From assembly GCF_001421505.1 (NCBI RefSeq), contig NZ_LMKL01000006.1:248001-312000 (forward strand): a DNA stretch of 64,000 nt, given 5' to 3'. The DNA comes from Sphingomonas sp. Leaf17 (GTDB taxonomy: Bacteria > Pseudomonadota > Alphaproteobacteria > Sphingomonadales > Sphingomonadaceae). The notes beneath the pieces are model-generated. The model was given only the letters and a program-made list of their open reading frames with translations. It did not search any database and was not told the DNA's origin. This document shows, in pieces, positions 1 to 64,000 of the stretch. Positions within the stretch are counted from its first letter, which is position 1; each line of letters opens with the position of its first letter. The position numbers and the translations under genes were made by a program.

Positions 1-1
1 C

Positions 2-1573
2 TCCACCGACGTCCTCATCATTGGCTCCGGCGCGGCGGGCCTTACCGCCGCACTGAACCTGGCCGACCGGTTCACCGTGACGGTGCTGGCCAAGGGCGCG
101 CTGAACGAGGGGTCGACCGCGTGGGCGCAAGGGGGGATCGCCGCGGTGCTGGAACCCGGCGACACGTTCGACAACCATGTCGAGGATACGATGGTCGCAG
201 GCGCTGGCCTGAACGACCGGGCGATCGTCGAGATGGTGGTGGAGGGCGCGCCGGCGGCGATCGAGCGGCTGACCCGGCTGGGCGTGCCGTTCGAGACCGA
301 GGGCAACGAGTTGCACCTGACGCGCGAGGGCGGGCACAGCCACCGCCGCATCGTCCATGTCGCCGACGCGACCGGGTGGGCGGTGCAGGAGGCGTTGCAG
401 CGCGCGGCGGAGGCGCATCCGAACATCACCCTCGTCCCCGATCAGGTCGCGATCGACCTGGCCACCAGCCGGCATGAGGAACGCTATTCGGGCGCGGGCA
501 ATGTCTGGGGCGTCTATGCGGTCGACCGGCGCAGCGGCCGCGTGAACCTGTACACCGCGCGCGCGACGGTGCTGGCGACCGGCGGGGCGGGCCGGACCTA
601 TCTGTTCTCCACGGCACCACGCGGGGCGACGGGGGACGGAATCGCGATGGCGTGGCGCGCGGGCGCGCGGGTGTCGAACATGGAAATGATGCAGTTCCAC
701 CCGACCTGCCTGTACAATCTGGAGGTCAAGAACTTCCTGATTACCGAAGCCGTGCGCGGCGAGGGCGGGCGGTTGCTGAACCCGAAAACCGGCCACCGCT
801 TCATGCCCGACATCGACCCGCGCGCGGAACTGGCCCCGCGCGACGTGGTGGCGCGCGCGATCGACGCCGAGATCAAGCGCGACGGGCTGGATTACGTCCA
901 TCTCGACATCAGCCACATGCCCGAGGATTTCATCCGGCATCACTTCCCCAACATCCACGACAAGCTGATCGGGCTTGGCATCGACATGACGAAGCAGCCG
1001 ATCCCGGTGGTACCGGCGCAGCATTACACCTGTGGCGGCGTGGTCATCGACCGCGACGGGCGCACCGACCTGCCCGGCCTGTACGCGGCGGGCGAATGCA
1101 GCGAATCGGGCCTGCACGGTGCGAACCGGCTGGCGTCCAATTCGCTGCTGGAATGTTTCGTGTTCGGGGAGGCGGTCGCCAACCACATCGCCGCCAACTG
1201 GGACGCGCTGCCGCCGCCGCCGCCGATCCGCCCGTGGGACGAAAGCCGGGTCGCGGATTCGGACGAGGAAGTGGTCATCAAGCAGAACTGGACCGAGATC
1301 CGCCGCTTCATGTGGAATTACGTCGGCATCGTCCGCACGACCAAGCGGCTGGAACGCGCGCAGCACCGGATCAAGATGCTGACCGACGAGGTGGCGGACT
1401 ATTACGGCCATTTCCGCGTGACGCCGGACCTGATCGAACTGCGCAACCTGTTGCAGACCGCCGACCTGATCGTCCGGTCCGCGCTGCATCGGCATGAAAG
1501 CCGGGGGCTGCACTTCACGCTGGATTATCCGGACATGCTGCCGGAGGCGGTGGACACGGTGCTGGTCCCGTAA
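2..1573 (+). CDS. nadB: L-aspartate oxidase, 5'-truncated by the window edge
   Basis: L-aspartate oxidase is the cytoplasmic FAD enzyme that oxidises aspartate to iminoaspartate, the first step of de novo NAD synthesis (followed by NadA and NadC). The reading frame is open from base 2, so the true start lies before the window; 523 residues are visible against about 530-540 for the family, so only a few residues are missing. Seen: the N-terminal dinucleotide fold GSGAAGLTAALNLA (visible residues 8-21), then STAWAQGGIAA, the MMQFHPT segment, HYTCGGV near residue 341, and GLYAAGECSESGLHGANRL, all typical of the succinate dehydrogenase/fumarate reductase flavoprotein family and NadB in particular. 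The C-terminal helical domain is complete to the TAA stop. A GTG at 77 lies inside the FAD fold and is not a credible start. Identity is confident; NadB rather than SdhA because of the lengths and the HYTCGG region. Confidence 0.93.
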   Translation, partial: STDVLIIGSGAAGLTAALNLADRFTVTVLAKGALNEGSTAWAQGGIAAVLEPGDTFDNHVEDTMVAGAGLNDRAIVEMVVEGAPAAIERLTRLGVPFETEGNELHLTREGGHSHRRIVHVADATGWAVQEALQRAAEAHPNITLVPDQVAIDLATSRHEERYSGAGNVWGVYAVDRRSGRVNLYTARATVLATGGAGRTYLFSTAPRGATGDGIAMAWRAGARVSNMEMMQFHPTCLYNLEVKNFLITEAVRGEGGRLLNPKTGHRFMPDIDPRAELAPRDVVARAIDAEIKRDGLDYVHLDISHMPEDFIRHHFPNIHDKLIGLGIDMTKQPIPVVPAQHYTCGGVVIDRDGRTDLPGLYAAGECSESGLHGANRLASNSLLECFVFGEAVANHIAANWDALPPPPPIRPWDESRVADSDEEVVIKQNWTEIRRFMWNYVGIVRTTKRLERAQHRIKMLTDEVADYYGHFRVTPDLIELRNLLQTADLIVRSALHRHESRGLHFTLDYPDMLPEAVDTVLVP

Positions 1574-1717
1574 CGCGGCCGGCGGCGTCCCACCCGTTCC
1601 TCCATCCGACCCGGTTGGCGTCCGCTTCGTCGCACCGGCCGTCGGAGCATGGTACGCGGTCGGAAAGCGTGGGTAAGAGTGGATACAATCCCTGTTCCCC
1701 AAGGCGTATCCTCCATC

Positions 1718-2863
1718 ATGCAGCATTCCGGCCCGGTCGGCCGCCCCCTCGGCCGTTTCGTCACCGTCGCCGTCACCGCGTTGCTGATGGGATGCGGATC
1801 CCCATCGAAACAGGGGGCGAGCGCGATGGCCGCCGCGCCGGCCCGCGCGCAGACCTTCGTCTCGATCCCGGTGCCGCCGCCAAGCCCCCGCGTGGCGCGC
1901 CCCGCGCCCGAGGCGCTGTCCGCCCGGATCGACGCGCTGGCGCGCGCCTTTGCCGGCAAGGCTGGCATCGCCATCCGCGCGGTCGACCAGGGATGGAGCG
2001 TGGAGGCCGGCGGACGCCAGCGCCTGCCCCAGCAATCGGTCAGCAAATTGTGGGTCGCGCTCACGCTGATGGACCTGCGTGACCAGGGGCGGGCGAGCCT
2101 CGACACGCCGATCACCGTCCGGCCGCAGGATTTGACGCTGTTTCATCAGCCGATCGCGATGCTGGTGAAGGGGTCGGGATACCAGACGACGGTCGGCGAC
2201 CTGATGGTCCGCGCGCTGACGCACAGCGACAACACCGCCAACGACCGGCTGCTGAACTATGTCGGCGGACCGTCCGCGGTGCGCGCCATGATCGAGCGCA
2301 AGCGGCTGGGCGATATCCGCTTCGGGCCGGGCGAGCGCGCGCTGCAGAGCGGAACCGCCGGCCTGACGTGGCAGCCGGCCTATGCGATCGGCAACGCGTT
2401 CAACATCGCGCGGTCGCGCCTGTCGCCCGCCGCCCGGTCACGCGCGCTGGATGCGTACATCGCCAACCCGCCCGACGGTGCCGCGCCGCTGGCCATCGCC
2501 GACGCGCTCGCACGGCTGGCACGCGGGGAGTTGCTGTCAGAGGGGTCGACGCGGATCCTGCTCGACACGATGGGCCGGTCGGTCACGGGCCGTGCCCGTC
2601 TGCGGGCCGCGCTGCCGCCGGGCTGGATCATCGCGCACAAGACCGGCACGGGGCAGGATCTGGGCCGGCGCAATGCGGGGTTCAACGACGTCGGCCTGCT
2701 GACCGCGCCCGACGGCAACCGCTATGCCATCGCGGTGATGATCGGCGACACGCTGCGCCCGATCCAGGAACGACAGCAGCTGATCCAGGCGGTGGCCGGC
2801 GCGGTCGCCGAAAGCGCCAGTGTCGGCGCCGCCGCCGGACGCTATCCGCCGACGTCGGAGTGA
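1718..2863 (+). CDS. class A beta-lactamase-like serine hydrolase, predicted lipoprotein
   Basis: This is a predicted serine beta-lactamase or related hydrolase of 381 residues. The ATG at 1718 is chosen because it starts a lipoprotein signal: basic N-terminus, hydrophobic stretch and lipobox LLMGC with Cys26; upstream in-frame codons add no signal. Active-site motifs are in class A order: S107-V-S-K110, S170-D-N172, E206-R-A-L-Q (position equivalent to the omega-loop Glu166) and K308-T-G310. The spacing SxxK-SDN-Glu (63 and 36 residues) fits class A, while Glu to KTG is about 34 residues longer than usual, so there is an insertion after the omega loop. The segment before KTG (ALARLARGELLSEGS, ALPPGWIIAHKTG) is strongly class A. 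It would act at the periplasmic face of a membrane. Activity on beta-lactams is inferred, not shown; a transpeptidase-like or other hydrolase role is possible. It sits between nadB and polA and shows no sign of transfer. Confidence 0.8.
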   Translation: MQHSGPVGRPLGRFVTVAVTALLMGCGSPSKQGASAMAAAPARAQTFVSIPVPPPSPRVARPAPEALSARIDALARAFAGKAGIAIRAVDQGWSVEAGGRQRLPQQSVSKLWVALTLMDLRDQGRASLDTPITVRPQDLTLFHQPIAMLVKGSGYQTTVGDLMVRALTHSDNTANDRLLNYVGGPSAVRAMIERKRLGDIRFGPGERALQSGTAGLTWQPAYAIGNAFNIARSRLSPAARSRALDAYIANPPDGAAPLAIADALARLARGELLSEGSTRILLDTMGRSVTGRARLRAALPPGWIIAHKTGTGQDLGRRNAGFNDVGLLTAPDGNRYAIAVMIGDTLRPIQERQQLIQAVAGAVAESASVGAAAGRYPPTSE

Positions 2864-2934
2864 TGAAACGATCCCATTCGGGTTACGTCTGAGTGTCGCC
2901 TTATGGGGCGGAGCTTGCTAAGCCTCGGCCCATC

Positions 2935-5748
2935 ATGCCTCATCTCTATCTCGTCGACGGTTCCGGCTATATCTTCCGGGCGTATCACCGGCTGCCGCCG
3001 CTTACCAACGTGCATGGCGAGCCGGTGGGCGCGGTGTATGGCTATACCACCATGTTGTGGCGGCTGGCGGACGAGATCCACGCCGCGGACGGCCCGACCC
3101 ACATGGCGGTCATCCTCGACAAATCGTCGAAGACCTTCCGCAACGACCTGTACGACCAGTACAAGGCGCACCGGCCGCCGCCCCCTGAGGATCTGGTCCC
3201 GCAGTTCCCGATGATCCGCGACGCGACGCGCGCATTCAGCCTGCCCTGCATCGAGACCGAAGGGCTGGAGGCCGACGACATCATCGCCTGCTATGCCCGG
3301 GAAGCGCTGGCGCAAGGCTGGGCGGTGACGATCGTGTCGAGCGACAAGGATCTGATGCAGCTGATCGAGACGCCGGGCGCGGACAGCCCGGGACTCGACC
3401 TGTACGACACGATGAACAACCGGCGGCTGGGCGCGGAGTATGTCGCGGACAAGTTCTTCGGCATCGCGCCGACGCAGCTTGGCGACGTGCTGGCGCTGAT
3501 GGGCGACAGCGTCGACAATGTGCCGGGCGTGCCGGGCGTCGGGCCGAAAACTGCGGCCAAGCTGATCCTGGAGCATGGCGACCTGGAATCGGTGCTGGCC
3601 GCGGCCGAGGGGATGAAGAAGGGCAAGCTGCGCGACAACCTGATCGAACATGCCGAGGCGGCGCGGCTGTCGAAGGTGCTGGTGACGCTGAAGGCCGATT
3701 GCCCGCTGCCCGAACCGCTGGAGGATCTGGCGCTCAAAGGGATTCCGGATGCGCCGTTGCGCGCGTTTCTGGAGCATCACGGGTTCCGGTCGCTGCTGAA
3801 CAAGCTGGGTCAAGTCGCCGACGCGCCACGCGCCGCCCCGGCCGCCCCGGCGGGCGCGGTCGCCGAGCCGGAGACGTTCGACCGTGACGCGTATGAAACG
3901 GTATCGACCGTCGAGGCGCTGGCGACATGGGTGGCCGAGGCGCGCGCGCGCGGGTTCGTGGCGATCGACACCGAGACGACCGGGCTGGACGCCACGCGCG
4001 CCGACCTGGTTGGCGTGTCGCTGGCGCTGGCACCGGGCCGCGCCTGCTATGTCCCGGTCGGGCACGGCGGCAGCGACATGTTTTCGGAAGTACCGGTGCA
4101 GATCGACCGCGCGGCGATGCTGGCCATGCTGAAGCCGTTGCTGGAGGACGACAGCGTCCTGAAGATCGGCCACAATCTGAAATACGACATGATCGTGCTG
4201 GACCGCGCATACGCGGCCGAAGGGGGCGTGGTGGTCGCACCCTATGACGACACGATCCTGATGAGTTTCGACCTGGATGCCGGCGTCAGCCTTGGCGGAC
4301 ACGGGATGGACGAGCTGGCGAAGACGCACCTGTCGCACAGCTGCATCGCGTACAAGGACGTGGTCGGCACCGGCAAGAAACAGCTGGGCTTTCAGGAAAT
4401 CGACCTTGCCGCCGCGACGAAATACGCCGCCGAGGACGCCGACGTCACGCTGCGCCTGTGGCAGCGGTTCAAGACCCGCCTGCCCGCCGAACAGGTGACG
4501 CGGGTGTACGAGATGGTCGACCGGCCGCTGGTGCCCGTCATCGCGGCGATGGAGCGCGCCGGGGTCAAGGTCGACGCTGACGCGCTGTCGCGGCTGTCGA
4601 CCGAGTTCGCCGGGCGGATGGCGGCGCTGGAAACCGATATCCACGCGCTGGCCGGTGGTCCGTTCACGATCGGCAGCCCCAAGCAGCTTGGCGACGTCCT
4701 GTTCGAGAAGATGGGGATCAAGGGCGGGCGCAAGGGCAAGTCCGGGGTCTATTCGACCGACGTGACCGAGCTGGAGCGGATCGCCGCCGGCGCTGGTACG
4801 GATGGGGATTCGCCCGGCGCGGCGATCGCGCGGCAGGTGCTCGACTGGCGGCAGCTGTCCAAGCTGAAATCGACCTATACCGATGCGTTGCAGGCGCAGA
4901 TCAACCCGGCGACCGGCCGCGTCCATACCTCCTACAGCCTGACCGGCGCGCAGACCGGGCGGCTGTCCTCGACCGACCCGAACCTTCAGAACATCCCGAT
5001 CCGCACCGAGATCGGCCGCCAGATCCGCGACGCGTTCGTGGCCGAACCCGGCAACGTCATTCTGGCGGCGGATTATTCGCAGATCGAGCTGCGGCTGGCC
5101 GCGCACTTCGCCGACGAACCCGCGTTGCGGGCCGCGTTTGCGAACGGCGACGACATCCACAGCCTGACCGCGCAGGAACTGTTCGGCGAGATCAATCGCG
5201 ATACGCGCGGGCGGGCCAAGACGATCAACTTCGCGATCCTGTACGGCATCAGCCGCTGGGGTCTTGCCGGCCGGCTCGACGTCAGCGCGGACGAGGCGCA
5301 AGCCATGATCGACCGCTATTTCGACCGCTTCCCCGGCATCAGCCGCTACATGGCCGACACGACGCAGAGCGTGCGCGACCTTGGCTATACGACCACGCTG
5401 TTCGGGCGGAAGACGCATTTCCCGCGCATCCAGTCGAAGGTGCAGCACGAGCGGCAAGGGGCCGAGCGCGCGGCGATCAACGCGCCGATCCAGGGGACAA
5501 GCGCCGACATCATCAAGCGGGCGATGGTCCGCATGGGACCGGCGCTGGCAGAGGCGGGTCTTGGCCATGTGCGGATGCTGTTGCAGGTCCATGACGAACT
5601 GGTGTTCGAGCTTCCGCAAGGCGACGTGGACGCCGCGAAACCGGTCATCGAACGCGTCATGGCGACGGCGGCCGAACCGGCGGTGGTGTTGAGCGTACCG
5701 CTGGGGATCGAGATCGGCACCGGTGCCAGCTGGGGCGCGGCGCATTGA
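2935..5748 (+). CDS. polA: DNA polymerase I
   Basis: DNA polymerase I (937 residues) does gap repair synthesis and removes RNA primers from Okazaki fragments. All three domains are visible: the 5'-3' nuclease (residues 1 to about 295, with LEADDIIACYA and the helix-hairpin-helix VPGVPGVGPKTAAKLI), the 3'-5' proofreading exonuclease from about residue 340 (FVAIDTETTGLD and later YAAEDADVTLRLW, so the DxE and Asp residues are intact), and the polymerase domain with motif A DYSQIELRL (about 712), motif B RAKTINFAILYG (about 759) and motif C QVHDELVFE (about 884). The ATG at 2935 is chosen over the GTG at 2893 because the protein then starts MPHLYLVDGSGYIF, the usual family N-terminus. The opposite strand carries a long stop-free frame that is a G+C artefact. 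Confidence 0.97.
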   Translation: MPHLYLVDGSGYIFRAYHRLPPLTNVHGEPVGAVYGYTTMLWRLADEIHAADGPTHMAVILDKSSKTFRNDLYDQYKAHRPPPPEDLVPQFPMIRDATRAFSLPCIETEGLEADDIIACYAREALAQGWAVTIVSSDKDLMQLIETPGADSPGLDLYDTMNNRRLGAEYVADKFFGIAPTQLGDVLALMGDSVDNVPGVPGVGPKTAAKLILEHGDLESVLAAAEGMKKGKLRDNLIEHAEAARLSKVLVTLKADCPLPEPLEDLALKGIPDAPLRAFLEHHGFRSLLNKLGQVADAPRAAPAAPAGAVAEPETFDRDAYETVSTVEALATWVAEARARGFVAIDTETTGLDATRADLVGVSLALAPGRACYVPVGHGGSDMFSEVPVQIDRAAMLAMLKPLLEDDSVLKIGHNLKYDMIVLDRAYAAEGGVVVAPYDDTILMSFDLDAGVSLGGHGMDELAKTHLSHSCIAYKDVVGTGKKQLGFQEIDLAAATKYAAEDADVTLRLWQRFKTRLPAEQVTRVYEMVDRPLVPVIAAMERAGVKVDADALSRLSTEFAGRMAALETDIHALAGGPFTIGSPKQLGDVLFEKMGIKGGRKGKSGVYSTDVTELERIAAGAGTDGDSPGAAIARQVLDWRQLSKLKSTYTDALQAQINPATGRVHTSYSLTGAQTGRLSSTDPNLQNIPIRTEIGRQIRDAFVAEPGNVILAADYSQIELRLAAHFADEPALRAAFANGDDIHSLTAQELFGEINRDTRGRAKTINFAILYGISRWGLAGRLDVSADEAQAMIDRYFDRFPGISRYMADTTQSVRDLGYTTTLFGRKTHFPRIQSKVQHERQGAERAAINAPIQGTSADIIKRAMVRMGPALAEAGLGHVRMLLQVHDELVFELPQGDVDAAKPVIERVMATAAEPAVVLSVPLGIEIGTGASWGAAH

Positions 5749-5770
5749 TGCCGTATGCCTCGCCCCGCCC

Positions 5771-5850
5771 CGTTTTCCTGCGAACGCAGGAACCAAGGGT
5801 CCAGAGCGCCGCGCTTCATAATCCCGGGATCCTGCGTTTGCAGGAACACG
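5771..5850. repeat. paired inverted intergenic element (copy 1)
   Basis: Two imperfect palindromes in opposite orientation lie between polA and the flippase gene. The first half (from 5771) carries TCCTGCGAACGCAGGAA, and the second (to 5850) reads as its near inverse, TCCTGCGTTTGCAGGAA. The same architecture recurs at 9149-9253, 22847-22933 and 59276-59362. It resembles REP/BIME-like extragenic palindromes and may act as a transcription terminator or mRNA stabiliser; that role is inferred. Confidence 0.6.
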
Positions 5851-5878
5851 GTGTAGCCGTTTCCGGCATCCCCGCCTC

Positions 5879-7375
5879 GTGACCGCCGACACGCAGGATA
5901 TCGACGCGCTGGCCAAGGGCGGGCGGACGAACATCTTCGGCTTCCTGCTGCGCCTTGCCGCGCGGTTGCCGTTCCTGTTCATCGCGGGCCGGATCTATGG
6001 TCCCGATCTGGTCGGGCGGTTCGCGATCGCGGTGGTGGTCGTCGAACTGGCCGCGCTGGTTGCGACGCTGGGTCTGAAACGCGGTCTGGCGCAGGCGCTG
6101 TCGAAGACCGACCGGCCGCACGCGCATGTCGTGTGGGACGCGATGGCGGTCGCGTTCCTGGTCGCGATCATCGCCAGCGCGTTCCTGTTCACCTTTCCGC
6201 AGATCATGTACCCCAACACGCCGATCAGCGGGCTGGACCGGTTCCTGCCGTGCATCATCGTCGCGGTCGCATGGTCCGACGTCAGCCTCGCCGCGCTCGC
6301 CTATCGCCGCAACGTGAAGGCGACGGTGACCGCGCGCGCGGTAGTGGAGCCGTGGACGATCTCGATCGCGGCGTGGGTGTTTTCGTACTTCACGATCCAC
6401 GACGGGCTGGTGCTGTCCTATGTCGCGTCGATGGTCGCCGCGCTGATCGCCAGCCTGGTGCCGTTTTTGCGGAGCTACGGCCTGCCGGTCGGCTGGTCGC
6501 CGCGCTTCCGGCCGTTGCTGGCGCTGGCGCGCGCCAACGTGCCGCTGGCCGGGGCCGACGCGGTCGAATGGGGCACCCGCAACGTCGACCGGTTCATCCT
6601 GGGCGTGATGTTCGAGCCGAAGATCGTCGGCATCTATTACATGGCGCAGCAGGTCGCGTCGCTGCCGGCCAAGCTGAAGACCAGCTTCGACCCGATCCTG
6701 GGGCCGGTCATCGCCAGCAGCCTGGCGCGCGACGACAAGGCGGCGGTGGCGCAACAGGTGCGGCAGGTCGCGTTCTGGATCATGGCGGCGCAAGGCGGCC
6801 TCGCGCTGATGGGGTCGATCCCGGGCGAGGCGGTGATGGGCGTGGTCGGGCCGCAGTTCGTGGCCGGCACCGCCGCGCTCGCCTTCCTGCTGACGGCCGA
6901 GTTCTTCGCCTCGGCGGGCGCGGTGTCGGAAAGCGCACTGGTCTATGTCGCGCGGCACCGCAACCTGATGATCTCGCTGACCATGCTGGGGTTTCAGGTC
7001 GGCCTCAGCTTCGCGCTGATCCTGGCGATGCGCGGGCTTGGCTGGCCGGTGGCGTGGCAGGCGGCGGGGCCGGCGGTCGCGCTGATGGTCAGCCTGGGGA
7101 TCACCAGCCTCGTCAAGATGCGGCTGTTGTCGGGCCTGCTGGGGGCGGGCGTGTCGCCATGGCGCTGGCCGATCGTCTGGGCGGCGCTGGCCGCGATCGT
7201 CGTGGGGGCTGCGTTCACGCTGTTGCCGCCGCGCTATGAATGGGCCGAGCTGCTGATTGGCGAGCCGGCGATCGCCGCGACCTATCTGTTCATCCTGTGG
7301 CGTTGGGCGTTCGGCGATGCCGACCGGACGCTGTTCCGCAAGAAACCGCCGGCCGAGGCGACGCCGGCGGCCTGA
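5879..7375 (+). CDS. polysaccharide flippase-like protein (MOP superfamily, Wzx/RfbX type)
   Basis: This is a 498-residue integral membrane protein with repeated hydrophobic segments over its whole length, for example FAIAVVVVELAALVATLGL and FLVAIIASAFLFTF. The N-terminal arrangement (short cytoplasmic lead, FGFLLRLAARLPFLFIAGRIYG, then GLKRGLAQAL) is typical of lipopolysaccharide/O-antigen flippases of the multidrug/oligosaccharidyl-lipid/polysaccharide (MOP) superfamily, which move lipid-linked glycans across the inner membrane. Length agrees with the family (about 420-500). The start is GTG at 5879; no good in-frame ATG lies nearby. There are no glycosyltransferase genes next to it, so the substrate cannot be inferred from context. 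A general MOP exporter is an alternative. Confidence 0.8.
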   Translation: MTADTQDIDALAKGGRTNIFGFLLRLAARLPFLFIAGRIYGPDLVGRFAIAVVVVELAALVATLGLKRGLAQALSKTDRPHAHVVWDAMAVAFLVAIIASAFLFTFPQIMYPNTPISGLDRFLPCIIVAVAWSDVSLAALAYRRNVKATVTARAVVEPWTISIAAWVFSYFTIHDGLVLSYVASMVAALIASLVPFLRSYGLPVGWSPRFRPLLALARANVPLAGADAVEWGTRNVDRFILGVMFEPKIVGIYYMAQQVASLPAKLKTSFDPILGPVIASSLARDDKAAVAQQVRQVAFWIMAAQGGLALMGSIPGEAVMGVVGPQFVAGTAALAFLLTAEFFASAGAVSESALVYVARHRNLMISLTMLGFQVGLSFALILAMRGLGWPVAWQAAGPAVALMVSLGITSLVKMRLLSGLLGAGVSPWRWPIVWAALAAIVVGAAFTLLPPRYEWAELLIGEPAIAATYLFILWRWAFGDADRTLFRKKPPAEATPAA

Positions 7376-7377
7376 TC

Positions 7378-7420
7378 CACCCTCACCCTTCCCACCGCCT
7401 TGCGGCGGCGGGTGAGGGTG
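7378..7420. terminator. strong hairpin between convergent flippase and purH genes
   Basis: A perfect 11-bp inverted repeat (CACCCTCACCC at 7378-7388 and GGGTGAGGGTG at 7410-7420) encloses a smaller GCC/GGC hairpin. It lies exactly between the stop codons of two convergent genes (7375 and 7428). There is no T-tract, so intrinsic termination is plausible but unproven. Confidence 0.5.
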
Positions 7421-7427
7421 ACCGCAC

Positions 7428-9020
7428 CTAGTGGCGGAAGTGGCGCATGCCGGTGAAGATCATCGCCAGCCCGGCGCCGTCGGCCGCCGCGATCACCTCT
7501 GCATCGCGGATCGAGCCGCCGGGCTGGATCACCGCCGACGCGCCGGCCTCGACCGCCGCCAGCAGGCCGTCGGCGAACGGGAAGAAGGCGTCGGACGCGA
7601 CCGCCGAGCCGATCGTCTTCGGCTGGGACCAGCCGGCCTTGTCCGCCGCGTCCTTTGCCTTCCACGCGGCGATGCGCGCGGATTCGAGGCGGTTCATCTG
7701 ACCCGCGCCGACGCCCGCCGTCGCGCCGTCCCGGGCATAGACGATCGCGTTCGACTTGACGTGCTTGGCGACGGTCCAGGCGAAGCGGCAGTCGGCCAGC
7801 TCCTGCGGGGTCGGCTGGCGTTTGGTCACGACGGTCAGCATGGCGTCGGTCAGCGCGCCATTGTCGCGCGACTGGACCAGCAAGCCGCCGGCGATCGACT
7901 TGATCGCCAGACCGCCACGCGCCGGATCGGGCAGGTCGCCGGCGATCAGCAGGCGCAGGTTCTTCTTCTTCGCAAAGATGGCGCGCGCCGCGTCATCGGC
8001 ATCGGGGGCCACGACGACTTCGGTGAAGATTTCGGAGATGGCCGCTGCGGTCGGCCCGTCGAGCGGACGGTTGACCGCGATGATGCCGCCGAACGCCGAT
8101 ACCGTGTCGCAGGCGAAGGCGGCCTGGTACGCCTCCAGCAGCGTCTCGCCGCTGGCCACGCCGCAGGGGTTGGCATGCTTGACGATGACGACGGTCGGCG
8201 GTCCGTCGCGGAACTCGGCGACCAGTTCCAGCGCGGCGTCGGCGTCGTTCAGATTGTTGTAGCTGAGCGCCTTGCCCTGCAATTGCTGCGCCTGCGCGAT
8301 GCCGTTCACCGCATTACCATCGGGCAGATAGAGCGCGGCCGACTGGTGCGGATTCTCGCCGTAGCGCAGGTCGTTGCCGCTGTTGGTGAAGGCGAGCGGC
8401 AGGGTGGCGGGGAACGCCTGCGCCTGATCGACATGGCCGAACCACTGGGCGATGCCGGCATCGTAGGACGCGGTCGCCGCGAACGCCTTGGCCGCCAGCC
8501 AGCGGCGCAGGTCGCCCCGCGTCGCGCCGTCGTTCGATTCCAGTTCGGCGATGAAGCCGTCATAGTCGCCCGGATCGGTCAGGATCGCGACGAAGGCATG
8601 GTTCTTGGCGGCAGAGCGCACCATCGACGGGCCGCCGATGTCGATATTCTCGATCACGGTGTCGCGGTCCGCGCCCTTGGCGACGGTCTGCCCAAACGGA
8701 TAGAGGTTCACGACGACCAGGTCGATCGCGCCGATCCCGTGCTGCTCCATCGACGCGACATGGCCGACGTCGTCGCGCACCGCCAGCAGGCCCCCATGCA
8801 CCATCGGGTGCAGCGTCTTGACCCGCCCGTCCATCATTTCGGGAAAGCCGGTCAGGTCGGACACGTCGCGCACCATGAGGCCGGCGTCACGCAGCGCGGT
8901 CGCGGTGCCGCCGGTCGATACCAGCTCGACGCCGCGCGCCGCCAGCGCCCGGCCAAGGTCGACCACGCCGGTCTTGTCGGACACCGACAGCAGCGCGCGG
9001 GTGATGGGGATGGCGGTCAT
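7428..9020 (-). CDS. purH: bifunctional AICAR formyltransferase / IMP cyclohydrolase
   Basis: PurH catalyses the last two steps of IMP synthesis: formylation of AICAR by 10-formyl-tetrahydrofolate and ring closure to IMP. The 530-residue length is typical. The N-terminal IMP cyclohydrolase domain (about residues 1-200, MGS-like fold) begins [20 protein letters not shown] and includes [15 protein letters not shown]. The C-terminal transformylase has [13 protein letters not shown] (about residue 215) and [10 protein letters not shown] (about 280), which contains the catalytic Lys-His pair. It starts at an ATG (complement of 9018-9020). It is the last gene of a leftward group rsmB-rpe-heparinase-like-purH, separated from the heparinase-like gene by about 270 bp with inverted elements, so it may have its own promoter. 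A purD gene lies elsewhere in the window at 51.8 kb. Confidence 0.97.
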
Positions 9021-9148
9021 GGGCGGAATCCTTGGGGCTGGGTGGCTGGCGGGTCGGGGTTCGCGGGTTCCATAGCCCCCGTGGCGTGGGCTTCAACCCT
9101 TTGCGGAGTTCCATGCCGCCCGCACGCAATCTGCGCGCCACCATAACC

Positions 9149-9253
9149 GTTCCCCGGCGAAGGCCGGGGTCCAGTCGCACGGGTCGTGGTCGCGTCGTGA
9201 CGTCCTTTGCCACAACGACCTTGGCAACTGGACCCCGGCCTGCGCCAGGGAAC
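9149..9253. repeat. paired inverted intergenic element (copy 2)
   Basis: A 27-bp element at 9149-9175 and its inverted copy at 9227-9253 match at 25 of 27 positions when the second is reverse-complemented (mismatches at element positions 7 and 12). Each arm is itself palindromic around a CCCCGG...CCGGGG core. The pair encloses about 50 bp and fills most of the purH upstream region. This is the best-preserved member of the window's paired-element family. Confidence 0.7.
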
Positions 9254-9288
9254 AGAAGGTCTGTCTCGTGGACGAACCAGCCCCGGCC

Positions 9289-11031
9289 TCAAACCGCGCG
9301 CTTGAACGCCCAGCCGATGTTCGCGCCGCCCGCCGCCGCCTGTCCCGCAATGACGATCTGCTGCGTCGCCATCGGCATGCCGGCGGGGTCGATCCACAGG
9401 CTGTCCTCGACGCTCATCAGGCCGCCGCGACAGCGGAACTGCCACATCGCGCCGCCCGGCAGGCGCAGGATCGCACCCTGCGAATCGGCGGTCGCCGCCG
9501 CCTGCACGCCCGCCCCGAGGTGAAACCGGACCGCGAACGGCGTCGCATCGCCCTTTCGCTTGCGGCCGCGCGGCAACAGCATGTCCTCGCCGCGCAGTTC
9601 GCGGCCGTCGGCGGTCAGCACCAGCTGGCGGCGATGGAGAAAGCCCCAGCGGCGGACATAGCCGTCGTGGCTCATCTCGATCCGGCTGGCGACGTCGTTT
9701 TCCTGCCGGCTCAGCTCCACCTCGCCGACCCCGCGCCCCAGGGTGCCGCCGGTGAGGATCGCGGTCGAATTGCTGTCGCCGACGGTCAGCGTCGAATGGG
9801 CGGCGGTGGTGCGCAATCCTTCGGCGAAGGCGGCGGGCAGCTGCGCCAACGCGGCCTTCGCGCCACCGCAATTGACGACGATCCGCGCCAGGCCGTCCGA
9901 AAACTCGAACGCCAGCGTCGAGGCGCAGCCGCCCTCGACCATCTGCGCGACCGGCGGCGGGGCGGCGTCGGCGATCAGCACGGTGCTGCCCGCTGCGAGC
10001 CGCTGATACCCCCAGTCGCGCGACTGGCGTAAGGGGCGCGTGCGGACGCCGCTGGCCTCGATGCCGGCGGCGACGCGGTCGGGGTGAACAGGCCCACCGC
10101 CCTGCCAGCTGGCGAGGCCACGATCGGCATGGGTGACGCCGAGCAGTGCCGGCACCATCCGCGCCAGCGCCGCCTGCACCGACGCGGGCGGCGGTTCGTC
10201 GCGCGCATCGTACACCGCGCGCAGCATCGCGAGCAGCTCGATCGATTCCAGCAGCATCGCCGGACTGCGCGACACGGACCCGCCATCGTCGAACAGCGAG
10301 GTGCCGAGCGCGCGAGCCAGCCCCGCCTCGCCGAACGCGCGGCGCGGATCGCCGCCGGGCAGCAGCAATCCGGCGGTGACGACCCCGCACCACGCCGCGA
10401 TCCGCCCGGCACCCGGCGGTGCCTTGTCCGCATAGCGGTCGATATGCCGTGCGCCCGTCGCCAGCGCGTTCAGCACGCGCGAGCGGTAGATCGTGTCGCC
10501 CGACGACAGGATCAACGGCGCGTGGAACGTCCAGTACAGGATCCGCCGGCCCCACAGATCGGGCCGCCAGCCGACCGCATCGGGCTTTTCCGCATGGGCC
10601 GACATCCAGCGGCTGGTCAGCGCCTCCGCCACCGGCGATCCTTGCGCCCGGGTCGCCACGGTGGACAGGTCGCGCAGCCAGGCAAAGGACTGGAGATACT
10701 CGGTAAACGGCACACCGAAGCCGGCGCGCAGCATGTCGAGCGAATCGACCGCATGGCTTTCGCCCAGAAACGTCATCGTTCCGTCGAGCAACGCATGGCC
10801 GCGCGCGACGTCGCCCAGCAGCGGGTCTTCCGGCACCGCGAGCAGCTTCAGCGGGAAGCGGCCCTTCAGCCGGATCGAATGGATCGGCGTCCGCCACGTC
10901 AGCGCATGGAATCGTTCGGCCAGCCGGTCGGCCAGCGACAGCCCCTTGTCGCCGCCCAGCCGGATCAGCCGCTTGCCCTCGACGATCCCGTCGGGCTGGC
11001 CGTCAGCGCCATCGTCGGGCGAGGTGCTCAT
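9289..11031 (-). CDS. heparinase II/III family protein
   Basis: This is a 580-residue protein that resembles the heparinase II/III-like family of polysaccharide lyases and relatives. The N-terminal two thirds looks like the alpha-helical toroid (segments such as [20 protein letters not shown]), followed by a beta-rich C-terminal part with [15 protein letters not shown] and FHLGAGVQ, features of this family. No N-terminal signal peptide is evident, which is notable for a lyase acting on an extracellular glycan; it could act in the cytoplasm or be exported differently. Its start overlaps the rpe stop by 4 bp (11028-11031), so translation is probably coupled to rpe. The substrate is unknown. Family assignment is good; catalytic activity is inferred only. 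Confidence 0.82.
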
Positions 11032-11687
11032 TCGCCTCGCAGACGGCGGATGTTGGCGGCGTACCCGTCCGGCCCGTCGCGAAAGACCGAGGTGCCGGCA
11101 ACCAGCGCGTCGGCCCCGGCCTCGATACAGCGGCGCGCGCTGTCGGCGTCGACGCCGCCATCGACCTCCAGGTCGATGGCACGGCCGCTCCTGTCGATCA
11201 TTTTCCGTACCGCCGCGATCTTGCCCAGCTGGCTTTCGATGAAGCTTTGACCGCCGAAACCGGGGTTGACGCTCATGACCAGCACCAGGTCGACCATGTC
11301 GATCAGGTAATCCAGCATCTTGGCGGGTGTGCCCGGGCAGATGACGACGCCCGCGCGCTTGCCCAGCCCCTTGATCCGTTGCAGCGTGCGGTGGATGTGC
11401 GGCCCCGCCTCGGTATGGACGGTAATGGTGTCCGCGCCGGCCTCGGCGAAGGCGTCGAGATAGGCGTCGACCGGCGCGATCATCAGGTGGACGTCGAACG
11501 GCTTCGTCGTGTGCGGGCGGATCGCCTTCACGATCGCCGGTCCCATCGAGATGTTGGGGACGAAATGCCCGTCCATCACGTCGATATGGATCCAGTCCGC
11601 GCCGGCCGCGTCGATCGCGCGAACCTCCTCACCCAGGCGGGCGAAATCGGCGGACAGGATGGACGGAGCGATACGGACCGGTTGCAT
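11028..11687 (-). CDS. rpe: ribulose-phosphate 3-epimerase
   Basis: Rpe interconverts ribulose 5-phosphate and xylulose 5-phosphate in the pentose phosphate pathway (and in the Calvin cycle where present). The protein is 219 residues, the normal size of this single TIM barrel. Seen: [17 protein letters not shown] at the N-terminus, [11 protein letters not shown] with the metal-binding His-x-Asp pattern in the preceding [26 protein letters not shown] for phosphate binding, and LEVDGGV with the catalytic Asp. It starts at an ATG (complement of 11685-11687). It overlaps the following heparinase-like gene by 4 bp and lies 136 bp after rsmB, a gap that contains one copy of the intergenic palindrome. 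Confidence 0.96.
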
Positions 11688-11785
11688 GGACTATCCCCCT
11701 AGCAGGCGGGTCGGGCGGTCGCCAAGCGGGGTGTTGGGATGGGTGGCTTTTGTCCTGGCGGGCGGCGGGGCGTTCAGATCTCTAT

Positions 11786-11814
11786 CGTTCCCCGGCGAAG
11801 GCCGGGGTCCAGAG
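11786..11814. repeat. single copy of the intergenic palindrome family
   Basis: The sequence TTCCCCGGCGAAGGCCGGGG followed by TCCAG matches the left arm of the 9149-9253 pair. It sits in the 136-bp gap between rsmB and rpe. Only one arm is present here. Confidence 0.55.
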
Positions 11815-11823
11815 AAGCCCCCC

Positions 11824-13188
11824 CTACCCCTCGCGCCGCATCGCGACGATGAAGAACCCGTCGCAGCCGCCACGGTCGGCCAGCATGCCCGGCAGGGTCC
11901 GCACCCAGCCGCGCGTCGACGCGGTGATGCCGTCGGGCAGGACGCCGGCGGCGGGCGGCACGATCCTGAAGTCGCGGCGCTCGATCAGGAACGCCTCCGC
12001 CTGATGCTCGCCCTCCTGCGGTTCCAGCGAGCAGGTGGCGTAGACGAGCGTCCCGCCCGGCTTCACCCAGTCGGCGGCGCGCGCGAGGATCCTCGCCTGC
12101 TGATCCGCCATCTCGGCGATGATCGACGGGCGGACGCGGTACAGCACATCCGGATGACGGCGGTAGATGCCGGTCGCGCTGCACGGCGCGTCGATCAGCA
12201 CCGCGTCGGCGGGGGCCTCGGGCTGCCATTCCAGCACGTCGGCGCGGATGACGGTCGCCTCCAGCGCGGTCCGCTTCAGATTGTCGCGCAGGCGTTTCAG
12301 CCGGCTCTCCGACGCGTCGACGGCGGTGACCTTCGCCCCCATCGCCGCCAGCTGCATCGTCTTGCCGCCGGGGGCCGCGCACAGGTCGAGGACATGACCC
12401 GCGTCACGCCCGATCAGCCGCGCGGGGATCGACGCGGCGACGTCCTGCACCCACCAGTCGCCGTCCTTAAAGCCGGGCATGTCGGTGACGGGGCCGTGAT
12501 CGGACACCCGGACATGGCCGGGCGCCAGGCTGTCGCCGCCGGTTTCGCCCAGCAACCGGTCGGTCTGGTCCCAGTCGGACAGGCCAAGGTCGAGCGGCGG
12601 CGGCGCGGAAAAGGCGCGCGCGGCGTCCTCCACCATCTGGTCGCCCCACGACGCCTGCCAGCGCAAGGCGGTCGCGGCGGGCAGGGTCGGGATTTCGTCA
12701 AGGGTCACCTCGCCGCGCATCAGCGTGCCGAACACACCGTGGACCAGCTTGCGCGGGCCGCCATCGACCAGCGGCAGGACGGTGGCGATCGCGGCATGCG
12801 GGGGCGTGCCGAGCGCCAGCACCTGCACCAGCGCGATCCTGAGGGCAAAGCGCGCCTTGGCATCGTCGGGCAGCGGGCGCGGCGTCGCCGAATCGATCAG
12901 TGCGTCGAGATCGGGCAGGCGGCGCAGCGTTTCGGCGGCGATCGCATGGGCCAGGCCCCGGTCCGGGCCGCCGGGCAGCGCGCGGGTGGCGGCGGCCAGC
13001 GCGGACTCCAGCGGCTCGCCCCGACGCAGCACCGCGTCGAGCAGGCGGATCGCGGCGCGGCGCGCTGGCGTGCCGAGCGGATCGGGACCGCGCTCGCGCT
13101 GGCCGGACGCGCGCGTTGCGTGTTCCACCGGGTGAAAACCGGACTTGCCTTCAGGGCCAGAACCCGTGCGGGGGGGGCGCGACGCCAT
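11824..13188 (-). CDS. rsmB: 16S rRNA (cytosine-5) methyltransferase, RsmB/Fmu family
   Basis: This is a predicted SAM-dependent methyltransferase that makes m5C in 16S rRNA (position 967 in E. coli). It is 454 residues from the ATG at 13188. The N-terminal part (about 30-150) is NusB-like, with RRAAIRLLDAVLRRG and PHAAIATVLPLVDGGPRKLVHGVFGTLMR. The Rossmann methyltransferase domain has motif I DLCAAPGGKTMQLA, motif IV DAPCSATGIYRRHPDV with the conserved Pro-Cys, and motif VI ATCSLEPQEGE with the catalytic Thr-Cys. The open frame extends to 13527 but that extension runs across the neighbouring SdhAF4-like gene and has no family features, so the start MASRPPRTG is preferred. Another member of the Nol1/Nop2/Sun family is possible, but the NusB-like region argues for RsmB. 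Confidence 0.92.
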   Translation of the reverse strand: MASRPPRTGSGPEGKSGFHPVEHATRASGQRERGPDPLGTPARRAAIRLLDAVLRRGEPLESALAAATRALPGGPDRGLAHAIAAETLRRLPDLDALIDSATPRPLPDDAKARFALRIALVQVLALGTPPHAAIATVLPLVDGGPRKLVHGVFGTLMRGEVTLDEIPTLPAATALRWQASWGDQMVEDAARAFSAPPPLDLGLSDWDQTDRLLGETGGDSLAPGHVRVSDHGPVTDMPGFKDGDWWVQDVAASIPARLIGRDAGHVLDLCAAPGGKTMQLAAMGAKVTAVDASESRLKRLRDNLKRTALEATVIRADVLEWQPEAPADAVLIDAPCSATGIYRRHPDVLYRVRPSIIAEMADQQARILARAADWVKPGGTLVYATCSLEPQEGEHQAEAFLIERRDFRIVPPAAGVLPDGITASTRGWVRTLPGMLADRGGCDGFFIVAMRREG

Positions 13189-13283
13189 CAGGCGTGCGAC
13201 TTTGCGGATGTCACGTAGAAAATCTCCCTTGAAGCCCCCATGTGGACGTCCAGCGTCCAAGTCGCAATCGAAAGGGTCCATCC

Positions 13284-13445
13284 ATGGGTCAGCGTCCCGC
13301 ACATGTGAAGCCGCCTGCGTATCTGTCCAAGAACACGCCCGTGCCGCAACCCGAGGCGAAACCGCAGCCGGAAGGCGACCCGATGGGCCTGAACCCCGTG
13401 CGCTACGGCGATTGGGAGCTGAAAGGCATCGCGATAGACTTTTAA
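13284..13445 (+). CDS. DUF1674 protein, succinate dehydrogenase assembly factor 4-like
   Basis: This is a 53-residue protein ending GLNPVRYGDWELKGIAIDF, the signature C-terminus of DUF1674 (PxRYGDWExKGxxxDF). The family includes mitochondrial SDHAF4/Sdh8, which binds flavinylated SdhA and helps assemble succinate dehydrogenase; a similar role here is inferred. The N-terminal half is proline- and lysine-rich and probably disordered. The ATG at 13284 (MGQRPAHVKPP) is preferred to the GTG-type start at 13242, which would overlap the divergent rsmB leader. It is too small to be found by size filters. The succinate dehydrogenase operon itself is not in the window. Confidence 0.85.
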   Translation: MGQRPAHVKPPAYLSKNTPVPQPEAKPQPEGDPMGLNPVRYGDWELKGIAIDF

Positions 13446-13577
13446 GGGCGACGGAAATCCCGACCGACCGCTTCGTGCTTTCGCGGCAAAGGCCGGGGGA
13501 GTACATGGGACTGACGTCCGATCCCACCAGGCCATGACGCGACCGGAACGAAATCCCGCGCCGAACGTCCGGAATCG

Positions 13578-15437
13578 ATGACGACCGGATCTCGTATAAA
13601 TCGTTGGCAATGGCTGCTGGCCGGGCTTGGCCTGATCGTGGCGGCGCTGATGCTGTTGCTCGCGATGTTTCCGTGGGGGTTTCTGAAGGGCCGCGTCGAG
13701 GCTGCGTTGTCGAAGGAGATCGGACGCCCCGTGACGATCGCCGATATCGACCGTGTCGATACCATCGGCTTCACCCCGACGATCGCCGTTCGCGGTGTCA
13801 GGGTGCCACAGGCCGACTGGGCCGGCACGGGTGATTTCGCGACGCTGCGCGAGGCACGGGTGACCTTTTCGGTCTGGCCGCTGCTGACGGGCAGTTTCAG
13901 GCCGCGCGACGTGACGCTGGACGGGCTGCGGCTGGTGCTGGTCCGCGACAGGGACAAGCGGGTCAACTGGGGCCTGCCCGACAAGCAGGACCGCAGCCCC
14001 GGCGACGGTCCCGACCTGGCCGGGCTGAGCGTGCGTGACAGCGTCATCGTCTATCGCGACGCCGCGCAGGGGCGCGATGCGACGGTGGCCTTTGCCGCCG
14101 ACCCCGTCCACGGCGTCCGCGCGACCGGCACCGGCCATGTCCGGGAAGCCGCCGTCCGCATCGGCCTGCGGGGGCCATCGGTCGCGCAGGCGCACGGCAG
14201 GCCATGGCCGTTCACCGCCGTCATCGACGGCGATGCCCTGTCGATGACGGCGAAGGGCACGATGGACCGGCCGCTCGACACCAGCGCGATGACATTGGAT
14301 GTCACGGCGCGCGCGAACGACCTGAAGCTGATCGACGCGGTGATCGAGGCCGGGCTGTTCCGCACCCAACCGGTGTCGCTGTCGGCGCACGTCACCCATG
14401 CCGACGATGTCTGGACCGCGACCGCGATGCGCGCGACGATCGGCCGGTCGGACCTGACCGGTTCGGTGAAAGTCGCCAAGGCGGATGGGCGGACGAAGGT
14501 GACCGCCCGCGTCGCGTTCGGGCAGCTCGATTTCGCCGACCTGTCGTCCGACGAGGCGATGGCGGAGGGCCGTGCGAAGGAAGCACGGATCGGCCCGCGG
14601 CTGGTCCCCGACACGCGGATCGACATCAGCAAGATCAAGCGGACCGACGCGACGATGGACTTCACGGTCGGGCGGATCGTCAGTCGCGACGGCCCGTCAC
14701 CGATCCGCGCGGTGCGCGGCCATGCCGTGCTCGACAACCGGCGGCTGACGATCTCGCCGCTCACGATGGCCTTGAAGCAGGGGACAATCACCGGGTCGGT
14801 GCGGATCGACCAGCGCAGCGGGGCGGCGAACCCGATGCTGACCGTGGCTCTACGCCTGCGCGACGGCAGCGTCACCGCGATGGGTGGCGGGGGTGGCGAC
14901 TTCACCGGCAATGTCGATGCGTCGGCGCGGCTGACCGGGCGCGGCGAGACGATCCGCGCCGCGATCGGCCGCAGCACCGGCACGCTTGGCTTCGTGGCGC
15001 GCGACGGCATGCTGCCGGCCCGGATCGCCGCCGCGCTTGGCTTCGACGCGGGCCGCGCGCTGCTGACGGACAGCGAGGACCATGCGGGCCTTCGCTGCGT
15101 CATCGTCGGCGTTACCATGCGCGGCGGGCGCGGGCGGGTCGACCCGTTCGTGATCGACACGACGCAAAGCCAGCTGCGCGGCACGGGTCAGGTCGTATTC
15201 CCCGACGAACGCATCGCGGTGACGCTGACCGGCGCCCCCAAGCGCGACAGCGTGCTGCGTCTGCCCGGATCGGCGACGCTGTCGGGCACGTTGCAGCAAC
15301 CGAACCTGGTCATTCCGCCCGTGGTGAAGTCGGTCGGCAACATCTTCAAGGCGATCGGCCGCGCGATCACGGGGAAACAGGGACCGACCGCGAGCGACGC
15401 GAATTGCGGTGCGCTGGCGGGGCGGGTGTTGGGGTGA
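13578..15437 (+). CDS. AsmA family protein
   Basis: This is a 619-residue protein with an N-terminal transmembrane helix (about residues 13-35, WLLAGLGLIVAALMLLLAMF) followed by a long beta-rich periplasmic region. The segment after the helix (GRVEAALSKEIGRPVTIADI) is the classic AsmA start. The C-terminal part with GTLGFVARDGMLPARIAAAL, TLSGTLQQPNLV and VVKSVGNIFKAIGRAI also fits. AsmA-like proteins are related to TamB and are linked to outer-membrane biogenesis and phospholipid transport between membranes. The start ATG at 13578 puts the helix near the N-terminus. It is preceded by a 132-bp gap after the SdhAF4-like gene. Confidence 0.87.
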   Translation: MTTGSRINRWQWLLAGLGLIVAALMLLLAMFPWGFLKGRVEAALSKEIGRPVTIADIDRVDTIGFTPTIAVRGVRVPQADWAGTGDFATLREARVTFSVWPLLTGSFRPRDVTLDGLRLVLVRDRDKRVNWGLPDKQDRSPGDGPDLAGLSVRDSVIVYRDAAQGRDATVAFAADPVHGVRATGTGHVREAAVRIGLRGPSVAQAHGRPWPFTAVIDGDALSMTAKGTMDRPLDTSAMTLDVTARANDLKLIDAVIEAGLFRTQPVSLSAHVTHADDVWTATAMRATIGRSDLTGSVKVAKADGRTKVTARVAFGQLDFADLSSDEAMAEGRAKEARIGPRLVPDTRIDISKIKRTDATMDFTVGRIVSRDGPSPIRAVRGHAVLDNRRLTISPLTMALKQGTITGSVRIDQRSGAANPMLTVALRLRDGSVTAMGGGGGDFTGNVDASARLTGRGETIRAAIGRSTGTLGFVARDGMLPARIAAALGFDAGRALLTDSEDHAGLRCVIVGVTMRGGRGRVDPFVIDTTQSQLRGTGQVVFPDERIAVTLTGAPKRDSVLRLPGSATLSGTLQQPNLVIPPVVKSVGNIFKAIGRAITGKQGPTASDANCGALAGRVLG

Positions 15438-15510
15438 AGATTGCGGTGCCGCGAAGCGGATTGTGACGAATAGCAAGAATTGGTGGAAAGCGGACCCTCG
15501 CACCGATCGT

Positions 15511-16083
15511 TCACCGCACCCGGTAAACCCCGAAAATCGTATAGACGCCCTCCTCACAGCCGTTTCCAAACGCACCTGCGTCAATGGCTGCGATGGCTTC
15601 GTCTAGGCCCGCAAACAAGCAATGCTCGTTGACAGGAAGCCCCTTGGCGATGGAATTGCAGGACAAAGGGGAGTGTTCAAGAAAGTCGCCGAACACCACG
15701 ACATCGTAGCCGAGCAACGTCGAGGTGCCCGGGGCGGGCAAGCGAACATTGTCTGCAATAGGGGCAGAGCGGGCTGGCGAGCGATCTCGCCACCCGGCTG
15801 GATCGAACGTCCACCCATCGGTTTCCTGCTCGCGCTCGTAGGCAGTGAAATAGAACAGCGCTGTATCGCTTACGTCAGCGCCAGCGTCGGCGGCCAAAGA
15901 CGCAAGCACGTCGGGACTGTTGGCCAAGCCAAAGCCGTTGTGCTGCCATGCTCCTTGCACATCGACTATGTTGTCGTTGACGCAGTCCGAAACGCTGCAA
16001 ACGTCTTTGATGTGCTCGGGTCCAGTCGCGAGCCACCCGGGAGGTGGGACGATGCGCTTCAAGAGGTAACCGGCAGGAAGCAT
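15511..16083 (-). CDS. hypothetical protein in a low-G+C patch
   Basis: I do not recognise this 190-residue protein. It begins MLPAGYLLKRIVPPPGWL (ATG, complement of 16081-16083); an in-frame TTG at 16140 gives a 19-residue longer form. It is acidic, has several cysteines (VCSVSDCVNDN, PLSCNSIAK, NEHCLFAG, NGCEEG), no signal peptide and no membrane segment. Composition is unlike the neighbours: bases 15961-16020 contain 31 G or C out of 60, whereas 16201-16260 inside gpsA contain 49 of 60. This suggests recent acquisition. Small orphan proteins of this type are often immunity or effector-like, but nothing here shows that. It lies convergent to the AsmA gene and upstream of nothing obvious. 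Confidence 0.65.
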   Translation of the reverse strand: MLPAGYLLKRIVPPPGWLATGPEHIKDVCSVSDCVNDNIVDVQGAWQHNGFGLANSPDVLASLAADAGADVSDTALFYFTAYEREQETDGWTFDPAGWRDRSPARSAPIADNVRLPAPGTSTLLGYDVVVFGDFLEHSPLSCNSIAKGLPVNEHCLFAGLDEAIAAIDAGAFGNGCEEGVYTIFGVYRVR

Positions 16084-16195
16084 GAGCGGGTGATACACGC
16101 GAGAGCGAATGTCCGCTATTGGGCGGTTTTGGCCCTCCAAAGTCTGAGTCGCAAACGGAAGCCAAAGACGGGTCGAAGACGATGGATGCCTGACC

Positions 16196-17170
16196 CTACA
16201 CCTCCGCGCGCAGCGGCCGCGCGAGCAGCGTGCCGATGACGTCGGCGACCGGCGCGCCCTCCAGCAGCCGGCACACCGCGAGGCAGACCGGCATGTCGAC
16301 GCCGGCGTCGGCCGCCGCCTCGCGCAGGACGGGGGCGGTGAACGCGCCCTCGGCCACGGTCCGGCGATCGGCCATCAGCGTCGCCGCCGACTGGCCCCGG
16401 CCAAGGCCGACACCCAGCGAGAAGTTGCGTGAACTGGTCGACGAACAGGTCAGCACCAGGTCGCCCAGCCCCGACAGGCCGGCCAGCGTCTCCGCCCGCG
16501 CGCCGCGCGCCAGCCCGAACCGCGTCATCTCGGCAAAGCCGCGCGCGATCAGCGCGGCGCGCGCGTTCTGGCCCAGGCCTGCCCCCTCCACCACGCCGCA
16601 CGCGATGGCGAGCACGTTCTTCACCGCGCCGCCGATCTCTGCGCCGATCACGTCGTTCGACGCATAGGGCCGGAAATGCGGGGTCGCGAGCCGGTCGGCC
16701 AGCCGCGCAAGCAGCGCGTCGTCCTCGCACGCCAGCGTGACGGCGGTGGGCAGCCCGGCGGCGACTTCGTGCGCGAAGGTCGGGCCGGACAGGACGGCGA
16801 TCGGTGCGGAGGGGTGGATGGCGCGCGCGACGTCGCCGACCAGACGCTTGCTGCCCGCCTCGATCCCCTTGGCGCACAGGACGAGCGCGGCAGAACCGAC
16901 CGGCGTCGCCGCCAGCACGCTCCCGACGTGCTGCGCCGGGGCCACGACCAGCAGCGCGTCGAGGCCGGCGAGGTCGGCCAGATCGTCGGTCGCACGGATC
17001 GTCGGCGACAGCGGCACGCCGGCCAGGAACAGCGGGTTTTCACGGGCCGCGTTGATGCCCGATACCACCGCCGCCTCGCGCGCCCAGAGCAGCACGTCGC
17101 GGCCTCCTTGCGCCGCCACCTGCGCCAGCGCGGTACCCCACGCCCCGCCGCCGATCACCCCGATCCTCAT
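16196..17170 (-). CDS. gpsA: NAD(P)-dependent glycerol-3-phosphate dehydrogenase
   Basis: GpsA reduces dihydroxyacetone phosphate to sn-glycerol 3-phosphate, the backbone for phospholipids. It is 324 residues, the usual size. It begins [16 protein letters not shown] with the NAD(P)-binding G7-G-G-A-W-G12, then [33 protein letters not shown] (containing the active-site Lys), and [14 protein letters not shown] with RNFSLG. The start overlaps the end of tsaD by 4 bp (17167-17170), so the two are probably translated together; the open frame upstream of 17170 runs inside tsaD and is not used. Confidence 0.96.
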
Positions 17171-18201
17171 GCCTTTACCCCCGCGCCGCGTACCGCTTCC
17201 GCGGACGGATCCAGCGGCCAGCGCGGGCGGGCGGCCACGTCGAGCGGGTCGGTGAGGCCGGCGGCGAACCGCTCCGCCCCGGCCCAGCCGATCATCGCCG
17301 CGTTGTCGGTACACAGCCACAAGGGCGGCGCGACGAAGCGAAGGCCGTGTTCGGCCGCCAGCGCCTGCATCGCGCCCCGCACCGCGCCGTTGGCGGCAAC
17401 TCCGCCGGCGACGACCAGCGCGGTCGCGCCGTCCGCGCGGTGCAGGGCGCGGCGCGTTCGGTCGATCAGGCAATCGACGACCGCCGCCTGGAACGACGCG
17501 GCCAGATCCTCAGGGCTATACCGGCCGACCGCGCGGACGACCGCGCTTTTCAGGCCCGCGAACGAGAAATGCGGTTCGGCCGAGCCTTTCAGCGGGCGCG
17601 GCAGCGGCACCGCCTTCGGGTCGCCCAGCGCCGCCGCGCGCTCGACCGCCGGGCCGCCGGGAAAGCCGAGACCCAGGCTCTTGGCGGTCTTGTCGAACGC
17701 CTCGCCGGCCGCATCGTCGATGGTCGTGGCCAGCCGCTTGTAGCGCCCCACACCCTCGACCAGCAGCAACTGGCAATGGCCGCCGGACACCAGCAGCAGC
17801 AGATAGGGGAATTGCAGGTCGGGGTCGGACAGGCGCGGGCTGAGGGCGTGACCCTCCAGATGGTTGACCGCGACCAGCGGCTTGGACGCCGCATGGGCCA
17901 GCGCCTTGCCCATCACCAGCCCGACCATCACCCCGCCGATCAGCCCCGGCCCCGCCGTGGCCGCGACCGCATCGACCTGACCGAGCCGCAAGCCGGCATC
18001 GGCCAGCGCGCCGACGATCAGCGGCTCCAGCGCCTCGACATGCGCGCGCGCGGCGATTTCGGGCACCACGCCGCCATAGGGCCGATGCGCTGCCTCCTGC
18101 CCCGCCAGCCGATGCGCCAGCACCCGCCGGTCACCGGTGACGACGGCGGCGGCGGTTTCGTCGCAGGAGGATTCGATACCGAGGATGATGGAATGGGCCA
18201 T
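17167..18201 (-). CDS. tsaD: tRNA N6-adenosine threonylcarbamoyltransferase
   Basis: TsaD transfers the threonylcarbamoyl group to A37 of ANN-reading tRNAs, working with TsaB, TsaC and TsaE in the cytoplasm. The 344-residue protein starts [20 protein letters not shown] at 18201; an in-frame start 12 codons upstream is not supported by the family. Metal ligands H114 and H118 are in HLEGHAL, followed by [14 protein letters not shown], and the C-terminal [11 protein letters not shown] motif is intact. Followed by gpsA with a 4-bp overlap. The divergent neighbour hemC is separated from it by an ABC transporter pair that may be an insertion into an older tsaD-hemC neighbourhood (inference). Confidence 0.96.
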
Positions 18202-18291
18202 GGTGAGGCTTTTAGGAGGGTTCGGGGGGGAAGCCAAACCGTTGGTGGAGGCAGGCAGCGGGATCGCGGTCCTCCGGTCCCGTCCGGTCGA

Positions 18292-19047
18292 TTACATTCC
18301 GGGACGGCGAGGCTCACCGGGAGCGGGTGGCCCACGCCGCAGACGGTCGATCGTCTGCCGCTCAAAGGCTTGCGGGTTGCCGGCGGCCGTCCGGAGCATC
18401 TCCCGATCCAGCGTCAGCGCGACCCTGCCATCGGCGAGCATGAGGCCCGCATCGCATACCGACGCCAGCGTGCCGAGATCATGCAGCGCGGTGACGAGCG
18501 TCAGCCCGCCATCGACCATCCGGCGCAACGTCTCGCGCAGGTCGAAGACGGCGACGGGATCGAGCCAGTTGAACGGCTCGTCCAGAATCACCCGCGGATG
18601 ACCGCTTGCGAACGCCGCCGCGATCGCGATCCGCTGTCGCATCCCGGCCGAGCAATCACCGATCCAGCGATCGAGCAGCGGATCAAGGGCCAGCGCATCG
18701 TGCAGCGCACCCAGATGAAGGCGAGCGGCGTCGATGCCGCCGCCGACCAGCCGGAGAATATCGCGCCCGCGCAAGGCGTCGGGCAGCGTGTCGGCCGGCG
18801 GCGCAAAGCCGAACCGCAGCGCGCGTCCGGTGCGGTCGTCGGCCAGATCCTCGCCGTCCACACGGCATGATCCGGCAGCGAAGGGCAGCCTGCCGGCCAG
18901 CGCCCGGAGCAGGCTGGTCTTGCCAGAGCCATTGGCGCCGATGAGACCGAACCACGAACCGCGCTCCACCGTGAAATCAACGCCGTGCACGACGCGCTGC
19001 CCGCCCCGTTCGACGATGGTGCCGACCAGATCAATAGCGGGGGTCAC
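18292..19047 (-). CDS. ABC transporter ATP-binding protein
   Basis: This is a 251-residue ABC ATPase. Walker A is GANGSGKTSLL, the signature motif is degenerate (CSAGMRQRIAIA instead of LSGGQ), Walker B is RVILDEPFNWLDP and the H-loop is ALHDLG. The start is GTG at 19047, which overlaps the stop of the upstream permease by 4 bp (GTGA), a typical coupled pair. The degenerate signature and small size fit exporter-type ATPases of the ABC-2/CcmA-like group. Because the partner permease is frameshifted the transporter may be inactive in this strain. The substrate is unknown. Confidence 0.83.
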   Translation of the reverse strand: MTPAIDLVGTIVERGGQRVVHGVDFTVERGSWFGLIGANGSGKTSLLRALAGRLPFAAGSCRVDGEDLADDRTGRALRFGFAPPADTLPDALRGRDILRLVGGGIDAARLHLGALHDALALDPLLDRWIGDCSAGMRQRIAIAAAFASGHPRVILDEPFNWLDPVAVFDLRETLRRMVDGGLTLVTALHDLGTLASVCDAGLMLADGRVALTLDREMLRTAAGNPQAFERQTIDRLRRGPPAPGEPRRPGM

Positions 19048-20046
19048 GCCAGCAACCACGTTCTGGCGCGTCCCCGGCGGTGCAACGGCCAGAGCATGGC
19101 GGGAACGATGACGGGCAGAGCCACGGGCAGCGCGTAGGCGACCAGCCCCAGGATGCCAGCCAGGATGGAGACCAGGACATCCGCGAACCGTCTGGGGTGC
19201 AGTCGGTACGCAAGGATACGCAGGGTCAGGAGGAACAGCACCGCGACGCCGACGGCCGTGACGATGGCGGCTGCGACCGGGCCGAGGACGACCCAGCATC
19301 CCGGCATCGCCACGACGAAGAATGATGCCAGCCCCCTTGCATGGCGAGCGATGATCTGTGCCGATCCATATCCGGCGGCGGTCATGAAGCGGATGGTGGC
19401 GTCATCGACGCCGGTCAGCATCAGCGTGCACAGCACGGCACCGCAGCCGACGACCGCCATCATCCCGCTCGTGCCCGGCGCGCGCGCGGGTGCCAACGTC
19501 AGGAGCAGCGCCAACGCCAGGATCAGCAACGTCGCGGTCGCTATTCCGGCGATCGGGCGGCGCAACCATGCCCGAATTCTCCATCCCGGTCGTGTCGGGC
19601 CGGCAATGCGCGCCGGCAAGATAGGCGGAAACGCTGACCGGCAACAGTGACGGGCGGGCGATCAGGCTGACGGCAGCCAGCGATGCCAGTCCGACGCCAT
19701 GCCATGCAACGCGATAGCGCCGCCGCGATCGTGGATGCAGGGCATCGGCCGCCAGCAGTCCGTCGGACGCGTGGAAGGCCAGACGGGTGGCGATAGCGCG
19801 TGACATACCGATACCGATCATGACACCGGCCCCAAGCGCCGCCCATGCCGCAACCGTCCAGGGCTGGTCGACCAACCACGCGCGCAGACCCGCCACTATC
19901 GCCAGCAGGATCAGCGCGGCCATTCCCCGATCGTGCCAGCCCGCAAACGTCGCGCGTAGCATGTTCCAGGCGATCAGCCGATCCAGATGCACCAAACGGT
20001 TGGCGTCCCGCGAGGGCAGCGGTTCGGATGCGTGTTCCATGCACAT
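19044..20046 (-). pseudogene. ABC transporter permease, interrupted by a frameshift
   Basis: A hydrophobic protein is encoded in two frames. The N-terminal part starts MCMEHASEPLP at 20046 and runs through several membrane segments (MAALILLAIVAGLRAWL, AAWAALGAGVMIGIGMS, LASLAAVSLIA) to about SAYLAGA near 19610. Past that point this frame becomes hydrophilic, while the frame one base further on continues with membrane segments (IATATLLILALALLLTLAP, VLVSILAGILGLVAYALPV) and ends at the TGA 19044-19046, which overlaps the ATPase GTG. One extra base around 19605-19620 would explain it. The intact product would be about 334 residues. Alternatives are a sequencing error, or a +1 frameshift, or two separate membrane proteins with a TTG start at 19619; I favour a true or artefactual single-base indel. 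Confidence 0.7.
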
Positions 20047-20218
20047 CGTTCTAGAAACCTGGCGGCGAAAGCCAAGACGGTGCCGGTGGAGCGGCGGTCC
20101 AGCAGAATGCCCGCAGACAGATGGTGCCGCCAGCGGCCATGCGCGCGGTTGACGGCACCCGTGAGCAAAAACCACCCGCCGCTTGTCGTCTGGCCCCGCA
20201 CCGGGCAGAGGGTAGGCC

Positions 20219-21130
20219 ATGGTTCGGTTCAGGCTTGGTACGCGCGGTTCGCCGCTGGCGCTCACGCAGGCGCGGATGGTCGCCGCTGCGCTGGCGCAGG
20301 CACATGGCTGGCCCGAGGATGCAGTGGCGATCGTGCCGATCCGCACCACCGGCGACCGGGTGCAGGACCGCGCGCTGGCCGAGATCGGCGGCAAGGCGCT
20401 GTGGACCAAGGAACTGGACCGCGCGCTGCTGAGTGGTGAAATCGACTGCGCGGTCCATTCGATGAAGGACGTGGAGACGATCCGGCCCGACGCGATTCAC
20501 ATCGCCGCGATGCTGCCGCGCGCCGACGTCCGCGACCGGCTGATCGGCGTCGAATCGATCGACGCGCTACGCCAGGGCGCGGTGGTCGGGACCAGCAGTC
20601 CCCGGCGGCGCGCGCAGTTGCTGCGGCTGCGCCCCGATCTGCGGATCGTGCTGTTTCGCGGCAATGTCGACACGCGGCTGGCCAAGCTGGCGGCGGGGGA
20701 GGTCGACGCGACGTTGCTGGCCGCCGCCGGGCTGGACCGGCTGGGCCGGGTCGATGTCGGGGTGGCGGTGCCGACCGACGTGATGCTGCCCGCCCCGGCG
20801 CAAGGGGCGGTCGGGATCGAGGTGCGCGCCGATGACGCCATCGCTCACGCGCTGGTCGCGGCGATCGACCATGGCGAAACGAGCGACTGCGTTCTGGCCG
20901 AACGCGGATTGCTGGCCGCGCTGGGCGGCGACTGCCATACGCCGCTGGCGGCGCTGGCGTCGCTGTCGGGCGAGACGTTGCGGCTGCGCGCGGTGCTGCT
21001 GTCCAGCGACGGGACCGATCAGGTCGAGGGCGCGGTGGAGGGCGCGGTCGGCGATCCGCTGGGCGCGTCGCTGGGCGCGGCCCTGCTCGACCGCGCGCCG
21101 GCCAGCATCCGCGGGTTGTTCGCCGCATGA
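20219..21130 (+). CDS. hemC: hydroxymethylbilane synthase (porphobilinogen deaminase)
   Basis: HemC joins four porphobilinogen units into hydroxymethylbilane for haem and other tetrapyrroles. The 303-residue protein has the N-terminal RLGTRGSPLALTQA, catalytic Asp84 in HSMKDVE, GTSSPRRRAQLL, RGNVDTRLAKL, and the dipyrromethane-attachment Cys239 in LGGDCHTPLAA. The start ATG at 20219 follows an AGGG about 9 bases upstream. It overlaps the hemD start by 4 bp (ATGA at 21127-21130), so the two are translated together. HemH, the last haem enzyme, is at 60.2-61.2 kb. Confidence 0.97.
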   Translation: MVRFRLGTRGSPLALTQARMVAAALAQAHGWPEDAVAIVPIRTTGDRVQDRALAEIGGKALWTKELDRALLSGEIDCAVHSMKDVETIRPDAIHIAAMLPRADVRDRLIGVESIDALRQGAVVGTSSPRRRAQLLRLRPDLRIVLFRGNVDTRLAKLAAGEVDATLLAAAGLDRLGRVDVGVAVPTDVMLPAPAQGAVGIEVRADDAIAHALVAAIDHGETSDCVLAERGLLAALGGDCHTPLAALASLSGETLRLRAVLLSSDGTDQVEGAVEGAVGDPLGASLGAALLDRAPASIRGLFAA

Positions 21131-22827
21131 TCGCCCGCGCGCTCGTCCTTCGCCCCGAACCGGGCAACGGCGAGACCGCCGACCGGCTGGCGGCGGCCGG
21201 GATCCTGCCGATCCAGCAGCCGCTGTTCGTGGTGCGGCCACTTGACTGGACCGCGCCCGACCCCGCCGGGTTCGACGCGATCCTGCTGACCAGCGCCAAT
21301 GCGGTGCGGCACGGCGGCGCGGGGCTGGAATCGCTGAAGCCGCTGCCGGTCGTCGCGGTCGGCACCGCGACGGCGGCGGCGGCGCGCGCGGCGGGCTTCA
21401 CCATCGCCGCGACCGGCAGGACGGATGCCGCCGCGATCATCGCCGAGGCGCACGGCTTCGGCCTGACCCGGCTGCTGCATCTGGCCGGGCAGGACCGCAC
21501 CGCGCCCGACGGCGACGGGGCGACGGCGACGGTTTCGGTCTATGCGTCGGACCCGGTCGACCTGCCGTCCGGCATTACCGAGGATTGGGAGGATGCGGTC
21601 GTCCTGCTCCATTCGCCGCGCGCTGCGCACACCTTCGCCGCGCTGGTCGCGCGCGACGGCGCGGACCGGGCGCGGTTCCAGATCGCGGCGCTGAGCGATG
21701 CGGTGGCCGAGGCGGCGGGTGCTGGCTGGGGCGGCATGACGGTGGCGGTGTCCCCGAACGACACCGCGCTGGTCGCCGCCGCCCGACAGCGCGCGATTGA
21801 CCGGACCCCGCCCGACGGGGATAAGCAGGCCATGACCGACGATCAGGCGACCGCCCCCATCATGACGGCTTCCGCGACAGCCGGCCAGTCCCGCCCGCCG
21901 CGGCGCGCGCGGACCGCCTGGCTGGTCGCGCTGGTGCTGCTCGCCTTTGTCGGCGGGCTGGTGCTGATGGGCTATGCGATGCGGCAGGGCCTGCTGGAAG
22001 CGCGCAAGACCGAGGCGGCGGCCGCTGCCACGCCCGTGACCTTCACCCCGCAACCCGAAGCCGGGGTAGGCGGGACGCGCGCGCCCGCACCGACGATCGA
22101 CACGACGCAGCTGGTCAGCCGCGAGGCCGCACTGGCCGCGCAGATCGCCGCGCTGGAGGCGCGCGCGGCGACGGTCGCGAGCGACGCCAACGCGGCGGGC
22201 GCGCAGGCGGCACGGGCCGAAAGCGTGCTGGTGGTGCTGGCCGCGCGGCGCGCGCTCGATCGCGGTCAGGGGCTGGGCTATCTGGAGGACCAGTTGCGGA
22301 CCCGCTTCGGCCAGCGCCAGCCGCGCGCGGTCGCCATCATCGTCGCCGCCGGACGGCGTCCGCCGGTGACGCTGGAGGATCTGCGGCTGGGGCTGGACAC
22401 GCTGGCCCCCGACCTGACCGCGGGCAACGCGACCGATGACTGGTGGACGTCGCTGAAGCAGGAACTGGGCAATCTGGTGGTGCTGCGCCGGGCCGGCACG
22501 CCGTCGCCGGTGCCGACCGACCGGCTGGCGCGCGCGCGCCGGCTGCTGGATGCCGGGCAGGTCGATGCCGCCCGCGCCGAGGTGGCGTTGATGCCCGGCG
22601 CGGCGACCGCCGCCGCCTGGAGCACGGCGGCGCGGCATTATGTGCAGGCGCGCGCGGCGCTCGACGCGCTGGAGACGATCGCGATGGTCGCGCCGCCCGC
22701 GTTTCCGGCCCCGCCGGCCGTGGCGCAGGCCGCGCCGGTCACGACCACCGATTCGCTGCCTGCGATGAATGCGCCAATGGACGCCCCGGTCGTTCAGGCG
22801 CAACCGACGGCGCCGACGGTTCAGTAG
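21127..22827 (+). CDS. hemD: uroporphyrinogen-III synthase fused to a membrane-anchored coiled-coil domain
   Basis: This is a 566-residue fusion. Residues 1-225 are a normal-length HemD (ARALVLRPEPGNGETADRL at the start, LLTSANAVRHGG, VAVGTATAAAA, VLLHSPRAAHTFAAL), the enzyme that closes and isomerises hydroxymethylbilane to uroporphyrinogen III. After a short linker comes one transmembrane helix (about 264-284, TAWLVALVLLAFVGGLVLMG), an Ala-rich coiled coil, a helical domain (LDRGQGLGYLEDQLRTRFG and following) and a Pro/Ala-rich tail. The second half resembles the mitofilin/HemX-like proteins usually encoded separately after hemD. There is no stop between the two; an internal ATG at 21832 (residue 236) with a weak upstream GGGG could also start the second part alone. 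Whether one or two products are made cannot be decided from sequence. Confidence 0.88.
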   Translation: MIARALVLRPEPGNGETADRLAAAGILPIQQPLFVVRPLDWTAPDPAGFDAILLTSANAVRHGGAGLESLKPLPVVAVGTATAAAARAAGFTIAATGRTDAAAIIAEAHGFGLTRLLHLAGQDRTAPDGDGATATVSVYASDPVDLPSGITEDWEDAVVLLHSPRAAHTFAALVARDGADRARFQIAALSDAVAEAAGAGWGGMTVAVSPNDTALVAAARQRAIDRTPPDGDKQAMTDDQATAPIMTASATAGQSRPPRRARTAWLVALVLLAFVGGLVLMGYAMRQGLLEARKTEAAAAATPVTFTPQPEAGVGGTRAPAPTIDTTQLVSREAALAAQIAALEARAATVASDANAAGAQAARAESVLVVLAARRALDRGQGLGYLEDQLRTRFGQRQPRAVAIIVAAGRRPPVTLEDLRLGLDTLAPDLTAGNATDDWWTSLKQELGNLVVLRRAGTPSPVPTDRLARARRLLDAGQVDAARAEVALMPGAATAAAWSTAARHYVQARAALDALETIAMVAPPAFPAPPAVAQAAPVTTTDSLPAMNAPMDAPVVQAQPTAPTVQ

Positions 22828-22846
22828 CGGGTTGATCGACGCTTTC

Positions 22847-22933
22847 CGTTCCCCCGCGCAGGCGGGGGTTCAGGGCAACGGATATCATCGGCCGTACTGT
22901 TGCCTGACCCTGGATCCCCGCCCGCGCGGGGAC
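22847..22933. repeat. paired inverted intergenic element (copy 3)
   Basis: The left arm contains CCCCCGCGCAGGCGGGGG followed by TTCAGGG. The right arm contains CCCTGGATCCCCGC followed by CCGCGCGGGG, an imperfect inverse. It lies between the convergent hemD fusion and complex I subunit genes, so it could serve both as a terminator region. Confidence 0.6.
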
Positions 22934-22965
22934 ACGACGGATTCAACGGCGAGGTTGCCCGGCCC

Positions 22966-23247
22966 CTACCGGAAATTGTCGGCGTAGGACTGTAGCTTCA
23001 GCGTCCTGGTCGGTGCCGGGACCACGGTGTAGTCGAGCGATTCGCGCTCGCAATAGGCGGTCGCCGCCTCCAGCGTCGGGAACAGCAGGCGGAGCTGGTC
23101 GCGCGTGTCGCCGCTGCCGGCCCAGCCGGTCAGCGGGTCGGGCTGCTTGGCCTCGGCGGGTTCGAACTCAAGCTGCCAGCGATCGGTCCGGTGCTTGCCG
23201 GACTGCATCGCGTTCTTGGGGCGTTGGAAGATACGGGCGGTAGGCAT
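22966..23247 (-). CDS. NDUFS4-like accessory subunit of respiratory complex I
   Basis: This is a 93-residue protein with the ETC complex I / NDUFS4 family pattern: MPTARIFQRPKNAMQSGKH near the start (the ARIF-x-P-x-K-x-AMQSG signature), WQLEFEP, PLTGWAGSGDT and a C-terminal AYCERESLDYTV. In alphaproteobacteria this protein is a peripheral subunit of NADH:ubiquinone oxidoreductase, shared with mitochondria, and helps stabilise the NADH-binding arm. It lies 26 bp after hrpB on the same strand and is probably cotranscribed with it. The main nuo operon is not in the window. Confidence 0.9.
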   Translation of the reverse strand: MPTARIFQRPKNAMQSGKHRTDRWQLEFEPAEAKQPDPLTGWAGSGDTRDQLRLLFPTLEAATAYCERESLDYTVVPAPTRTLKLQSYADNFR

Positions 23248-23273
23248 GGGTGTTCCTTATCTTGCATCCGGCC

Positions 23274-25739
23274 TTATCGCGCATTTGTCCGCCGCGCATC
23301 CGCATTTTTCGTCCGCAGCGTCGGCGCGGCGGCGGTCGGGTCGTCGGGCCAGGGATGGCGGGGATAACGGCCGCGCATCTCCTTCGCCACCGCCGCCCAG
23401 CTGCCGGCCCAGAAACCGGGCAAGTCGCGCGTCGTCTGGATCGGCCGGCCGGCGGGCGAGGTCAGGCTGAGCACCAGCGGCACCAGCCCCCGACCTTTCG
23501 CCGCCTGCCCCACCACCGGATGCACCGTCAGGCCGTACAGCGCCTGCACCCGCAGTTCGACGCGTGGGCCACCCTCGGCCGCATAATCGATCGGGTGGGT
23601 GCTGCCGGCCGGGCTGGCAAAGGCGGGCGGGGCGAGCGCGTCGATCCGCCGCATCGCGTCCCAGCCGGCGTGGTTGCGCAGCGCGTCGATCAACGCACCC
23701 GGCGGGATCGCGTCGAGCCGGCGGCGGCCGGCGAGCAACGGCGGCAGCCAGTCGTCAAGCGCGGCGATCAGGCTTTCATCGTCCAGCCCCTCCCCCGCAT
23801 AGGCCGCGCGTTCGCGCAACGCCCGCGCGGCGTCGTTCCACGGCAGCAGCGACAGGCCATGCGTCCGCACCCCCTCCAGCAGCGCGGCGGCGATCGCGTC
23901 CGGGTCGGCGGCGGAGTCCGGACCGCTCGACAGCCGCAAGGCACCCAGCCGGCGGTCGCGGGTCGCCTGGATACCGCCGGTCGCGGGATCGAACGCGATG
24001 GTCCGCCGCGTCTCGATGGCATCGGCGAACAGGGTTTCGATCGTCGTCAGGTCGATCGCCGCCGCCGACAGGATGCGCGCGCCCGACGCCGCACCCTGCG
24101 TATCGGCGACGGCCAGCCATTCGGCGGTCCCGAGGCCGGCCGTCGCGTCGAGGCGGAAGCCACGCCCGCCGACCGAGGCCCAGCTTTCGCCGCTGGCATC
24201 GCGGCGACGGGCGATCCGGTCGGGAAAGGCGAGCGCGATGCACACCGCCACCGGCTGCTCGATCGCGCGGGGCGGCGCGGCGGTCGGGACGGTTCGCGCC
24301 CAGCGTTCGGCCAGTTTTCGTGCGGCAACCGCCTTGGTTCCGCGTTCGCTCCGCCAGCGGCGCGCCCGCGTTTCAACATCGACGTCATTGCCGCCAAGCC
24401 CGCGTTCGCCGAGCAGCACCGCGACCTGCGCGGCGGTATCGGCAAGCCCCAGCGGCCCGGCGCGCAGCAGCATGTGGGCGAGGCGCGGCGGCATCGGCAG
24501 CGCGGCGATGGCGCGGCCATGCGGCGTCGGACGGCCATCCGCGTCGATCGCCGCCAGCGTCGTCAACCGATCGTGCGCCTCCGCGACCGCCGGCGGTGGC
24601 GGCGGGTCGAGCCAGCGCAGGTCGGCGGGCGACGCGACACCCCATAAAGCGGTCGCGAGCGCGAGCGCGGACAGGTCCGCCTCCAATATCTCCGGCGGGT
24701 CGTAGCGTGGCAGGCCGGCGGTCGCCGCCTCCTCCCACAACCGATAGGCGACACCGGGGCCGAGCCGCGCGGCGCGGCCGGCGCGCTGGGTGACGGCGGC
24801 CTGGCTGGCGCGTTCGGTCACCAGCCGGGTCATGCCGGCCGCGCGGTCATAGCGCGGGCGACGGGCGAGGCCGGAATCGACGACGATCCGGACATCGGCC
24901 AGCGTCAGGCTGGTCTCGGCGATCGCGGTGGCCAGCACGATCTTGCGCCGGCCATCGGGTTCGGGGGCAATCGCGGCGCGCTGGGCGACGGGGTCGATGC
25001 TGCCGTGCAGTTCGTGGACGACGATGGTTTCCGGCAGCCCGGCGAGGCGGTCGGCGGTCCGCTCGATCTCTGCGACGCCGGGCAGGAAGGCGAGGATCCC
25101 GCCATCGGCCTCGGCCAGCGCACGGCGGATCGCGGCGGCGACGCTGTCCTCGATCCGCGCGTCGCCGGTGCGGCCGATATGGCGCAGGGTCAGGTCGTGG
25201 CTGCGGCCCGCACTTTCGATGACGGGGGCGTCTCCCATCAGGGCGGAGAACCGCGCGCCGTCGAGCGTGGCGGACATGGCGACGAGGCGCAGGTCGGGCC
25301 GCCACGACGATTGCACGTCGAGCGCGAAGGCAAGGCCGGTGTCGCCGTCGAGGCTGCGTTCGTGGACCTCGTCGAACAGCACCGCCGACACGCCGGCCAG
25401 TTCGGGATCGGCCTGGATCCGCGCGACGAAGATGCCCTCGGTAACGACGGTGACGCGGGTATCGGCCGACCGCCTGCTGTCCATCCGCGTGGCGTAGCCG
25501 AAGGTCCGGCCGACGCCCTCGCCGGCCGCCGCCGCCATCCGCTCGGCGGCGGCGCGCGCGGCGAGCCGGCGGGGGGAGAGCAACAGGATCTCGCCGCTGC
25601 ACCAGTCCTCACCGATCAGCGCGGGTGCGATGGCCGTGGTCTTGCCCGCGCCCGGCGGGGCCACCACGACCACGTTCGGGCCGGTGCGCAGCGCGGCAAG
25701 AATGTCGGGCAGGACCGATTCGATCGGCAGCGCGGTCAT
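23274..25739 (-). CDS. hrpB: ATP-dependent helicase HrpB
   Basis: This is an 821-residue DExH-box helicase. Seen: Walker A VVVAPPGAGKTTAIAPALI near residue 25, motif Ia LLSPRRLAARAAAERMA, DEVHERSLDGD (the DEVH box), MSATLDGARF (motif III), then TAIAETSLTLADVRIVVDSG and VTQRAGRAARLGPGVAYRLW (motifs V and VI), and the long HrpB-specific C-terminal region ending in DDPTAAAPTL. HrpB is related to the DEAH RNA helicases; its cellular role is poorly defined in most bacteria. It starts with ATG at 25739, ends 26 bp before the complex I subunit gene, and is preceded by a 215-bp gap that contains the terminator of the TonB receptor gene. Confidence 0.94.
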   Translation of the reverse strand: MTALPIESVLPDILAALRTGPNVVVVAPPGAGKTTAIAPALIGEDWCSGEILLLSPRRLAARAAAERMAAAAGEGVGRTFGYATRMDSRRSADTRVTVVTEGIFVARIQADPELAGVSAVLFDEVHERSLDGDTGLAFALDVQSSWRPDLRLVAMSATLDGARFSALMGDAPVIESAGRSHDLTLRHIGRTGDARIEDSVAAAIRRALAEADGGILAFLPGVAEIERTADRLAGLPETIVVHELHGSIDPVAQRAAIAPEPDGRRKIVLATAIAETSLTLADVRIVVDSGLARRPRYDRAAGMTRLVTERASQAAVTQRAGRAARLGPGVAYRLWEEAATAGLPRYDPPEILEADLSALALATALWGVASPADLRWLDPPPPPAVAEAHDRLTTLAAIDADGRPTPHGRAIAALPMPPRLAHMLLRAGPLGLADTAAQVAVLLGERGLGGNDVDVETRARRWRSERGTKAVAARKLAERWARTVPTAAPPRAIEQPVAVCIALAFPDRIARRRDASGESWASVGGRGFRLDATAGLGTAEWLAVADTQGAASGARILSAAAIDLTTIETLFADAIETRRTIAFDPATGGIQATRDRRLGALRLSSGPDSAADPDAIAAALLEGVRTHGLSLLPWNDAARALRERAAYAGEGLDDESLIAALDDWLPPLLAGRRRLDAIPPGALIDALRNHAGWDAMRRIDALAPPAFASPAGSTHPIDYAAEGGPRVELRVQALYGLTVHPVVGQAAKGRGLVPLVLSLTSPAGRPIQTTRDLPGFWAGSWAAVAKEMRGRYPRHPWPDDPTAAAPTLRTKNADARRTNAR

Positions 25740-25895
25740 GCGCCGGGGGGCCGGAAGGTTACAAAGGTTATGCCCGCAACGGGGGGGTACCCGCCATTCG
25801 CGGACGGGGTCGGGATGACGCGATGGCTGGCAGGAAACGGGCGGAACGACATCGCGACGATCCTTGGCAAATTATGCACCGATAGGACAGCGCAC

Positions 25896-25930
25896 AAAAA
25901 AGGGGTCCGCCGGCGAACCGGCGAACCCCC
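25896..25930 (-). terminator. intrinsic terminator of TonB-dependent receptor 1
   Basis: Read on the minus strand, a GC-rich hairpin (GGGGTTCGCC paired with GGCGGACCCC, around a CGGTTCG region) is followed by six T residues (25896-25901 on the plus strand are A). It lies about 25-60 bp after the receptor stop codon and before hrpB. Confidence 0.8.
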
Positions 25931-25954
25931 ATGCCTGTCGGTGAAAAGACCCGA

Positions 25955-28900
25955 TCAGAAGCTGATGGTCGTCGCGACCGCAACGTTGCGGCCGAGTGCG
26001 TCATACCGCTGCGGGATCGTGTTGTTGCGCGACAGGCTGATGTCGTACGAGTTCGCCAAAACCGGCGGTACCTTGTCGAGCAGGTTGTTCGCGATGATGC
26101 GGAACGAGAACTGCTTGGCGATGTTGAAGTTGAGCGCCAGATCGAAATAGCTGATCGGAGCGATCCGGAAGAAGGTCTTGCGCGCACGCTCCGGCGTGCC
26201 GCCGATCGCCTCGTCACCCGAATTGTCGGCGTGGGTCAGCGACCCGACATAGCGCCAGTTGGCCGACACGTTGAAGAAATTGTCGGCGGTCGTGTAGGTC
26301 GCGCGCAGGCCGTGCGACCATTTCGGGATCAGCTGGCCGCAACCATTGCCGTAATACCCCGCGCAGTTGCGCTGCGGCTGGACCGGCGAATCCTGACTGC
26401 CCGCAAAGGTCGTCAGCGACCCGTTGAAGCTCCAGTCGACGCGGCCGATACCGCCCAGGCCCATCGTGTACTGGCCCTGGAAATCATACCCGCGCGCGAT
26501 CGACTTGAAATAGTTGGTCGTACCCTCGCGGATGAAGCCGGTGGTCGGGTTGGTCGATGCGGTGGCGTACAGGATGCCGGTCGTCGGGTTGCGCACGATG
26601 CCCGAGCAGAAGAAGCTGTCGCCGCCCGACCGCAGACAGCCGTCGGTATAGTAGCTGTTGTCGTTATAGCCGAGCGAGTTGTCGATGCGGATCTGATAGC
26701 GATCGACCGAGAACACCAGGTTCTTGATGAAGCGCGGCTTCACGACCAGACCGAACGTCTGGGTGTAGGCGGTTTCGGGATCGGCGGTGAAGCCGCCCGA
26801 TCGCGTCGTGCACTGGTCGTTCGGGCAGAGCAGCGACGCGCTGCCGTACAGCGCGTCCGACAGGCCGGTCGCGCGGCAGACTTCGCGCGAGGCGAGCGGG
26901 GCCGTCGTGGTGATCGTCCGGCCGGGGTTGTTCGGATCCTGGATCTGGCGCGAAACGGGGGCGCAGAAATCGTTCTGCGATCCGCCCTGCACACCATAGC
27001 TGATGTTGGTCGCCTGACGGATCTCGATCACGGTCGGCGCGCGCTGCGCCTTGTTGAACGACCCGCGGAAGGTGATGTCCGGAATCGGCGCGAACAGGCC
27101 TTCCAGCTTCCATGTGCTGAACTTGTCGGGGTTGCCGCTGTACTTCGACAGGCGATAGCCGCCGTTCGCCTGCAACAGGTGGACGAACGACTTCTCGACG
27201 ATGGGAACCTGAACCTCGATGTTCGATTCGTAGACGTCCTGCCGCAGGTTGGCCGAATTGCTGCCGTACTGGCTGGTGTAGACCTCGTCCGCGGTCGAGA
27301 TGAAACGGTCCTTGCGGTATTCGGTCCCCAGCGCGATGGCGACGCCCTGTTCCGCCCACGGGGTTTTCAGTCCGTATTTGGTCAGGTCGCCGGTGATGTT
27401 GGCCTGGATGTTGAACAACTGGCCGATGCCGGTGATCGACCCGTCGCGTGCGCCGCCAAACAGATAGCCGGCCAGCGCAGTATTGGCGTTGCCCGCGCTG
27501 AACGCGTCGAAGGGAACGCAGGCCGCATCGGTCCCCGATACCACCGACGCGCAGGTCGGCGTGCCGTTCACGTTGACGACGTTGAGCGAGCGGTTGATGC
27601 GGTCGAAATCGGCGAACGGGCTGTAGACCGTGTTCTGCTGGTTGCGGGCATAGACGCCGCCCACATCATAGGTCCACACCTCGGCCACCGTGCCCCGGAC
27701 GCCGCCGGTCGCACGGAAACCGAAGTTCTCATATTCGTTGCCGACGTTCGGCAGGTTGAAGCGATAGCGAACTTCGAGCGGCACCAAGGTCGACGTGCCG
27801 GCACTCGCGCCGCACAGGGTCGAGGCCTGGCCGGCCGAGAGATAGGGATTGTTGCAATTCACCTGGAACGGCGTCGCGCCGTAAGCGGTGAAGCTGAACA
27901 CCCGCGCCGGGTTCGGCTGCGACGAGCGGTCGCGGAACCAGATGCCACTGCCATAGACCTCGACTTCCGGCGAGATCTTCAGGTTCACGAACCCGCCCGC
28001 GTTGATGCGGTTCGATTCACGCTGGTACGAATAATCGTCGAACGGATTGGCCGCATTTCCCGCACCGACACCGTAGGGCACGAACGTCCGCGTGCCGTCG
28101 GGATTGTTGACGAACGCACGCCCCGAATTGACCCCGGCGCGCGGCGAAATATAGCCGCTGGTCGAATAGGTCGACAGCGAGCAGGACAGCGGGCCATCCT
28201 TGCCGGTCTGCACCAGCTGGCACGGCGAGGTCGAGCGGTCGCCGAACTCCACCTTCTGCGCGGTACGGTAATTGACGAACGCCGAGACGCTGAGCGCGTC
28301 GTCGAAAAAGCGCTTGCCGGCGGTCAGCGACACGTCGGCGCGGGCACCGTCGTTCGTCAGGCCGGTCGGCGAACTGAAGGCCGATGCGCGCGCCAGCGGC
28401 GAGACGATCGAGTCCTTGTTGATGTGGTTATAGAAATTGTAATTGGTATCAAGCCGCAGACCTTCGAAATCCTTGCGCAGGATGAAGTTCACGACACCCG
28501 AAACGGCGTCCGATCCGTAGACCGACGACGCGCCGCCCGACAGCACGTCGACGCGCTCCAGCAGGGCGGTCGGAATGATGCCGACGTCCTGACCGTTCTG
28601 GGTGCCGATGCGCTTGCCGTCGATCAACGTCAGCGTGCGTTCAAAGCCCAGGCTGCGCAGCTTGACGCGCTGGCGACCGTCCGAATCCTGGTAATTCTGC
28701 TGCGCGTCCGGCGCGACCTGCGGCAGGCGGTTCAGCACGTCCTCGACGTTGACCGCGGCCTGCGCGCGGATGTCGCTGGCGGTGACCGAGGTGATCGGCG
28801 CGGCCGAGCCGAGGTTGGGACGCTGGATCCGCGTTCCGGTGACGACGATCTCGCCATCGCTGCCGGCGGTACGCTCGCCCGTGATGGCGGCGGCGCGAAT

Positions 28901-29062
28901 GGCGGGGGCGGCGGCGTCCTCCGACGCGGTGGGGCTGGTTTGGTCTTCATCGTCCACCGTCGTCGGTGCGGTGGTCGTGGTTTGCTGCGCAACCGCCGGC
29001 GTCGCGGCGATGCAGAGCGCACCCGCCAGAGCCAGAACCGATACCGATTGGTGTAACGTCAT
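25955..29062 (-). CDS. TonB-dependent receptor 1
   Basis: This is a 1035-residue outer-membrane transporter. It has a Sec signal peptide (about residues 1-25, cleavage near AVAQ), a Thr/Asp-rich linker, a TonB-box-like GEIVVTGTRIQRP (about 68-80), a plug domain (PITSVTASDIRAQAAVNVEDVLNRL, LTLIDGKRIG, ERVDVLSGGASSVYGSDAV) and a beta-barrel ending in Phe (VAVATTISF), the usual signal for barrel insertion. It imports a ligand in a TonB/ExbBD-dependent way; the size and GEIVVTGTRI style are typical of the large sphingomonad families that take up sugars, plant compounds or peptides as well as siderophores. The substrate is unknown. No regulator or catabolic gene is adjacent; a 17-bp palindrome lies 143 bp upstream. 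Confidence 0.93.
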   Translation of the reverse strand: MTLHQSVSVLALAGALCIAATPAVAQQTTTTAPTTVDDEDQTSPTASEDAAAPAIRAAAITGERTAGSDGEIVVTGTRIQRPNLGSAAPITSVTASDIRAQAAVNVEDVLNRLPQVAPDAQQNYQDSDGRQRVKLRSLGFERTLTLIDGKRIGTQNGQDVGIIPTALLERVDVLSGGASSVYGSDAVSGVVNFILRKDFEGLRLDTNYNFYNHINKDSIVSPLARASAFSSPTGLTNDGARADVSLTAGKRFFDDALSVSAFVNYRTAQKVEFGDRSTSPCQLVQTGKDGPLSCSLSTYSTSGYISPRAGVNSGRAFVNNPDGTRTFVPYGVGAGNAANPFDDYSYQRESNRINAGGFVNLKISPEVEVYGSGIWFRDRSSQPNPARVFSFTAYGATPFQVNCNNPYLSAGQASTLCGASAGTSTLVPLEVRYRFNLPNVGNEYENFGFRATGGVRGTVAEVWTYDVGGVYARNQQNTVYSPFADFDRINRSLNVVNVNGTPTCASVVSGTDAACVPFDAFSAGNANTALAGYLFGGARDGSITGIGQLFNIQANITGDLTKYGLKTPWAEQGVAIALGTEYRKDRFISTADEVYTSQYGSNSANLRQDVYESNIEVQVPIVEKSFVHLLQANGGYRLSKYSGNPDKFSTWKLEGLFAPIPDITFRGSFNKAQRAPTVIEIRQATNISYGVQGGSQNDFCAPVSRQIQDPNNPGRTITTTAPLASREVCRATGLSDALYGSASLLCPNDQCTTRSGGFTADPETAYTQTFGLVVKPRFIKNLVFSVDRYQIRIDNSLGYNDNSYYTDGCLRSGGDSFFCSGIVRNPTTGILYATASTNPTTGFIREGTTNYFKSIARGYDFQGQYTMGLGGIGRVDWSFNGSLTTFAGSQDSPVQPQRNCAGYYGNGCGQLIPKWSHGLRATYTTADNFFNVSANWRYVGSLTHADNSGDEAIGGTPERARKTFFRIAPISYFDLALNFNIAKQFSFRIIANNLLDKVPPVLANSYDISLSRNNTIPQRYDALGRNVAVATTISF

Positions 29063-29204
29063 GAAAAACCCCCGCTTTACATCCGCCGCGCGTTTGTGCG
29101 CCTCCGGACCAGACGGGGATCAATCTCAACCAATTCAAAACCCAGTCAAGGCATTCGCCGGGCCACGACCCAAAAGGTTCCATACCTGTGGCAATATTAC
29201 GACA

Positions 29205-29221
29205 ATTGGTTGCAAACCAAT
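29205..29221. promoter_or_regulatory. 17-bp palindrome upstream of TonB receptor 1, candidate operator
   Basis: ATTGGTT-GCA-AACCAAT is a perfect odd-centred palindrome inside an unusually AT-rich stretch (29170-29245). On the minus strand TTGGTT and TAATAT (15-bp spacer) could form a weak promoter around it. Helix-turn-helix dimers of the LacI or TetR type use such sites; which protein would bind is unknown. Confidence 0.4.
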
Positions 29222-29272
29222 ATCAGTCCTTTGCGAAAATTGCGCTGGCCGGGCTGGCCGTTTCGCCGTCGA

Positions 29273-30157
29273 TCACCGCGTCGGCACCGGCTCCGCGCCC
29301 TTGTAGTCGTAGAAGCCGCGTCCGGTCTTGCGGCCGTACCAGCCGGCCTCGACATATTTGACCAGCAGGGGGGCCGGGCGGAACTTGGGGTCGCCTGTCC
29401 CCTCGAACAGGACGCGGGTGATCTCCAGGCAGGTATCCAGCCCGATGAAGTCGGCGAGCGTCAGCGGACCCATCGGATGGTTCAGCCCCAGCTGGCAGGC
29501 AAGGTCGATGTCGGGAATGGTCGCCACCCCCTCGCCCAGCGCGAAGCACGCCTCGTTGATCATCGGCATCAGCACCCGGTTGACGATGAAGCCGGGGGCG
29601 TCGTTCGCACGGACGACCTGCTTGCCAAGTTTGGCCGCATACTCCTCGATCAGCCGGACGGTCGCGTCGGCGGTGGCGAGGCCGCGGATGATCTCGATCA
29701 GGCCCATGACGGGCACGGGGTTGAAGAAGTGGACGCCGATGAACCGCTCAGGATCGGGCGCGGCCTGCGCCAGCCGGGTGATCGGGATCGACGAGGTGTT
29801 CGACGCGAGGACCGCGTCCGATCCCAGCACCTTGCCGACCTCCGCGAAGATCTGGCGCTTGATGGCCTCGCGCTCGGTCGCCGCCTCGATCACCAGACCG
29901 CAGGGGGCCATGGCGGCGACCGAATCGACCGGTTCGATCCGCGACAGGGTTTCGTCGCGCGCGGCGGCGGTGATCTTGTCCTTGGTGACCAGCCGGTCGA
30001 GCGCCCTGGCGATGCCGGCCTTGCCCGCGTCCGCCCGATCGCGCGACACATCGGCGAGCAGGACGTGATAGCCCGCCTGCGCCGATACCTGGGCGATCCC
30101 CGCGCCCATCTGCCCCGCGCCGATCACGCCGATGGTCGTGTGTGCCGAATCCTGCAT
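29273..30157 (-). CDS. 3-hydroxybutyryl-CoA dehydrogenase
   Basis: This is a 294-residue NAD(P)-dependent 3-hydroxyacyl-CoA dehydrogenase that interconverts acetoacetyl-CoA and 3-hydroxybutyryl-CoA. The N-terminal Rossmann fold has [14 protein letters not shown] (G-x-G-x-x-G), followed by [15 protein letters not shown] with the catalytic Glu region, [24 protein letters not shown] (His-Phe-Phe-Asn-Pro) and [15 protein letters not shown]. The C-terminal helical domain is complete ([20 protein letters not shown]). Length is that of free-standing Hbd/PaaH enzymes, not the fused FadB. It stands alone between a TonB receptor and a DUF1176 gene, so the pathway (butyrate, PHB or amino-acid degradation) is not fixed by context. 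Confidence 0.95.
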
Positions 30158-30253
30158 CCGCTCAATCCTGTCTGTTTTCGTTGGTGCTGGCGGGGACTTA
30201 ACCGGTTCGATATCCAGTCGCTAGGCCGGGTGCGGCACGGATGCGGGAGCAAT

Positions 30254-31369
30254 ATGATGCGTGAAATGATGATGACGGCGATTCTGGCCGTGCTGGCGGG
30301 ATGCGGGTCGGCGGATGAGGCCGGCAATCGCGCGGCGTCGGTGGCGGCCCCCGCCGGCCCCGTCGCCATGCCCGCGGCACCAGCGGGGCAGGCGATGGAC
30401 GCGACCGCCACGGATTCGCGCGCGGTCCCGGTGCTGGGCGCGGTGAAAACCTACGGCGACTGGACAGTGGGTTGCGACAATGGCGGTGCCTGCATGATGG
30501 CGTCGCTGCTGCCCGAGGGGGACGTGGAGGGATCGCTGACGATGAGCGTGACGCGCGATCCCGGCCTGCCCGGTGCGGTCCGCATCGCCATCGCCACGCG
30601 GGATCAGGCGGAGGCCAGCGCCGTGACCATCGACGGCAAGCCGATCGGCGGCACCGCGCAGGACGGCAAACTCACCGGCGACGCCGCCGCCGCGATCGCC
30701 ACGGCCATTGCCAACGCCACGACGATGCAGGCGCGTGACGGCAAGGGCGCGGCGATCGGCACGATCTCGCTGAAAGGGGCGTCGGCCGCGCTGCGCTATA
30801 TCGACGACAGGCAGGGCCGCGCCGGCACCACGAGCGCGGTGGTCGCGAAGGGCAAGGCGACGACGACGCCACCGACCCCGGCCCTGCCGGTGATCGTCGC
30901 GCTGACCCCCGGCGGCACCGTCGCCCGGCCAAGCGCGGCACAGGTGACGGCGATGAAGCAGCAGGCCGACTGCGACCTGCCCGATGGCGTCGACATGACG
31001 CCGCAGACGGCGGCGATCGGCGGTGGCAAGACGCTGGTGATGCTGCCCTGTTCGACCGGCGCGTATAATCTGAGCAGCGCGCTGTTCGTGATGGACGACG
31101 CCGGCGTCAGCCCCGCACGGACCGACGCGGTGTCCGGCTTTACCGAGGGGGATACGCCCGGCCCGGTCGCGTTCGTCGTCAATGGCGACTTCGCCGACGG
31201 CGTCCTGACCAGCTATGCCAAGGGACGCGGGATCGGCGATTGCGGCGTGTCGCAGTCGTTCGTCTGGGACGGCACGATGCTGCGCCTGTCGGGCCAGGAG
31301 ATCATGGACGAATGTCGCGGCAATACCGACACGATCCCGGTGTGGCGCGCGCGGGTCGTGCGCCGCTGA
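30254..31369 (+). CDS. DUF1176 domain lipoprotein
   Basis: This is a 371-residue predicted lipoprotein: a short signal and lipobox VLAGC with Cys17 (start MMREMMMTAI). A GGGAG sits about 5 bases before the ATG at 30254, which decides the start against a far longer open frame beginning at 29096. After an Ala/Pro-rich linker the protein has a KTYGDWTVGCDNGGAC segment and a cysteine-containing C-terminal half (QQADCDLPDG, LPCSTGAYN, GDCGVSQSFVWDG, MDECRG), as in the DUF1176 family. The function of this family is not established; it is probably located in the periplasm, anchored to a membrane. Convergent with egtD. Confidence 0.82.
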   Translation: MMREMMMTAILAVLAGCGSADEAGNRAASVAAPAGPVAMPAAPAGQAMDATATDSRAVPVLGAVKTYGDWTVGCDNGGACMMASLLPEGDVEGSLTMSVTRDPGLPGAVRIAIATRDQAEASAVTIDGKPIGGTAQDGKLTGDAAAAIATAIANATTMQARDGKGAAIGTISLKGASAALRYIDDRQGRAGTTSAVVAKGKATTTPPTPALPVIVALTPGGTVARPSAAQVTAMKQQADCDLPDGVDMTPQTAAIGGGKTLVMLPCSTGAYNLSSALFVMDDAGVSPARTDAVSGFTEGDTPGPVAFVVNGDFADGVLTSYAKGRGIGDCGVSQSFVWDGTMLRLSGQEIMDECRGNTDTIPVWRARVVRR

Positions 31370-31445
31370 GGAAAGGCTCGTTCCTCGCCGCCCCGGCCTG
31401 CGCCGGGGTGGTGCAATATCGCCGGGGTGGCGAGCAGGCCGCCCC

Positions 31446-32423
31446 TTACGGAGCCGGCCGCTCCGCCTGTGCCTCGGCCAGATAGATCGCGAACAGCCTC
31501 TGCGGGTCGGTCCATTCGGCGACCGGGGTCCAGCCGCCGGAGCGCAGGAGGATGCGGGCGTCGCGCGCGCCGTATTTGTGGCTGTTCTCGGTGTGGATCG
31601 TCTCGCCGGCCCCGATGGTGAAATCCTGGCCGTCGATGGTGAAGCCGAGGTCGGCGGTCGCCTCCAGATGCATTTCGATCCGCGCGCGGTCGTCGTTCCA
31701 GATCGCGCGGTGGCGAAAGGATTCGACCGGGATCGTGCCCGCCAGCTCACGGTTGATCCGCGTCAGCAGGTTCAGGTTGAACGCGGCGGTGACCCCGGCG
31801 GCATCGTCATAGGCGGGGACGAGAATATCGGGATCCTTGATCCGGTCCATGCCGATCAGCAGCATCGCCCCCTGCCCCAGCGACTGGCGCATGGTCCGCA
31901 ACAGGTCGACCGCCATTTTCGGCGTCATGTTGCCGATCGTCGAGCCGGGGAAGAAGCCGAGCTTCGGCGCATCCTCGATCGTGCGCGGCAGGGTGAGCGG
32001 GGCCATGAAGTCCGCCTCGAACGGCAGGACCAGCAGGTCGGGGAACGCCCGCGAAATCGTGGCGGAGGATTCGCGCAGGAAGTCGCCGGAAATGTCGATC
32101 GGCACATAGGCCGACGGCGCGATCGCGCGCAGCAGCGTCGGCGTCTTCGTCGACGACCCCGATCCGAACTCGATCACCGCACGGCCCGGACCGACCGCCT
32201 GTGCGACCTCCGGACAACATTCGGCGAGCAGCGCGCTTTCGGTACGGGTCGGGTAATATTCGGGCAGGTCAGTGATCGCCTCGAACAGTTCCGATCCGCG
32301 CCGGTCGTAGAACCAGCGGGCGGGAATGGCGCGCGGCACCTGCGTGCAACCGCGCAGCACGTCGGCGCGGAACGCCGGATCGGCCAGCGTCATGCAGCCA
32401 TCCTCGATTTCCTGTTTGAGCAT
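31446..32423 (-). CDS. egtD: L-histidine N-alpha-trimethyltransferase
   Basis: EgtD methylates histidine three times with SAM to give hercynine, the first step of ergothioneine synthesis. It is 325 residues from the ATG at 32423; the longer open frame to 32918 lies inside egtB. Seen: YDRRGSELFEAITDLPEYYPTR (split here as YDRRGSELFE and ITDLPEYYPTRTE), the SAM-binding VIEFGSGSSTKTPTLL, PFEADFM, FFPGSTIGNM and IENSHKY-like HTENSHKYGA, all diagnostic of EgtD. It begins 4 bp after the egtB stop (32428), so egtB-egtD form an operon. Together the two can give the ergothioneine core; no egtC or egtE-type lyase gene is adjacent. Confidence 0.95.
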   Translation of the reverse strand: MLKQEIEDGCMTLADPAFRADVLRGCTQVPRAIPARWFYDRRGSELFEAITDLPEYYPTRTESALLAECCPEVAQAVGPGRAVIEFGSGSSTKTPTLLRAIAPSAYVPIDISGDFLRESSATISRAFPDLLVLPFEADFMAPLTLPRTIEDAPKLGFFPGSTIGNMTPKMAVDLLRTMRQSLGQGAMLLIGMDRIKDPDILVPAYDDAAGVTAAFNLNLLTRINRELAGTIPVESFRHRAIWNDDRARIEMHLEATADLGFTIDGQDFTIGAGETIHTENSHKYGARDARILLRSGGWTPVAEWTDPQRLFAIYLAEAQAERPAP

Positions 32424-32427
32424 CGGA

Positions 32428-33684
32428 TTACAGGTCCTTGGCAAGCCGGACGCCGGTGAACTGCCAGCGCTGGTGGGGATAGAAGAAGTTGCGATAGGCC
32501 GCCCGGACATGGCCGCGCGGGGTGGCGCAGGATCCGCCGCGCAGCACGAACTGCCCGGACATGAACTTGCCGTTATACTCGCCGACCGCGCCCTCGACCG
32601 CGCGAAAACCGGGATAGGGGCGATAGGCGCTGCCGGTCCATTCCCAGACATCGCCGAAGAAGGCCGGGCCATCGGCGGAGGGACGCGGCTCGACCGGGCC
32701 GGCGGTGTCCATCTGATTGCCGCCGTCGGGCGCGTGAGACGCGGCGGCGGCCTCCCATTCAAACTCGGTCGGCAGGCGCGCGCCGGCCCAGGCGGCATAG
32801 GCGTCGGCCTCGTACAGGCTGACGTGCGTGACGGGTGCCGCGGGGTCGATCGCACGGCGACCGTCCAGGCCGAAGCGGGTCCATGCCCCGTCCTGCTGTT
32901 CCCAATACAGCGGCGCATCGATGCCGTGCGCCTTTACCCACGCCCAGCCATCGGCCAGCCAGTGGCGCGCGTCGCGGTAGCCACCATCGGCGATGAAGGT
33001 GACCCATTCGCCGTTGGTGACGGTGCGGTCGGCGATCGCGTGCGGGCTGAGCCAGGCGGTATGGCGTGGCCCCTCGCAATCGAACGCGAAGCCGTCGCCG
33101 CCATGGCCGACCTCGACCGGGCCGGTCGCCCCCGTGATCCAGCCGATCGCCGGCGGCATCGCCACCGGCACTTTGCGTGCGGCCGGCCAGATGGCGGGTT
33201 CCAGCGGATTTTCGCCGAACAGATGCAGGATGTCGGTGACCAGCAGTTCCTGATGCTGTTCCTCATGATGGCAGCCAAGTGCCACAAGCTCGCGCGCCGC
33301 CGCCGGCAGATCGGGCAGCGCCGCCAGCAATGCCGAGTCGACATGCGCGCGATAGGCGCGGACCTCGTCCAGTGTCGGCCGGGTAATCATGCCGCGCCGG
33401 TCGCGCGCGTGCCGCCGCCCTTCCGCCTCGTAATAGCTGTTGAACAGGAACGGGAACCGGTCGTCATGCAGCGTATAGCCCGGCACATGGTCGCGCAGGA
33501 CGAAGGTTTCAAAAAACCAGCTGGTGTGCGCCAGATGCCATTTGGTCGGCGAGGCATCGGCCATCGACTGTACGCTGGCATCGGCGTCGGACAGCGGCGC
33601 GGCGAGCGCCAGAGACAGGTCGCGGACACGGCCGTAACGGGTCGCCAGTGCGCTGGTAGGAGAGGCTTTTGGCTGCGGCGTCAT
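32428..33684 (-). CDS. egtB: ergothioneine biosynthesis sulfoxide synthase
   Basis: EgtB is a non-haem iron enzyme that joins hercynine to a thiol (gamma-glutamylcysteine or cysteine) with oxygen to form the sulfoxide precursor of ergothioneine. The 418-residue protein has an N-terminal DinB-like domain with the iron ligands in [13 protein letters not shown] and [14 protein letters not shown] (three-His pattern HxxxH plus an upstream His) and a C-terminal formylglycine-generating-enzyme-like domain ([51 protein letters not shown] and RAAYRNFF). The start MTPQPKAS at 33684 is preferred to an in-frame codon 8 residues earlier. Followed by egtD after a 4-bp gap. Confidence 0.95.
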
Positions 33685-33765
33685 ATCTTTGGTCCTCCGA
33701 CGGACCACCGCGCCCGACAGGCCGCTTCTATCCGACCCGGTAGGTCCGCGACCATTGATGCATGT

Positions 33766-34329
33766 TCAACGGGTTGCGCCGGGTGACCACAAAACGTCCC
33801 CACCGGCATTTTGGTTCACGAAGCGCGCGGCGACGAACAGAAAGTCCGACAGTCGGTTCAGATAGGCGCGGGCCTGCGGGTTGATGACTTGCGGAATCGC
33901 GACCGCCGCGCGTTCGGCCCGGCGCGCGATCGCGCGGGCGAGGTGGATGGCGGCGGCGGCGGGCGTGCCGCCAGGCAGGATGAAGCTGGCCAGCGGCGGC
34001 ATCGTGTCGTTCATGCCGTCAATCTCAGCCTCCAGCCGCGCGACCTGGCTCGCGACGATGCGCAGCGTCATTGGCGAGGGCGCGAAATCATCGCCCGGCG
34101 TGGCGAGATCGGCCCCGAGGTCGAACAGGTCGCTCTGGATCCGCAACAGCGAGTCGCGCAGGTCCCCGGGGGAAAGGGCGGTGACGGCCATGCCGATCGC
34201 GCTGTTCGCCTCGTCGACATCGCCGATCGCGACCATCCGCGCCGCATCCTTGGGCAGGCGAGATCCGTCGACCAGCCCGGTAGTGCCGTCATCGCCGGTG
34301 CGGGTGTAGATGCGGTTCAGCTTGACCAT
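33766..34329 (-). CDS. cob(I)yrinic acid a,c-diamide adenosyltransferase, PduO type
   Basis: This ATP:cob(I)alamin adenosyltransferase makes the Co-C bond of adenosylcobalamin. It is a 187-residue PduO-family protein: TRTGDDGTTGLVDGSRLPKD (the N-terminal ATP loop), MVAIGDVDEANSAIG, RAIARRAERAAVAI and AYLNRLSDFLFVAARFVN. The size fits the N-terminal PduO domain alone, as in human MMAB. Whether cobalamin is made or salvaged cannot be told; no cobalamin biosynthesis gene or riboswitch is in the window. It is 75 bp downstream of a HIG1-like gene that shares its strand. Confidence 0.93.
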   Translation of the reverse strand: MVKLNRIYTRTGDDGTTGLVDGSRLPKDAARMVAIGDVDEANSAIGMAVTALSPGDLRDSLLRIQSDLFDLGADLATPGDDFAPSPMTLRIVASQVARLEAEIDGMNDTMPPLASFILPGGTPAAAAIHLARAIARRAERAAVAIPQVINPQARAYLNRLSDFLFVAARFVNQNAGGDVLWSPGATR

Positions 34330-34365
34330 GGGGGTATTCCGTAAAGGGATAATCTGTCCGGTCCA

Positions 34366-34396
34366 TCCGCTCCCCGGCGAAGGGGGGGGGCCAGTC
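34366..34396. repeat. degenerate copy of the intergenic palindrome
   Basis: TCCCCGGCGAAGGGGGGG followed by CCAGTCGCACC matches the 9149-9175 arm, with the right half of the palindrome altered by a G-run. It lies between the adenosyltransferase and HIG1-like genes, in the upstream region of the former. Confidence 0.45.
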
Positions 34397-34404
34397 GCAC
34401 CGGT

Positions 34405-34632
34405 TCAGGTGCGGCCGGCGGCGAACAGGATGACGACGACGATCAGGATGGCGATCGCCTGAAACAGCACGCGCTGCTGCATCATCTTGTTGGACTTGAC
34501 CGACGAGGCGGCGGGGCCGTCGCCTTTCACCTGTGCGGTGGAATCCTGAAGGAACGCGACGATGCCGCGCACCAGGGCCACGACGGTCGCGATCATGGCC
34601 GCGACGAGCAGGATGACGAGAAAGGTGTTCAT
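34405..34632 (-). CDS. twin-transmembrane HIG1-like small protein
   Basis: This is a 75-residue protein with two hydrophobic helices (residues 4-27, LVILLVAAMIATVVALVRGI, and about 53-72, VLFQAIAILIVVVILFA) joined by a short polar loop ending SNKMMQQRVLFQ. The N-K-M-M-x-x-R-V-x-x-Q motif before the second helix is that of the HIG1 (hypoxia-induced gene 1) domain family, whose mitochondrial members associate with respiratory supercomplexes. Bacterial members are poorly studied; a role in the respiratory chain is inference. It is placed between the gluQRS and adenosyltransferase genes on the same strand. Confidence 0.8.
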   Translation of the reverse strand: MNTFLVILLVAAMIATVVALVRGIVAFLQDSTAQVKGDGPAASSVKSNKMMQQRVLFQAIAILIVVVILFAAGRT

Positions 34633-34641
34633 GCGCGCAGT

Positions 34642-35496
34642 CTACGCCTTTGCCGCGCTAAATCCAGAGGGACCAAAGCCCGTAGTTTGCCCCGCAGTCC
34701 GCAGGGCATCGGCCAGCACCCGCCCGTCGCCCCCGGCCGCGCGCAGGTCGGCCAGCGCCGGCGCGCCATGCCGCTTGGCCAGCCGCCGGCCCTGATCGTC
34801 GGTCAGCAGCGGGTGGTGGTGATAGGCCGGCACCGGCAGGTCGAGCAGCGCCTGCAACAGCCGGTGGACATCGGTCGCGGCGAACAGGTCGAGGCCACGC
34901 ACGATGTCGGTCACGCCCTGCGCGGCATCGTCCACCGTAACGGCGAGGTGATAGCTGGCGGCGGCATCCTTGCGCGCCAGCACGACGTCCCCTTGCGCCA
35001 GCGGATCGGCAACCACGCGGCCGGCGGTGGAATCCTGCCATATCAGCGGACCGGCGGCGGCCACCGCGGCGGCCATGTCGATCCGCCAGCTGTGCGGATC
35101 ATGCCCCCGCGTCGCCGGGTCGAGTCCGCGACAGGTGCCGGGGTAGACCGGCACCGCCCCATGCGGCGCGCTGGCGCTCGCGGCGATTTCGGCGCGGGTG
35201 CAGTAGCAGCGATAGACGAGGCCGCGCGCCTTCAGCCGGTCGAGCGCGGCGGCATAGGTCGCCAGCCGTTGCGACTGGAACACGACCGGCCCGTCCCAGG
35301 TCAGGCCAAGCCACGCCAGATCGTCGAGGATGGTCGCGACATGCTCGGCCCGGCTGCGCGTGCCGTCGATATCCTCGATCCGCAACACGAAGCGCCCGCC
35401 GGCCCGGCGCGCGCGGTCGTGCGCGGCGATGGCCGAGGCGGCATGGCCAAGGTGCAGCCGGCCGGTCGGACTGGGGGCGAAGCGGGTGACGATCAT
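34642..35496 (-). CDS. gluQRS: glutamyl-Q tRNA(Asp) synthetase
   Basis: GluQRS attaches glutamate to queuosine at position 34 of tRNA(Asp), in the cytoplasm. The 284-residue protein is a class I catalytic core only: TRFAPSPTGRLHLGHAASA (HIGH motif region), VLRIEDIDGTRSR, RCYCTRAEI with YPGTCRGL (the zinc-binding Cys cluster), RGLDLFAATDVHRLLQ and GRRLAKRHGA (the KMSKS-like site). The absence of the C-terminal anticodon-binding domain separates it from glutamyl-tRNA synthetase. The start MIVTRFAPSPTG at 35496 is preferred to an upstream codon. It ends 9 bp before the HIG1-like gene. Confidence 0.95.
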   Translation of the reverse strand: MIVTRFAPSPTGRLHLGHAASAIAAHDRARRAGGRFVLRIEDIDGTRSRAEHVATILDDLAWLGLTWDGPVVFQSQRLATYAAALDRLKARGLVYRCYCTRAEIAASASAPHGAVPVYPGTCRGLDPATRGHDPHSWRIDMAAAVAAAGPLIWQDSTAGRVVADPLAQGDVVLARKDAAASYHLAVTVDDAAQGVTDIVRGLDLFAATDVHRLLQALLDLPVPAYHHHPLLTDDQGRRLAKRHGAPALADLRAAGGDGRVLADALRTAGQTTGFGPSGFSAAKA

Positions 35497-35648
35497 CGCC
35501 GCGACCCTACAACCGGACAACCGGCTTGCCCATCACGGTCCGGCCCCGCTCCCACCCCGCCCCGCGCCCACCCCTTGACCGCACGCCCCCGCCCGTGCTG
35601 TCATCACCCTGTCACCGGGATCGGTCACTGATCGCCACCGGACACCAG

Positions 35649-36230
35649 ATGGTGGGAGGAGCCGTGTTTCATCCCGATTTGATGCGTCACCCCGAGGGGT
35701 GCCCCGCGCTCGTCTTGAACGCGGATTACACGCCGCTTTCCTATTATCCGCTGTCGATCTGGCCGTGGCAGACGGCGGTCAAGGCGGTGTTCCTCGACCG
35801 CGTCGACATCGTCGCGCATTACGAGCGCGAGGTGCGCAGTTCGTCGCTGGCGATGAAGCTGCCCTCGGTCATCGCGCTGAAGCAATATGTCCGGCCATCG
35901 CAATTTCCCGCCTTCACCCGTTTCAACCTGTTCCTGCGTGACCGGTTCGCCTGCCAATATTGCGGATCGGGCCACGACCTGACGTTCGATCACATCGTCC
36001 CGCGCGCGCAGGGCGGGCGGACGACATGGGAAAACGTCGCCACCGCCTGCGCGCCGTGCAACCTGAAAAAGGGCGGGCGGACGCCGAAACAGGCAGGCAT
36101 GCCGCTGCATATTCCGGCGATCCGCCCGACCAACTGGCAGTTGCAGGAACATGGCCGCAGCTTCCCCCCCAATTTTCTGCACGAAAGCTGGCGCGACTGG
36201 CTGTACTGGGACATTGAACTCGACGCCTGA
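35649..36230 (+). CDS. HNH endonuclease family protein
   Basis: This is a 193-residue protein with a C-terminal HNH module: CQYCGSGHDLTFDHIVPRAQ, then GGRTTWENVATACAPCNLKKG, giving two Cys-x2-Cys zinc knuckles and the D-H...N...H-type core. The N-terminal part (CPALVLNADYTPLSYYPLS, then IWPWQTAVKAVFLDRVDIVA) is conserved in a widespread alphaproteobacterial family of unknown role. It could nick or cut DNA; no partner restriction genes are adjacent. The start is uncertain: ATG at 35649 is used here, and a GTG at 35664 close after GGGAGGA is the main alternative. Its last 15 bases and stop codon form the first unit of a tandem repeat that follows it. Confidence 0.85.
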   Translation: MVGGAVFHPDLMRHPEGCPALVLNADYTPLSYYPLSIWPWQTAVKAVFLDRVDIVAHYEREVRSSSLAMKLPSVIALKQYVRPSQFPAFTRFNLFLRDRFACQYCGSGHDLTFDHIVPRAQGGRTTWENVATACAPCNLKKGGRTPKQAGMPLHIPAIRPTNWQLQEHGRSFPPNFLHESWRDWLYWDIELDA

Positions 36231-36410
36231 CGGCGTTGGGGGAACTCGACGCCTGACGGCGTTGGGGGAACTCGACGCCTGACGGCGTTGGGGGAACTCG
36301 ACGCCTGACGGCGTTGGGGGAACTCGACGCCTGACTGATACGGCTCCGGGAAAACCCGACGCCAGAACGGTGGTCGGGGGAACCGGACGCCGGGCGGCGT
36401 GGTTTTGGGT
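36217..36410. repeat. 26-bp tandem repeat derived from the 3' end of the HNH gene
   Basis: Units begin at 36217, 36243, 36269, 36295 and (partial, 15 bp) 36321, each starting AACTCGACGCCTGAC. The first four are identical at 26 bp including GGCGTTGGGG; degenerate versions continue to about 36410 (for example around 36354 and 36382). The first unit contains the last codons and the TGA stop of the HNH gene, so the array is an expansion of the gene's terminus. Each unit can form a hairpin (ACGCC-TGAC-GGCGT). There are no unique spacers, so this is not a CRISPR array. Confidence 0.9.
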
Positions 36411-36436
36411 GTTTCGAGAGCTGGCTGGAGACGGGA

Positions 36437-36805
36437 ATGCGGTTGGTTCTGGGACTTTGCGCGCTGATGGCGCTGGCCGGGTGCGGCACGGATGACAAGG
36501 CGGGCAACGCCGACGCGGCGGCGGCGGATTTCGTGCCGCCGTCGGTGATGTCGCGGCTCGATTTCGGCAGCGCGCAGGAACGCCGGTTCCAGCGCCTCGA
36601 CCGCAATGCCGACGGCAAGATCACGAACGACGAACTGCCGCGCGGCGACAACAGCCGCCTGCTGGCGCTGGACCGCGACGGGAATGGCGAGATCGGCTCG
36701 GTCGAGTTCAGCGAGGGCGCACTTGCCCGGTTCGACGCGATGGACCTGAACAAGGACGGGACGGTAACGTCCGAGGAACGCGAGACATCGCGCGGCGGAC
36801 GATAG
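36437..36805 (+). CDS. EF-hand lipoprotein
   Basis: This is a 122-residue predicted lipoprotein: signal ending in lipobox LAGC (Cys16), a short linker, then three calcium-binding EF-hand loops, DRNADGKITNDE, DRDGNGEIGSVE and DLNKDGTVTSEE, each with Asp at position 1 and Glu at 12. It probably binds calcium in the periplasm or at the outer membrane. GGAG lies about 7 bases before the ATG at 36437, supporting the start. It follows the tandem repeat array and precedes ppc by about 200 bp. No partner is evident. Confidence 0.85.
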   Translation: MRLVLGLCALMALAGCGTDDKAGNADAAAADFVPPSVMSRLDFGSAQERRFQRLDRNADGKITNDELPRGDNSRLLALDRDGNGEIGSVEFSEGALARFDAMDLNKDGTVTSEERETSRGGR

Positions 36806-37002
36806 GCTTTTCGTGATTGCGCGCCGGCATCGGGGAACCGATGCCGGTCCAGTCGCGGTGAAGGCCCCGCGATGCGCTTGCGTAATTTTCCGTCGCAACC
36901 GTCGTCAACGTCGTCGCTGATCCGGCAAAATACGCGGCATTTCGGTCATAAAGCATCGACACCCGATTGACCGCGCGCGTGCCGCAATGCAGCAAGGCGG
37001 AC

Positions 37003-39750
37003 ATGGCCAGTCTTCCCCCGATCGCAAACAACGCGGATGTCCGCTTCCTTGGTGCCCTGCTGGGCGACGTCATTCGCGCCTATGGCGGCGATGCGCTGTT
37101 CGAGGCGACCGAGACGATCCGCAAGGCCTCGGTCGAGCGGCATCGCAGTAACGGGCAGGGTGGCAGTAACGGGCAGGGTGACGGCACCGGCGATGGCGGC
37201 GATACCGCCGCGCTGGACCTTCAGCTGGAAAAGCTGAACCTGGACGAGACGCTGGATTTCGTGCGCGGCTTCATGCTGTTCTCGATGCTCGCCAACCTAG
37301 CCGAGGATCGTCAGGGGATTGCGGCCGAGGGCGGAGCAGGCCGGGGGGGCGGGGCCGATGTCGCCTCCGCGCTGAAAGAGCTGGAGGCCGACGGCATCGA
37401 CAAGGCAGGCGTCATGGCGCTGCTCGACAAGGCGCTGATCGTGCCGGTGCTGACCGCGCACCCGACCGAGGTTCGGCGCAAGAGCATGATCGACCACCGC
37501 AACCGCATTTCCGAACTGATGCTGATGCGCGACCGCGGGCTGGAGTCGACGCCGGACGGCGACCGGATCGACGAATCCATCCTGCGCCAGATCGCGCTGC
37601 TGTGGCAGACCCGCGTGCTGCGCCGCGAGCGGCTGTATGTGACGGACGAGGTCGAAACCGCGCTCAGCTATCTGCGCGACGTGTTCCTGCCCGCCCTTCC
37701 CGCGCTGTACCAGCGGTGGGACCGGGCGATGGGCGCGCGGGTGCCGAGTTTCCTGCGGCCCGGCAGCTGGATCGGCGGCGACCGCGACGGCAACCCGTTC
37801 GTCACCGCCGATTCGCTGCGCGCCGCGCTGGGCCGGGCGAGCGAGACGGTGCTGGGCCATTATCTCGACGGTATCCATGCGCTGGGCGCCGAACTGTCGA
37901 TCTCGACCGAACATGCCAGCGTCGACGACGCGCTGGTCGCGCTGGCCGAAGCGAGCGGCGACGGGGCGGCCAGCCGCGCCGACGAGCCGTATCGCCGCGC
38001 GCTGTCGGGCATCTATGCGCGCCTCGCCGCCACGCATCTGGCGCTGACCGGCAAGCCCGCCCCGCGCCCCGGCGCGCTGACCGGCGAGCCCTATGCCGAC
38101 CCGCGCGCGTTCCGTGCCGATCTGGTGGCGATCGCGCGCGCGTTGCAGACCGGCGGCAACGGGCCGCTGGCGTCGGGCGGCGCGCTGGGTCGGCTGATCC
38201 GTGCGGTCGAGACGTTCGGCTTTCACCTCGCCACGCTCGACCTGCGGCAGAACAGCGCGGTCCATGAGCGCGTCGTCGCCGAACTGCTGAAGGTGGCGGG
38301 TGTCGAGGACGATTATCTGGCGCTGGACGAGGACGCGCGCGTTGCCCTGCTGCGCCGCGAACTCGCCAATGCCCGGCCGCTGACCAGCCGCTATGCCGAC
38401 TATTCGGAGGAGACGGCGGGCGAGATCGCGATCGTGCAGGCGGCCGCCGACGCCCATGCGACCTACGGCCCGGGGTGCATCACCAACTACATCGTGTCGA
38501 TGACCACCTCGGTCAGCGACCTGCTGGAAGTGAACCTGATGCTGAAGGAGGCCGGGCTGTACCGGCCGGGCGGCGGCGATACGAAGCCGACCGCCGCGAT
38601 CATGGCCGTACCGCTGTTCGAGACGATCGGCGATCTGGAGGCGGCCCCCGCCGTCATGACCGCATGGTTCGGCCTGCCCGAAATTGCCGCCATCGCGGGG
38701 GCGCGCGGCCATCAGGAAGTGATGATCGGCTATTCGGACAGCAACAAGGACGGCGGCTACCTGACGTCCACCTGGCAATTGTCGAAGGCGTCGGCCGCGC
38801 TGGCCCCGGTATTCGCGGACGCCGGCGTCGGCATGCAGCTGTTCCACGGGCGCGGCGGCGCGGTTGGGCGCGGCGGCGGATCGGCCTTCGCCGCGATCCG
38901 CGCGCAACCGCCGGGCACCGTGCAGGGCCGCATCCGCATCACCGAACAGGGCGAGGTGATCGCCGGCAAATACGGCACCCGCGAAAGCGCGATGACCAAT
39001 CTGGAGGCGATGGCGTCGGCGACGTTGCTCGCCAGCCTGGAGCCGGGCACGCTGTCGTCGGCCGAAAACGCGACCTTCTCGACCGCGATGGACGCGATTT
39101 CGGACAGTGCGTTCAAGGCGTATCGCGGGCTGGTCTATGACACCGAGGGGTTTCGCACCTTCTTCCGCCAGATGACGCCGATCGCCGAGATCGCGAACCT
39201 GAAGATCGGATCGCGCCCGGCCAGCCGCAAGAAAAGCGACGCGATCGAGGATCTGCGCGCGATTCCGTGGGTGTTCAGCTGGGCACAGGCGCGCGTCATG
39301 CTGCCCGGCTGGTACGGCGTCGGCGCCGCGCTGGAGGCGTTTCCCGACAAGGGGCTGCTGACCGAGATGGCGCAGGGGTGGCCGCTGTTCGCCGCGACGC
39401 TCGCCAACATGGAGATGGTGCTGGCGAAATCCGACATGGGCATCGCCGCGCGCTACGCCGGGTTGGTCGAGGATGCGGCGATGCGCGACGCGATCTTCGG
39501 CCGCATCCGCGACGGCTGGCACCGGACGCACGACGGCCTGCTGGCGGCGACCGGGCAGAGCCGGCTGCTGGAAAGGCATCCCGCGCTCGATGCGTCGATC
39601 CGCCTGCGCCTGCCCTATATCGAGCCGCTGAACCTATTGCAGATCGAACTGATGAAGCGCCACCGGGCGGGCGACGAGGACGTGCGGATCCGCGAGGGGA
39701 TCCTGCTGTCGATCAACGGTATTGCGACGGCACTGCGTAATTCGGGGTGA
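37003..39750 (+). CDS. ppc: phosphoenolpyruvate carboxylase
   Basis: Ppc carboxylates phosphoenolpyruvate to oxaloacetate, replenishing the TCA cycle. The 915-residue protein has the catalytic VLTAHPTEVRRKS (His near 153), IGGDRDGNPFVTAD, GYSDSNKDGGYLTS, FHGRGGAVGRGGGSAFAAI, and the conserved C-terminus (TALRNSG). The start ATG at 37003 follows AAGGCGG and is preferred to a start 12 codons upstream. A polar insertion near residues 46-65 (SNGQGG, SNGQGD, GTGDGG) is encoded by a perfect 18-bp tandem duplication at 37146-37181, in a region that is normally variable. The rest is typical. Confidence 0.97.
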   Translation: MASLPPIANNADVRFLGALLGDVIRAYGGDALFEATETIRKASVERHRSNGQGGSNGQGDGTGDGGDTAALDLQLEKLNLDETLDFVRGFMLFSMLANLAEDRQGIAAEGGAGRGGGADVASALKELEADGIDKAGVMALLDKALIVPVLTAHPTEVRRKSMIDHRNRISELMLMRDRGLESTPDGDRIDESILRQIALLWQTRVLRRERLYVTDEVETALSYLRDVFLPALPALYQRWDRAMGARVPSFLRPGSWIGGDRDGNPFVTADSLRAALGRASETVLGHYLDGIHALGAELSISTEHASVDDALVALAEASGDGAASRADEPYRRALSGIYARLAATHLALTGKPAPRPGALTGEPYADPRAFRADLVAIARALQTGGNGPLASGGALGRLIRAVETFGFHLATLDLRQNSAVHERVVAELLKVAGVEDDYLALDEDARVALLRRELANARPLTSRYADYSEETAGEIAIVQAAADAHATYGPGCITNYIVSMTTSVSDLLEVNLMLKEAGLYRPGGGDTKPTAAIMAVPLFETIGDLEAAPAVMTAWFGLPEIAAIAGARGHQEVMIGYSDSNKDGGYLTSTWQLSKASAALAPVFADAGVGMQLFHGRGGAVGRGGGSAFAAIRAQPPGTVQGRIRITEQGEVIAGKYGTRESAMTNLEAMASATLLASLEPGTLSSAENATFSTAMDAISDSAFKAYRGLVYDTEGFRTFFRQMTPIAEIANLKIGSRPASRKKSDAIEDLRAIPWVFSWAQARVMLPGWYGVGAALEAFPDKGLLTEMAQGWPLFAATLANMEMVLAKSDMGIAARYAGLVEDAAMRDAIFGRIRDGWHRTHDGLLAATGQSRLLERHPALDASIRLRLPYIEPLNLLQIELMKRHRAGDEDVRIREGILLSINGIATALRNSG

Positions 39751-39856
39751 ACGACGGAGCGATGGTCGTGTGTGACCGCCAGGTGCTCGCGTTGCCCGGG
39801 GGACAAGGACGATCTGCGCGCGAAAGACGATGGTCGGGCCGTAACCCCACCCCGCC

Positions 39857-39933
39857 GTCATTGCGAGCGTGAGCGAAGCAATCCAGGGTTGGATCAGGAC
39901 GCCCTGGATTGCTTCGCTCACGCTCGCAATGAC
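39857..39933. repeat. perfect 32-bp inverted repeat
   Basis: The arm 39857-39888 (beginning GTCATTGCGAGCGTGAGCGA) and its exact reverse complement at 39902-39933 enclose a 13-bp loop. The RNA would form a very long hairpin on either strand. The arm sequence has the look of extragenic repeats that occur in many proteobacterial genomes (the TTGCGAGC...GAAGCAATCC type). It might terminate ppc transcription, though it lacks a T-tract. Confidence 0.9.
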
Positions 39934-39990
39934 GGGCAGGTGAAACGGGCTTCCGCCGCGCGATATGCTGGCCGAAGTCCGCCCCCACGC

Positions 39991-40022
39991 CCGTCATCCT
40001 TGCGCAGGCGAGGATCCCGCTT
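39991..40022. repeat. single intergenic palindrome
   Basis: CGTCATCCTTGCGCAGGCGA followed by GGATCCCGC is an unpaired copy that resembles the sphingomonad intergenic family at 22847-22933 and 59276-59362. Confidence 0.45.
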
Positions 40023-40082
40023 CTTGTGCTTACCGTGACACCGGTCCGGACCGCCCGAAGCGTATAACCCAGCCCCAAACGC

Positions 40083-40124
40083 AAACGGCCCGCCTTCCCT
40101 CTTGGAAAGACGGGCCGTTCCGCG
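40083..40124 (-). terminator. terminator-like hairpin after the small beta-rich gene
   Basis: Read on the minus strand: AACGGCCCG and a CTTTCC/GGGAAGG extension pair with CGGGCCGTT, followed by TTGCGTTT. It is close to the stop codon at 40139. The T-tract is short, so this is a moderate call. Confidence 0.55.
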
Positions 40125-40138
40125 TCGAACCGATGCGG

Positions 40139-40438
40139 TCAGGCCGCCCGGGTACCCGACATCGGGAAGCTGCCGAACGCGCCGACGCTGACGGTGCCGG
40201 TCAGCGCGTCGCCGTCGATGGTCGCGGTGCAATCCAGCGTCATCGGCATCGGCACGGTCATCTGCTGCTTCCAGCTGATGGTGTTGCCGTCGACGGTGCC
40301 CGACACCTCGCTCGACCCCATGCCGCCCGAATTGGTGCCGCTGAAGGTCGCGCCGTCGCTGGTGATGGTCAGCGTCGACTTCTGGTCGCCCAGCGGCGAC
40401 TTGACCACGCACTCATAGCTGCCGTCGATATCCGCCAT
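40139..40438 (-). CDS. small beta-rich protein of unknown function
   Basis: This is a 99-residue acidic protein without signal peptide or membrane segment. It starts MADIDGSYECVVKSPLGDQ and alternates short hydrophobic and polar stretches (STLTITSDGATFSGT, ISWKQQMTVPM, LTGTVSVGAFGSFPMSG), which suggests a small beta-barrel or beta-sandwich. Two cysteines occur (ECVV and LDCTAT). I recall nothing that fixes a function; it looks like a conserved sphingomonad family of the type that measures a difference between a processed and unprocessed ligand-binding fold, but this is a guess. It lies 21 bp downstream of the M16 peptidase gene on the same strand and may be cotranscribed with it. Confidence 0.75.
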   Translation of the reverse strand: MADIDGSYECVVKSPLGDQKSTLTITSDGATFSGTNSGGMGSSEVSGTVDGNTISWKQQMTVPMPMTLDCTATIDGDALTGTVSVGAFGSFPMSGTRAA

Positions 40439-40459
40439 CGTCTCTCTCCGTATCGTTGC

Positions 40460-43285
40460 TTACTTTGCGTCCGCGACGGACGCTGCGGGAACGACCTCGA
40501 CTGGCAGGCCCAGCGTGTCAAGCTGCGGCTTCACCTTGGCGGCGTCGCCGACCACGACCCAGGTGATCGCCTTGGGGTCGATCGCCTTTTGAATCACGCT
40601 GTTCATCTGCGGCAGGGTAAAGCCCTGATAACGCTGGGTGATGGTCGAGTAGTAATTGTCGGGCCGCTTGTAGAGATCGTTCTGCTGCATCGCGCCCAGC
40701 ACCGCGTTCGACGTTTCGAAATTGCCCGACAGCGACCGGATCGCGCCGTTGATCGCGCGGTCGAACTCGACCTGCGTCATCGGCTTGGTGGTCACGAAAT
40801 CGCCGATGTCACCGCGCAGGGCGGCGATCGACGCGCCGGTCTTGTCGGCCTGTACGGGTGCGCGGACGATATAGGGCGCGGCCATCGCGTTGCGCGCGAA
40901 ATTGCCGCCGACGCCGTAAGACCAATGCTTGTCCTCACGCAGGTCCATGTTCAGGCGACCCAGGAAGCCACCACCCAGCGCGTCGTTGGCGGTCGCCACC
41001 GGCAACAGGTCGTCGGTGCCGACCAGCCCGGTGCGGATGACGCCCGAGATCAGCGACTGCGGCGAATCCGGCCGGTCGACCAGGATGATCTTGGGCGCCA
41101 GCGCCGGATCCTGCGCGCCGAACGTCTTCACACCGGCCGGGCCGGTCGGCGTCCAGTTGCCGAAACGGGTGTTGAGTGCTGCCTGTACCTCGGCCAGCGG
41201 CCGATCGCTGGTGACGAAGATCTTGGCCTTGTCCGGGCGCAGCCACGCCTGCTGGAACGCGACCAGATCGGCGCGGGTCAGCGCCGCGACCGCCTTCGGG
41301 TCGCCACCGCCGAACTGCTTGGCATAGGGCGAGCTTGGGCCATAGGCGATCTTCGGCACGACACGGCCGGCCAGCCCCTCGGGGCTGGTCAGCTCCTGCT
41401 GGATGCCGGCGAGCTGCGTGGTGCGCAGCCGCGCGACCTCGGCCTCGGCGAAGGCGGGGTTGCGCGCGATATCCGCAAACAGGTCCAGCGCGGGGTTCAG
41501 GTTCGCGCTCGGCACGCTCAGCGACAGGAAGGTCCGGTCGGCGGACGCGCCGGTCCCGATCGACGCGCCCAGCCGCTCCTTGGCCTCGGCCAGCGCGATC
41601 GAATCCTTGGTCGTCGTGCCCTCGTCCATCAGGTTCAGCGTCAGCGCCTGGGTACCCAGCTTGTCCGGCACGTCGGCGGCGACACCGGCGTCGAAGCTGA
41701 GCACCGCGTTGGTCACCGGCACGGCCGTCCGCTGCGCATAGACCAGCTCGATGCCATTGTTCAGTTTCGCGCGCTGCACAGTCGGGAAGGTCAGGCCGGC
41801 GATCGTGCCGACACCCGGCAATGGCGCACGCGTGCCCTTCACCGCCTGTTCTGGCGCGGCCGGGACCGCGACGGGGGCCTTGGCGGGACCGGCGGCGGGA
41901 CCAGCGGCATCGACATACGCCTCACGCGCGCCCTTCTCGACGGTCAGCGTGTAGGCCGGCCGCGTCAGCCACTTGTTCGCCGCCGCCTTGACGGTGGCGG
42001 GGGTCTGCGCGGCGATGGCCAGCAGCTGCTTCTTGTAGAAGCCGGGGTCGTTGGAATACAGCGCGCCCTCGGCGAGGGCGACGGCCTTGCCGCCAAAGCC
42101 GCCGACCGATTCCAGCCCCTTGACGCGGCTCGACACCGCCTGCGTGGCGACCCGGTTGACCTCGTCGGCGGTCGGCCCGTTCTTCAGGAACTCGGCCAGG
42201 ATCTCGTCGACCCGCTTCGACACGACCGCCGGATCGACACCGGGGCGCACGAGAACGGTGATGTCGAACATGCCGACCTGCGCGAAGTCGCTGTTGTCGG
42301 CCGACACCTGAACCGCCAGCTTTTCCTTCTTCACCAGCGCATTGTCGAGCCGCGAGGAGGCAAGGCCGCCCAGCACCCGGCCAGCGACCGTCAGCGCCGC
42401 CGAATCGGGATCGTTCAGGCCCGGCACCGCCCAGTTGCGGGTGATGAGCGTGGCGGCGACATTATCCTTCATCACCTCGTTCACCGGCGCGGCCAGCGTC
42501 GGGATCGGCGCGTTCGGCAACACCGCCTTGCGGCCCGGCTTGATCGCCCCGAAATACTTTTCGACCAGCGGCTTGGCGGTCGCGACGTCAATGTCACCGG
42601 CCAGCACCAGCACCGCGTTGTTCGGGCCGTAATTGTCGGTGAACCACTGCTTCACCGTGTCGAGGCTGGCGGCGTCCAGATCGGCCATCGAGCCGATCGT
42701 GGTGTGGCCGTAGGGATGGCCGGCGGGGAACAGACCCTCGGTCACCTTGTACTGGATCAGGCCATAGGGCCGGTTGTCGCCCTGGCGCTTCTCGTTCTGC
42801 ACCACGCCGCGCTGCTCATCGAGCACGCCCTGCGTCACCGCGCCGAGCAGATAGCCCATGCGGTCGCTTTCCAGGTACAGCGCGCGGTCCAGCGCCGCGG
42901 TCGGCACCGTCTCGAAATAATTGGTGCGGTCGTAATAGGTGGTGCCGTTGAAGTCGGTCGCGCCAACCTGCTTCAGCGGTTCGAAGAAGTCGCCCGGCGC
43001 GTTCTCGCTGCCGTTGAACATCAGATGCTCGAACAGATGGGCAAAGCCGGTCTTGCCCTTCGGCTCATGCTTCGACCCGACATCGTACCACACCGACACC
43101 GCGACCACGGGGGCCTTGCGGTCGGTATGGACGACGACGCGCAGGCCGTTCTTCAACGTGAACTGCTGATAGGGAATGTCGACCGACTTCACGAGCGTCG
43201 ACACAGGGGCCGCCTGCTGCGCGATGGCGGGCGAGACGAAGGCGACGACAGCAGCGCTACCCAGCGCGAAAGCCTTGAGATTCAT
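40460..43285 (-). CDS. M16 family metallopeptidase, predicted exported
   Basis: This is a 941-residue insulinase/pitrilysin-type protease. A signal peptide (MNLKAFALGSAAVVAFVSPA, cleavage near AIAQ) directs it to the periplasm. The zinc motif HxxEH is present in FAHLFEHLMF (H83, E86, H87). Two M16 halves are visible: the active one up to about residue 470, and a second half (from about TFPTVQRAKLNNGIELVYA) without the motif, as is normal for this family. The start ATG at 43285 is chosen because the longer frame to 43357 has no signal features before it. It is divergent from clpB, with 158 bp between the two starts. Possible roles are peptide turnover or signal-peptide clearance in the envelope. 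Confidence 0.92.
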   Translation of the reverse strand: MNLKAFALGSAAVVAFVSPAIAQQAAPVSTLVKSVDIPYQQFTLKNGLRVVVHTDRKAPVVAVSVWYDVGSKHEPKGKTGFAHLFEHLMFNGSENAPGDFFEPLKQVGATDFNGTTYYDRTNYFETVPTAALDRALYLESDRMGYLLGAVTQGVLDEQRGVVQNEKRQGDNRPYGLIQYKVTEGLFPAGHPYGHTTIGSMADLDAASLDTVKQWFTDNYGPNNAVLVLAGDIDVATAKPLVEKYFGAIKPGRKAVLPNAPIPTLAAPVNEVMKDNVAATLITRNWAVPGLNDPDSAALTVAGRVLGGLASSRLDNALVKKEKLAVQVSADNSDFAQVGMFDITVLVRPGVDPAVVSKRVDEILAEFLKNGPTADEVNRVATQAVSSRVKGLESVGGFGGKAVALAEGALYSNDPGFYKKQLLAIAAQTPATVKAAANKWLTRPAYTLTVEKGAREAYVDAAGPAAGPAKAPVAVPAAPEQAVKGTRAPLPGVGTIAGLTFPTVQRAKLNNGIELVYAQRTAVPVTNAVLSFDAGVAADVPDKLGTQALTLNLMDEGTTTKDSIALAEAKERLGASIGTGASADRTFLSLSVPSANLNPALDLFADIARNPAFAEAEVARLRTTQLAGIQQELTSPEGLAGRVVPKIAYGPSSPYAKQFGGGDPKAVAALTRADLVAFQQAWLRPDKAKIFVTSDRPLAEVQAALNTRFGNWTPTGPAGVKTFGAQDPALAPKIILVDRPDSPQSLISGVIRTGLVGTDDLLPVATANDALGGGFLGRLNMDLREDKHWSYGVGGNFARNAMAAPYIVRAPVQADKTGASIAALRGDIGDFVTTKPMTQVEFDRAINGAIRSLSGNFETSNAVLGAMQQNDLYKRPDNYYSTITQRYQGFTLPQMNSVIQKAIDPKAITWVVVGDAAKVKPQLDTLGLPVEVVPAASVADAK

Positions 43286-43389
43286 GAAATGACGGTCCCC
43301 GGTCGTTACGTGTATTGCCGGAGTGTAGCACTCCGCTGACAGTGCGCAAGCGGGCATGACGCCCCGCGATCATTACGATACCGAACCCT

Positions 43390-43418
43390 CTTGTGTGGCA
43401 TAAATACAACATTACATC
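43390..43418 (+). promoter_or_regulatory. candidate heat-shock or sigma-70 promoter of clpB
   Basis: CTTG at 43390-43393 followed about 17 bp later by CATTACAT resembles the alphaproteobacterial RpoH pattern (CTTG, about 17 bp, CYTATnT) only in part; TTGTGT followed after 16 bp by TACATC is an alternative sigma-70 reading. clpB is usually heat-induced. The match is weak. Confidence 0.3.
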
Positions 43419-43443
43419 GGGGGCAACTCAGATAGGGGCGACC

Positions 43444-46023
<2,580 letters not shown>

Positions 46024-46048
46024 CCGGTCGCCACCGACACCGGGACAC

Positions 46049-46089
46049 AAAAAAAGGGCCGCTCCGTGATGGAGCGGCCCTTCTCTTTT
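46049..46089. terminator. bidirectional intrinsic terminator between clpB and TonB receptor 2
   Basis: A perfect 10-bp stem (GGGCCGCTCC and GGAGCGGCCC with a GTGAT loop) is flanked by seven A residues on the left and TTCTCTTTT on the right. The genes on both sides converge on it, so it can end transcription from either direction. Confidence 0.9.
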
Positions 46090-46105
46090 AGCAGCGTCGT
46101 TCGGA

Positions 46106-49096
46106 CTAGAAGCCGAACTTCGCGCCGGCGCGGAAGCTGCGGCCGAAGATGCCGTTGCCGCCCTGCACCGCGTTGTACAGATGGGCGCCATAGGTCACCG
46201 GATCGACGTCCGGCAGGCGGTCGAACAGGTTCAACGCGTTGACATAGAAGGTGAACTTGTCAGTGACCGCGACGCTCGCGTTCATGTCGAACGTGATGTA
46301 GCTCTTCACGCGGCAGCCGGTGTAGCCCGGTGCCTGGCCGCAATCGGCATAGGCATCACCCTGATCCATCGCCGACAGGTCATAACCCGACGTGTAGTTC
46401 ACGGTACCGGTCAGAGCGACCTTGTCATACTCGAACGTGTTCGCCCAGTTGCCGCGCCAGCGGAACGTTCCGCTGCCGGCCGTCAGGTTGAAATTGCCCA
46501 GCGTGTCGACATAGGTTTCACGACGTCCACCCGGGAAGGTCGTGCTGAGCTCCAGGATAAGGCTGGCGTTCAGATTGCTGGTCCACTTGAACGCACCGAT
46601 GTCGAAGTAGGTGTTCGCACCGAAATCGATACCCTCGGACTTGATTGTGTCCGAATTGATCAGCTGCGATTCGACGAAGGCGATACGCGGACGCGCGTTC
46701 GGCGTGTTGACGTCGGGTGCGTCGGCGATGACATTGTACCCGGCCGGGATGGCTGCGCCGGCATAATAGGCCGCGATGGCCGGTGCCGACGAAGGCGAGG
46801 TGATCGCGCCCGTCTTGCGGATGTTGTAATAATCGACCGTCAGCGTGACGTTGCTGAGCGGTTCGAACACCACGCCGCCGGTGAAGCTGCGCGACTTTTC
46901 AGGCTGCAGGTTCGGCGATGCCAGGGTGGTCTGGCCGATCGAATAGGCCGTCAGATAGGTCGGGCAGCCCGCCGAATTGTCCGGGCGGCAATTCGCGCCA
47001 TACTGCGCCAGGAAGGCAGCCGGAATAGCCGAGATCTGCTGGGTGACGTATCCGGTCGTCGGCAGGGCGTTGGCTTCTGCAAAGCTCGGGATACGGAAAC
47101 CACGCGAATAGGTACCGCGCAGGGTCAGCTGACGGAACGGCGTGAACTTGGCGCCGAACTTCGGCGAGAAGTTGCTCTGGCCACTGGAGTAGTGATCGTA
47201 ACGCCCCGCTGCCGTCAGTTCGAGCTGGTCGAACACCGGTGCCTTGATTTCACCGAACGCCGAAGTGACGGTACGGTTGCCCTCGGTACCGAATGCGTTG
47301 ATCGTGAAATACCGCTGGGTCGGACCGTTGATGTCCGGGTTGGCGCTGGGTGCGTTGACGGCTTCATAGAAGATCGAGCCACCAACACCGACCTGCAACG
47401 GACCGCCCGGCAGGTCGAACAGCGCCTTACCGACGGTGAACTGGGCCTGATACAAATCCGACGACGCGTCGGTGATGTTTTCCGGCGTCAGGTAGTTGTT
47501 GATCGCGGCGCTGTTCAGCGACGGGTTGACGAAGTTGTACGTACCGTCGGCGATGACGTTCAGCAGGTTCTGGATGTAGACATAGCCGTTCTGCTTGCGA
47601 CGCAGGTCGGTGTGCATCGCGGTTGCGTCGACCTTGTAGTCCCAGTCGCCGAACACCGTACCACCGATGCCGAAGGCTGCCCGGTACACACGGCTGCGCG
47701 TCTCGTTCTGCGTGACGCCGGTCGGCGAACGACCGACCAGCTGCACGGTCTGGCCGGCGACGGCGAACGGGTTGTTCGGGTTGAGGGTGCCGTTGGCCGC
47801 GGTGCAGTTGACGCGGGCCGCGCAGACATAGACCGGCAGGGTCAGGATCGCCGAGCCGGGTGCGAAGTTGGCCGCGCCCGATGCGGTCGAGAACTGCGGG
47901 AACAGAATGCCGGTCGGCGCCGCACCGCGAATGGTGGCGGGGAAGCCGGTGTAGCTCGACGTGTTCTGCTGGAAATTGACCGCCAGATAGGCTTCCGAGC
48001 TATCGCCGATCTTGGCCGTGAAGCGGGCCGAGCCGCCGAAACGCTCGATGTTCGGCGAAACGACGCCGTACTGGTTGGTGAAGTCTTCCTGGCAGATGTT
48101 GCTGGTCGGCAGGGTCGCGCTGGCCGCGAGATCGGCGGCGGTCGGCGAGATCGAAGGTCCGGCCTTGCAGCCTGCGGTCGGGTTCAGGATCTGGAAACGA
48201 CCGGTCGTGCCCGGGCGGATATACAGGGTGCTGCCAAGATCGAACGCGCCGATCGCACCGTTTGCGTCGCGGCCGTTCAGAATGCCGTTCGGTCCACCGA
48301 TGCTGCGCTGGTCGTCGGTGCCGAATACGCCCGGCAGGTCGCGGTTGTAGACGGCTTCGCTGCGATAGAAGAATCCGCTGATATAGGCGTTGTAGCCCTT
48401 CTCATCGAGATCGCCGGTGCCGGCGGTCAGCGTCAGACGCTGGTTGGCGGCAACGCCGTCCTCCGAGATGCCGGCTTCGGCACGACCCGAAACGCCGTTG
48501 AACTTGCGCTTCGTGATGACGTTGACCACGCCGGCGATGGCATCGGCACCGTAGCTCGACGATGCACCGTCGCGCAGGATTTCGATGCGCTCGACGATGT
48601 CGTCGGGGATCGTGTTCAGGTCGACGAAGTTGCGCGAGCCATCATCCGCGAGCGGATAATAGGCGGCGCGCAGACCGTCGAACAGGACCAGCGTCGAGCT
48701 GGTCGACAGACCGCGCAACGACACGGCCGATGCACCACCAGCGAAAGCGCCGTTGGCGGTGAACGAGTTGGTCAGGGCCGCGCCGTTGTTCGACGACAGC
48801 TGCTGGATGGCGTCCTGCACGGTGTTGATGCCGCGACGGTCGAGGTTCTCGGTCGTCAGCGTGGTCACCGGCGAAACGCCCGTGTCACCGCCACGCAGGA
48901 TCGAACCGGTCACGACAATGTCACCACCGTCCTGGGTTGCGGCGTCCGGTGCCGGGGTGGTCTGTGCCTGATCCGGCACGGTCGTCTGCGCGAAAGCAGG
49001 CGCAGCGAACATCGTACCCGCACCGAGCAGGGCAATCGCGCCGAGGGCGCTGCTGCCGCGCAGTGCCTTGCGCGCGAAATTCAAAGTAGTGGTCAC
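46106..49096 (-). CDS. TonB-dependent receptor 2
   Basis: This is a 996-residue outer-membrane receptor. Signal peptide about residues 1-36 (cleavage near AFAQ), a TonB-box-like GGDIVVTGSILR (about 58-69), plug domain with TTLTTENLDRRGINTVQDAI, SAVSLRGLSTSSTLVLFDG and ERIEILRDGASSSYGADAIA, and a beta-barrel ending KFGF. The plug pattern (RGL-x-TLVL-DG, ASS-YGADA-I-GVVN) is that of the large sphingomonad TBDR class. The ligand is unknown; no sugar or iron genes are adjacent. Its promoter region includes an inverted repeat at 49258-49281. It shows an order of residues unlike receptor 1, so the two are not recent duplicates. Confidence 0.93.
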   Translation of the reverse strand: MTTTLNFARKALRGSSALGAIALLGAGTMFAAPAFAQTTVPDQAQTTPAPDAATQDGGDIVVTGSILRGGDTGVSPVTTLTTENLDRRGINTVQDAIQQLSSNNGAALTNSFTANGAFAGGASAVSLRGLSTSSTLVLFDGLRAAYYPLADDGSRNFVDLNTIPDDIVERIEILRDGASSSYGADAIAGVVNVITKRKFNGVSGRAEAGISEDGVAANQRLTLTAGTGDLDEKGYNAYISGFFYRSEAVYNRDLPGVFGTDDQRSIGGPNGILNGRDANGAIGAFDLGSTLYIRPGTTGRFQILNPTAGCKAGPSISPTAADLAASATLPTSNICQEDFTNQYGVVSPNIERFGGSARFTAKIGDSSEAYLAVNFQQNTSSYTGFPATIRGAAPTGILFPQFSTASGAANFAPGSAILTLPVYVCAARVNCTAANGTLNPNNPFAVAGQTVQLVGRSPTGVTQNETRSRVYRAAFGIGGTVFGDWDYKVDATAMHTDLRRKQNGYVYIQNLLNVIADGTYNFVNPSLNSAAINNYLTPENITDASSDLYQAQFTVGKALFDLPGGPLQVGVGGSIFYEAVNAPSANPDINGPTQRYFTINAFGTEGNRTVTSAFGEIKAPVFDQLELTAAGRYDHYSSGQSNFSPKFGAKFTPFRQLTLRGTYSRGFRIPSFAEANALPTTGYVTQQISAIPAAFLAQYGANCRPDNSAGCPTYLTAYSIGQTTLASPNLQPEKSRSFTGGVVFEPLSNVTLTVDYYNIRKTGAITSPSSAPAIAAYYAGAAIPAGYNVIADAPDVNTPNARPRIAFVESQLINSDTIKSEGIDFGANTYFDIGAFKWTSNLNASLILELSTTFPGGRRETYVDTLGNFNLTAGSGTFRWRGNWANTFEYDKVALTGTVNYTSGYDLSAMDQGDAYADCGQAPGYTGCRVKSYITFDMNASVAVTDKFTFYVNALNLFDRLPDVDPVTYGAHLYNAVQGGNGIFGRSFRAGAKFGF

Positions 49097-49257
49097 CCGT
49101 TCTTATCCTTGCTGGCCCGATCGGCGTCCGCTCTTGACGGTCCGCACCCAGGCGTTGCCGCCCCCTCAGTCGTGACACGCACGACCCCCGAAGACATGGC
49201 GCAAAGGAATAGGCGGCGGCCGGATGCTGTAAAGCTGGCATCGACGACACGAAGACG

Positions 49258-49281
49258 TTTACGCTGGCCCTGTAGCGTAAA
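49258..49281. promoter_or_regulatory. inverted repeat upstream of TonB receptor 2
   Basis: TTTACGC (49258-49264) and GCGTAAA (49275-49281) are perfect 7-bp arms with a 10-bp spacer, about 160-185 bp before the receptor start. The spacing suits a dimeric regulator that binds half-sites about one and a half helical turns apart. No regulator gene is adjacent. Confidence 0.35.
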
Positions 49282-49351
49282 TGACACAAACACTGTCCGA
49301 TGCGGCACTGCAGCGCTGTTTTATAAGGCGCTGGCTACGGTATACGCCGTT

Positions 49352-50206
49352 TTATTTGGCAGTGCTGCTCATTGGTGCGGCAACCAGCATGGGGTCGAGT
49401 TTGGCCGTGCCCCAGCGCAGGGACCAGTGGAGGTGGGGGCCGGTGGCGCGGCCGGACATGCCAACCGCGCCGATCGGCTGGCCGGCGCGGACGTGATCGC
49501 CTGCGCCCACGTCGATTCGCGACAGGTGCAGGAACGCGCTGTTCAGGCCCATGCCATGGTCCAGCATCAGGAGATTGCCCTCCAGCGAGAACGGCGCGGA
49601 TGCGGCCAGGATCACGACGCCGTCGGCGGGTGCGACGACGACGGTGCCGGTCGGCCGCGCGATGTCGGTACCCGAATGATAGCTGCCCGGTTCGCCGCGA
49701 TAGACGCGCTGCGCGCCGAACTGGCCGGAGATCCGCCCGGTCACCGGCCAGCGAAATGTCTGACGCCAGCCGTCCGCGTCGGTCACGCGCGCGCGGGCAG
49801 CGACGATCTGCGCCAGTTCGGGCGGGCGCAGCCTCGCGAACACGGGATCGGGCGCGGGATATTTGGGAAGCGTGTCCAGCCGCTCGATCCGCCACGCGCG
49901 CGGGGCGACCGCGATGGTGCGGGTCAGCGCGCGGCCGTCGCGGGTGGTGACGACCAGCGTCGCCTGCGGCCCGGCATCGCGGTCGAAGCCCAGCAGGAAC
50001 CGGCCATCGGCCGCCACCGGCACCGCGATCCCGTTCAGCGTCGCGGTGGAACCGGCCGGCGCGCTTGCCTGCAACAGCCCGCCCTGAATCGGCGTGCCGG
50101 TCCAGCGGACCGGCGCGTCGGCGGCCTCCTGCGCGGAGGCCAGCGGGACGCTCGTCCCGGTGACCATGCCAAGCGCGATCAGCGCCGCCGGAAGCGCGCG
50201 CATCAT
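49352..50206 (-). CDS. M23 family (LytM-like) metallopeptidase, exported
   Basis: This is a 284-residue predicted periplasmic peptidoglycan peptidase. The signal peptide (ALPAALIALGMVTGTSVPLA, cleavage near ASAQ) is followed by a beta-rich region and a C-terminal LytM/M23 domain: YHSGTDIA (H177 and D181), NLLMLDHGMGLNSAFLHLS and the HxH motif in GPHLHWSL (H258, H260). All zinc ligands are present, so it should be catalytically active on peptide cross-bridges, unlike degenerate NlpD/EnvC types. The start overlaps the DUF2093 gene by 4 bp (50203-50206), so translation is probably coupled. Confidence 0.92.
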   Translation of the reverse strand: MMRALPAALIALGMVTGTSVPLASAQEAADAPVRWTGTPIQGGLLQASAPAGSTATLNGIAVPVAADGRFLLGFDRDAGPQATLVVTTRDGRALTRTIAVAPRAWRIERLDTLPKYPAPDPVFARLRPPELAQIVAARARVTDADGWRQTFRWPVTGRISGQFGAQRVYRGEPGSYHSGTDIARPTGTVVVAPADGVVILAASAPFSLEGNLLMLDHGMGLNSAFLHLSRIDVGAGDHVRAGQPIGAVGMSGRATGPHLHWSLRWGTAKLDPMLVAAPMSSTAK

Positions 50207-50403
50207 TTCGGCGCCAGCGCCTCGCTGGCGATCTCGGGCGTGGCGAAGGCCTCCTGCCGCGCGACGCTCCAGTAGCGGACATCCTCCAGCGGGATGCGCG
50301 CGCCCGATACCGCGCAGGCCACATGGTCGCCCGCGCTGAGCACGCGAAAGCCATTGGCCATGTAGTGCAGCCTGGCGGGACGGGCGGAGTTCGACATCAG
50401 CAT
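50203..50403 (-). CDS. DUF2093 domain protein
   Basis: This is a 66-residue protein: a short lead, then RLHYMANGFRVLSAGDHVACAVSG and IPLEDVRYWSVARQEAFATP. The LHY-x-x-x-x-F-x-V-L-x-x-G-D-x-V-x-C-A-V-S-G pattern followed by I-P-L-x-x-L-x-Y-W-S-x-x-x-Q-E is the DUF2093 signature found in alphaproteobacteria. The family has no known function. It sits 18 bp after the xseA stop and overlaps the M23 gene by 4 bp, so it is part of an xseA-DUF2093-M23 operon. The start could also be the Met two codons in. Confidence 0.88.
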   Translation of the reverse strand: MLMSNSARPARLHYMANGFRVLSAGDHVACAVSGARIPLEDVRYWSVARQEAFATPEIASEALAPK

Positions 50404-50421
50404 GACTAGCGGTTCCGTATC

Positions 50422-51810
50422 TTACAGCAGCGACGGTTGTTCGGGCGTGTCGACGGGATAGGCCTTTGCCGCCGGCCGCTCAACCCGCGCGTCGACCGCG
50501 CCGTCGCGGAAGTGGAGCGTCACCGCGCCCGCCGTCCGCGCCGCGCCGCGCGTCGCCAACGTTTCCGAGGAGCCACGCGCGGTGACGCGGGCATAGCCGC
50601 GATCAAGCACCGCGTCGGGGTTCAGCGACTTCACCAGCCGCCAGGTCGCGTCCAGCTGCGCCCGCCGCGCCTCGACCAGCCGCAGCAGCGTCGCCGGGCG
50701 CAACGCCCCGCCCGACCGGTCCAGCCCCCCGCGCGCGACCGTCACCCGCCGCTCCAAGCCCCGGTCGAGCCGCTGGCCCAGATCGTCGGCGCGCTGGCGT
50801 TGTGGCCCCAGCAACTGGTCGCGCTTGGGCATCACCCGCACCAGCGCGGTCAACTGTTCGCGCCCGCGCTCGGCATAGCGGCGGGCATAGCGTTCGATGC
50901 GCTGGCCGTGCGCGGCGATCGTCAGGCGCAGGTCGGCCAGCACCGGCACCGCGATTTCGGCGGCAGCGGTCGGCGTCGGCGCGCGCAGGTCGGCGGCGTG
51001 GTCGCACAGGGTCGTATCGGTCTCATGCCCCACCGCCGAAATGATCGGAATCGAGCAGGCGGCGACCGCGCGCACGACGACCTCCTCGTTGAACGCCCAC
51101 AGATCCTCGATCGAGCCACCGCCGCGCGCGACGATGACCAGATCGGGGCGCGGCACCGGGCCACCTTCGGCCAGCGCATCGAACCCGCGCACGGCGGCGG
51201 CGATCTCGGCCGCCGATCCCTCGCCCTGCACCTTCACCGGCCAGACGATGACATGGGTCGGGCAGCGATCCTCCAGCCGGTGGAGGATGTCGCGGATGAC
51301 CGCACCCGTGCCCGACGTCACCACCCCGATGACGCGCGGCAGGAAGGGCAGCGGCTTTTTCGCCGATGGCGCGAACAGCCCCTCGCCCGCCAGCTTCATC
51401 TTCAGCTTTTCGAGCAGCGCCATCAGCTGGCCCGCGCCGGCCAGTTCCATCCGTTCGATGACAATCTGGTATTTCGACCGGCCGGGATAGGTGGTCAGCT
51501 TGCCGGTGGCGATCACCTCGATCCCGTCCTGCGGCACGAAAGCGAGGCGCGCGGCCTGCCCCTTCCAGATGACGCCGTCGATGACCGCCGCATCGTCCTT
51601 CAACGCCATATAGGCATGGCCCGAGGCGACGCGCTTGTAGCCCGAAATCTCGCCGCGCAGGCGGACGTGGCCGAACTCGCCCTCCACCACGCGCTTCAGC
51701 TTGAACGCCAGCTCGCCGACCGACATCGCGGCGGCGTTGTCGCCGGGCGTGTCCTCGGCTACCAGCCGCGCGGAAAGCCCGTCGGGCGCGTCATCAGAAA
51801 GGTTTGCCAT
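50422..51810 (-). CDS. xseA: exodeoxyribonuclease VII large subunit
   Basis: XseA with XseB forms exonuclease VII, which degrades single-stranded DNA from both ends. The 462-residue protein has an OB-fold N-terminus ([21 protein letters not shown], then [20 protein letters not shown]), [20 protein letters not shown], the catalytic [19 protein letters not shown] and [31 protein letters not shown] (split: [19 protein letters not shown] and APTPTAAAE), then a long coiled coil and the C-terminal [10 protein letters not shown]. The start ATG (complement of 51808-51810) is chosen for its family-like N-terminus [11 protein letters not shown]; it shares the CATG with the purD start. xseB is not in the window. 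Confidence 0.94.
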
Positions 51811-53098
51811 GAACGTCCTGCTGCTGGGGTCGGGTGGTCGCGAACATGCGCTGGCGTGGAAGCTCGCCCAGTCGCCGACCTTACGTAAAGGCACCGATAC
51901 GCTGTATGCCGCGCCGGGCAACCCCGGCATCGCCGCCCACGCGACGATCGTGCCGCTCGACGCGACGGATCACGCGGCCGTCGTCGCCTTTGCGAAGGAC
52001 AAGGCCGTCGGGCTGGTCGTGATCGGCCCCGAAGCGCCGCTGGTCGACGGTCTCGCCGATTCCCTGCGCGCGGCCGGCGTGCCCGTCTTCGGTCCCGGCA
52101 AGGCAGCGGCGCAGCTGGAGGGGTCGAAGGGGTTCACCAAGGACCTGTGTACCCGCGCGAACATCCCGACCGCCGGCTATGCCCGCGTTGCCACGCTGGA
52201 CGCCGCGCGGATCGCGCTCGACCTGTTCGGCGCGCCGGTGGTGGTGAAGGCGGACGGGCTGGCGGCGGGCAAGGGCGTGACCGTCGCCATGACCCGCGCC
52301 GAGGCCGATGCCGCGATCGCCGACCTGTTCGCGGAAACCGGCGCGGAAGCGGTGATCGAGGAATTTCTGGAGGGCGAGGAGGTCAGCCTGTTCGTGCTGA
52401 CCGACGGCAATGCGCTGATGCCGTTCGGGTCGGCACAGGACCACAAGCGCGTCGGCGACGGCGATGTCGGCCCCAACACCGGCGGCATGGGTGCCTACAG
52501 CCCGGCCCGCGTGCTGACGCCCGCGCTGGAGGCGCAGGCGATCCGCGAGATCGTCGCGCCGACCGTGGCGGCGATGGCGATGGAGGGCATGCCCTTTTCC
52601 GGCGTCCTGTATGCCGGGCTGATGCTGACCGCGCAGGGGCCGAAGCTGATCGAGTACAACGCGCGCTTCGGTGACCCCGAATGTCAGGTGCTGATGCTGC
52701 GCTTCGCCGGCGACCTGCTCGAAACGCTGCTGGCGGTGGCCGAAGGGCGACTGGCCGACCTTGGCGGCGCGGCCTTCTATGACGATCCGGCGCTGAGCGT
52801 GGTGATGGCCGCGCGCGGCTATCCCGGCACACCGGCGGCGGGCGGCGCGATCGGCGGGATCGACGCGGCCGAGGCGACCGGTGCGATCGTGTTCCAGGCG
52901 GGTACGCGGGCGGGTGAAAACGGCATCGTGGCCAGCGGCGGCCGGGTATTGGCCGTCACCGCCACCGGCGCGACCGTCGCGCAGGCACAGGCCGCCGCCT
53001 ATCGCGCGGTCGACGCGCTGGACTTCACCGACGGTTTCTGCCGCCGCGACATCGGCTGGCGCGAAGTGGCGCGCGAGCGGGGTGACGGGCAGGCGTAG
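51809..53098 (+). CDS. purD: phosphoribosylamine-glycine ligase (GAR synthetase)
   Basis: PurD makes glycinamide ribonucleotide, step two of purine synthesis. It is 429 residues. Seen: [17 protein letters not shown] at the N-terminus, [37 protein letters not shown], the ATP-grasp core [17 protein letters not shown] and [32 protein letters not shown], and [15 protein letters not shown] with the metal-binding Asp-Pro-Glu. The start ATG is at 51809, preceded by AGAAAGG; the open frame upstream lies antisense to xseA. The start overlaps the divergent xseA start, a head-to-head overlap of the two initiation codons. Confidence 0.96.
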
Positions 53099-53121
53099 GG
53101 CACGACCCTGGCCGCAGCGCG

Positions 53122-54195
53122 TCAGGCGGTCGGTGATGCCGTCGTAGCGCGAACCTGCGCATACAGCGCCTCGCAGCCGTCGAGCCAGCGGTCGTGGGTG
53201 AACAGGCGTTCGACGCGCGCCCTGGCGATGCGGCGGGGGATCGCCAGTGCTTCCGGGATCGCGCGGGCCAGCCCCGCCACGTCGCCGGGGTCGGCGAACC
53301 GCCCCACCTCCCCGACGACTTCGCGGGCCGCGCCCATATCGAATGCGGCGACCGGCAGGCCGCAGCTCATGGCCTCGATCGCGACGAGGCCGAAGGGTTC
53401 GTCCCAGCACGGCGTGAACAGGAACACGGACGCGCGGCCCAGTTCGGTGGCCAGCGCGGCTCCGTCCAAATGCCCGCCGTAGCGGATCGTCGGTCCCAGC
53501 AGCGGCGCGATCTCGGCGGCCCAATAGTCCGGGTCCTCGATCGTTCCGAAAACGGCCAGCGGCACGCCGGCCAGCATCGCCGCGCGGATCGCCAGATGCG
53601 TCCCCTTGTTGGGGGTAATCCGTCCGCACCACACCGCGCCGCCATCGCCCTCAGGCCGGTATGGCCAATTGGCGGGGTCGATGCCGTTGTGCAGGACCGA
53701 CGCTTCGGGCGCCGCGCCGTCCGGCCACCACGCGGCCATCTGCGTCGCCGATGTCACGGTCAGCCGGTGGGCGGGGCCGGCACTCGCCTTCACGAACCAG
53801 TGCAGCGCATCGAAGGGCGGAACGTGCAGCGAGGTGACGGTGGGCACGCGCGCGGTGCGCTCGGGCGCGATGGCGATACGGCTGAGGCTGTTGTTATGGA
53901 CCACGTCGAATCCGCCGGCGGCGATCCGGTCGCAGGCGGCGGCATAGCCTGTATCGACATGCGCGATCAGGGCTGCGGACCCGCGATGCTCGGCCCAGGG
54001 GAATGTGCGGTCGTAATGTTCGGCCAGCACCGGGTCGATCGTGAATCGGGGATCGCTGTCGCCGGCCGCGAACAGCACGACGTCGTGGCCGCGCTTCGTC
54101 AGACCGTCCGCCAGATACCAGCTATGCGCCTCCATCCCGCCCATGAACGGCTGGGCGATCGGCTGGCGGACATGGGCGAGCAGCGCGATCCTCAC
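53122..54195 (-). CDS. glycosyltransferase family 4 protein
   Basis: This is a 357-residue predicted GT-B glycosyltransferase. The N-terminus is RIALLAHVRQPIAQPFMGGM, followed by AHSWYLADGLTKRGHDVVLF, the usual start with a glycine-rich loop for the acceptor side; DVVHNNSL, HNGIDPANWPY and the donor-site EPFGLVAIEAMSCGLPVAA (Glu-x7-Glu) complete the family-4 pattern. The GTG start at 54195 overlaps the stop of the upstream GT2 gene by 4 bp (GTGA), and the open frame beyond it lies inside that gene. It is the last of four linked glycosyltransferase genes (58.3 to 53.1 kb). The sugar donor and acceptor cannot be read from sequence. Confidence 0.86.
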   Translation of the reverse strand: MRIALLAHVRQPIAQPFMGGMEAHSWYLADGLTKRGHDVVLFAAGDSDPRFTIDPVLAEHYDRTFPWAEHRGSAALIAHVDTGYAAACDRIAAGGFDVVHNNSLSRIAIAPERTARVPTVTSLHVPPFDALHWFVKASAGPAHRLTVTSATQMAAWWPDGAAPEASVLHNGIDPANWPYRPEGDGGAVWCGRITPNKGTHLAIRAAMLAGVPLAVFGTIEDPDYWAAEIAPLLGPTIRYGGHLDGAALATELGRASVFLFTPCWDEPFGLVAIEAMSCGLPVAAFDMGAAREVVGEVGRFADPGDVAGLARAIPEALAIPRRIARARVERLFTHDRWLDGCEALYAQVRATTASPTA

Positions 54196-55118
54196 GCCGC
54201 GACGCTGGCTGTCCTGGCGGCCGCGCGCGCCTCCAGCATGCGGATGACGGTGGCGGTGTTGGCATAGGGCTGGTGGCTCTGCTGCCCGGTCAGCGCGAGG
54301 TCGTCGGCGTCTGGAAGGCGCAGGATGCGGATCGGCCGCCCCGCCGTGTCGTCGATCAGCCCCATCAGCCGGAACGCATGCAGCCAGTGGCCCATCGTCC
54401 GGTAGCCCCAGCGCGCCTCGAACAGTTCCGCGTTGCGCACCACGCTGTCGATGTGGTGGACCGGCGGCATGTGGTGCGGATGATATTGGTGATGCGCCAG
54501 ACCGCCCCGGATCCACGCGATCGGGATACCGGCGGTGTCCAGCACCTTGCCGAAATCGGTATCCTCGCCGCCATAGCCGGCATAGCCCTCGTGGAAACCA
54601 CCGACGCGCAGGAACGTGTCGCGCCGCATCGCGAAGTTGAGCGACCAGAAGCAGCGATAGTCGGTGCACAGTTCGATACCGTCCGCCGGCGGACCGCGCC
54701 GGTCGGAATGGCGGACCGCGACCGAATCGAAGTCCTCGCTGCGCCAGCCGCCTTTAGTCGCACCGCCGGGCAGGTACAGCACTTCACCCATCAGCAGGCC
54801 GTCAAACGAGGCCGTATGCCGCGCATAGTCGGCGACCAGGTCGGGCGCGGGGATGCAGTCCATGTCGAGGAAGACCAGCACCTCGCCCGATGCCGCGCGC
54901 GCGGCGGCGTTGCGCGCGGCGGCGAGCGGCAGGGTGTCGCCGGCGATCATCATCTGGCGGATCGGGAACGGCGCATCGGGCAAGGCGTAGGCGGTATCCT
55001 GCATCACCGCGACTATCAGTTCGACCGGCATGGCGGACTGGCGCGTCAGGCCAAGGACAAGATTGTGGAGATGGTCGGGCCGGCCCTTGGCCAGCGTCAC
55101 GACGGAAACGGTCGGCAT
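54192..55118 (-). CDS. glycosyltransferase family 2 protein
   Basis: This is a 308-residue GT-A glycosyltransferase. Seen: SVVTLAKGRPDHLHNLVLGL at the N-terminus, the metal-binding VFLDMDCIPAP (DxD-type) near residue 82, then WSLNFAMRRDTFLRVGGF and GYGGEDTDFG (acid/base region ED), which is typical of the galactosyl/N-acetylgalactosaminyl-transferase-like branch of family 2. There is no membrane segment, so it probably works at the cytoplasmic face. It lies 13 bp after the GT28-like gene stop and overlaps the GT4 gene by 4 bp. Confidence 0.86.
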   Translation of the reverse strand: MPTVSVVTLAKGRPDHLHNLVLGLTRQSAMPVELIVAVMQDTAYALPDAPFPIRQMMIAGDTLPLAAARNAAARAASGEVLVFLDMDCIPAPDLVADYARHTASFDGLLMGEVLYLPGGATKGGWRSEDFDSVAVRHSDRRGPPADGIELCTDYRCFWSLNFAMRRDTFLRVGGFHEGYAGYGGEDTDFGKVLDTAGIPIAWIRGGLAHHQYHPHHMPPVHHIDSVVRNAELFEARWGYRTMGHWLHAFRLMGLIDDTAGRPIRILRLPDADDLALTGQQSHQPYANTATVIRMLEARAAARTASVAA

Positions 55119-55131
55119 TGTCAGGCTCCGG

Positions 55132-56265
55132 TCAGGATAGATGGGGGGTCGGAATGGATGGGGTGTCGGTCGGCCAGAGCCGCGCGGCCAGCGCCTCCAG
55201 CCAGTCGGCTGCGTCGGCGGCGGGCGCGTCCGCGATCATCGCGCGCTGGCGGTCGGGGCGATGACGGGCCAGCGTCTCCCCGATCGCGTTGGTCCAGGCA
55301 TCGGCGGACGAGGGTAGGTGCGGGCGGACGCACGCGACGCCGGCCGCCGCCAGCGCGTCGGCCTTGCGGTGCTGTTCGTCGAAATAGCGCCATTCGGGCA
55401 CCGCCAGCCACGGCCGCGCCGCCGCCAGGATCTGCTGACAGGTGGTGTTGCCGGTCGAGGCGATGACCAGATCGGCGGCGGCGATATGGTCGGCGGCGGT
55501 GTCGACCCAGCCGCGATGCTCGATATTGGCCAGCTCGGTCGCGTGCCAGTCGCGCACGACCGGGCCGATCGTGATCCAGCGGGCGTCCGGGCGGCTGCGC
55601 GCGCCGACGCCGAGCGGAGCCTGACCGAAACCGCTGCCGCCGCCGCCCGCCATGACGAGGATCATCTCGGCATCCTCGGCGACGCCGATCCGCAGGCGGG
55701 CCTGCGCGCGGTCGGGCACACGCGTGTCGACGCCAAGCCCGCCGGCAAAGCAGGTGCGGGCGCGCATGGCGGCGTCCCAGTCGGGCTGGGCCAGATCGGC
55801 GTGGAAGGCGGCGAGCAGCCCGGCCGCCCCGTCATAGGCGGCGCGGTGGCCGGCATCGCTGCGGTCGCCATGCTGCAGCACCTTGACGTGGGGCACGCTG
55901 CAGATGCGGGACAGTTGCGCGATCTCGGCGGACACGTCGCAGATCATCAGCGCAGGGTCGGCGCTGTCGAACCAGGTCGCGATCGTCGCCATTGCATGAC
56001 GGATGCCCGGCCAGCCGAGCGGCGCGCAGTGCAGCGTCGCCGGCGTCGGCACCCAGTCCATGCCGGCCGCCTCGCCGCCCGTCGCCTCGAACAGCGACGG
56101 GATGCGGATGATGGTGGCGTGCGCGGGCAGCGGCGGGAAGATGTCGTCGGCTGCACAGAAGATCGTCAGCGGCCGGTCGGTGGGCAAGGCGTGCGCGATC
56201 GCAGCGCAGCGTTCGGCATGGCCGCGTCCCTGATGATGGACGAAATAGCCGAACGGCCGCCTCAT
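55132..56265 (-). CDS. glycosyltransferase, GT28/MurG-like
   Basis: This is a 377-residue protein that starts MRRPFGYFVHHQGRGHAERC, the pattern of GT-B enzymes of the MurG/monogalactosyldiacylglycerol synthase type (a glycine-rich loop with HxxGxGHxxR). The C-terminal donor domain has MILVMAGGGGSGFGQAPLG and LVIASTGNTTCQQILAAARP, the characteristic S/T-G-x-N/T region, followed by QHRKADALAAAGV. The start ATG at 56265 overlaps the end of the SPS-like gene by 4 bp (ATGA); the upstream extension of the open frame is inside that gene. Donor and acceptor are unknown. Confidence 0.8.
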   Translation of the reverse strand: MRRPFGYFVHHQGRGHAERCAAIAHALPTDRPLTIFCAADDIFPPLPAHATIIRIPSLFEATGGEAAGMDWVPTPATLHCAPLGWPGIRHAMATIATWFDSADPALMICDVSAEIAQLSRICSVPHVKVLQHGDRSDAGHRAAYDGAAGLLAAFHADLAQPDWDAAMRARTCFAGGLGVDTRVPDRAQARLRIGVAEDAEMILVMAGGGGSGFGQAPLGVGARSRPDARWITIGPVVRDWHATELANIEHRGWVDTAADHIAAADLVIASTGNTTCQQILAAARPWLAVPEWRYFDEQHRKADALAAAGVACVRPHLPSSADAWTNAIGETLARHRPDRQRAMIADAPAADAADWLEALAARLWPTDTPSIPTPHLS

Positions 56266-58274
56266 GCCGCCACCTGCGCCGCATCCGGCATCGACATGAA
56301 GCGCGCCAGCCCCTCGATCACGCCCGCCGCGTGGAGCCGCGTCGCGCGGTACAGTCCGGCGCGGGGAGCAAGATCGGCCAGCTCGTCGCCGGCATTGGCA
56401 ACGACGATCGCAAAGCCGCATGCCGCCAGCATGTCGGCGTCGTTGCCGCTGTCGCCCGCCGCGATGCAGTCGGCCAGCGTCAAGCCCGTGCGCGCCGCAT
56501 AGGCCGCCACCGCCGCCGCCTTGCCCGCCGCCGGGGCCAGCACGTCGATCAGCCGCCCGTGGGAGAACACGACCCGCGCCGACAGATCCGCCGCCGCCAG
56601 CGCCGTGCGGATCGCCGTGGCGTCGGCGGCGGTGCCGAAGAAGCTCAGTTTGTGCGGGCCGGCGGTCGATTCCGGCTGCGGTGCGATGCCCAGCGGGGCC
56701 AGCGTACGGCGCACCGCCGGCAGATTCCAGTCCGCGTCCAGGGCGTCGGCATAGGCCGCCCATTCCTGCCAGCCCCCGGCGGCGTCGGCGATCATGATCC
56801 GGGTGCCGACATCGACGATCCAGCCATCGGGGTCGGGCAGATGCCACTGCGCCAGCACGCGACGCGCTTCGTCGAACGACCGGCCGGTCGCGACGACGAA
56901 CGGCAGGTCGCTGGCCCGCCGCCACCGGGCAAAGGCGCGGGCGGCATCGGCGCAACCGGTCAGCGTGTTGTCGATGTCGCTGGCCAGCAACGCAGGCCGG
57001 CGTGACAGCCCGGCATAGACCGCAACCGATCCCGCAGCATAGGCCGCCCAGTCATACCGCCCGACGCCCGCCAGCGCCGCCGCCCGGTACCGTGCGTGCG
57101 TCGCCGGATCGCTGATGATCGCCAGACAGGCATCGGCGATCGCGGCGTCGTCGCGCGGATCGACCAGCAGGCCGTGGCCGATGGTGGCCACGATCTCCGC
57201 CGGGCCGCCAGCCCGGGTCGCGACCACCGGCACGCCCATCGCCGCGGCCTCGATCAGGGTCAGGCCGAACGGCTCGTGCAGCGCGGGGTTGACGAACACC
57301 CCGCCCCGGCTGGCGCGGGCGTACAGCGCGGTCACGTCGGCCGCGTCATGCGCGGACGGCAGGGCGACCCGCCCGCACAGCGCCGGCGTGGCGCACAGGC
57401 CGAACAACGCGTCGCGCACCACCCGCTCCTCGTCCGAGGGTTGCCCGTCGTGCTGGCCGGCCAGGATCACGAGGTTGGCGGCATCGCGCAACAGGGCATT
57501 GCCGGCATAGGCACGGACCAGCGCGGCCAGGTTCTTCTTGGCGACCGGCCGGGCGATGGCAAGGATGATCGGCCGGTCGGGCGCGTCGAACCAGTCGTCC
57601 AGCCCGTCCGCCAGCGTCGTCGCGCCGGGCGCACCAGCCCGCCGCGGCACGCCGGGCGGCAGGCGGTGGATCCGGCCGTCGACGGATACGCCGTACGCCG
57701 CCACCTGCCGCTCCCCCTCGTCGCGGGTCGAAACGATCAGCGCATCGGCCTGCGCGATGGCGGCGCGTTCGTCGGCGATCCGCGCTTCGAGTGCGGCTGT
57801 ATCGCCTGCCCCCGACCCACGCTTGTCGATCGCCAGCGCGTGGGGGGTGTAGACGACCGGAATCCCGAACCGCCGCCGCGCCGCCATCGCCACCGCCGCC
57901 GCATCGGCGAAATGGGCGTGGATCACGTCCGGCAGGTCCGGCAGCCGCGACAGGTGCGCGCAGAACGCCTCGGTGAACGCCGGCAGATCGGCGGCCAGCC
58001 GTTCCTTTTCGAGATAGGCGGTGTTGGCGGTGGCGATCCGGTCGATCGTCACGCGATCGGTCACGCGCTCCTGCGCCTGCGCGTGGATCGCCGGCAGATG
58101 TGCGCCCCGGAACGCGCGGGTGACGATCGACACGCGCATCACCCCCGGCGACGCGGCCTGGGCGATGGCCGCGTCCAGGACATAGGCGATATGGCCCCCG
58201 GTATCCGCGGTAAAGCCGAACGCGATCGGCGGCGCTTTCAGGCAGCCCGCCAGAGCCAGATGCAGGATGAACAA
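56262..58274 (-). CDS. bifunctional GT4 glycosyltransferase / HAD phosphatase, sucrose-phosphate-synthase-like
   Basis: This is a 670-residue fusion (from a TTG at 58274; the frame is open to a GTG at 58373, so the start is uncertain). Residues 1 to about 425 are a GT-B glycosyltransferase with FTADTGGHIAYVLDAA (the DTGG motif of sucrose-phosphate and mannosylfructose-phosphate synthases), HAHFADAAAVA, YTPHALAIDKRG, LAIARPVAKKNLAALV and EPFGLTLIEAAAMGVPVVAT. Residues from about 430 form a HAD-IIB phosphatase of the sucrose-phosphatase type: SDIDNTLTG (D-x-D), VVATGRSFDEARRVL, HKLSFFGT and IAAGDSGNDADMLAACG, with the Lys/Asp residues intact. By family knowledge such enzymes make a phosphorylated disaccharide and then dephosphorylate it; here this is inferred. 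It is first in an operon with three other glycosyltransferases. Confidence 0.84.
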   Translation of the reverse strand: MFILHLALAGCLKAPPIAFGFTADTGGHIAYVLDAAIAQAASPGVMRVSIVTRAFRGAHLPAIHAQAQERVTDRVTIDRIATANTAYLEKERLAADLPAFTEAFCAHLSRLPDLPDVIHAHFADAAAVAMAARRRFGIPVVYTPHALAIDKRGSGAGDTAALEARIADERAAIAQADALIVSTRDEGERQVAAYGVSVDGRIHRLPPGVPRRAGAPGATTLADGLDDWFDAPDRPIILAIARPVAKKNLAALVRAYAGNALLRDAANLVILAGQHDGQPSDEERVVRDALFGLCATPALCGRVALPSAHDAADVTALYARASRGGVFVNPALHEPFGLTLIEAAAMGVPVVATRAGGPAEIVATIGHGLLVDPRDDAAIADACLAIISDPATHARYRAAALAGVGRYDWAAYAAGSVAVYAGLSRRPALLASDIDNTLTGCADAARAFARWRRASDLPFVVATGRSFDEARRVLAQWHLPDPDGWIVDVGTRIMIADAAGGWQEWAAYADALDADWNLPAVRRTLAPLGIAPQPESTAGPHKLSFFGTAADATAIRTALAAADLSARVVFSHGRLIDVLAPAAGKAAAVAAYAARTGLTLADCIAAGDSGNDADMLAACGFAIVVANAGDELADLAPRAGLYRATRLHAAGVIEGLARFMSMPDAAQVAA

Positions 58275-58453
58275 GATCGTGCCGTATCCGGCTGGAAAAG
58301 CGGCGACAACACGAGTCGTACTGATCCGTGATAGTCTGGATCGCACCAGCGGGAGCCGGTGCCGTCCGGCCACGCGATGGTTCTGCGATATTTGGTGCGG
58401 CGGCGCGCGTTCCGGCCTAGTGTCCGGTTCGCTTACAAAGAGGCTCAGTCACG

Positions 58454-59188
58454 ATGAACACCCCCGGCGCCGGCCCCGTCACGACGCTACACCTGATCCT
58501 GATCGCGATCCTCGCGGTACTGACGATCGCCATGATCGCGCGCGGCGTCATCCTGAAACGCCGCCGTGCCGAAGCGCAGGCCGTGCAGGACGAGGCGATC
58601 GAAAGCCAGACGGCCTCCGCCCCGGCTCCCGCGATCTCACCGCCCCCGGCGACCGAGGCGGAGGCGGTCGCGCCGCCGCCGCCGCCGCCCCCACCGCCAG
58701 CGTCTCCTCCGGCACCCGTACCGGCCGAACCGGTGGCGTCGCCCGAACCCGCGCCCGAACCCGCGCCGCGTGACGAGCCGCCCGCCCACGCCACGCTGGC
58801 CGACGAACCCGTCGCCGCGGTCGCGCCGTTCGACCCAAGCCCCGCTCCGCTCGTGCCGGAACCGGTCACACCCGACCCGGTGCCGGTCGCGGATATCGCG
58901 CCGGTCGCAGCCCCCGCCCCGACGCCACCCGCGCCCGTTGCCGATCCGGGCGACTGGCCGGTGACGACGCTGAAAGGTCTGGGGCCAAAGGTCGCGGCGA
59001 TGCTGGGGCAGCACGGCGTGACCACCATCGCCGACATGGCCGCGCTGGACACGCCGAGCGCGCAGGCCATCGACGCACAGCTTGGCGCGTTCACCGGCCG
59101 CATGGGCCGCGACCGCTGGATCGATCAGGCACAGTTGCTGGCGGCCGGCGACATCAAGGGGTTCGAGGCCGCGTTCGGCAAGTTGTGA
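58454..59188 (+). CDS. membrane-anchored helix-hairpin-helix protein
   Basis: This is a 244-residue protein. An N-terminal transmembrane helix (about residues 11-31, TLHLILIAILAVLTIAMIAR) is followed by a long Pro/Ala/Glu-rich region (about 55-165) and a C-terminal helix-hairpin-helix domain: VTTLKGLGPKVAAMLGQHGV, then TTIADMAALD and LGAFTGRMGRDRWIDQAQ. The HhH part matches the C-terminal extension seen in alphaproteobacterial NuoE and in small 5'-nuclease-like HhH proteins; it could bind DNA or nucleic acid near the membrane, which is inferred. It is divergent from the glycosyltransferase operon, with 179 bp between the starts. The low-complexity region would be disordered. Confidence 0.8.
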   Translation: MNTPGAGPVTTLHLILIAILAVLTIAMIARGVILKRRRAEAQAVQDEAIESQTASAPAPAISPPPATEAEAVAPPPPPPPPPASPPAPVPAEPVASPEPAPEPAPRDEPPAHATLADEPVAAVAPFDPSPAPLVPEPVTPDPVPVADIAPVAAPAPTPPAPVADPGDWPVTTLKGLGPKVAAMLGQHGVTTIADMAALDTPSAQAIDAQLGAFTGRMGRDRWIDQAQLLAAGDIKGFEAAFGKL

Positions 59189-59275
59189 TTGGCGGGGTGC
59201 GTATCGTCAAAGATACTGCCAGTTCCGTTGCCTGACACCGGCGGGGGCAAGACGAATGGCGGCGGTTGCCCCCGG

Positions 59276-59362
59276 TCCTTCACGCGGGCGGGAGTCCAGA
59301 AACCAGCAGAACACCAGCCTGCGGTACGCGAAACCCTGGCCCCCGCCTGCGCGGGGGAACTG
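59276..59362. repeat. paired inverted intergenic element (copy 4)
   Basis: Left arm: TTCACGCGGGCGGGAGTCCAG. Right arm contains CCCTGGCCCCCGCCTGCGCG and GGGGGAAC, the near inverse. It fills the gap between the HhH gene and phbB, just before the phbB terminator. Same family as the elements at 5771, 9149 and 22847. Confidence 0.6.
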
Positions 59363-59443
59363 CATGTGATTTTACACGGCCATAGCCTGCGGAACGACTA
59401 GCCCTGTCTTCGGCAAGACCTTGATTACACACTGCCCCCCCCA

Positions 59444-59473
59444 AAAAAAGGGCGGAGAAACAGCCCCCGCCCT
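59444..59473 (-). terminator. intrinsic terminator of phbB
   Basis: Read on the minus strand: stem GGGCGG...CCGCCC with an 11-nt loop, followed by seven T residues (59444-59450 are A on the plus strand). It lies just after the phbB stop at 59486. Confidence 0.8.
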
Positions 59474-59485
59474 CTTGGGCCAGCG

Positions 59486-60208
59486 TCAATACATGTGCTG
59501 GCCGCCGTTGATGCTCAGTGTCGATCCGGTGACGAAGCCGCCCTCTTCCGAACACAGGAAGGCGACGCCGCGCGCGATCTCGCTGGCCTGGCCCAGACGC
59601 CCGACTGGGATCTTGGCGACGATCTTTTCCAGCACGTCGGCCGGAACCGCCGCGACCATGTCGGTGTCGATATAGCCCGGCGCGATCGCGTTGACCGTCA
59701 CGCCGGCGCGTGCGCCCTCCTGCGCCAGCGCCTTTGTAAAGCCGTGGATGCCCGACTTGGCGGCGGCATAGTTGACCTGGCCGTACTGGCCGGCCTGGCC
59801 GTTGATCGACCCGATGTTGACGATACGGCCCCATTTGCGCTCGCGCATGCCCGGGAACACCGCTTTCGCCATGTTGAAGCAGCCGCCAAGGTTGGTATCC
59901 ATGACCTCCTTCCACATCTGGTAGGTCATTTTCAGGATCGTGCCGTCGCGGGTGATGCCGGCATTGTTGACGACGATGTCGACCGGCCCCAGCTCCTCGG
60001 CGACCTGCGCCACGCCCGCCTGGCAGGCGTCATAGTCGGCGACGTCCCATTTGTAGGACTTGATCCCGGTACGAGCGGTGAACTCGGCCGCGCGCTCGTC
60101 ATTGCCGGCATAGGTCGCGGCGACGGTCACGCCCATGTCCTGCAACGCGAAGCTGATCGCCTCGCCAATTCCGCGCGTACCGCCGGTGACGATTGCTACC
60201 CGTGCCAT
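59486..60208 (-). CDS. phbB: acetoacetyl-CoA reductase (SDR family)
   Basis: This short-chain dehydrogenase reduces acetoacetyl-CoA to (R)-3-hydroxybutyryl-CoA with NADPH, the second step of polyhydroxybutyrate synthesis. It is 240 residues. Seen: RVAIVTGGTRGIGEAISFAL (cofactor loop TGGTRGIG), VNNAGITRDGTI, the catalytic Ser in NIGSINGQAGQYGQ and Tyr-x-x-x-Lys in NYAAAKSGIHGF, and the C-terminal IPVGRLGQASEIARGVAF, then GGFVTGSTLSINGG. The DVADYDACQAGV region and WKEVMDTNLGG are typical of PhbB. Another 3-oxoacyl reductase is possible but the match is closer to PhbB. It follows hemH by 30 bp on the same strand. Confidence 0.92.
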   Translation of the reverse strand: MARVAIVTGGTRGIGEAISFALQDMGVTVAATYAGNDERAAEFTARTGIKSYKWDVADYDACQAGVAQVAEELGPVDIVVNNAGITRDGTILKMTYQMWKEVMDTNLGGCFNMAKAVFPGMRERKWGRIVNIGSINGQAGQYGQVNYAAAKSGIHGFTKALAQEGARAGVTVNAIAPGYIDTDMVAAVPADVLEKIVAKIPVGRLGQASEIARGVAFLCSEEGGFVTGSTLSINGGQHMY

Positions 60209-60238
60209 AGTCTCTCTCTCCCAAGGTTTCCCCTACGG

Positions 60239-61246
60239 TTAGAGAGGCTTTACCCAGCCTTCAAGCTCTGTTCCGATGATGCGGCGCAGCATTCGTATAC
60301 CGGTTTCGCTGTCGTTCAGGCACGGGATATAGGCGAAATGGCTGCCGCCTGCGCCCGTGAAGCTCTCGCGGCCCCGGATCGCCAGCTCCTCCAGCGTTTC
60401 CAGGCAGTCGGCGGAAAAGCCGGGCGCGAAGATCGCCACGCGCTTCGTACCGCTGCGCGCCAGATCCTCCAGCGTCGTGTCGGTTGCCGGCCCCAGCCAT
60501 TTTTGCGGGCCGAAGCGCGACTGGAACGCGATGGTCACGGGCTTGCCAAGCGCCTCGGACAACAGCCGCGCGGTCTTCTGGCAGTGGCAGTGATACGGGT
60601 CGCCCAGCGCCAGCGTCCGCTTCGGCATGCCGTGGAAGCTGGCGATCAGCACCTCCGGCACGAAGTCCAGATCGGCAAGCCCCCTCTCCACCGACTCCTT
60701 CAGCGCGTCGATGTAGCGCGGGTCGTCATAATAGGGCGGCAGGGTGCGGATCGCCGGCTGCCACCGCTGTTTCGCCAGATGCGCGAACGCCTTGTCGTTG
60801 GCAGTCGCGGTCGTCGCCGCGCAATATTGCGGATAGAGCGGGGCCAGCAGGATGCGCTCGCACCCCGCATCCTTCATCGCCTGCAACCGTTCGGCGATCG
60901 CGGGCTTGCCGTAGCGCATCGCCCAGTCGACCAGCACGGTCGGCCCGAACGCATCCTTCAGCGCGGTCGCCTGCGCGCGCGTGACGGCGGCAAGCGGCGA
61001 GCCGTCGTCGGTCCAGACCTGCGCATAGGCGTGCGCCGACTTTTTCGGCCGGGTGTTCAGGATGATCCCGCGCAGGATCGGCTGCCACGCCAGCGCCGGA
61101 ATCTCGACCACGCGCCTGTCGGACAGGAACTCCCCCAGATAGCGGCGCACCGCCTTTGCATCGGGCGCGTCGGGCGTGCCGAGGTTCATCACGAGCACAC
61201 CGATTTTCGGCGCGGGGACGGGCGGGTGGTCGGCGGGAAGGTTCAT
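60239..61246 (-). CDS. hemH: ferrochelatase
   Basis: HemH inserts iron into protoporphyrin IX, the last step of haem synthesis, at the membrane or cytoplasm. The 335-residue protein has KIGVLVMNLGTPDAPDAKAV, RYLGEFLSDRRVVEIP, VDWAMRYGKPAI, LLAPLYPQYCAATTAT, the metal-binding His in ASFHGMPKRTLALGDPY, and SRFGPQKWLGPATD with IFAPGFSADCLETLEE (iron-side Glu), all class-typical. The start ATG at 61246 lies 9 bp after the stop of the Mo-hydroxylase gene, so the four minus-strand genes at 59.5-63.9 kb may be one transcript. CHCQKTARLL carries cysteines outside the usual FeS positions; no FeS cluster is claimed. Confidence 0.96.
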   Translation of the reverse strand: MNLPADHPPVPAPKIGVLVMNLGTPDAPDAKAVRRYLGEFLSDRRVVEIPALAWQPILRGIILNTRPKKSAHAYAQVWTDDGSPLAAVTRAQATALKDAFGPTVLVDWAMRYGKPAIAERLQAMKDAGCERILLAPLYPQYCAATTATANDKAFAHLAKQRWQPAIRTLPPYYDDPRYIDALKESVERGLADLDFVPEVLIASFHGMPKRTLALGDPYHCHCQKTARLLSEALGKPVTIAFQSRFGPQKWLGPATDTTLEDLARSGTKRVAIFAPGFSADCLETLEELAIRGRESFTGAGGSHFAYIPCLNDSETGIRMLRRIIGTELEGWVKPL

Positions 61247-61255
61247 GGTCCGGTC

Positions 61256-63493
61256 CTAGCGCCCCCCCGTTCGCAGCGGAAGCGTACGGATGCGATAGCC
61301 CGTCGCGGCGCGCAGCGCGTTGGCGATGGCCGGCGCGACCGCGGGTACGCCGATCTCGGATACGCCGCCGGGGGCCTCGCCGCTCTGGATCAGCTCGACC
61401 GTGATGTCGGGTGCGTCGGCCAGTCGCGGCAGCGCCAGCGCGTCGAACCCGCGCGCATCGGCCAGACCGCGCGTGATGCCGGTGCTGGCCCCCAGCGCCT
61501 GGGCCATGCCGAAGATCAGCCCGCCCTCGATCTGCTGGCGGACGATGTCGGGGTTGATCGCGCGGCCGCAATCGACCGCCGCGACCAGCCGGTCGATGCG
61601 CGGCGACTGGCTTTCGTCGATATGCGCCTCGGCCAGCACCGCGACCCGGCTGCCGCGAAACCGGTGCGCGGCGATGCCCTGTCCACCGCCGGCGACGCCG
61701 CCGTCCCAGCCACCCAGTGCGGCGGCGGTCGACAGGCAGCGCGCGAGCCGGGGGTCACCGCCCAGCATCCCGATCCGGTACGACATCGGCTCGACGCCTG
61801 CGACATGCGCCAGTTCGTCGAGGAAACATTCGGTGAAGAACGCGGTCAGGGCGTGCATCCCGCCGCGCAAATGCCCGGTGGTCAGGCCGATATCGGCGGG
61901 ATGATGGTCGATCGCATAGGTCGGCATGGCATAGGGCGGCAGTGCGCCGGCCACCGCATAGGGGTCTCCCGTCCGCCCGCCGAGCGCCACGTCGGTATAG
62001 GCCCCCGGCATCAGCCGCCGCGCAAGGTCGTGGCCGGTCGCCGGCGCCGCGATCCTCGCGCTCCAGCCAAGGATCCCGCCGCCCGGGGCGAGGCGCGCCG
62101 CCATCCGCGCCCTGGCAGGCGGGCGGAACCGGTCGTGGAGCGATGCCTCGCCCCGGCTCCACACGACGCTGACCGGGCGTTTCAGCTTCACCGCCAGCAC
62201 CGCCGCCTGTTCGGCCGCGTCGTTTTCCAGACCGGCCCCGAACGACCCGCCGGCCTGCATGACATGGACGACGACCTGCCCTTCCGCGATGCCGGCCGCG
62301 CGCGCGGCGGCGGCGCGGGCCTGTACCGGGGCCAGCGTCGGCAGCCAGAGTTCCAGCCGCCCCTCGCGGTACTGCGCGACCGCCGCCGGTGTCTCGATGG
62401 CGGCATGGACGCCAAGGCCGACGGTATATTCGGCGGTGACGATCGTGGCCTGGCGGAACACCGTCGCCAGGTCGCCGGCCTGCGCCATGCGGATGCCGGG
62501 CGCGTCGAGTGCCGCGTCCAGCGCGCGGGCGATCGACGCATCGTCGATCACGACCCCGCGCGTGGCGAACCGGGGGGCCAGCGCGTCCAGCCCGCGCTGC
62601 GCCGCCCAGCTCGTGACGCCGGCGGCGGCGACCCAGCGATCGGTTTCGACCACGCTCACCATGCCCGCCACCCGGTCGGCGGCGGCCCGGTCGACCGCCA
62701 CCAGCCGGCTGTCGCCGATCGGCCCGGCGCGCACCGCGACATGGATCATGTCGGCCAGGCGGATGTCGGCGGTGAAATTGGCCGACCCGTCGACCTTCGA
62801 CGGCGCGTCGAGCCGGGGCACCGGCCGCCCCGTCAGCGCGCCCGCACCCTGGGTACCCAGCGGCAACGGGTCGGGCAGCGTGCCGCCCGCCGCCGCGTCC
62901 GCGATCTCGCCGAAGCGGATCCGCCGGTTGCCGTTCACGACGAAGCCGGCAGCGACGGTGCAGGCGGTCCAGTCCACGTCCCGCCCCTCTTCGGCCCAGC
63001 GCGCGGCGGCGGCCTTGCACAGCAGCGCGCGCGCGCCTGCCCCCGCACGCCTGCACCCATCCTCGAACATCCTGACCGAGCTGGACGCCGCCGTCAGCAT
63101 CGTCGCGGTCCGCGTCGCATGGGTGGCGCGCACCCCGTCCGGCATCCGGTCGAACGCGCCCTCGAACAGGTCATCCAGTCCCAGCGGATTGGCGTAGAGC
63201 GGGCTGAGCGGCGCGGGTTCCACCCCGACCGTGCGCCAGTCGGCCCCCAGTTCGTCGGCGACGACCTGCGCCAGCACGGTCCAGATGCCCTGGCCATGTT
63301 CGGTCTGCGGCACCGCGACGGTGACGTGCCCGTCATGGCCGATCTTCAGCCACGCGCCATAACCGGTCTCACCCGGGTTCAGCGTCACGCTCGGCGCATA
63401 GTCGCGCGGCCACAGCCCCCAGGCGACGACCAGCCCGAGTCCCGCCCCGCCGCCGATCAGCAGCCTGCGCCTGTCGATCCATCCATCCGCCAT
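61256..63493 (-). CDS. molybdenum hydroxylase large subunit, IorB-like, with Tat signal
   Basis: This is a 745-residue member of the xanthine dehydrogenase/aldehyde oxidase family of the isoquinoline 1-oxidoreductase beta (IorB) branch. A twin-arginine-type signal is visible at the N-terminus (DRRRLLIGGGAGLGLVVAWG), so it is probably exported folded, with a molybdenum cofactor. Family segments: TVAVPQTEHGQGIWTVLAQV, PVPRLDAPSKVDGSANFTAD, GGSFGAGLENDAAEQAAVLA, and GGVSEIGVPAVAPAIANAL with the catalytic Glu. IorB works with a small 2Fe-2S subunit (IorA) that is not adjacent here. The substrate (an aldehyde or N-heterocycle) is unknown. ATG 63493 is preferred because the signal starts there. It ends 9 bp before hemH. 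Confidence 0.9.
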   Translation of the reverse strand: MADGWIDRRRLLIGGGAGLGLVVAWGLWPRDYAPSVTLNPGETGYGAWLKIGHDGHVTVAVPQTEHGQGIWTVLAQVVADELGADWRTVGVEPAPLSPLYANPLGLDDLFEGAFDRMPDGVRATHATRTATMLTAASSSVRMFEDGCRRAGAGARALLCKAAAARWAEEGRDVDWTACTVAAGFVVNGNRRIRFGEIADAAAGGTLPDPLPLGTQGAGALTGRPVPRLDAPSKVDGSANFTADIRLADMIHVAVRAGPIGDSRLVAVDRAAADRVAGMVSVVETDRWVAAAGVTSWAAQRGLDALAPRFATRGVVIDDASIARALDAALDAPGIRMAQAGDLATVFRQATIVTAEYTVGLGVHAAIETPAAVAQYREGRLELWLPTLAPVQARAAAARAAGIAEGQVVVHVMQAGGSFGAGLENDAAEQAAVLAVKLKRPVSVVWSRGEASLHDRFRPPARARMAARLAPGGGILGWSARIAAPATGHDLARRLMPGAYTDVALGGRTGDPYAVAGALPPYAMPTYAIDHHPADIGLTTGHLRGGMHALTAFFTECFLDELAHVAGVEPMSYRIGMLGGDPRLARCLSTAAALGGWDGGVAGGGQGIAAHRFRGSRVAVLAEAHIDESQSPRIDRLVAAVDCGRAINPDIVRQQIEGGLIFGMAQALGASTGITRGLADARGFDALALPRLADAPDITVELIQSGEAPGGVSEIGVPAVAPAIANALRAATGYRIRTLPLRTGGR

Positions 63494-63547
63494 GACGACC
63501 CGCCTAAGCGCCAAACCGCGTTACGGCAACGCCCCCAAAACCGGGGT

Positions 63548-63922
63548 CTAGGCCGGGACCGGACCCCGCCGGTCGGCAAGCCAGGCCTTCGCCTCGTCCA
63601 GCGTCATGAACACACGCAGCCGGGGATGCACCAGCGTCCGTTCCGCCTGCAACTTGTTCAGGTGGCTGCCGACCACCACCGCGGCGTGGCCGGGCGTCAG
63701 GGCCATGCCGCCGCGCATGATGAGCGCCAGCCCGTCGGCGACGTCGTTGGCCTGCACCGGAAAACCGCGCGAATCGACCAGCACGTCGAACGGCCGACCG
63801 GCGGCATGGGCGTCGCGCGCGCGTCCGCCAAGGGTGGCGGCCAGCACGGGCACTTCGTCCGGCGTCAGGAACCCGTCGATCGTGATCGTCAGCAAACCCG
63901 CCGTCTCGTCGATATCGACCAT
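63548..63922 (-). CDS. small STAS-like protein of unknown function
   Basis: This is a 124-residue protein without signal or membrane helix. The pattern MVDIDETAGLLTITIDGFLT, PDEVPVLAATLGG, RPFDVLVDSRGFPVQ and HPRLRVFMTLDEAKAWLA looks like the STAS/SpoIIAA-type fold (alternating beta strands and helices, with a C-terminal DEAKAWL helix) seen in many small sphingomonad proteins. Its function is unknown. The ATG at 63922 is the start; a TTG 3 bases upstream is not needed. It lies 54 bp before the Mo-hydroxylase gene on the same strand. Confidence 0.72.
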   Translation of the reverse strand: MVDIDETAGLLTITIDGFLTPDEVPVLAATLGGRARDAHAAGRPFDVLVDSRGFPVQANDVADGLALIMRGGMALTPGHAAVVVGSHLNKLQAERTLVHPRLRVFMTLDEAKAWLADRRGPVPA

Positions 63923-63961
63923 CAAATCGTCCCGTGATCCGTCATGACATGACCGCCGGCA

Positions 63962-64000
63962 TCAGGCGGCGAGCCGCGACTGGTTCCGCCCATTGTGCTT
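63962..64000 (-). CDS. C-terminal fragment of a probable GGDEF protein
   Basis: The last 12 codons of a gene entering from beyond the window read KHNGRNQSRLAA and then TGA (plus-strand 63962-63964). The sequence A-K-x-x-G-R-N is the very end of GGDEF (diguanylate cyclase) domains, whose C-terminus often reads ALYxAKxxGRN. This rests on a dozen residues only. Confidence 0.45.
   Translation of the reverse strand, partial: KHNGRNQSRLAA

Follow-up and report, generated by a model that had tools for sequence, protein, structure and literature searches.

The cassette and its distribution

The window, a stretch of 64,000 nucleotides from Sphingomonas sp. Leaf17 (contig NZ_LMKL01000006.1, positions 248,001 to 312,000), carries four glycosyltransferase genes in tight succession on its minus strand, and the coordinates, the two 4-bp overlaps and the single 13-bp gap given for these leftward genes in an earlier note on the same DNA all hold. 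The features of the locus are as follows.

58275-58453, minus strand: intergenic region upstream of the GT4-HAD gene, with no EcfG-type promoter better than chance
58274 (TTG start) to 56262, minus strand: GT4-HAD fusion, SPS/SPP-like, with a DTGGH motif, 670 aa
56265-55132, minus strand: GT-B glycosyltransferase of the GT1/GT28 superfamily, 377 aa, with an ATGA 4-bp overlap with the GT4-HAD gene
55118-54192, minus strand: GT2 glycosyltransferase with a galactosyltransferase-like PF02709 C-terminus, 308 aa, after a 13-bp gap from the GT1/GT28-like gene
54195 (GTG start) to 53122, minus strand: GT4 glycosyltransferase, 357 aa, with a GTGA 4-bp overlap with the GT2 gene
51809-53098, plus strand: purD, converging on the 3' end of the operon

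All four reading frames are open. In a Pfam scan the product of the first gene matched S6PP (PF05116) with 163.8 bits against a cut-off of 20.3, together with Glycos_transf_1, the GT2 protein matched PF02709, PF10111 and PF00535, and the fourth protein carried GT4 domains. Ten proteins encoded on the flanks were scanned against profiles and comprised ClpB, a TonB receptor, an M23 peptidase, exonuclease VII, the purD product, a short-chain dehydrogenase, ferrochelatase, a molybdopterin-binding protein, an HhH protein and one protein without a match. No flippase, polymerase, priming transferase or further glycosyltransferase was found among these ten, in keeping with the earlier remark that the window copy lacks a polymerase and a flippase.

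Searching the genome collection with the GT4-HAD protein as query yielded 229 relatives, and the locus counts given here and below cover the best 80 of the 229. The four genes are present in the same order and the same direction at 71 of these 80 named loci, and for this reason the arrangement is a real conserved unit and not the outcome of chance. Conservation of the gene order had been put forward in the earlier note as a check on its reading, and failure ever to find the genes together elsewhere as grounds for abandoning it; they do stand together at the majority of the 80 loci. Four of the 71 (L082, L083, L086 and L092) have other genes interposed before the last cassette gene, at 5 of the 80 loci this last gene is inverted, and at 4 of the 80 one or two of the genes are missing, two of these loci lying at contig ends. 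The loci belong to Sphingomonas, Sphingobium, Novosphingobium, Erythrobacteraceae, Paracoccus and other Rhodobacterales, and several Acetobacteraceae, and the flanking genes vary from lineage to lineage. There are 29 matches in plasmid records, of which 24 span at least 80% of the query, and the GT4-HAD protein was found at E <= 1e-60 in 30 of 296 sampled genomes of the order, the window's own genome included. The four proteins have closely agreeing distance matrices (Mantel r 0.92-0.95, none of 500 permutations being as high) over a set made up of the window and the 63 loci in which all four proteins were called at 70% length or more. In a distant type (L146-L148) the GT4 relative is divergent and the GT1/GT28-type gene convergent, and in a Methylobacterium cluster (L121, with L141 alike) this arrangement is joined to a GT2-GT4 pair that is 74-78% identical to that of the window. 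A version of the cassette with the first three genes occurs in another class (L139), and within the stretch covered P. yeei (L122) has the first and last cassette genes only, with altered residues.

The enzymes of the cassette

The first enzyme had been described as an SPS/SPP-like GT4-HAD fusion with intact HAD motifs, and this description is well borne out by the PF05116 match and by six HAD residues (D433, D435, T463, K542, D608 and D612) that are present in the window and at all of the best 80 homologous loci. His145, Glu334, K90, R242 and K247 are likewise found at 80 of 80 loci, and R165 at 79; the roles of the catalytic His and Glu and of the basic residues in contact with phosphate are taken from work on TeSPS (passages of PMC7264703), whose residue numbers would transfer to the window such that TeSPS Gln51 corresponds to window His28. 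The position of HoSPS Q35 is occupied by His in the window and at every one of the 80 loci, giving DTGGH for DTGGQ, and that of HoSPS Y128 by Phe at all 80. The earlier note had held that loss of the substrate-binding residues of the SPS/MFPS class would tell against its reading; the catalytic and aligned basic residues have been kept, but the Gln of DTGGQ has not. His is combined with Tyr at these two positions in the distant relatives L121, L139-L141 and L146-L148, and two SPS-type proteins (L124 and L145) have Gln, as in HoSPS, and Tyr, the first of them encoded next to GH100 and PfkB genes.

Comparison with SPS profiles, which had been suggested as a check, did not bear out an SPS assignment. 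SPS_N is the top NCBIfam model for the GT4-HAD protein, but the score for the SPS equivalog TIGR02472 was 290.5 bits where its cut-off is 576, and that for the SPP-like fused-domain model TIGR02471 was 124 bits where the cut-off is 209.75. Among 240 genomes sampled from the class, none exceeded the TIGR02472 cut-off. A predicted model of the protein (mean pLDDT 88.8, falling below 50 for residues 12-26, just before the DTGGH motif) matched HoSPS, TeSPS, MshA and sucrose synthase in its GT part and the SPP structure 1s2o in its HAD part. Because Gln is replaced by His at all 80 loci and both equivalog cut-offs were missed, the enzyme is called SPS-like only; neither its identity as SPS nor a sucrose- or mannosylfructose-type product is established. 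The fusion is probably built for a phosphorylated acceptor and for removal of the phosphate, and the acceptor may be one other than fructose-6-phosphate.

The label "GT28/MurG-like" given previously to the second enzyme was apt only in a loose sense. Its predicted model (mean pLDDT 89.8) has a GT-B fold, and PF04101, the GT28 C-terminal domain, matched with 22.3 bits, marginally over its cut-off of 22, but in a ranking of structures CalG3 came first and other natural-product transferases next, with TM scores of about 0.6, all of them above MurG. A MurG-like lipid-linked step is unsupported, the MurG equivalog having scored 16.3 bits against a cut-off of 250.25 and the MurG structure having come at rank 41.

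A probable link to the general stress response

A set of genes in Sphingomonas melonis Fr1 provides a connection with the EcfG regulon. According to passages of PMC6599016, the transcripts #3506-#3509, each of which overlaps the preceding gene, rank within the 50 genes most strongly regulated by EcfG at low stress, their log2 ratios in the absence of ecfG being -3.3, -3.4, -3.7 and -4.3; the EcfG dependency of #3505 was confirmed with a promoter-lacZ fusion, and the authors of that paper classed #3505 as a putative indirect EcfG target. In the same passages #3509 is annotated as an exopolysaccharide biosynthesis protein, and no product or pathway is given there for #3505-#3509. The 24-25-mer tags printed for #3506-#3509 in that source were sought in 87 loci and in the minus strand of the window. 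In S. aquatilis (L070) they were found with 1, 2, 1 and 0 mismatches, all inside the cassette, and the printed distances, added by hand, led to positions 10016, 11155, 12078 and 13148 of that locus, which are the starts of the GT1/GT28-type, GT2, GT4 and pyruvyltransferase genes (the GT4 start being extrapolated by two residues, in agreement with the gene called in L071). A locus labelled S. melonis AS2.3 (L051) gave 7, 5, 6 and 6 mismatches, the last of them outside the cassette. In the window the #3508 tag is the sole one to fall inside the cassette; its site, with 4 mismatches, is at 54620 within the GT2 gene. The three remaining tags have their best sites outside the cassette, with 7, 5 and 5 mismatches. 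The fit of tags and gene-start distances in L070 suggests that the cassette corresponds to Fr1 #3505-#3508 and that #3509 is the pyruvyltransferase gene; from the numbering and the overlap, #3505 would be the GT4-HAD gene.

Within the open-licence literature, supplements aside, no paper other than PMC6599016 was found to treat the operon, and the string "glycosyl" is absent from the main texts of the EcfG papers PMC7083833 and PMC4814048. The link between the cassette and EcfG is a new result of this analysis, EcfG dependence itself being in print, in the passages of PMC6599016, for the Fr1 counterparts and not for the window strain. The EcfG link, the pyruvyltransferase and sulfotransferase partners described below and the plasmid copies do not figure in the earlier note.

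Promoter motifs were sought upstream of the cassette in the relatives. Of 80 sequences of 370 bases spanning the start, 29 contained the pattern GGAAC-N15-18-NGTT, against an average of 1.2 over 50 shuffles. The Fr1-like form GGAAC-N16-20-GTT was found within 150 bases at 24 of 79 cassettes (L049, which has no upstream sequence, being left out) and, as a control from the same loci, at 20 of 238 intergenic starts of other genes; for the strict form with CGTT the figures were 9 of 79 and 5 of 238. The Fr1-like motif is enriched before the cassette, yet it is present in a minority of loci. Many Sphingomonas loci have instead a GGANAC or GGGAGC element with a CGTT ending 22-34 bases before the start, and at 24 of 28 such sites it ends 26-29 bases before it, a regularity that was noticed before it was counted. 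A broader promoter pattern was present at 28 of 79 cassettes against 4 of 238 control starts, figures that do not amount to a test as the pattern was written after inspecting the sequences. Upstream of the window copy the best EcfG-type site had 2 mismatches and was equalled or bettered in 157 of 300 shuffles, and the GGANAC/GGGAGC element is also absent there. The genome of the window strain does encode NepR, with a GGAAC-N16-GGTT site upstream of it. Control of the window copy by EcfG is not established, and the evidence from Fr1 concerns only its counterparts.

The proposed product and its alternatives

In relatives the cassette is often accompanied by genes that could decorate its product. 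At 29 of the best 80 loci the cassette has beside it a pyruvyltransferase (PF04230, 87.4 bits) and another GT2 enzyme; 32 have a sulfotransferase (PF13469, 76.4 bits), divergent in 27 of them, with its match ending 103-308 bases upstream of the cassette. At none of the 80 loci do the two occur together, and 19 have neither, at least three of these being cut by contig ends. This mutual exclusion is confounded with kinship, as sphingomonad names are attached to 27 of the 29 pyruvyltransferase loci, the remaining two being in records labelled Microvirga (L039) and Arthrobacter (L071). The sulfotransferase occurs in three Erythrobacteraceae (L103, L110 and L111), which are also Sphingomonadales. 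Queries with both enzymes found no match in the genome of the window strain, an empty search that had no positive control and shows nothing alone. Flank genes were taken from a codon-based gene caller, clustering of neighbours over all open reading frames being too noisy at this G+C content. Those that recur among the best 80 loci include a Crp/Fnr regulator (20 loci), catalase (6), an HWE histidine kinase (5) and LigD (3), and many other recurrent families are, as judged by eye, not stress genes.

Taking these observations together, there is perhaps an even chance that the cassette directs the synthesis of a soluble cytoplasmic oligosaccharide belonging to the alphaproteobacterial general stress response. 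That the product is often anionic across the relatives is the best reading of the partner genes, and an anionic solute is proposed because both decorations add negative charge. We infer the reaction, the product, its solubility and its role along the following lines. The GT4 domain of the first enzyme, to judge by its family and conserved residues, would glycosylate a sugar phosphate with a nucleotide sugar as donor; dephosphorylation by the HAD domain fused to it would then leave a free disaccharide or glycoside, which the GT1/GT28-type, GT2 and GT4 enzymes may extend. Negative charge would be conferred, in the relatives alone, by a sulfotransferase or by a pyruvyltransferase together with a further GT2 enzyme. 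The compound would likely serve as a protective or osmotic solute. The earlier note had suggested an undescribed oligosaccharide or glycoside, which is still the best reading, in soluble form; the four genes do form a conserved unit, led by an SPS/SPP-like GT4-HAD enzyme as described there.

The strongest competitor, which we regard as unlikely, is that an exopolysaccharide or glycolipid receives its repeating unit or cap from the cassette, with genes elsewhere in the genome responsible for export and anchoring. The pyruvyltransferase beside the cassette and the annotation of #3509 in the Fr1 passages would suit such a product, and the sulfotransferases could equally modify surface glycans. 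An intact phosphatase, however, would be better suited to a free sugar-phosphate acceptor than to a lipid carrier, and no flippase, polymerase or priming transferase was found among the ten flank proteins of the window copy, or was apparent on visual inspection of the 28 flank clusters that recur most often in the relatives, some of which were profile-checked. It is decidedly improbable that the GT4-HAD enzyme carries out ordinary sucrose or mannosylfructose synthesis and that the other three transferases are unrelated: SPS_N as the top model and SPS and SPP among the closest structures would accord with this, but both equivalog cut-offs were missed, DTGGH is universal among the 80 loci and the three other genes both accompany the first and diverge in step with it. 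Least probable of all is that the window copy is just a remnant of the stress operon, in decay or under different regulation, for although its EcfG motif is no better than chance and the decoration queries went unmatched, its four frames are open, its first enzyme keeps the catalytic residues and the 19 other loci, some of them truncated, also have neither decoration gene.

The proposed soluble oligosaccharide of the stress response may be a new kind of protective sugar. More tentatively, and at somewhat less than even probability, it may represent an undescribed class of stress metabolite common to many Alphaproteobacteria, a short oligosaccharide whose synthesis starts with a sugar-phosphate glycosyltransferase-phosphatase of altered acceptor recognition, is switched by EcfG and is encoded on a mobile cassette, and which is rendered anionic by lineage-specific pyruvylation or sulfation. 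About 40% of the 119 EcfG-dependent genes added after stress are without known function (passages of PMC6599016). On the correspondence proposed here, four of the 50 most EcfG-dependent genes listed there for a model leaf bacterium would now be tied to one conserved pathway, and this assignment yields a concrete prediction, namely a stress-dependent oligosaccharide.

Charged carbohydrate solutes are familiar, sulfotrehalose and mannosylglycerate being anionic sugar osmolytes (passages of PMC1224877), and the likeness here extends only to the logic of a small charged carbohydrate solute. A close counterpart appears to be Fr1 #3505-#3509 of the EcfG regulon, where #3506-#3509, by their tags and the distances to the gene starts, agree with a cassette plus pyruvyltransferase; the window copy differs in having no pyruvyltransferase. 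The mannosylfructose-phosphate synthase and phosphatase of Agrobacterium follow a similar two-step logic, in which transfer to a sugar phosphate is followed by dephosphorylation to give an osmolyte. That system has its synthase and phosphatase on separate genes and is not known to include elongating transferases, and the likeness drawn here is one of general description. With bacterial SPS/SPP the window enzyme shares its GT4 and HAD-IIB domains, the catalytic His and Glu, the aligned basic residues and the structural matches, whereas it differs in its DTGGH motif, in the Phe at the position of HoSPS Y128, in falling short of the equivalog cut-offs and in being grouped with three further glycosyltransferases.

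The HhH protein and other copies of the cassette

Window 58454-59188: HhH protein beside the cassette
L122 8001-11159: cassette copy on a plasmid of Paracoccus yeei

No tie between the HhH protein at 58454-59188 and the four-gene cassette was found; its matches to PRK12373 and PRK12278 were weak, lay in the C-terminal parts of the models and, at 49.5 and 42.5 bits respectively, fell far under the cut-offs. The Paracoccus copy, in the stretch seen, holds only the first and last cassette genes, adjoins a replication gene and has changed residues at both the acceptor site and the HAD site. The six-gene Sphingomonas form also occurs in records labelled Microvirga (L039) and Arthrobacter (L071), labels that may be wrong.

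Related clusters of other composition

L121 6900-14119: Methylobacterium-type cluster
L141 3290-10502: Methylobacterium-type cluster
L142 3433-9803: related cluster without a GT4-HAD match, same class as the window
L144 4502-10707: as L142

Because both Methylobacterium-type clusters join the second-type set (GT4-HAD, divergent GT4 relative, convergent GT1/GT28-type gene) with a GT2-GT4 pair that shares 74-78% identity with that of the window, their sequences suggest that parts have been exchanged between these cassettes. In L142 and L144, related genes of the GT4, GT2 and GT1/GT28 types are combined with a PIG-L deacetylase (identity checked by profile in L142) and another GT2, to which L144 adds an acyl-CoA dehydrogenase-like gene and a methyltransferase gene; these clusters possibly specify another glycan of the cassette's kind.
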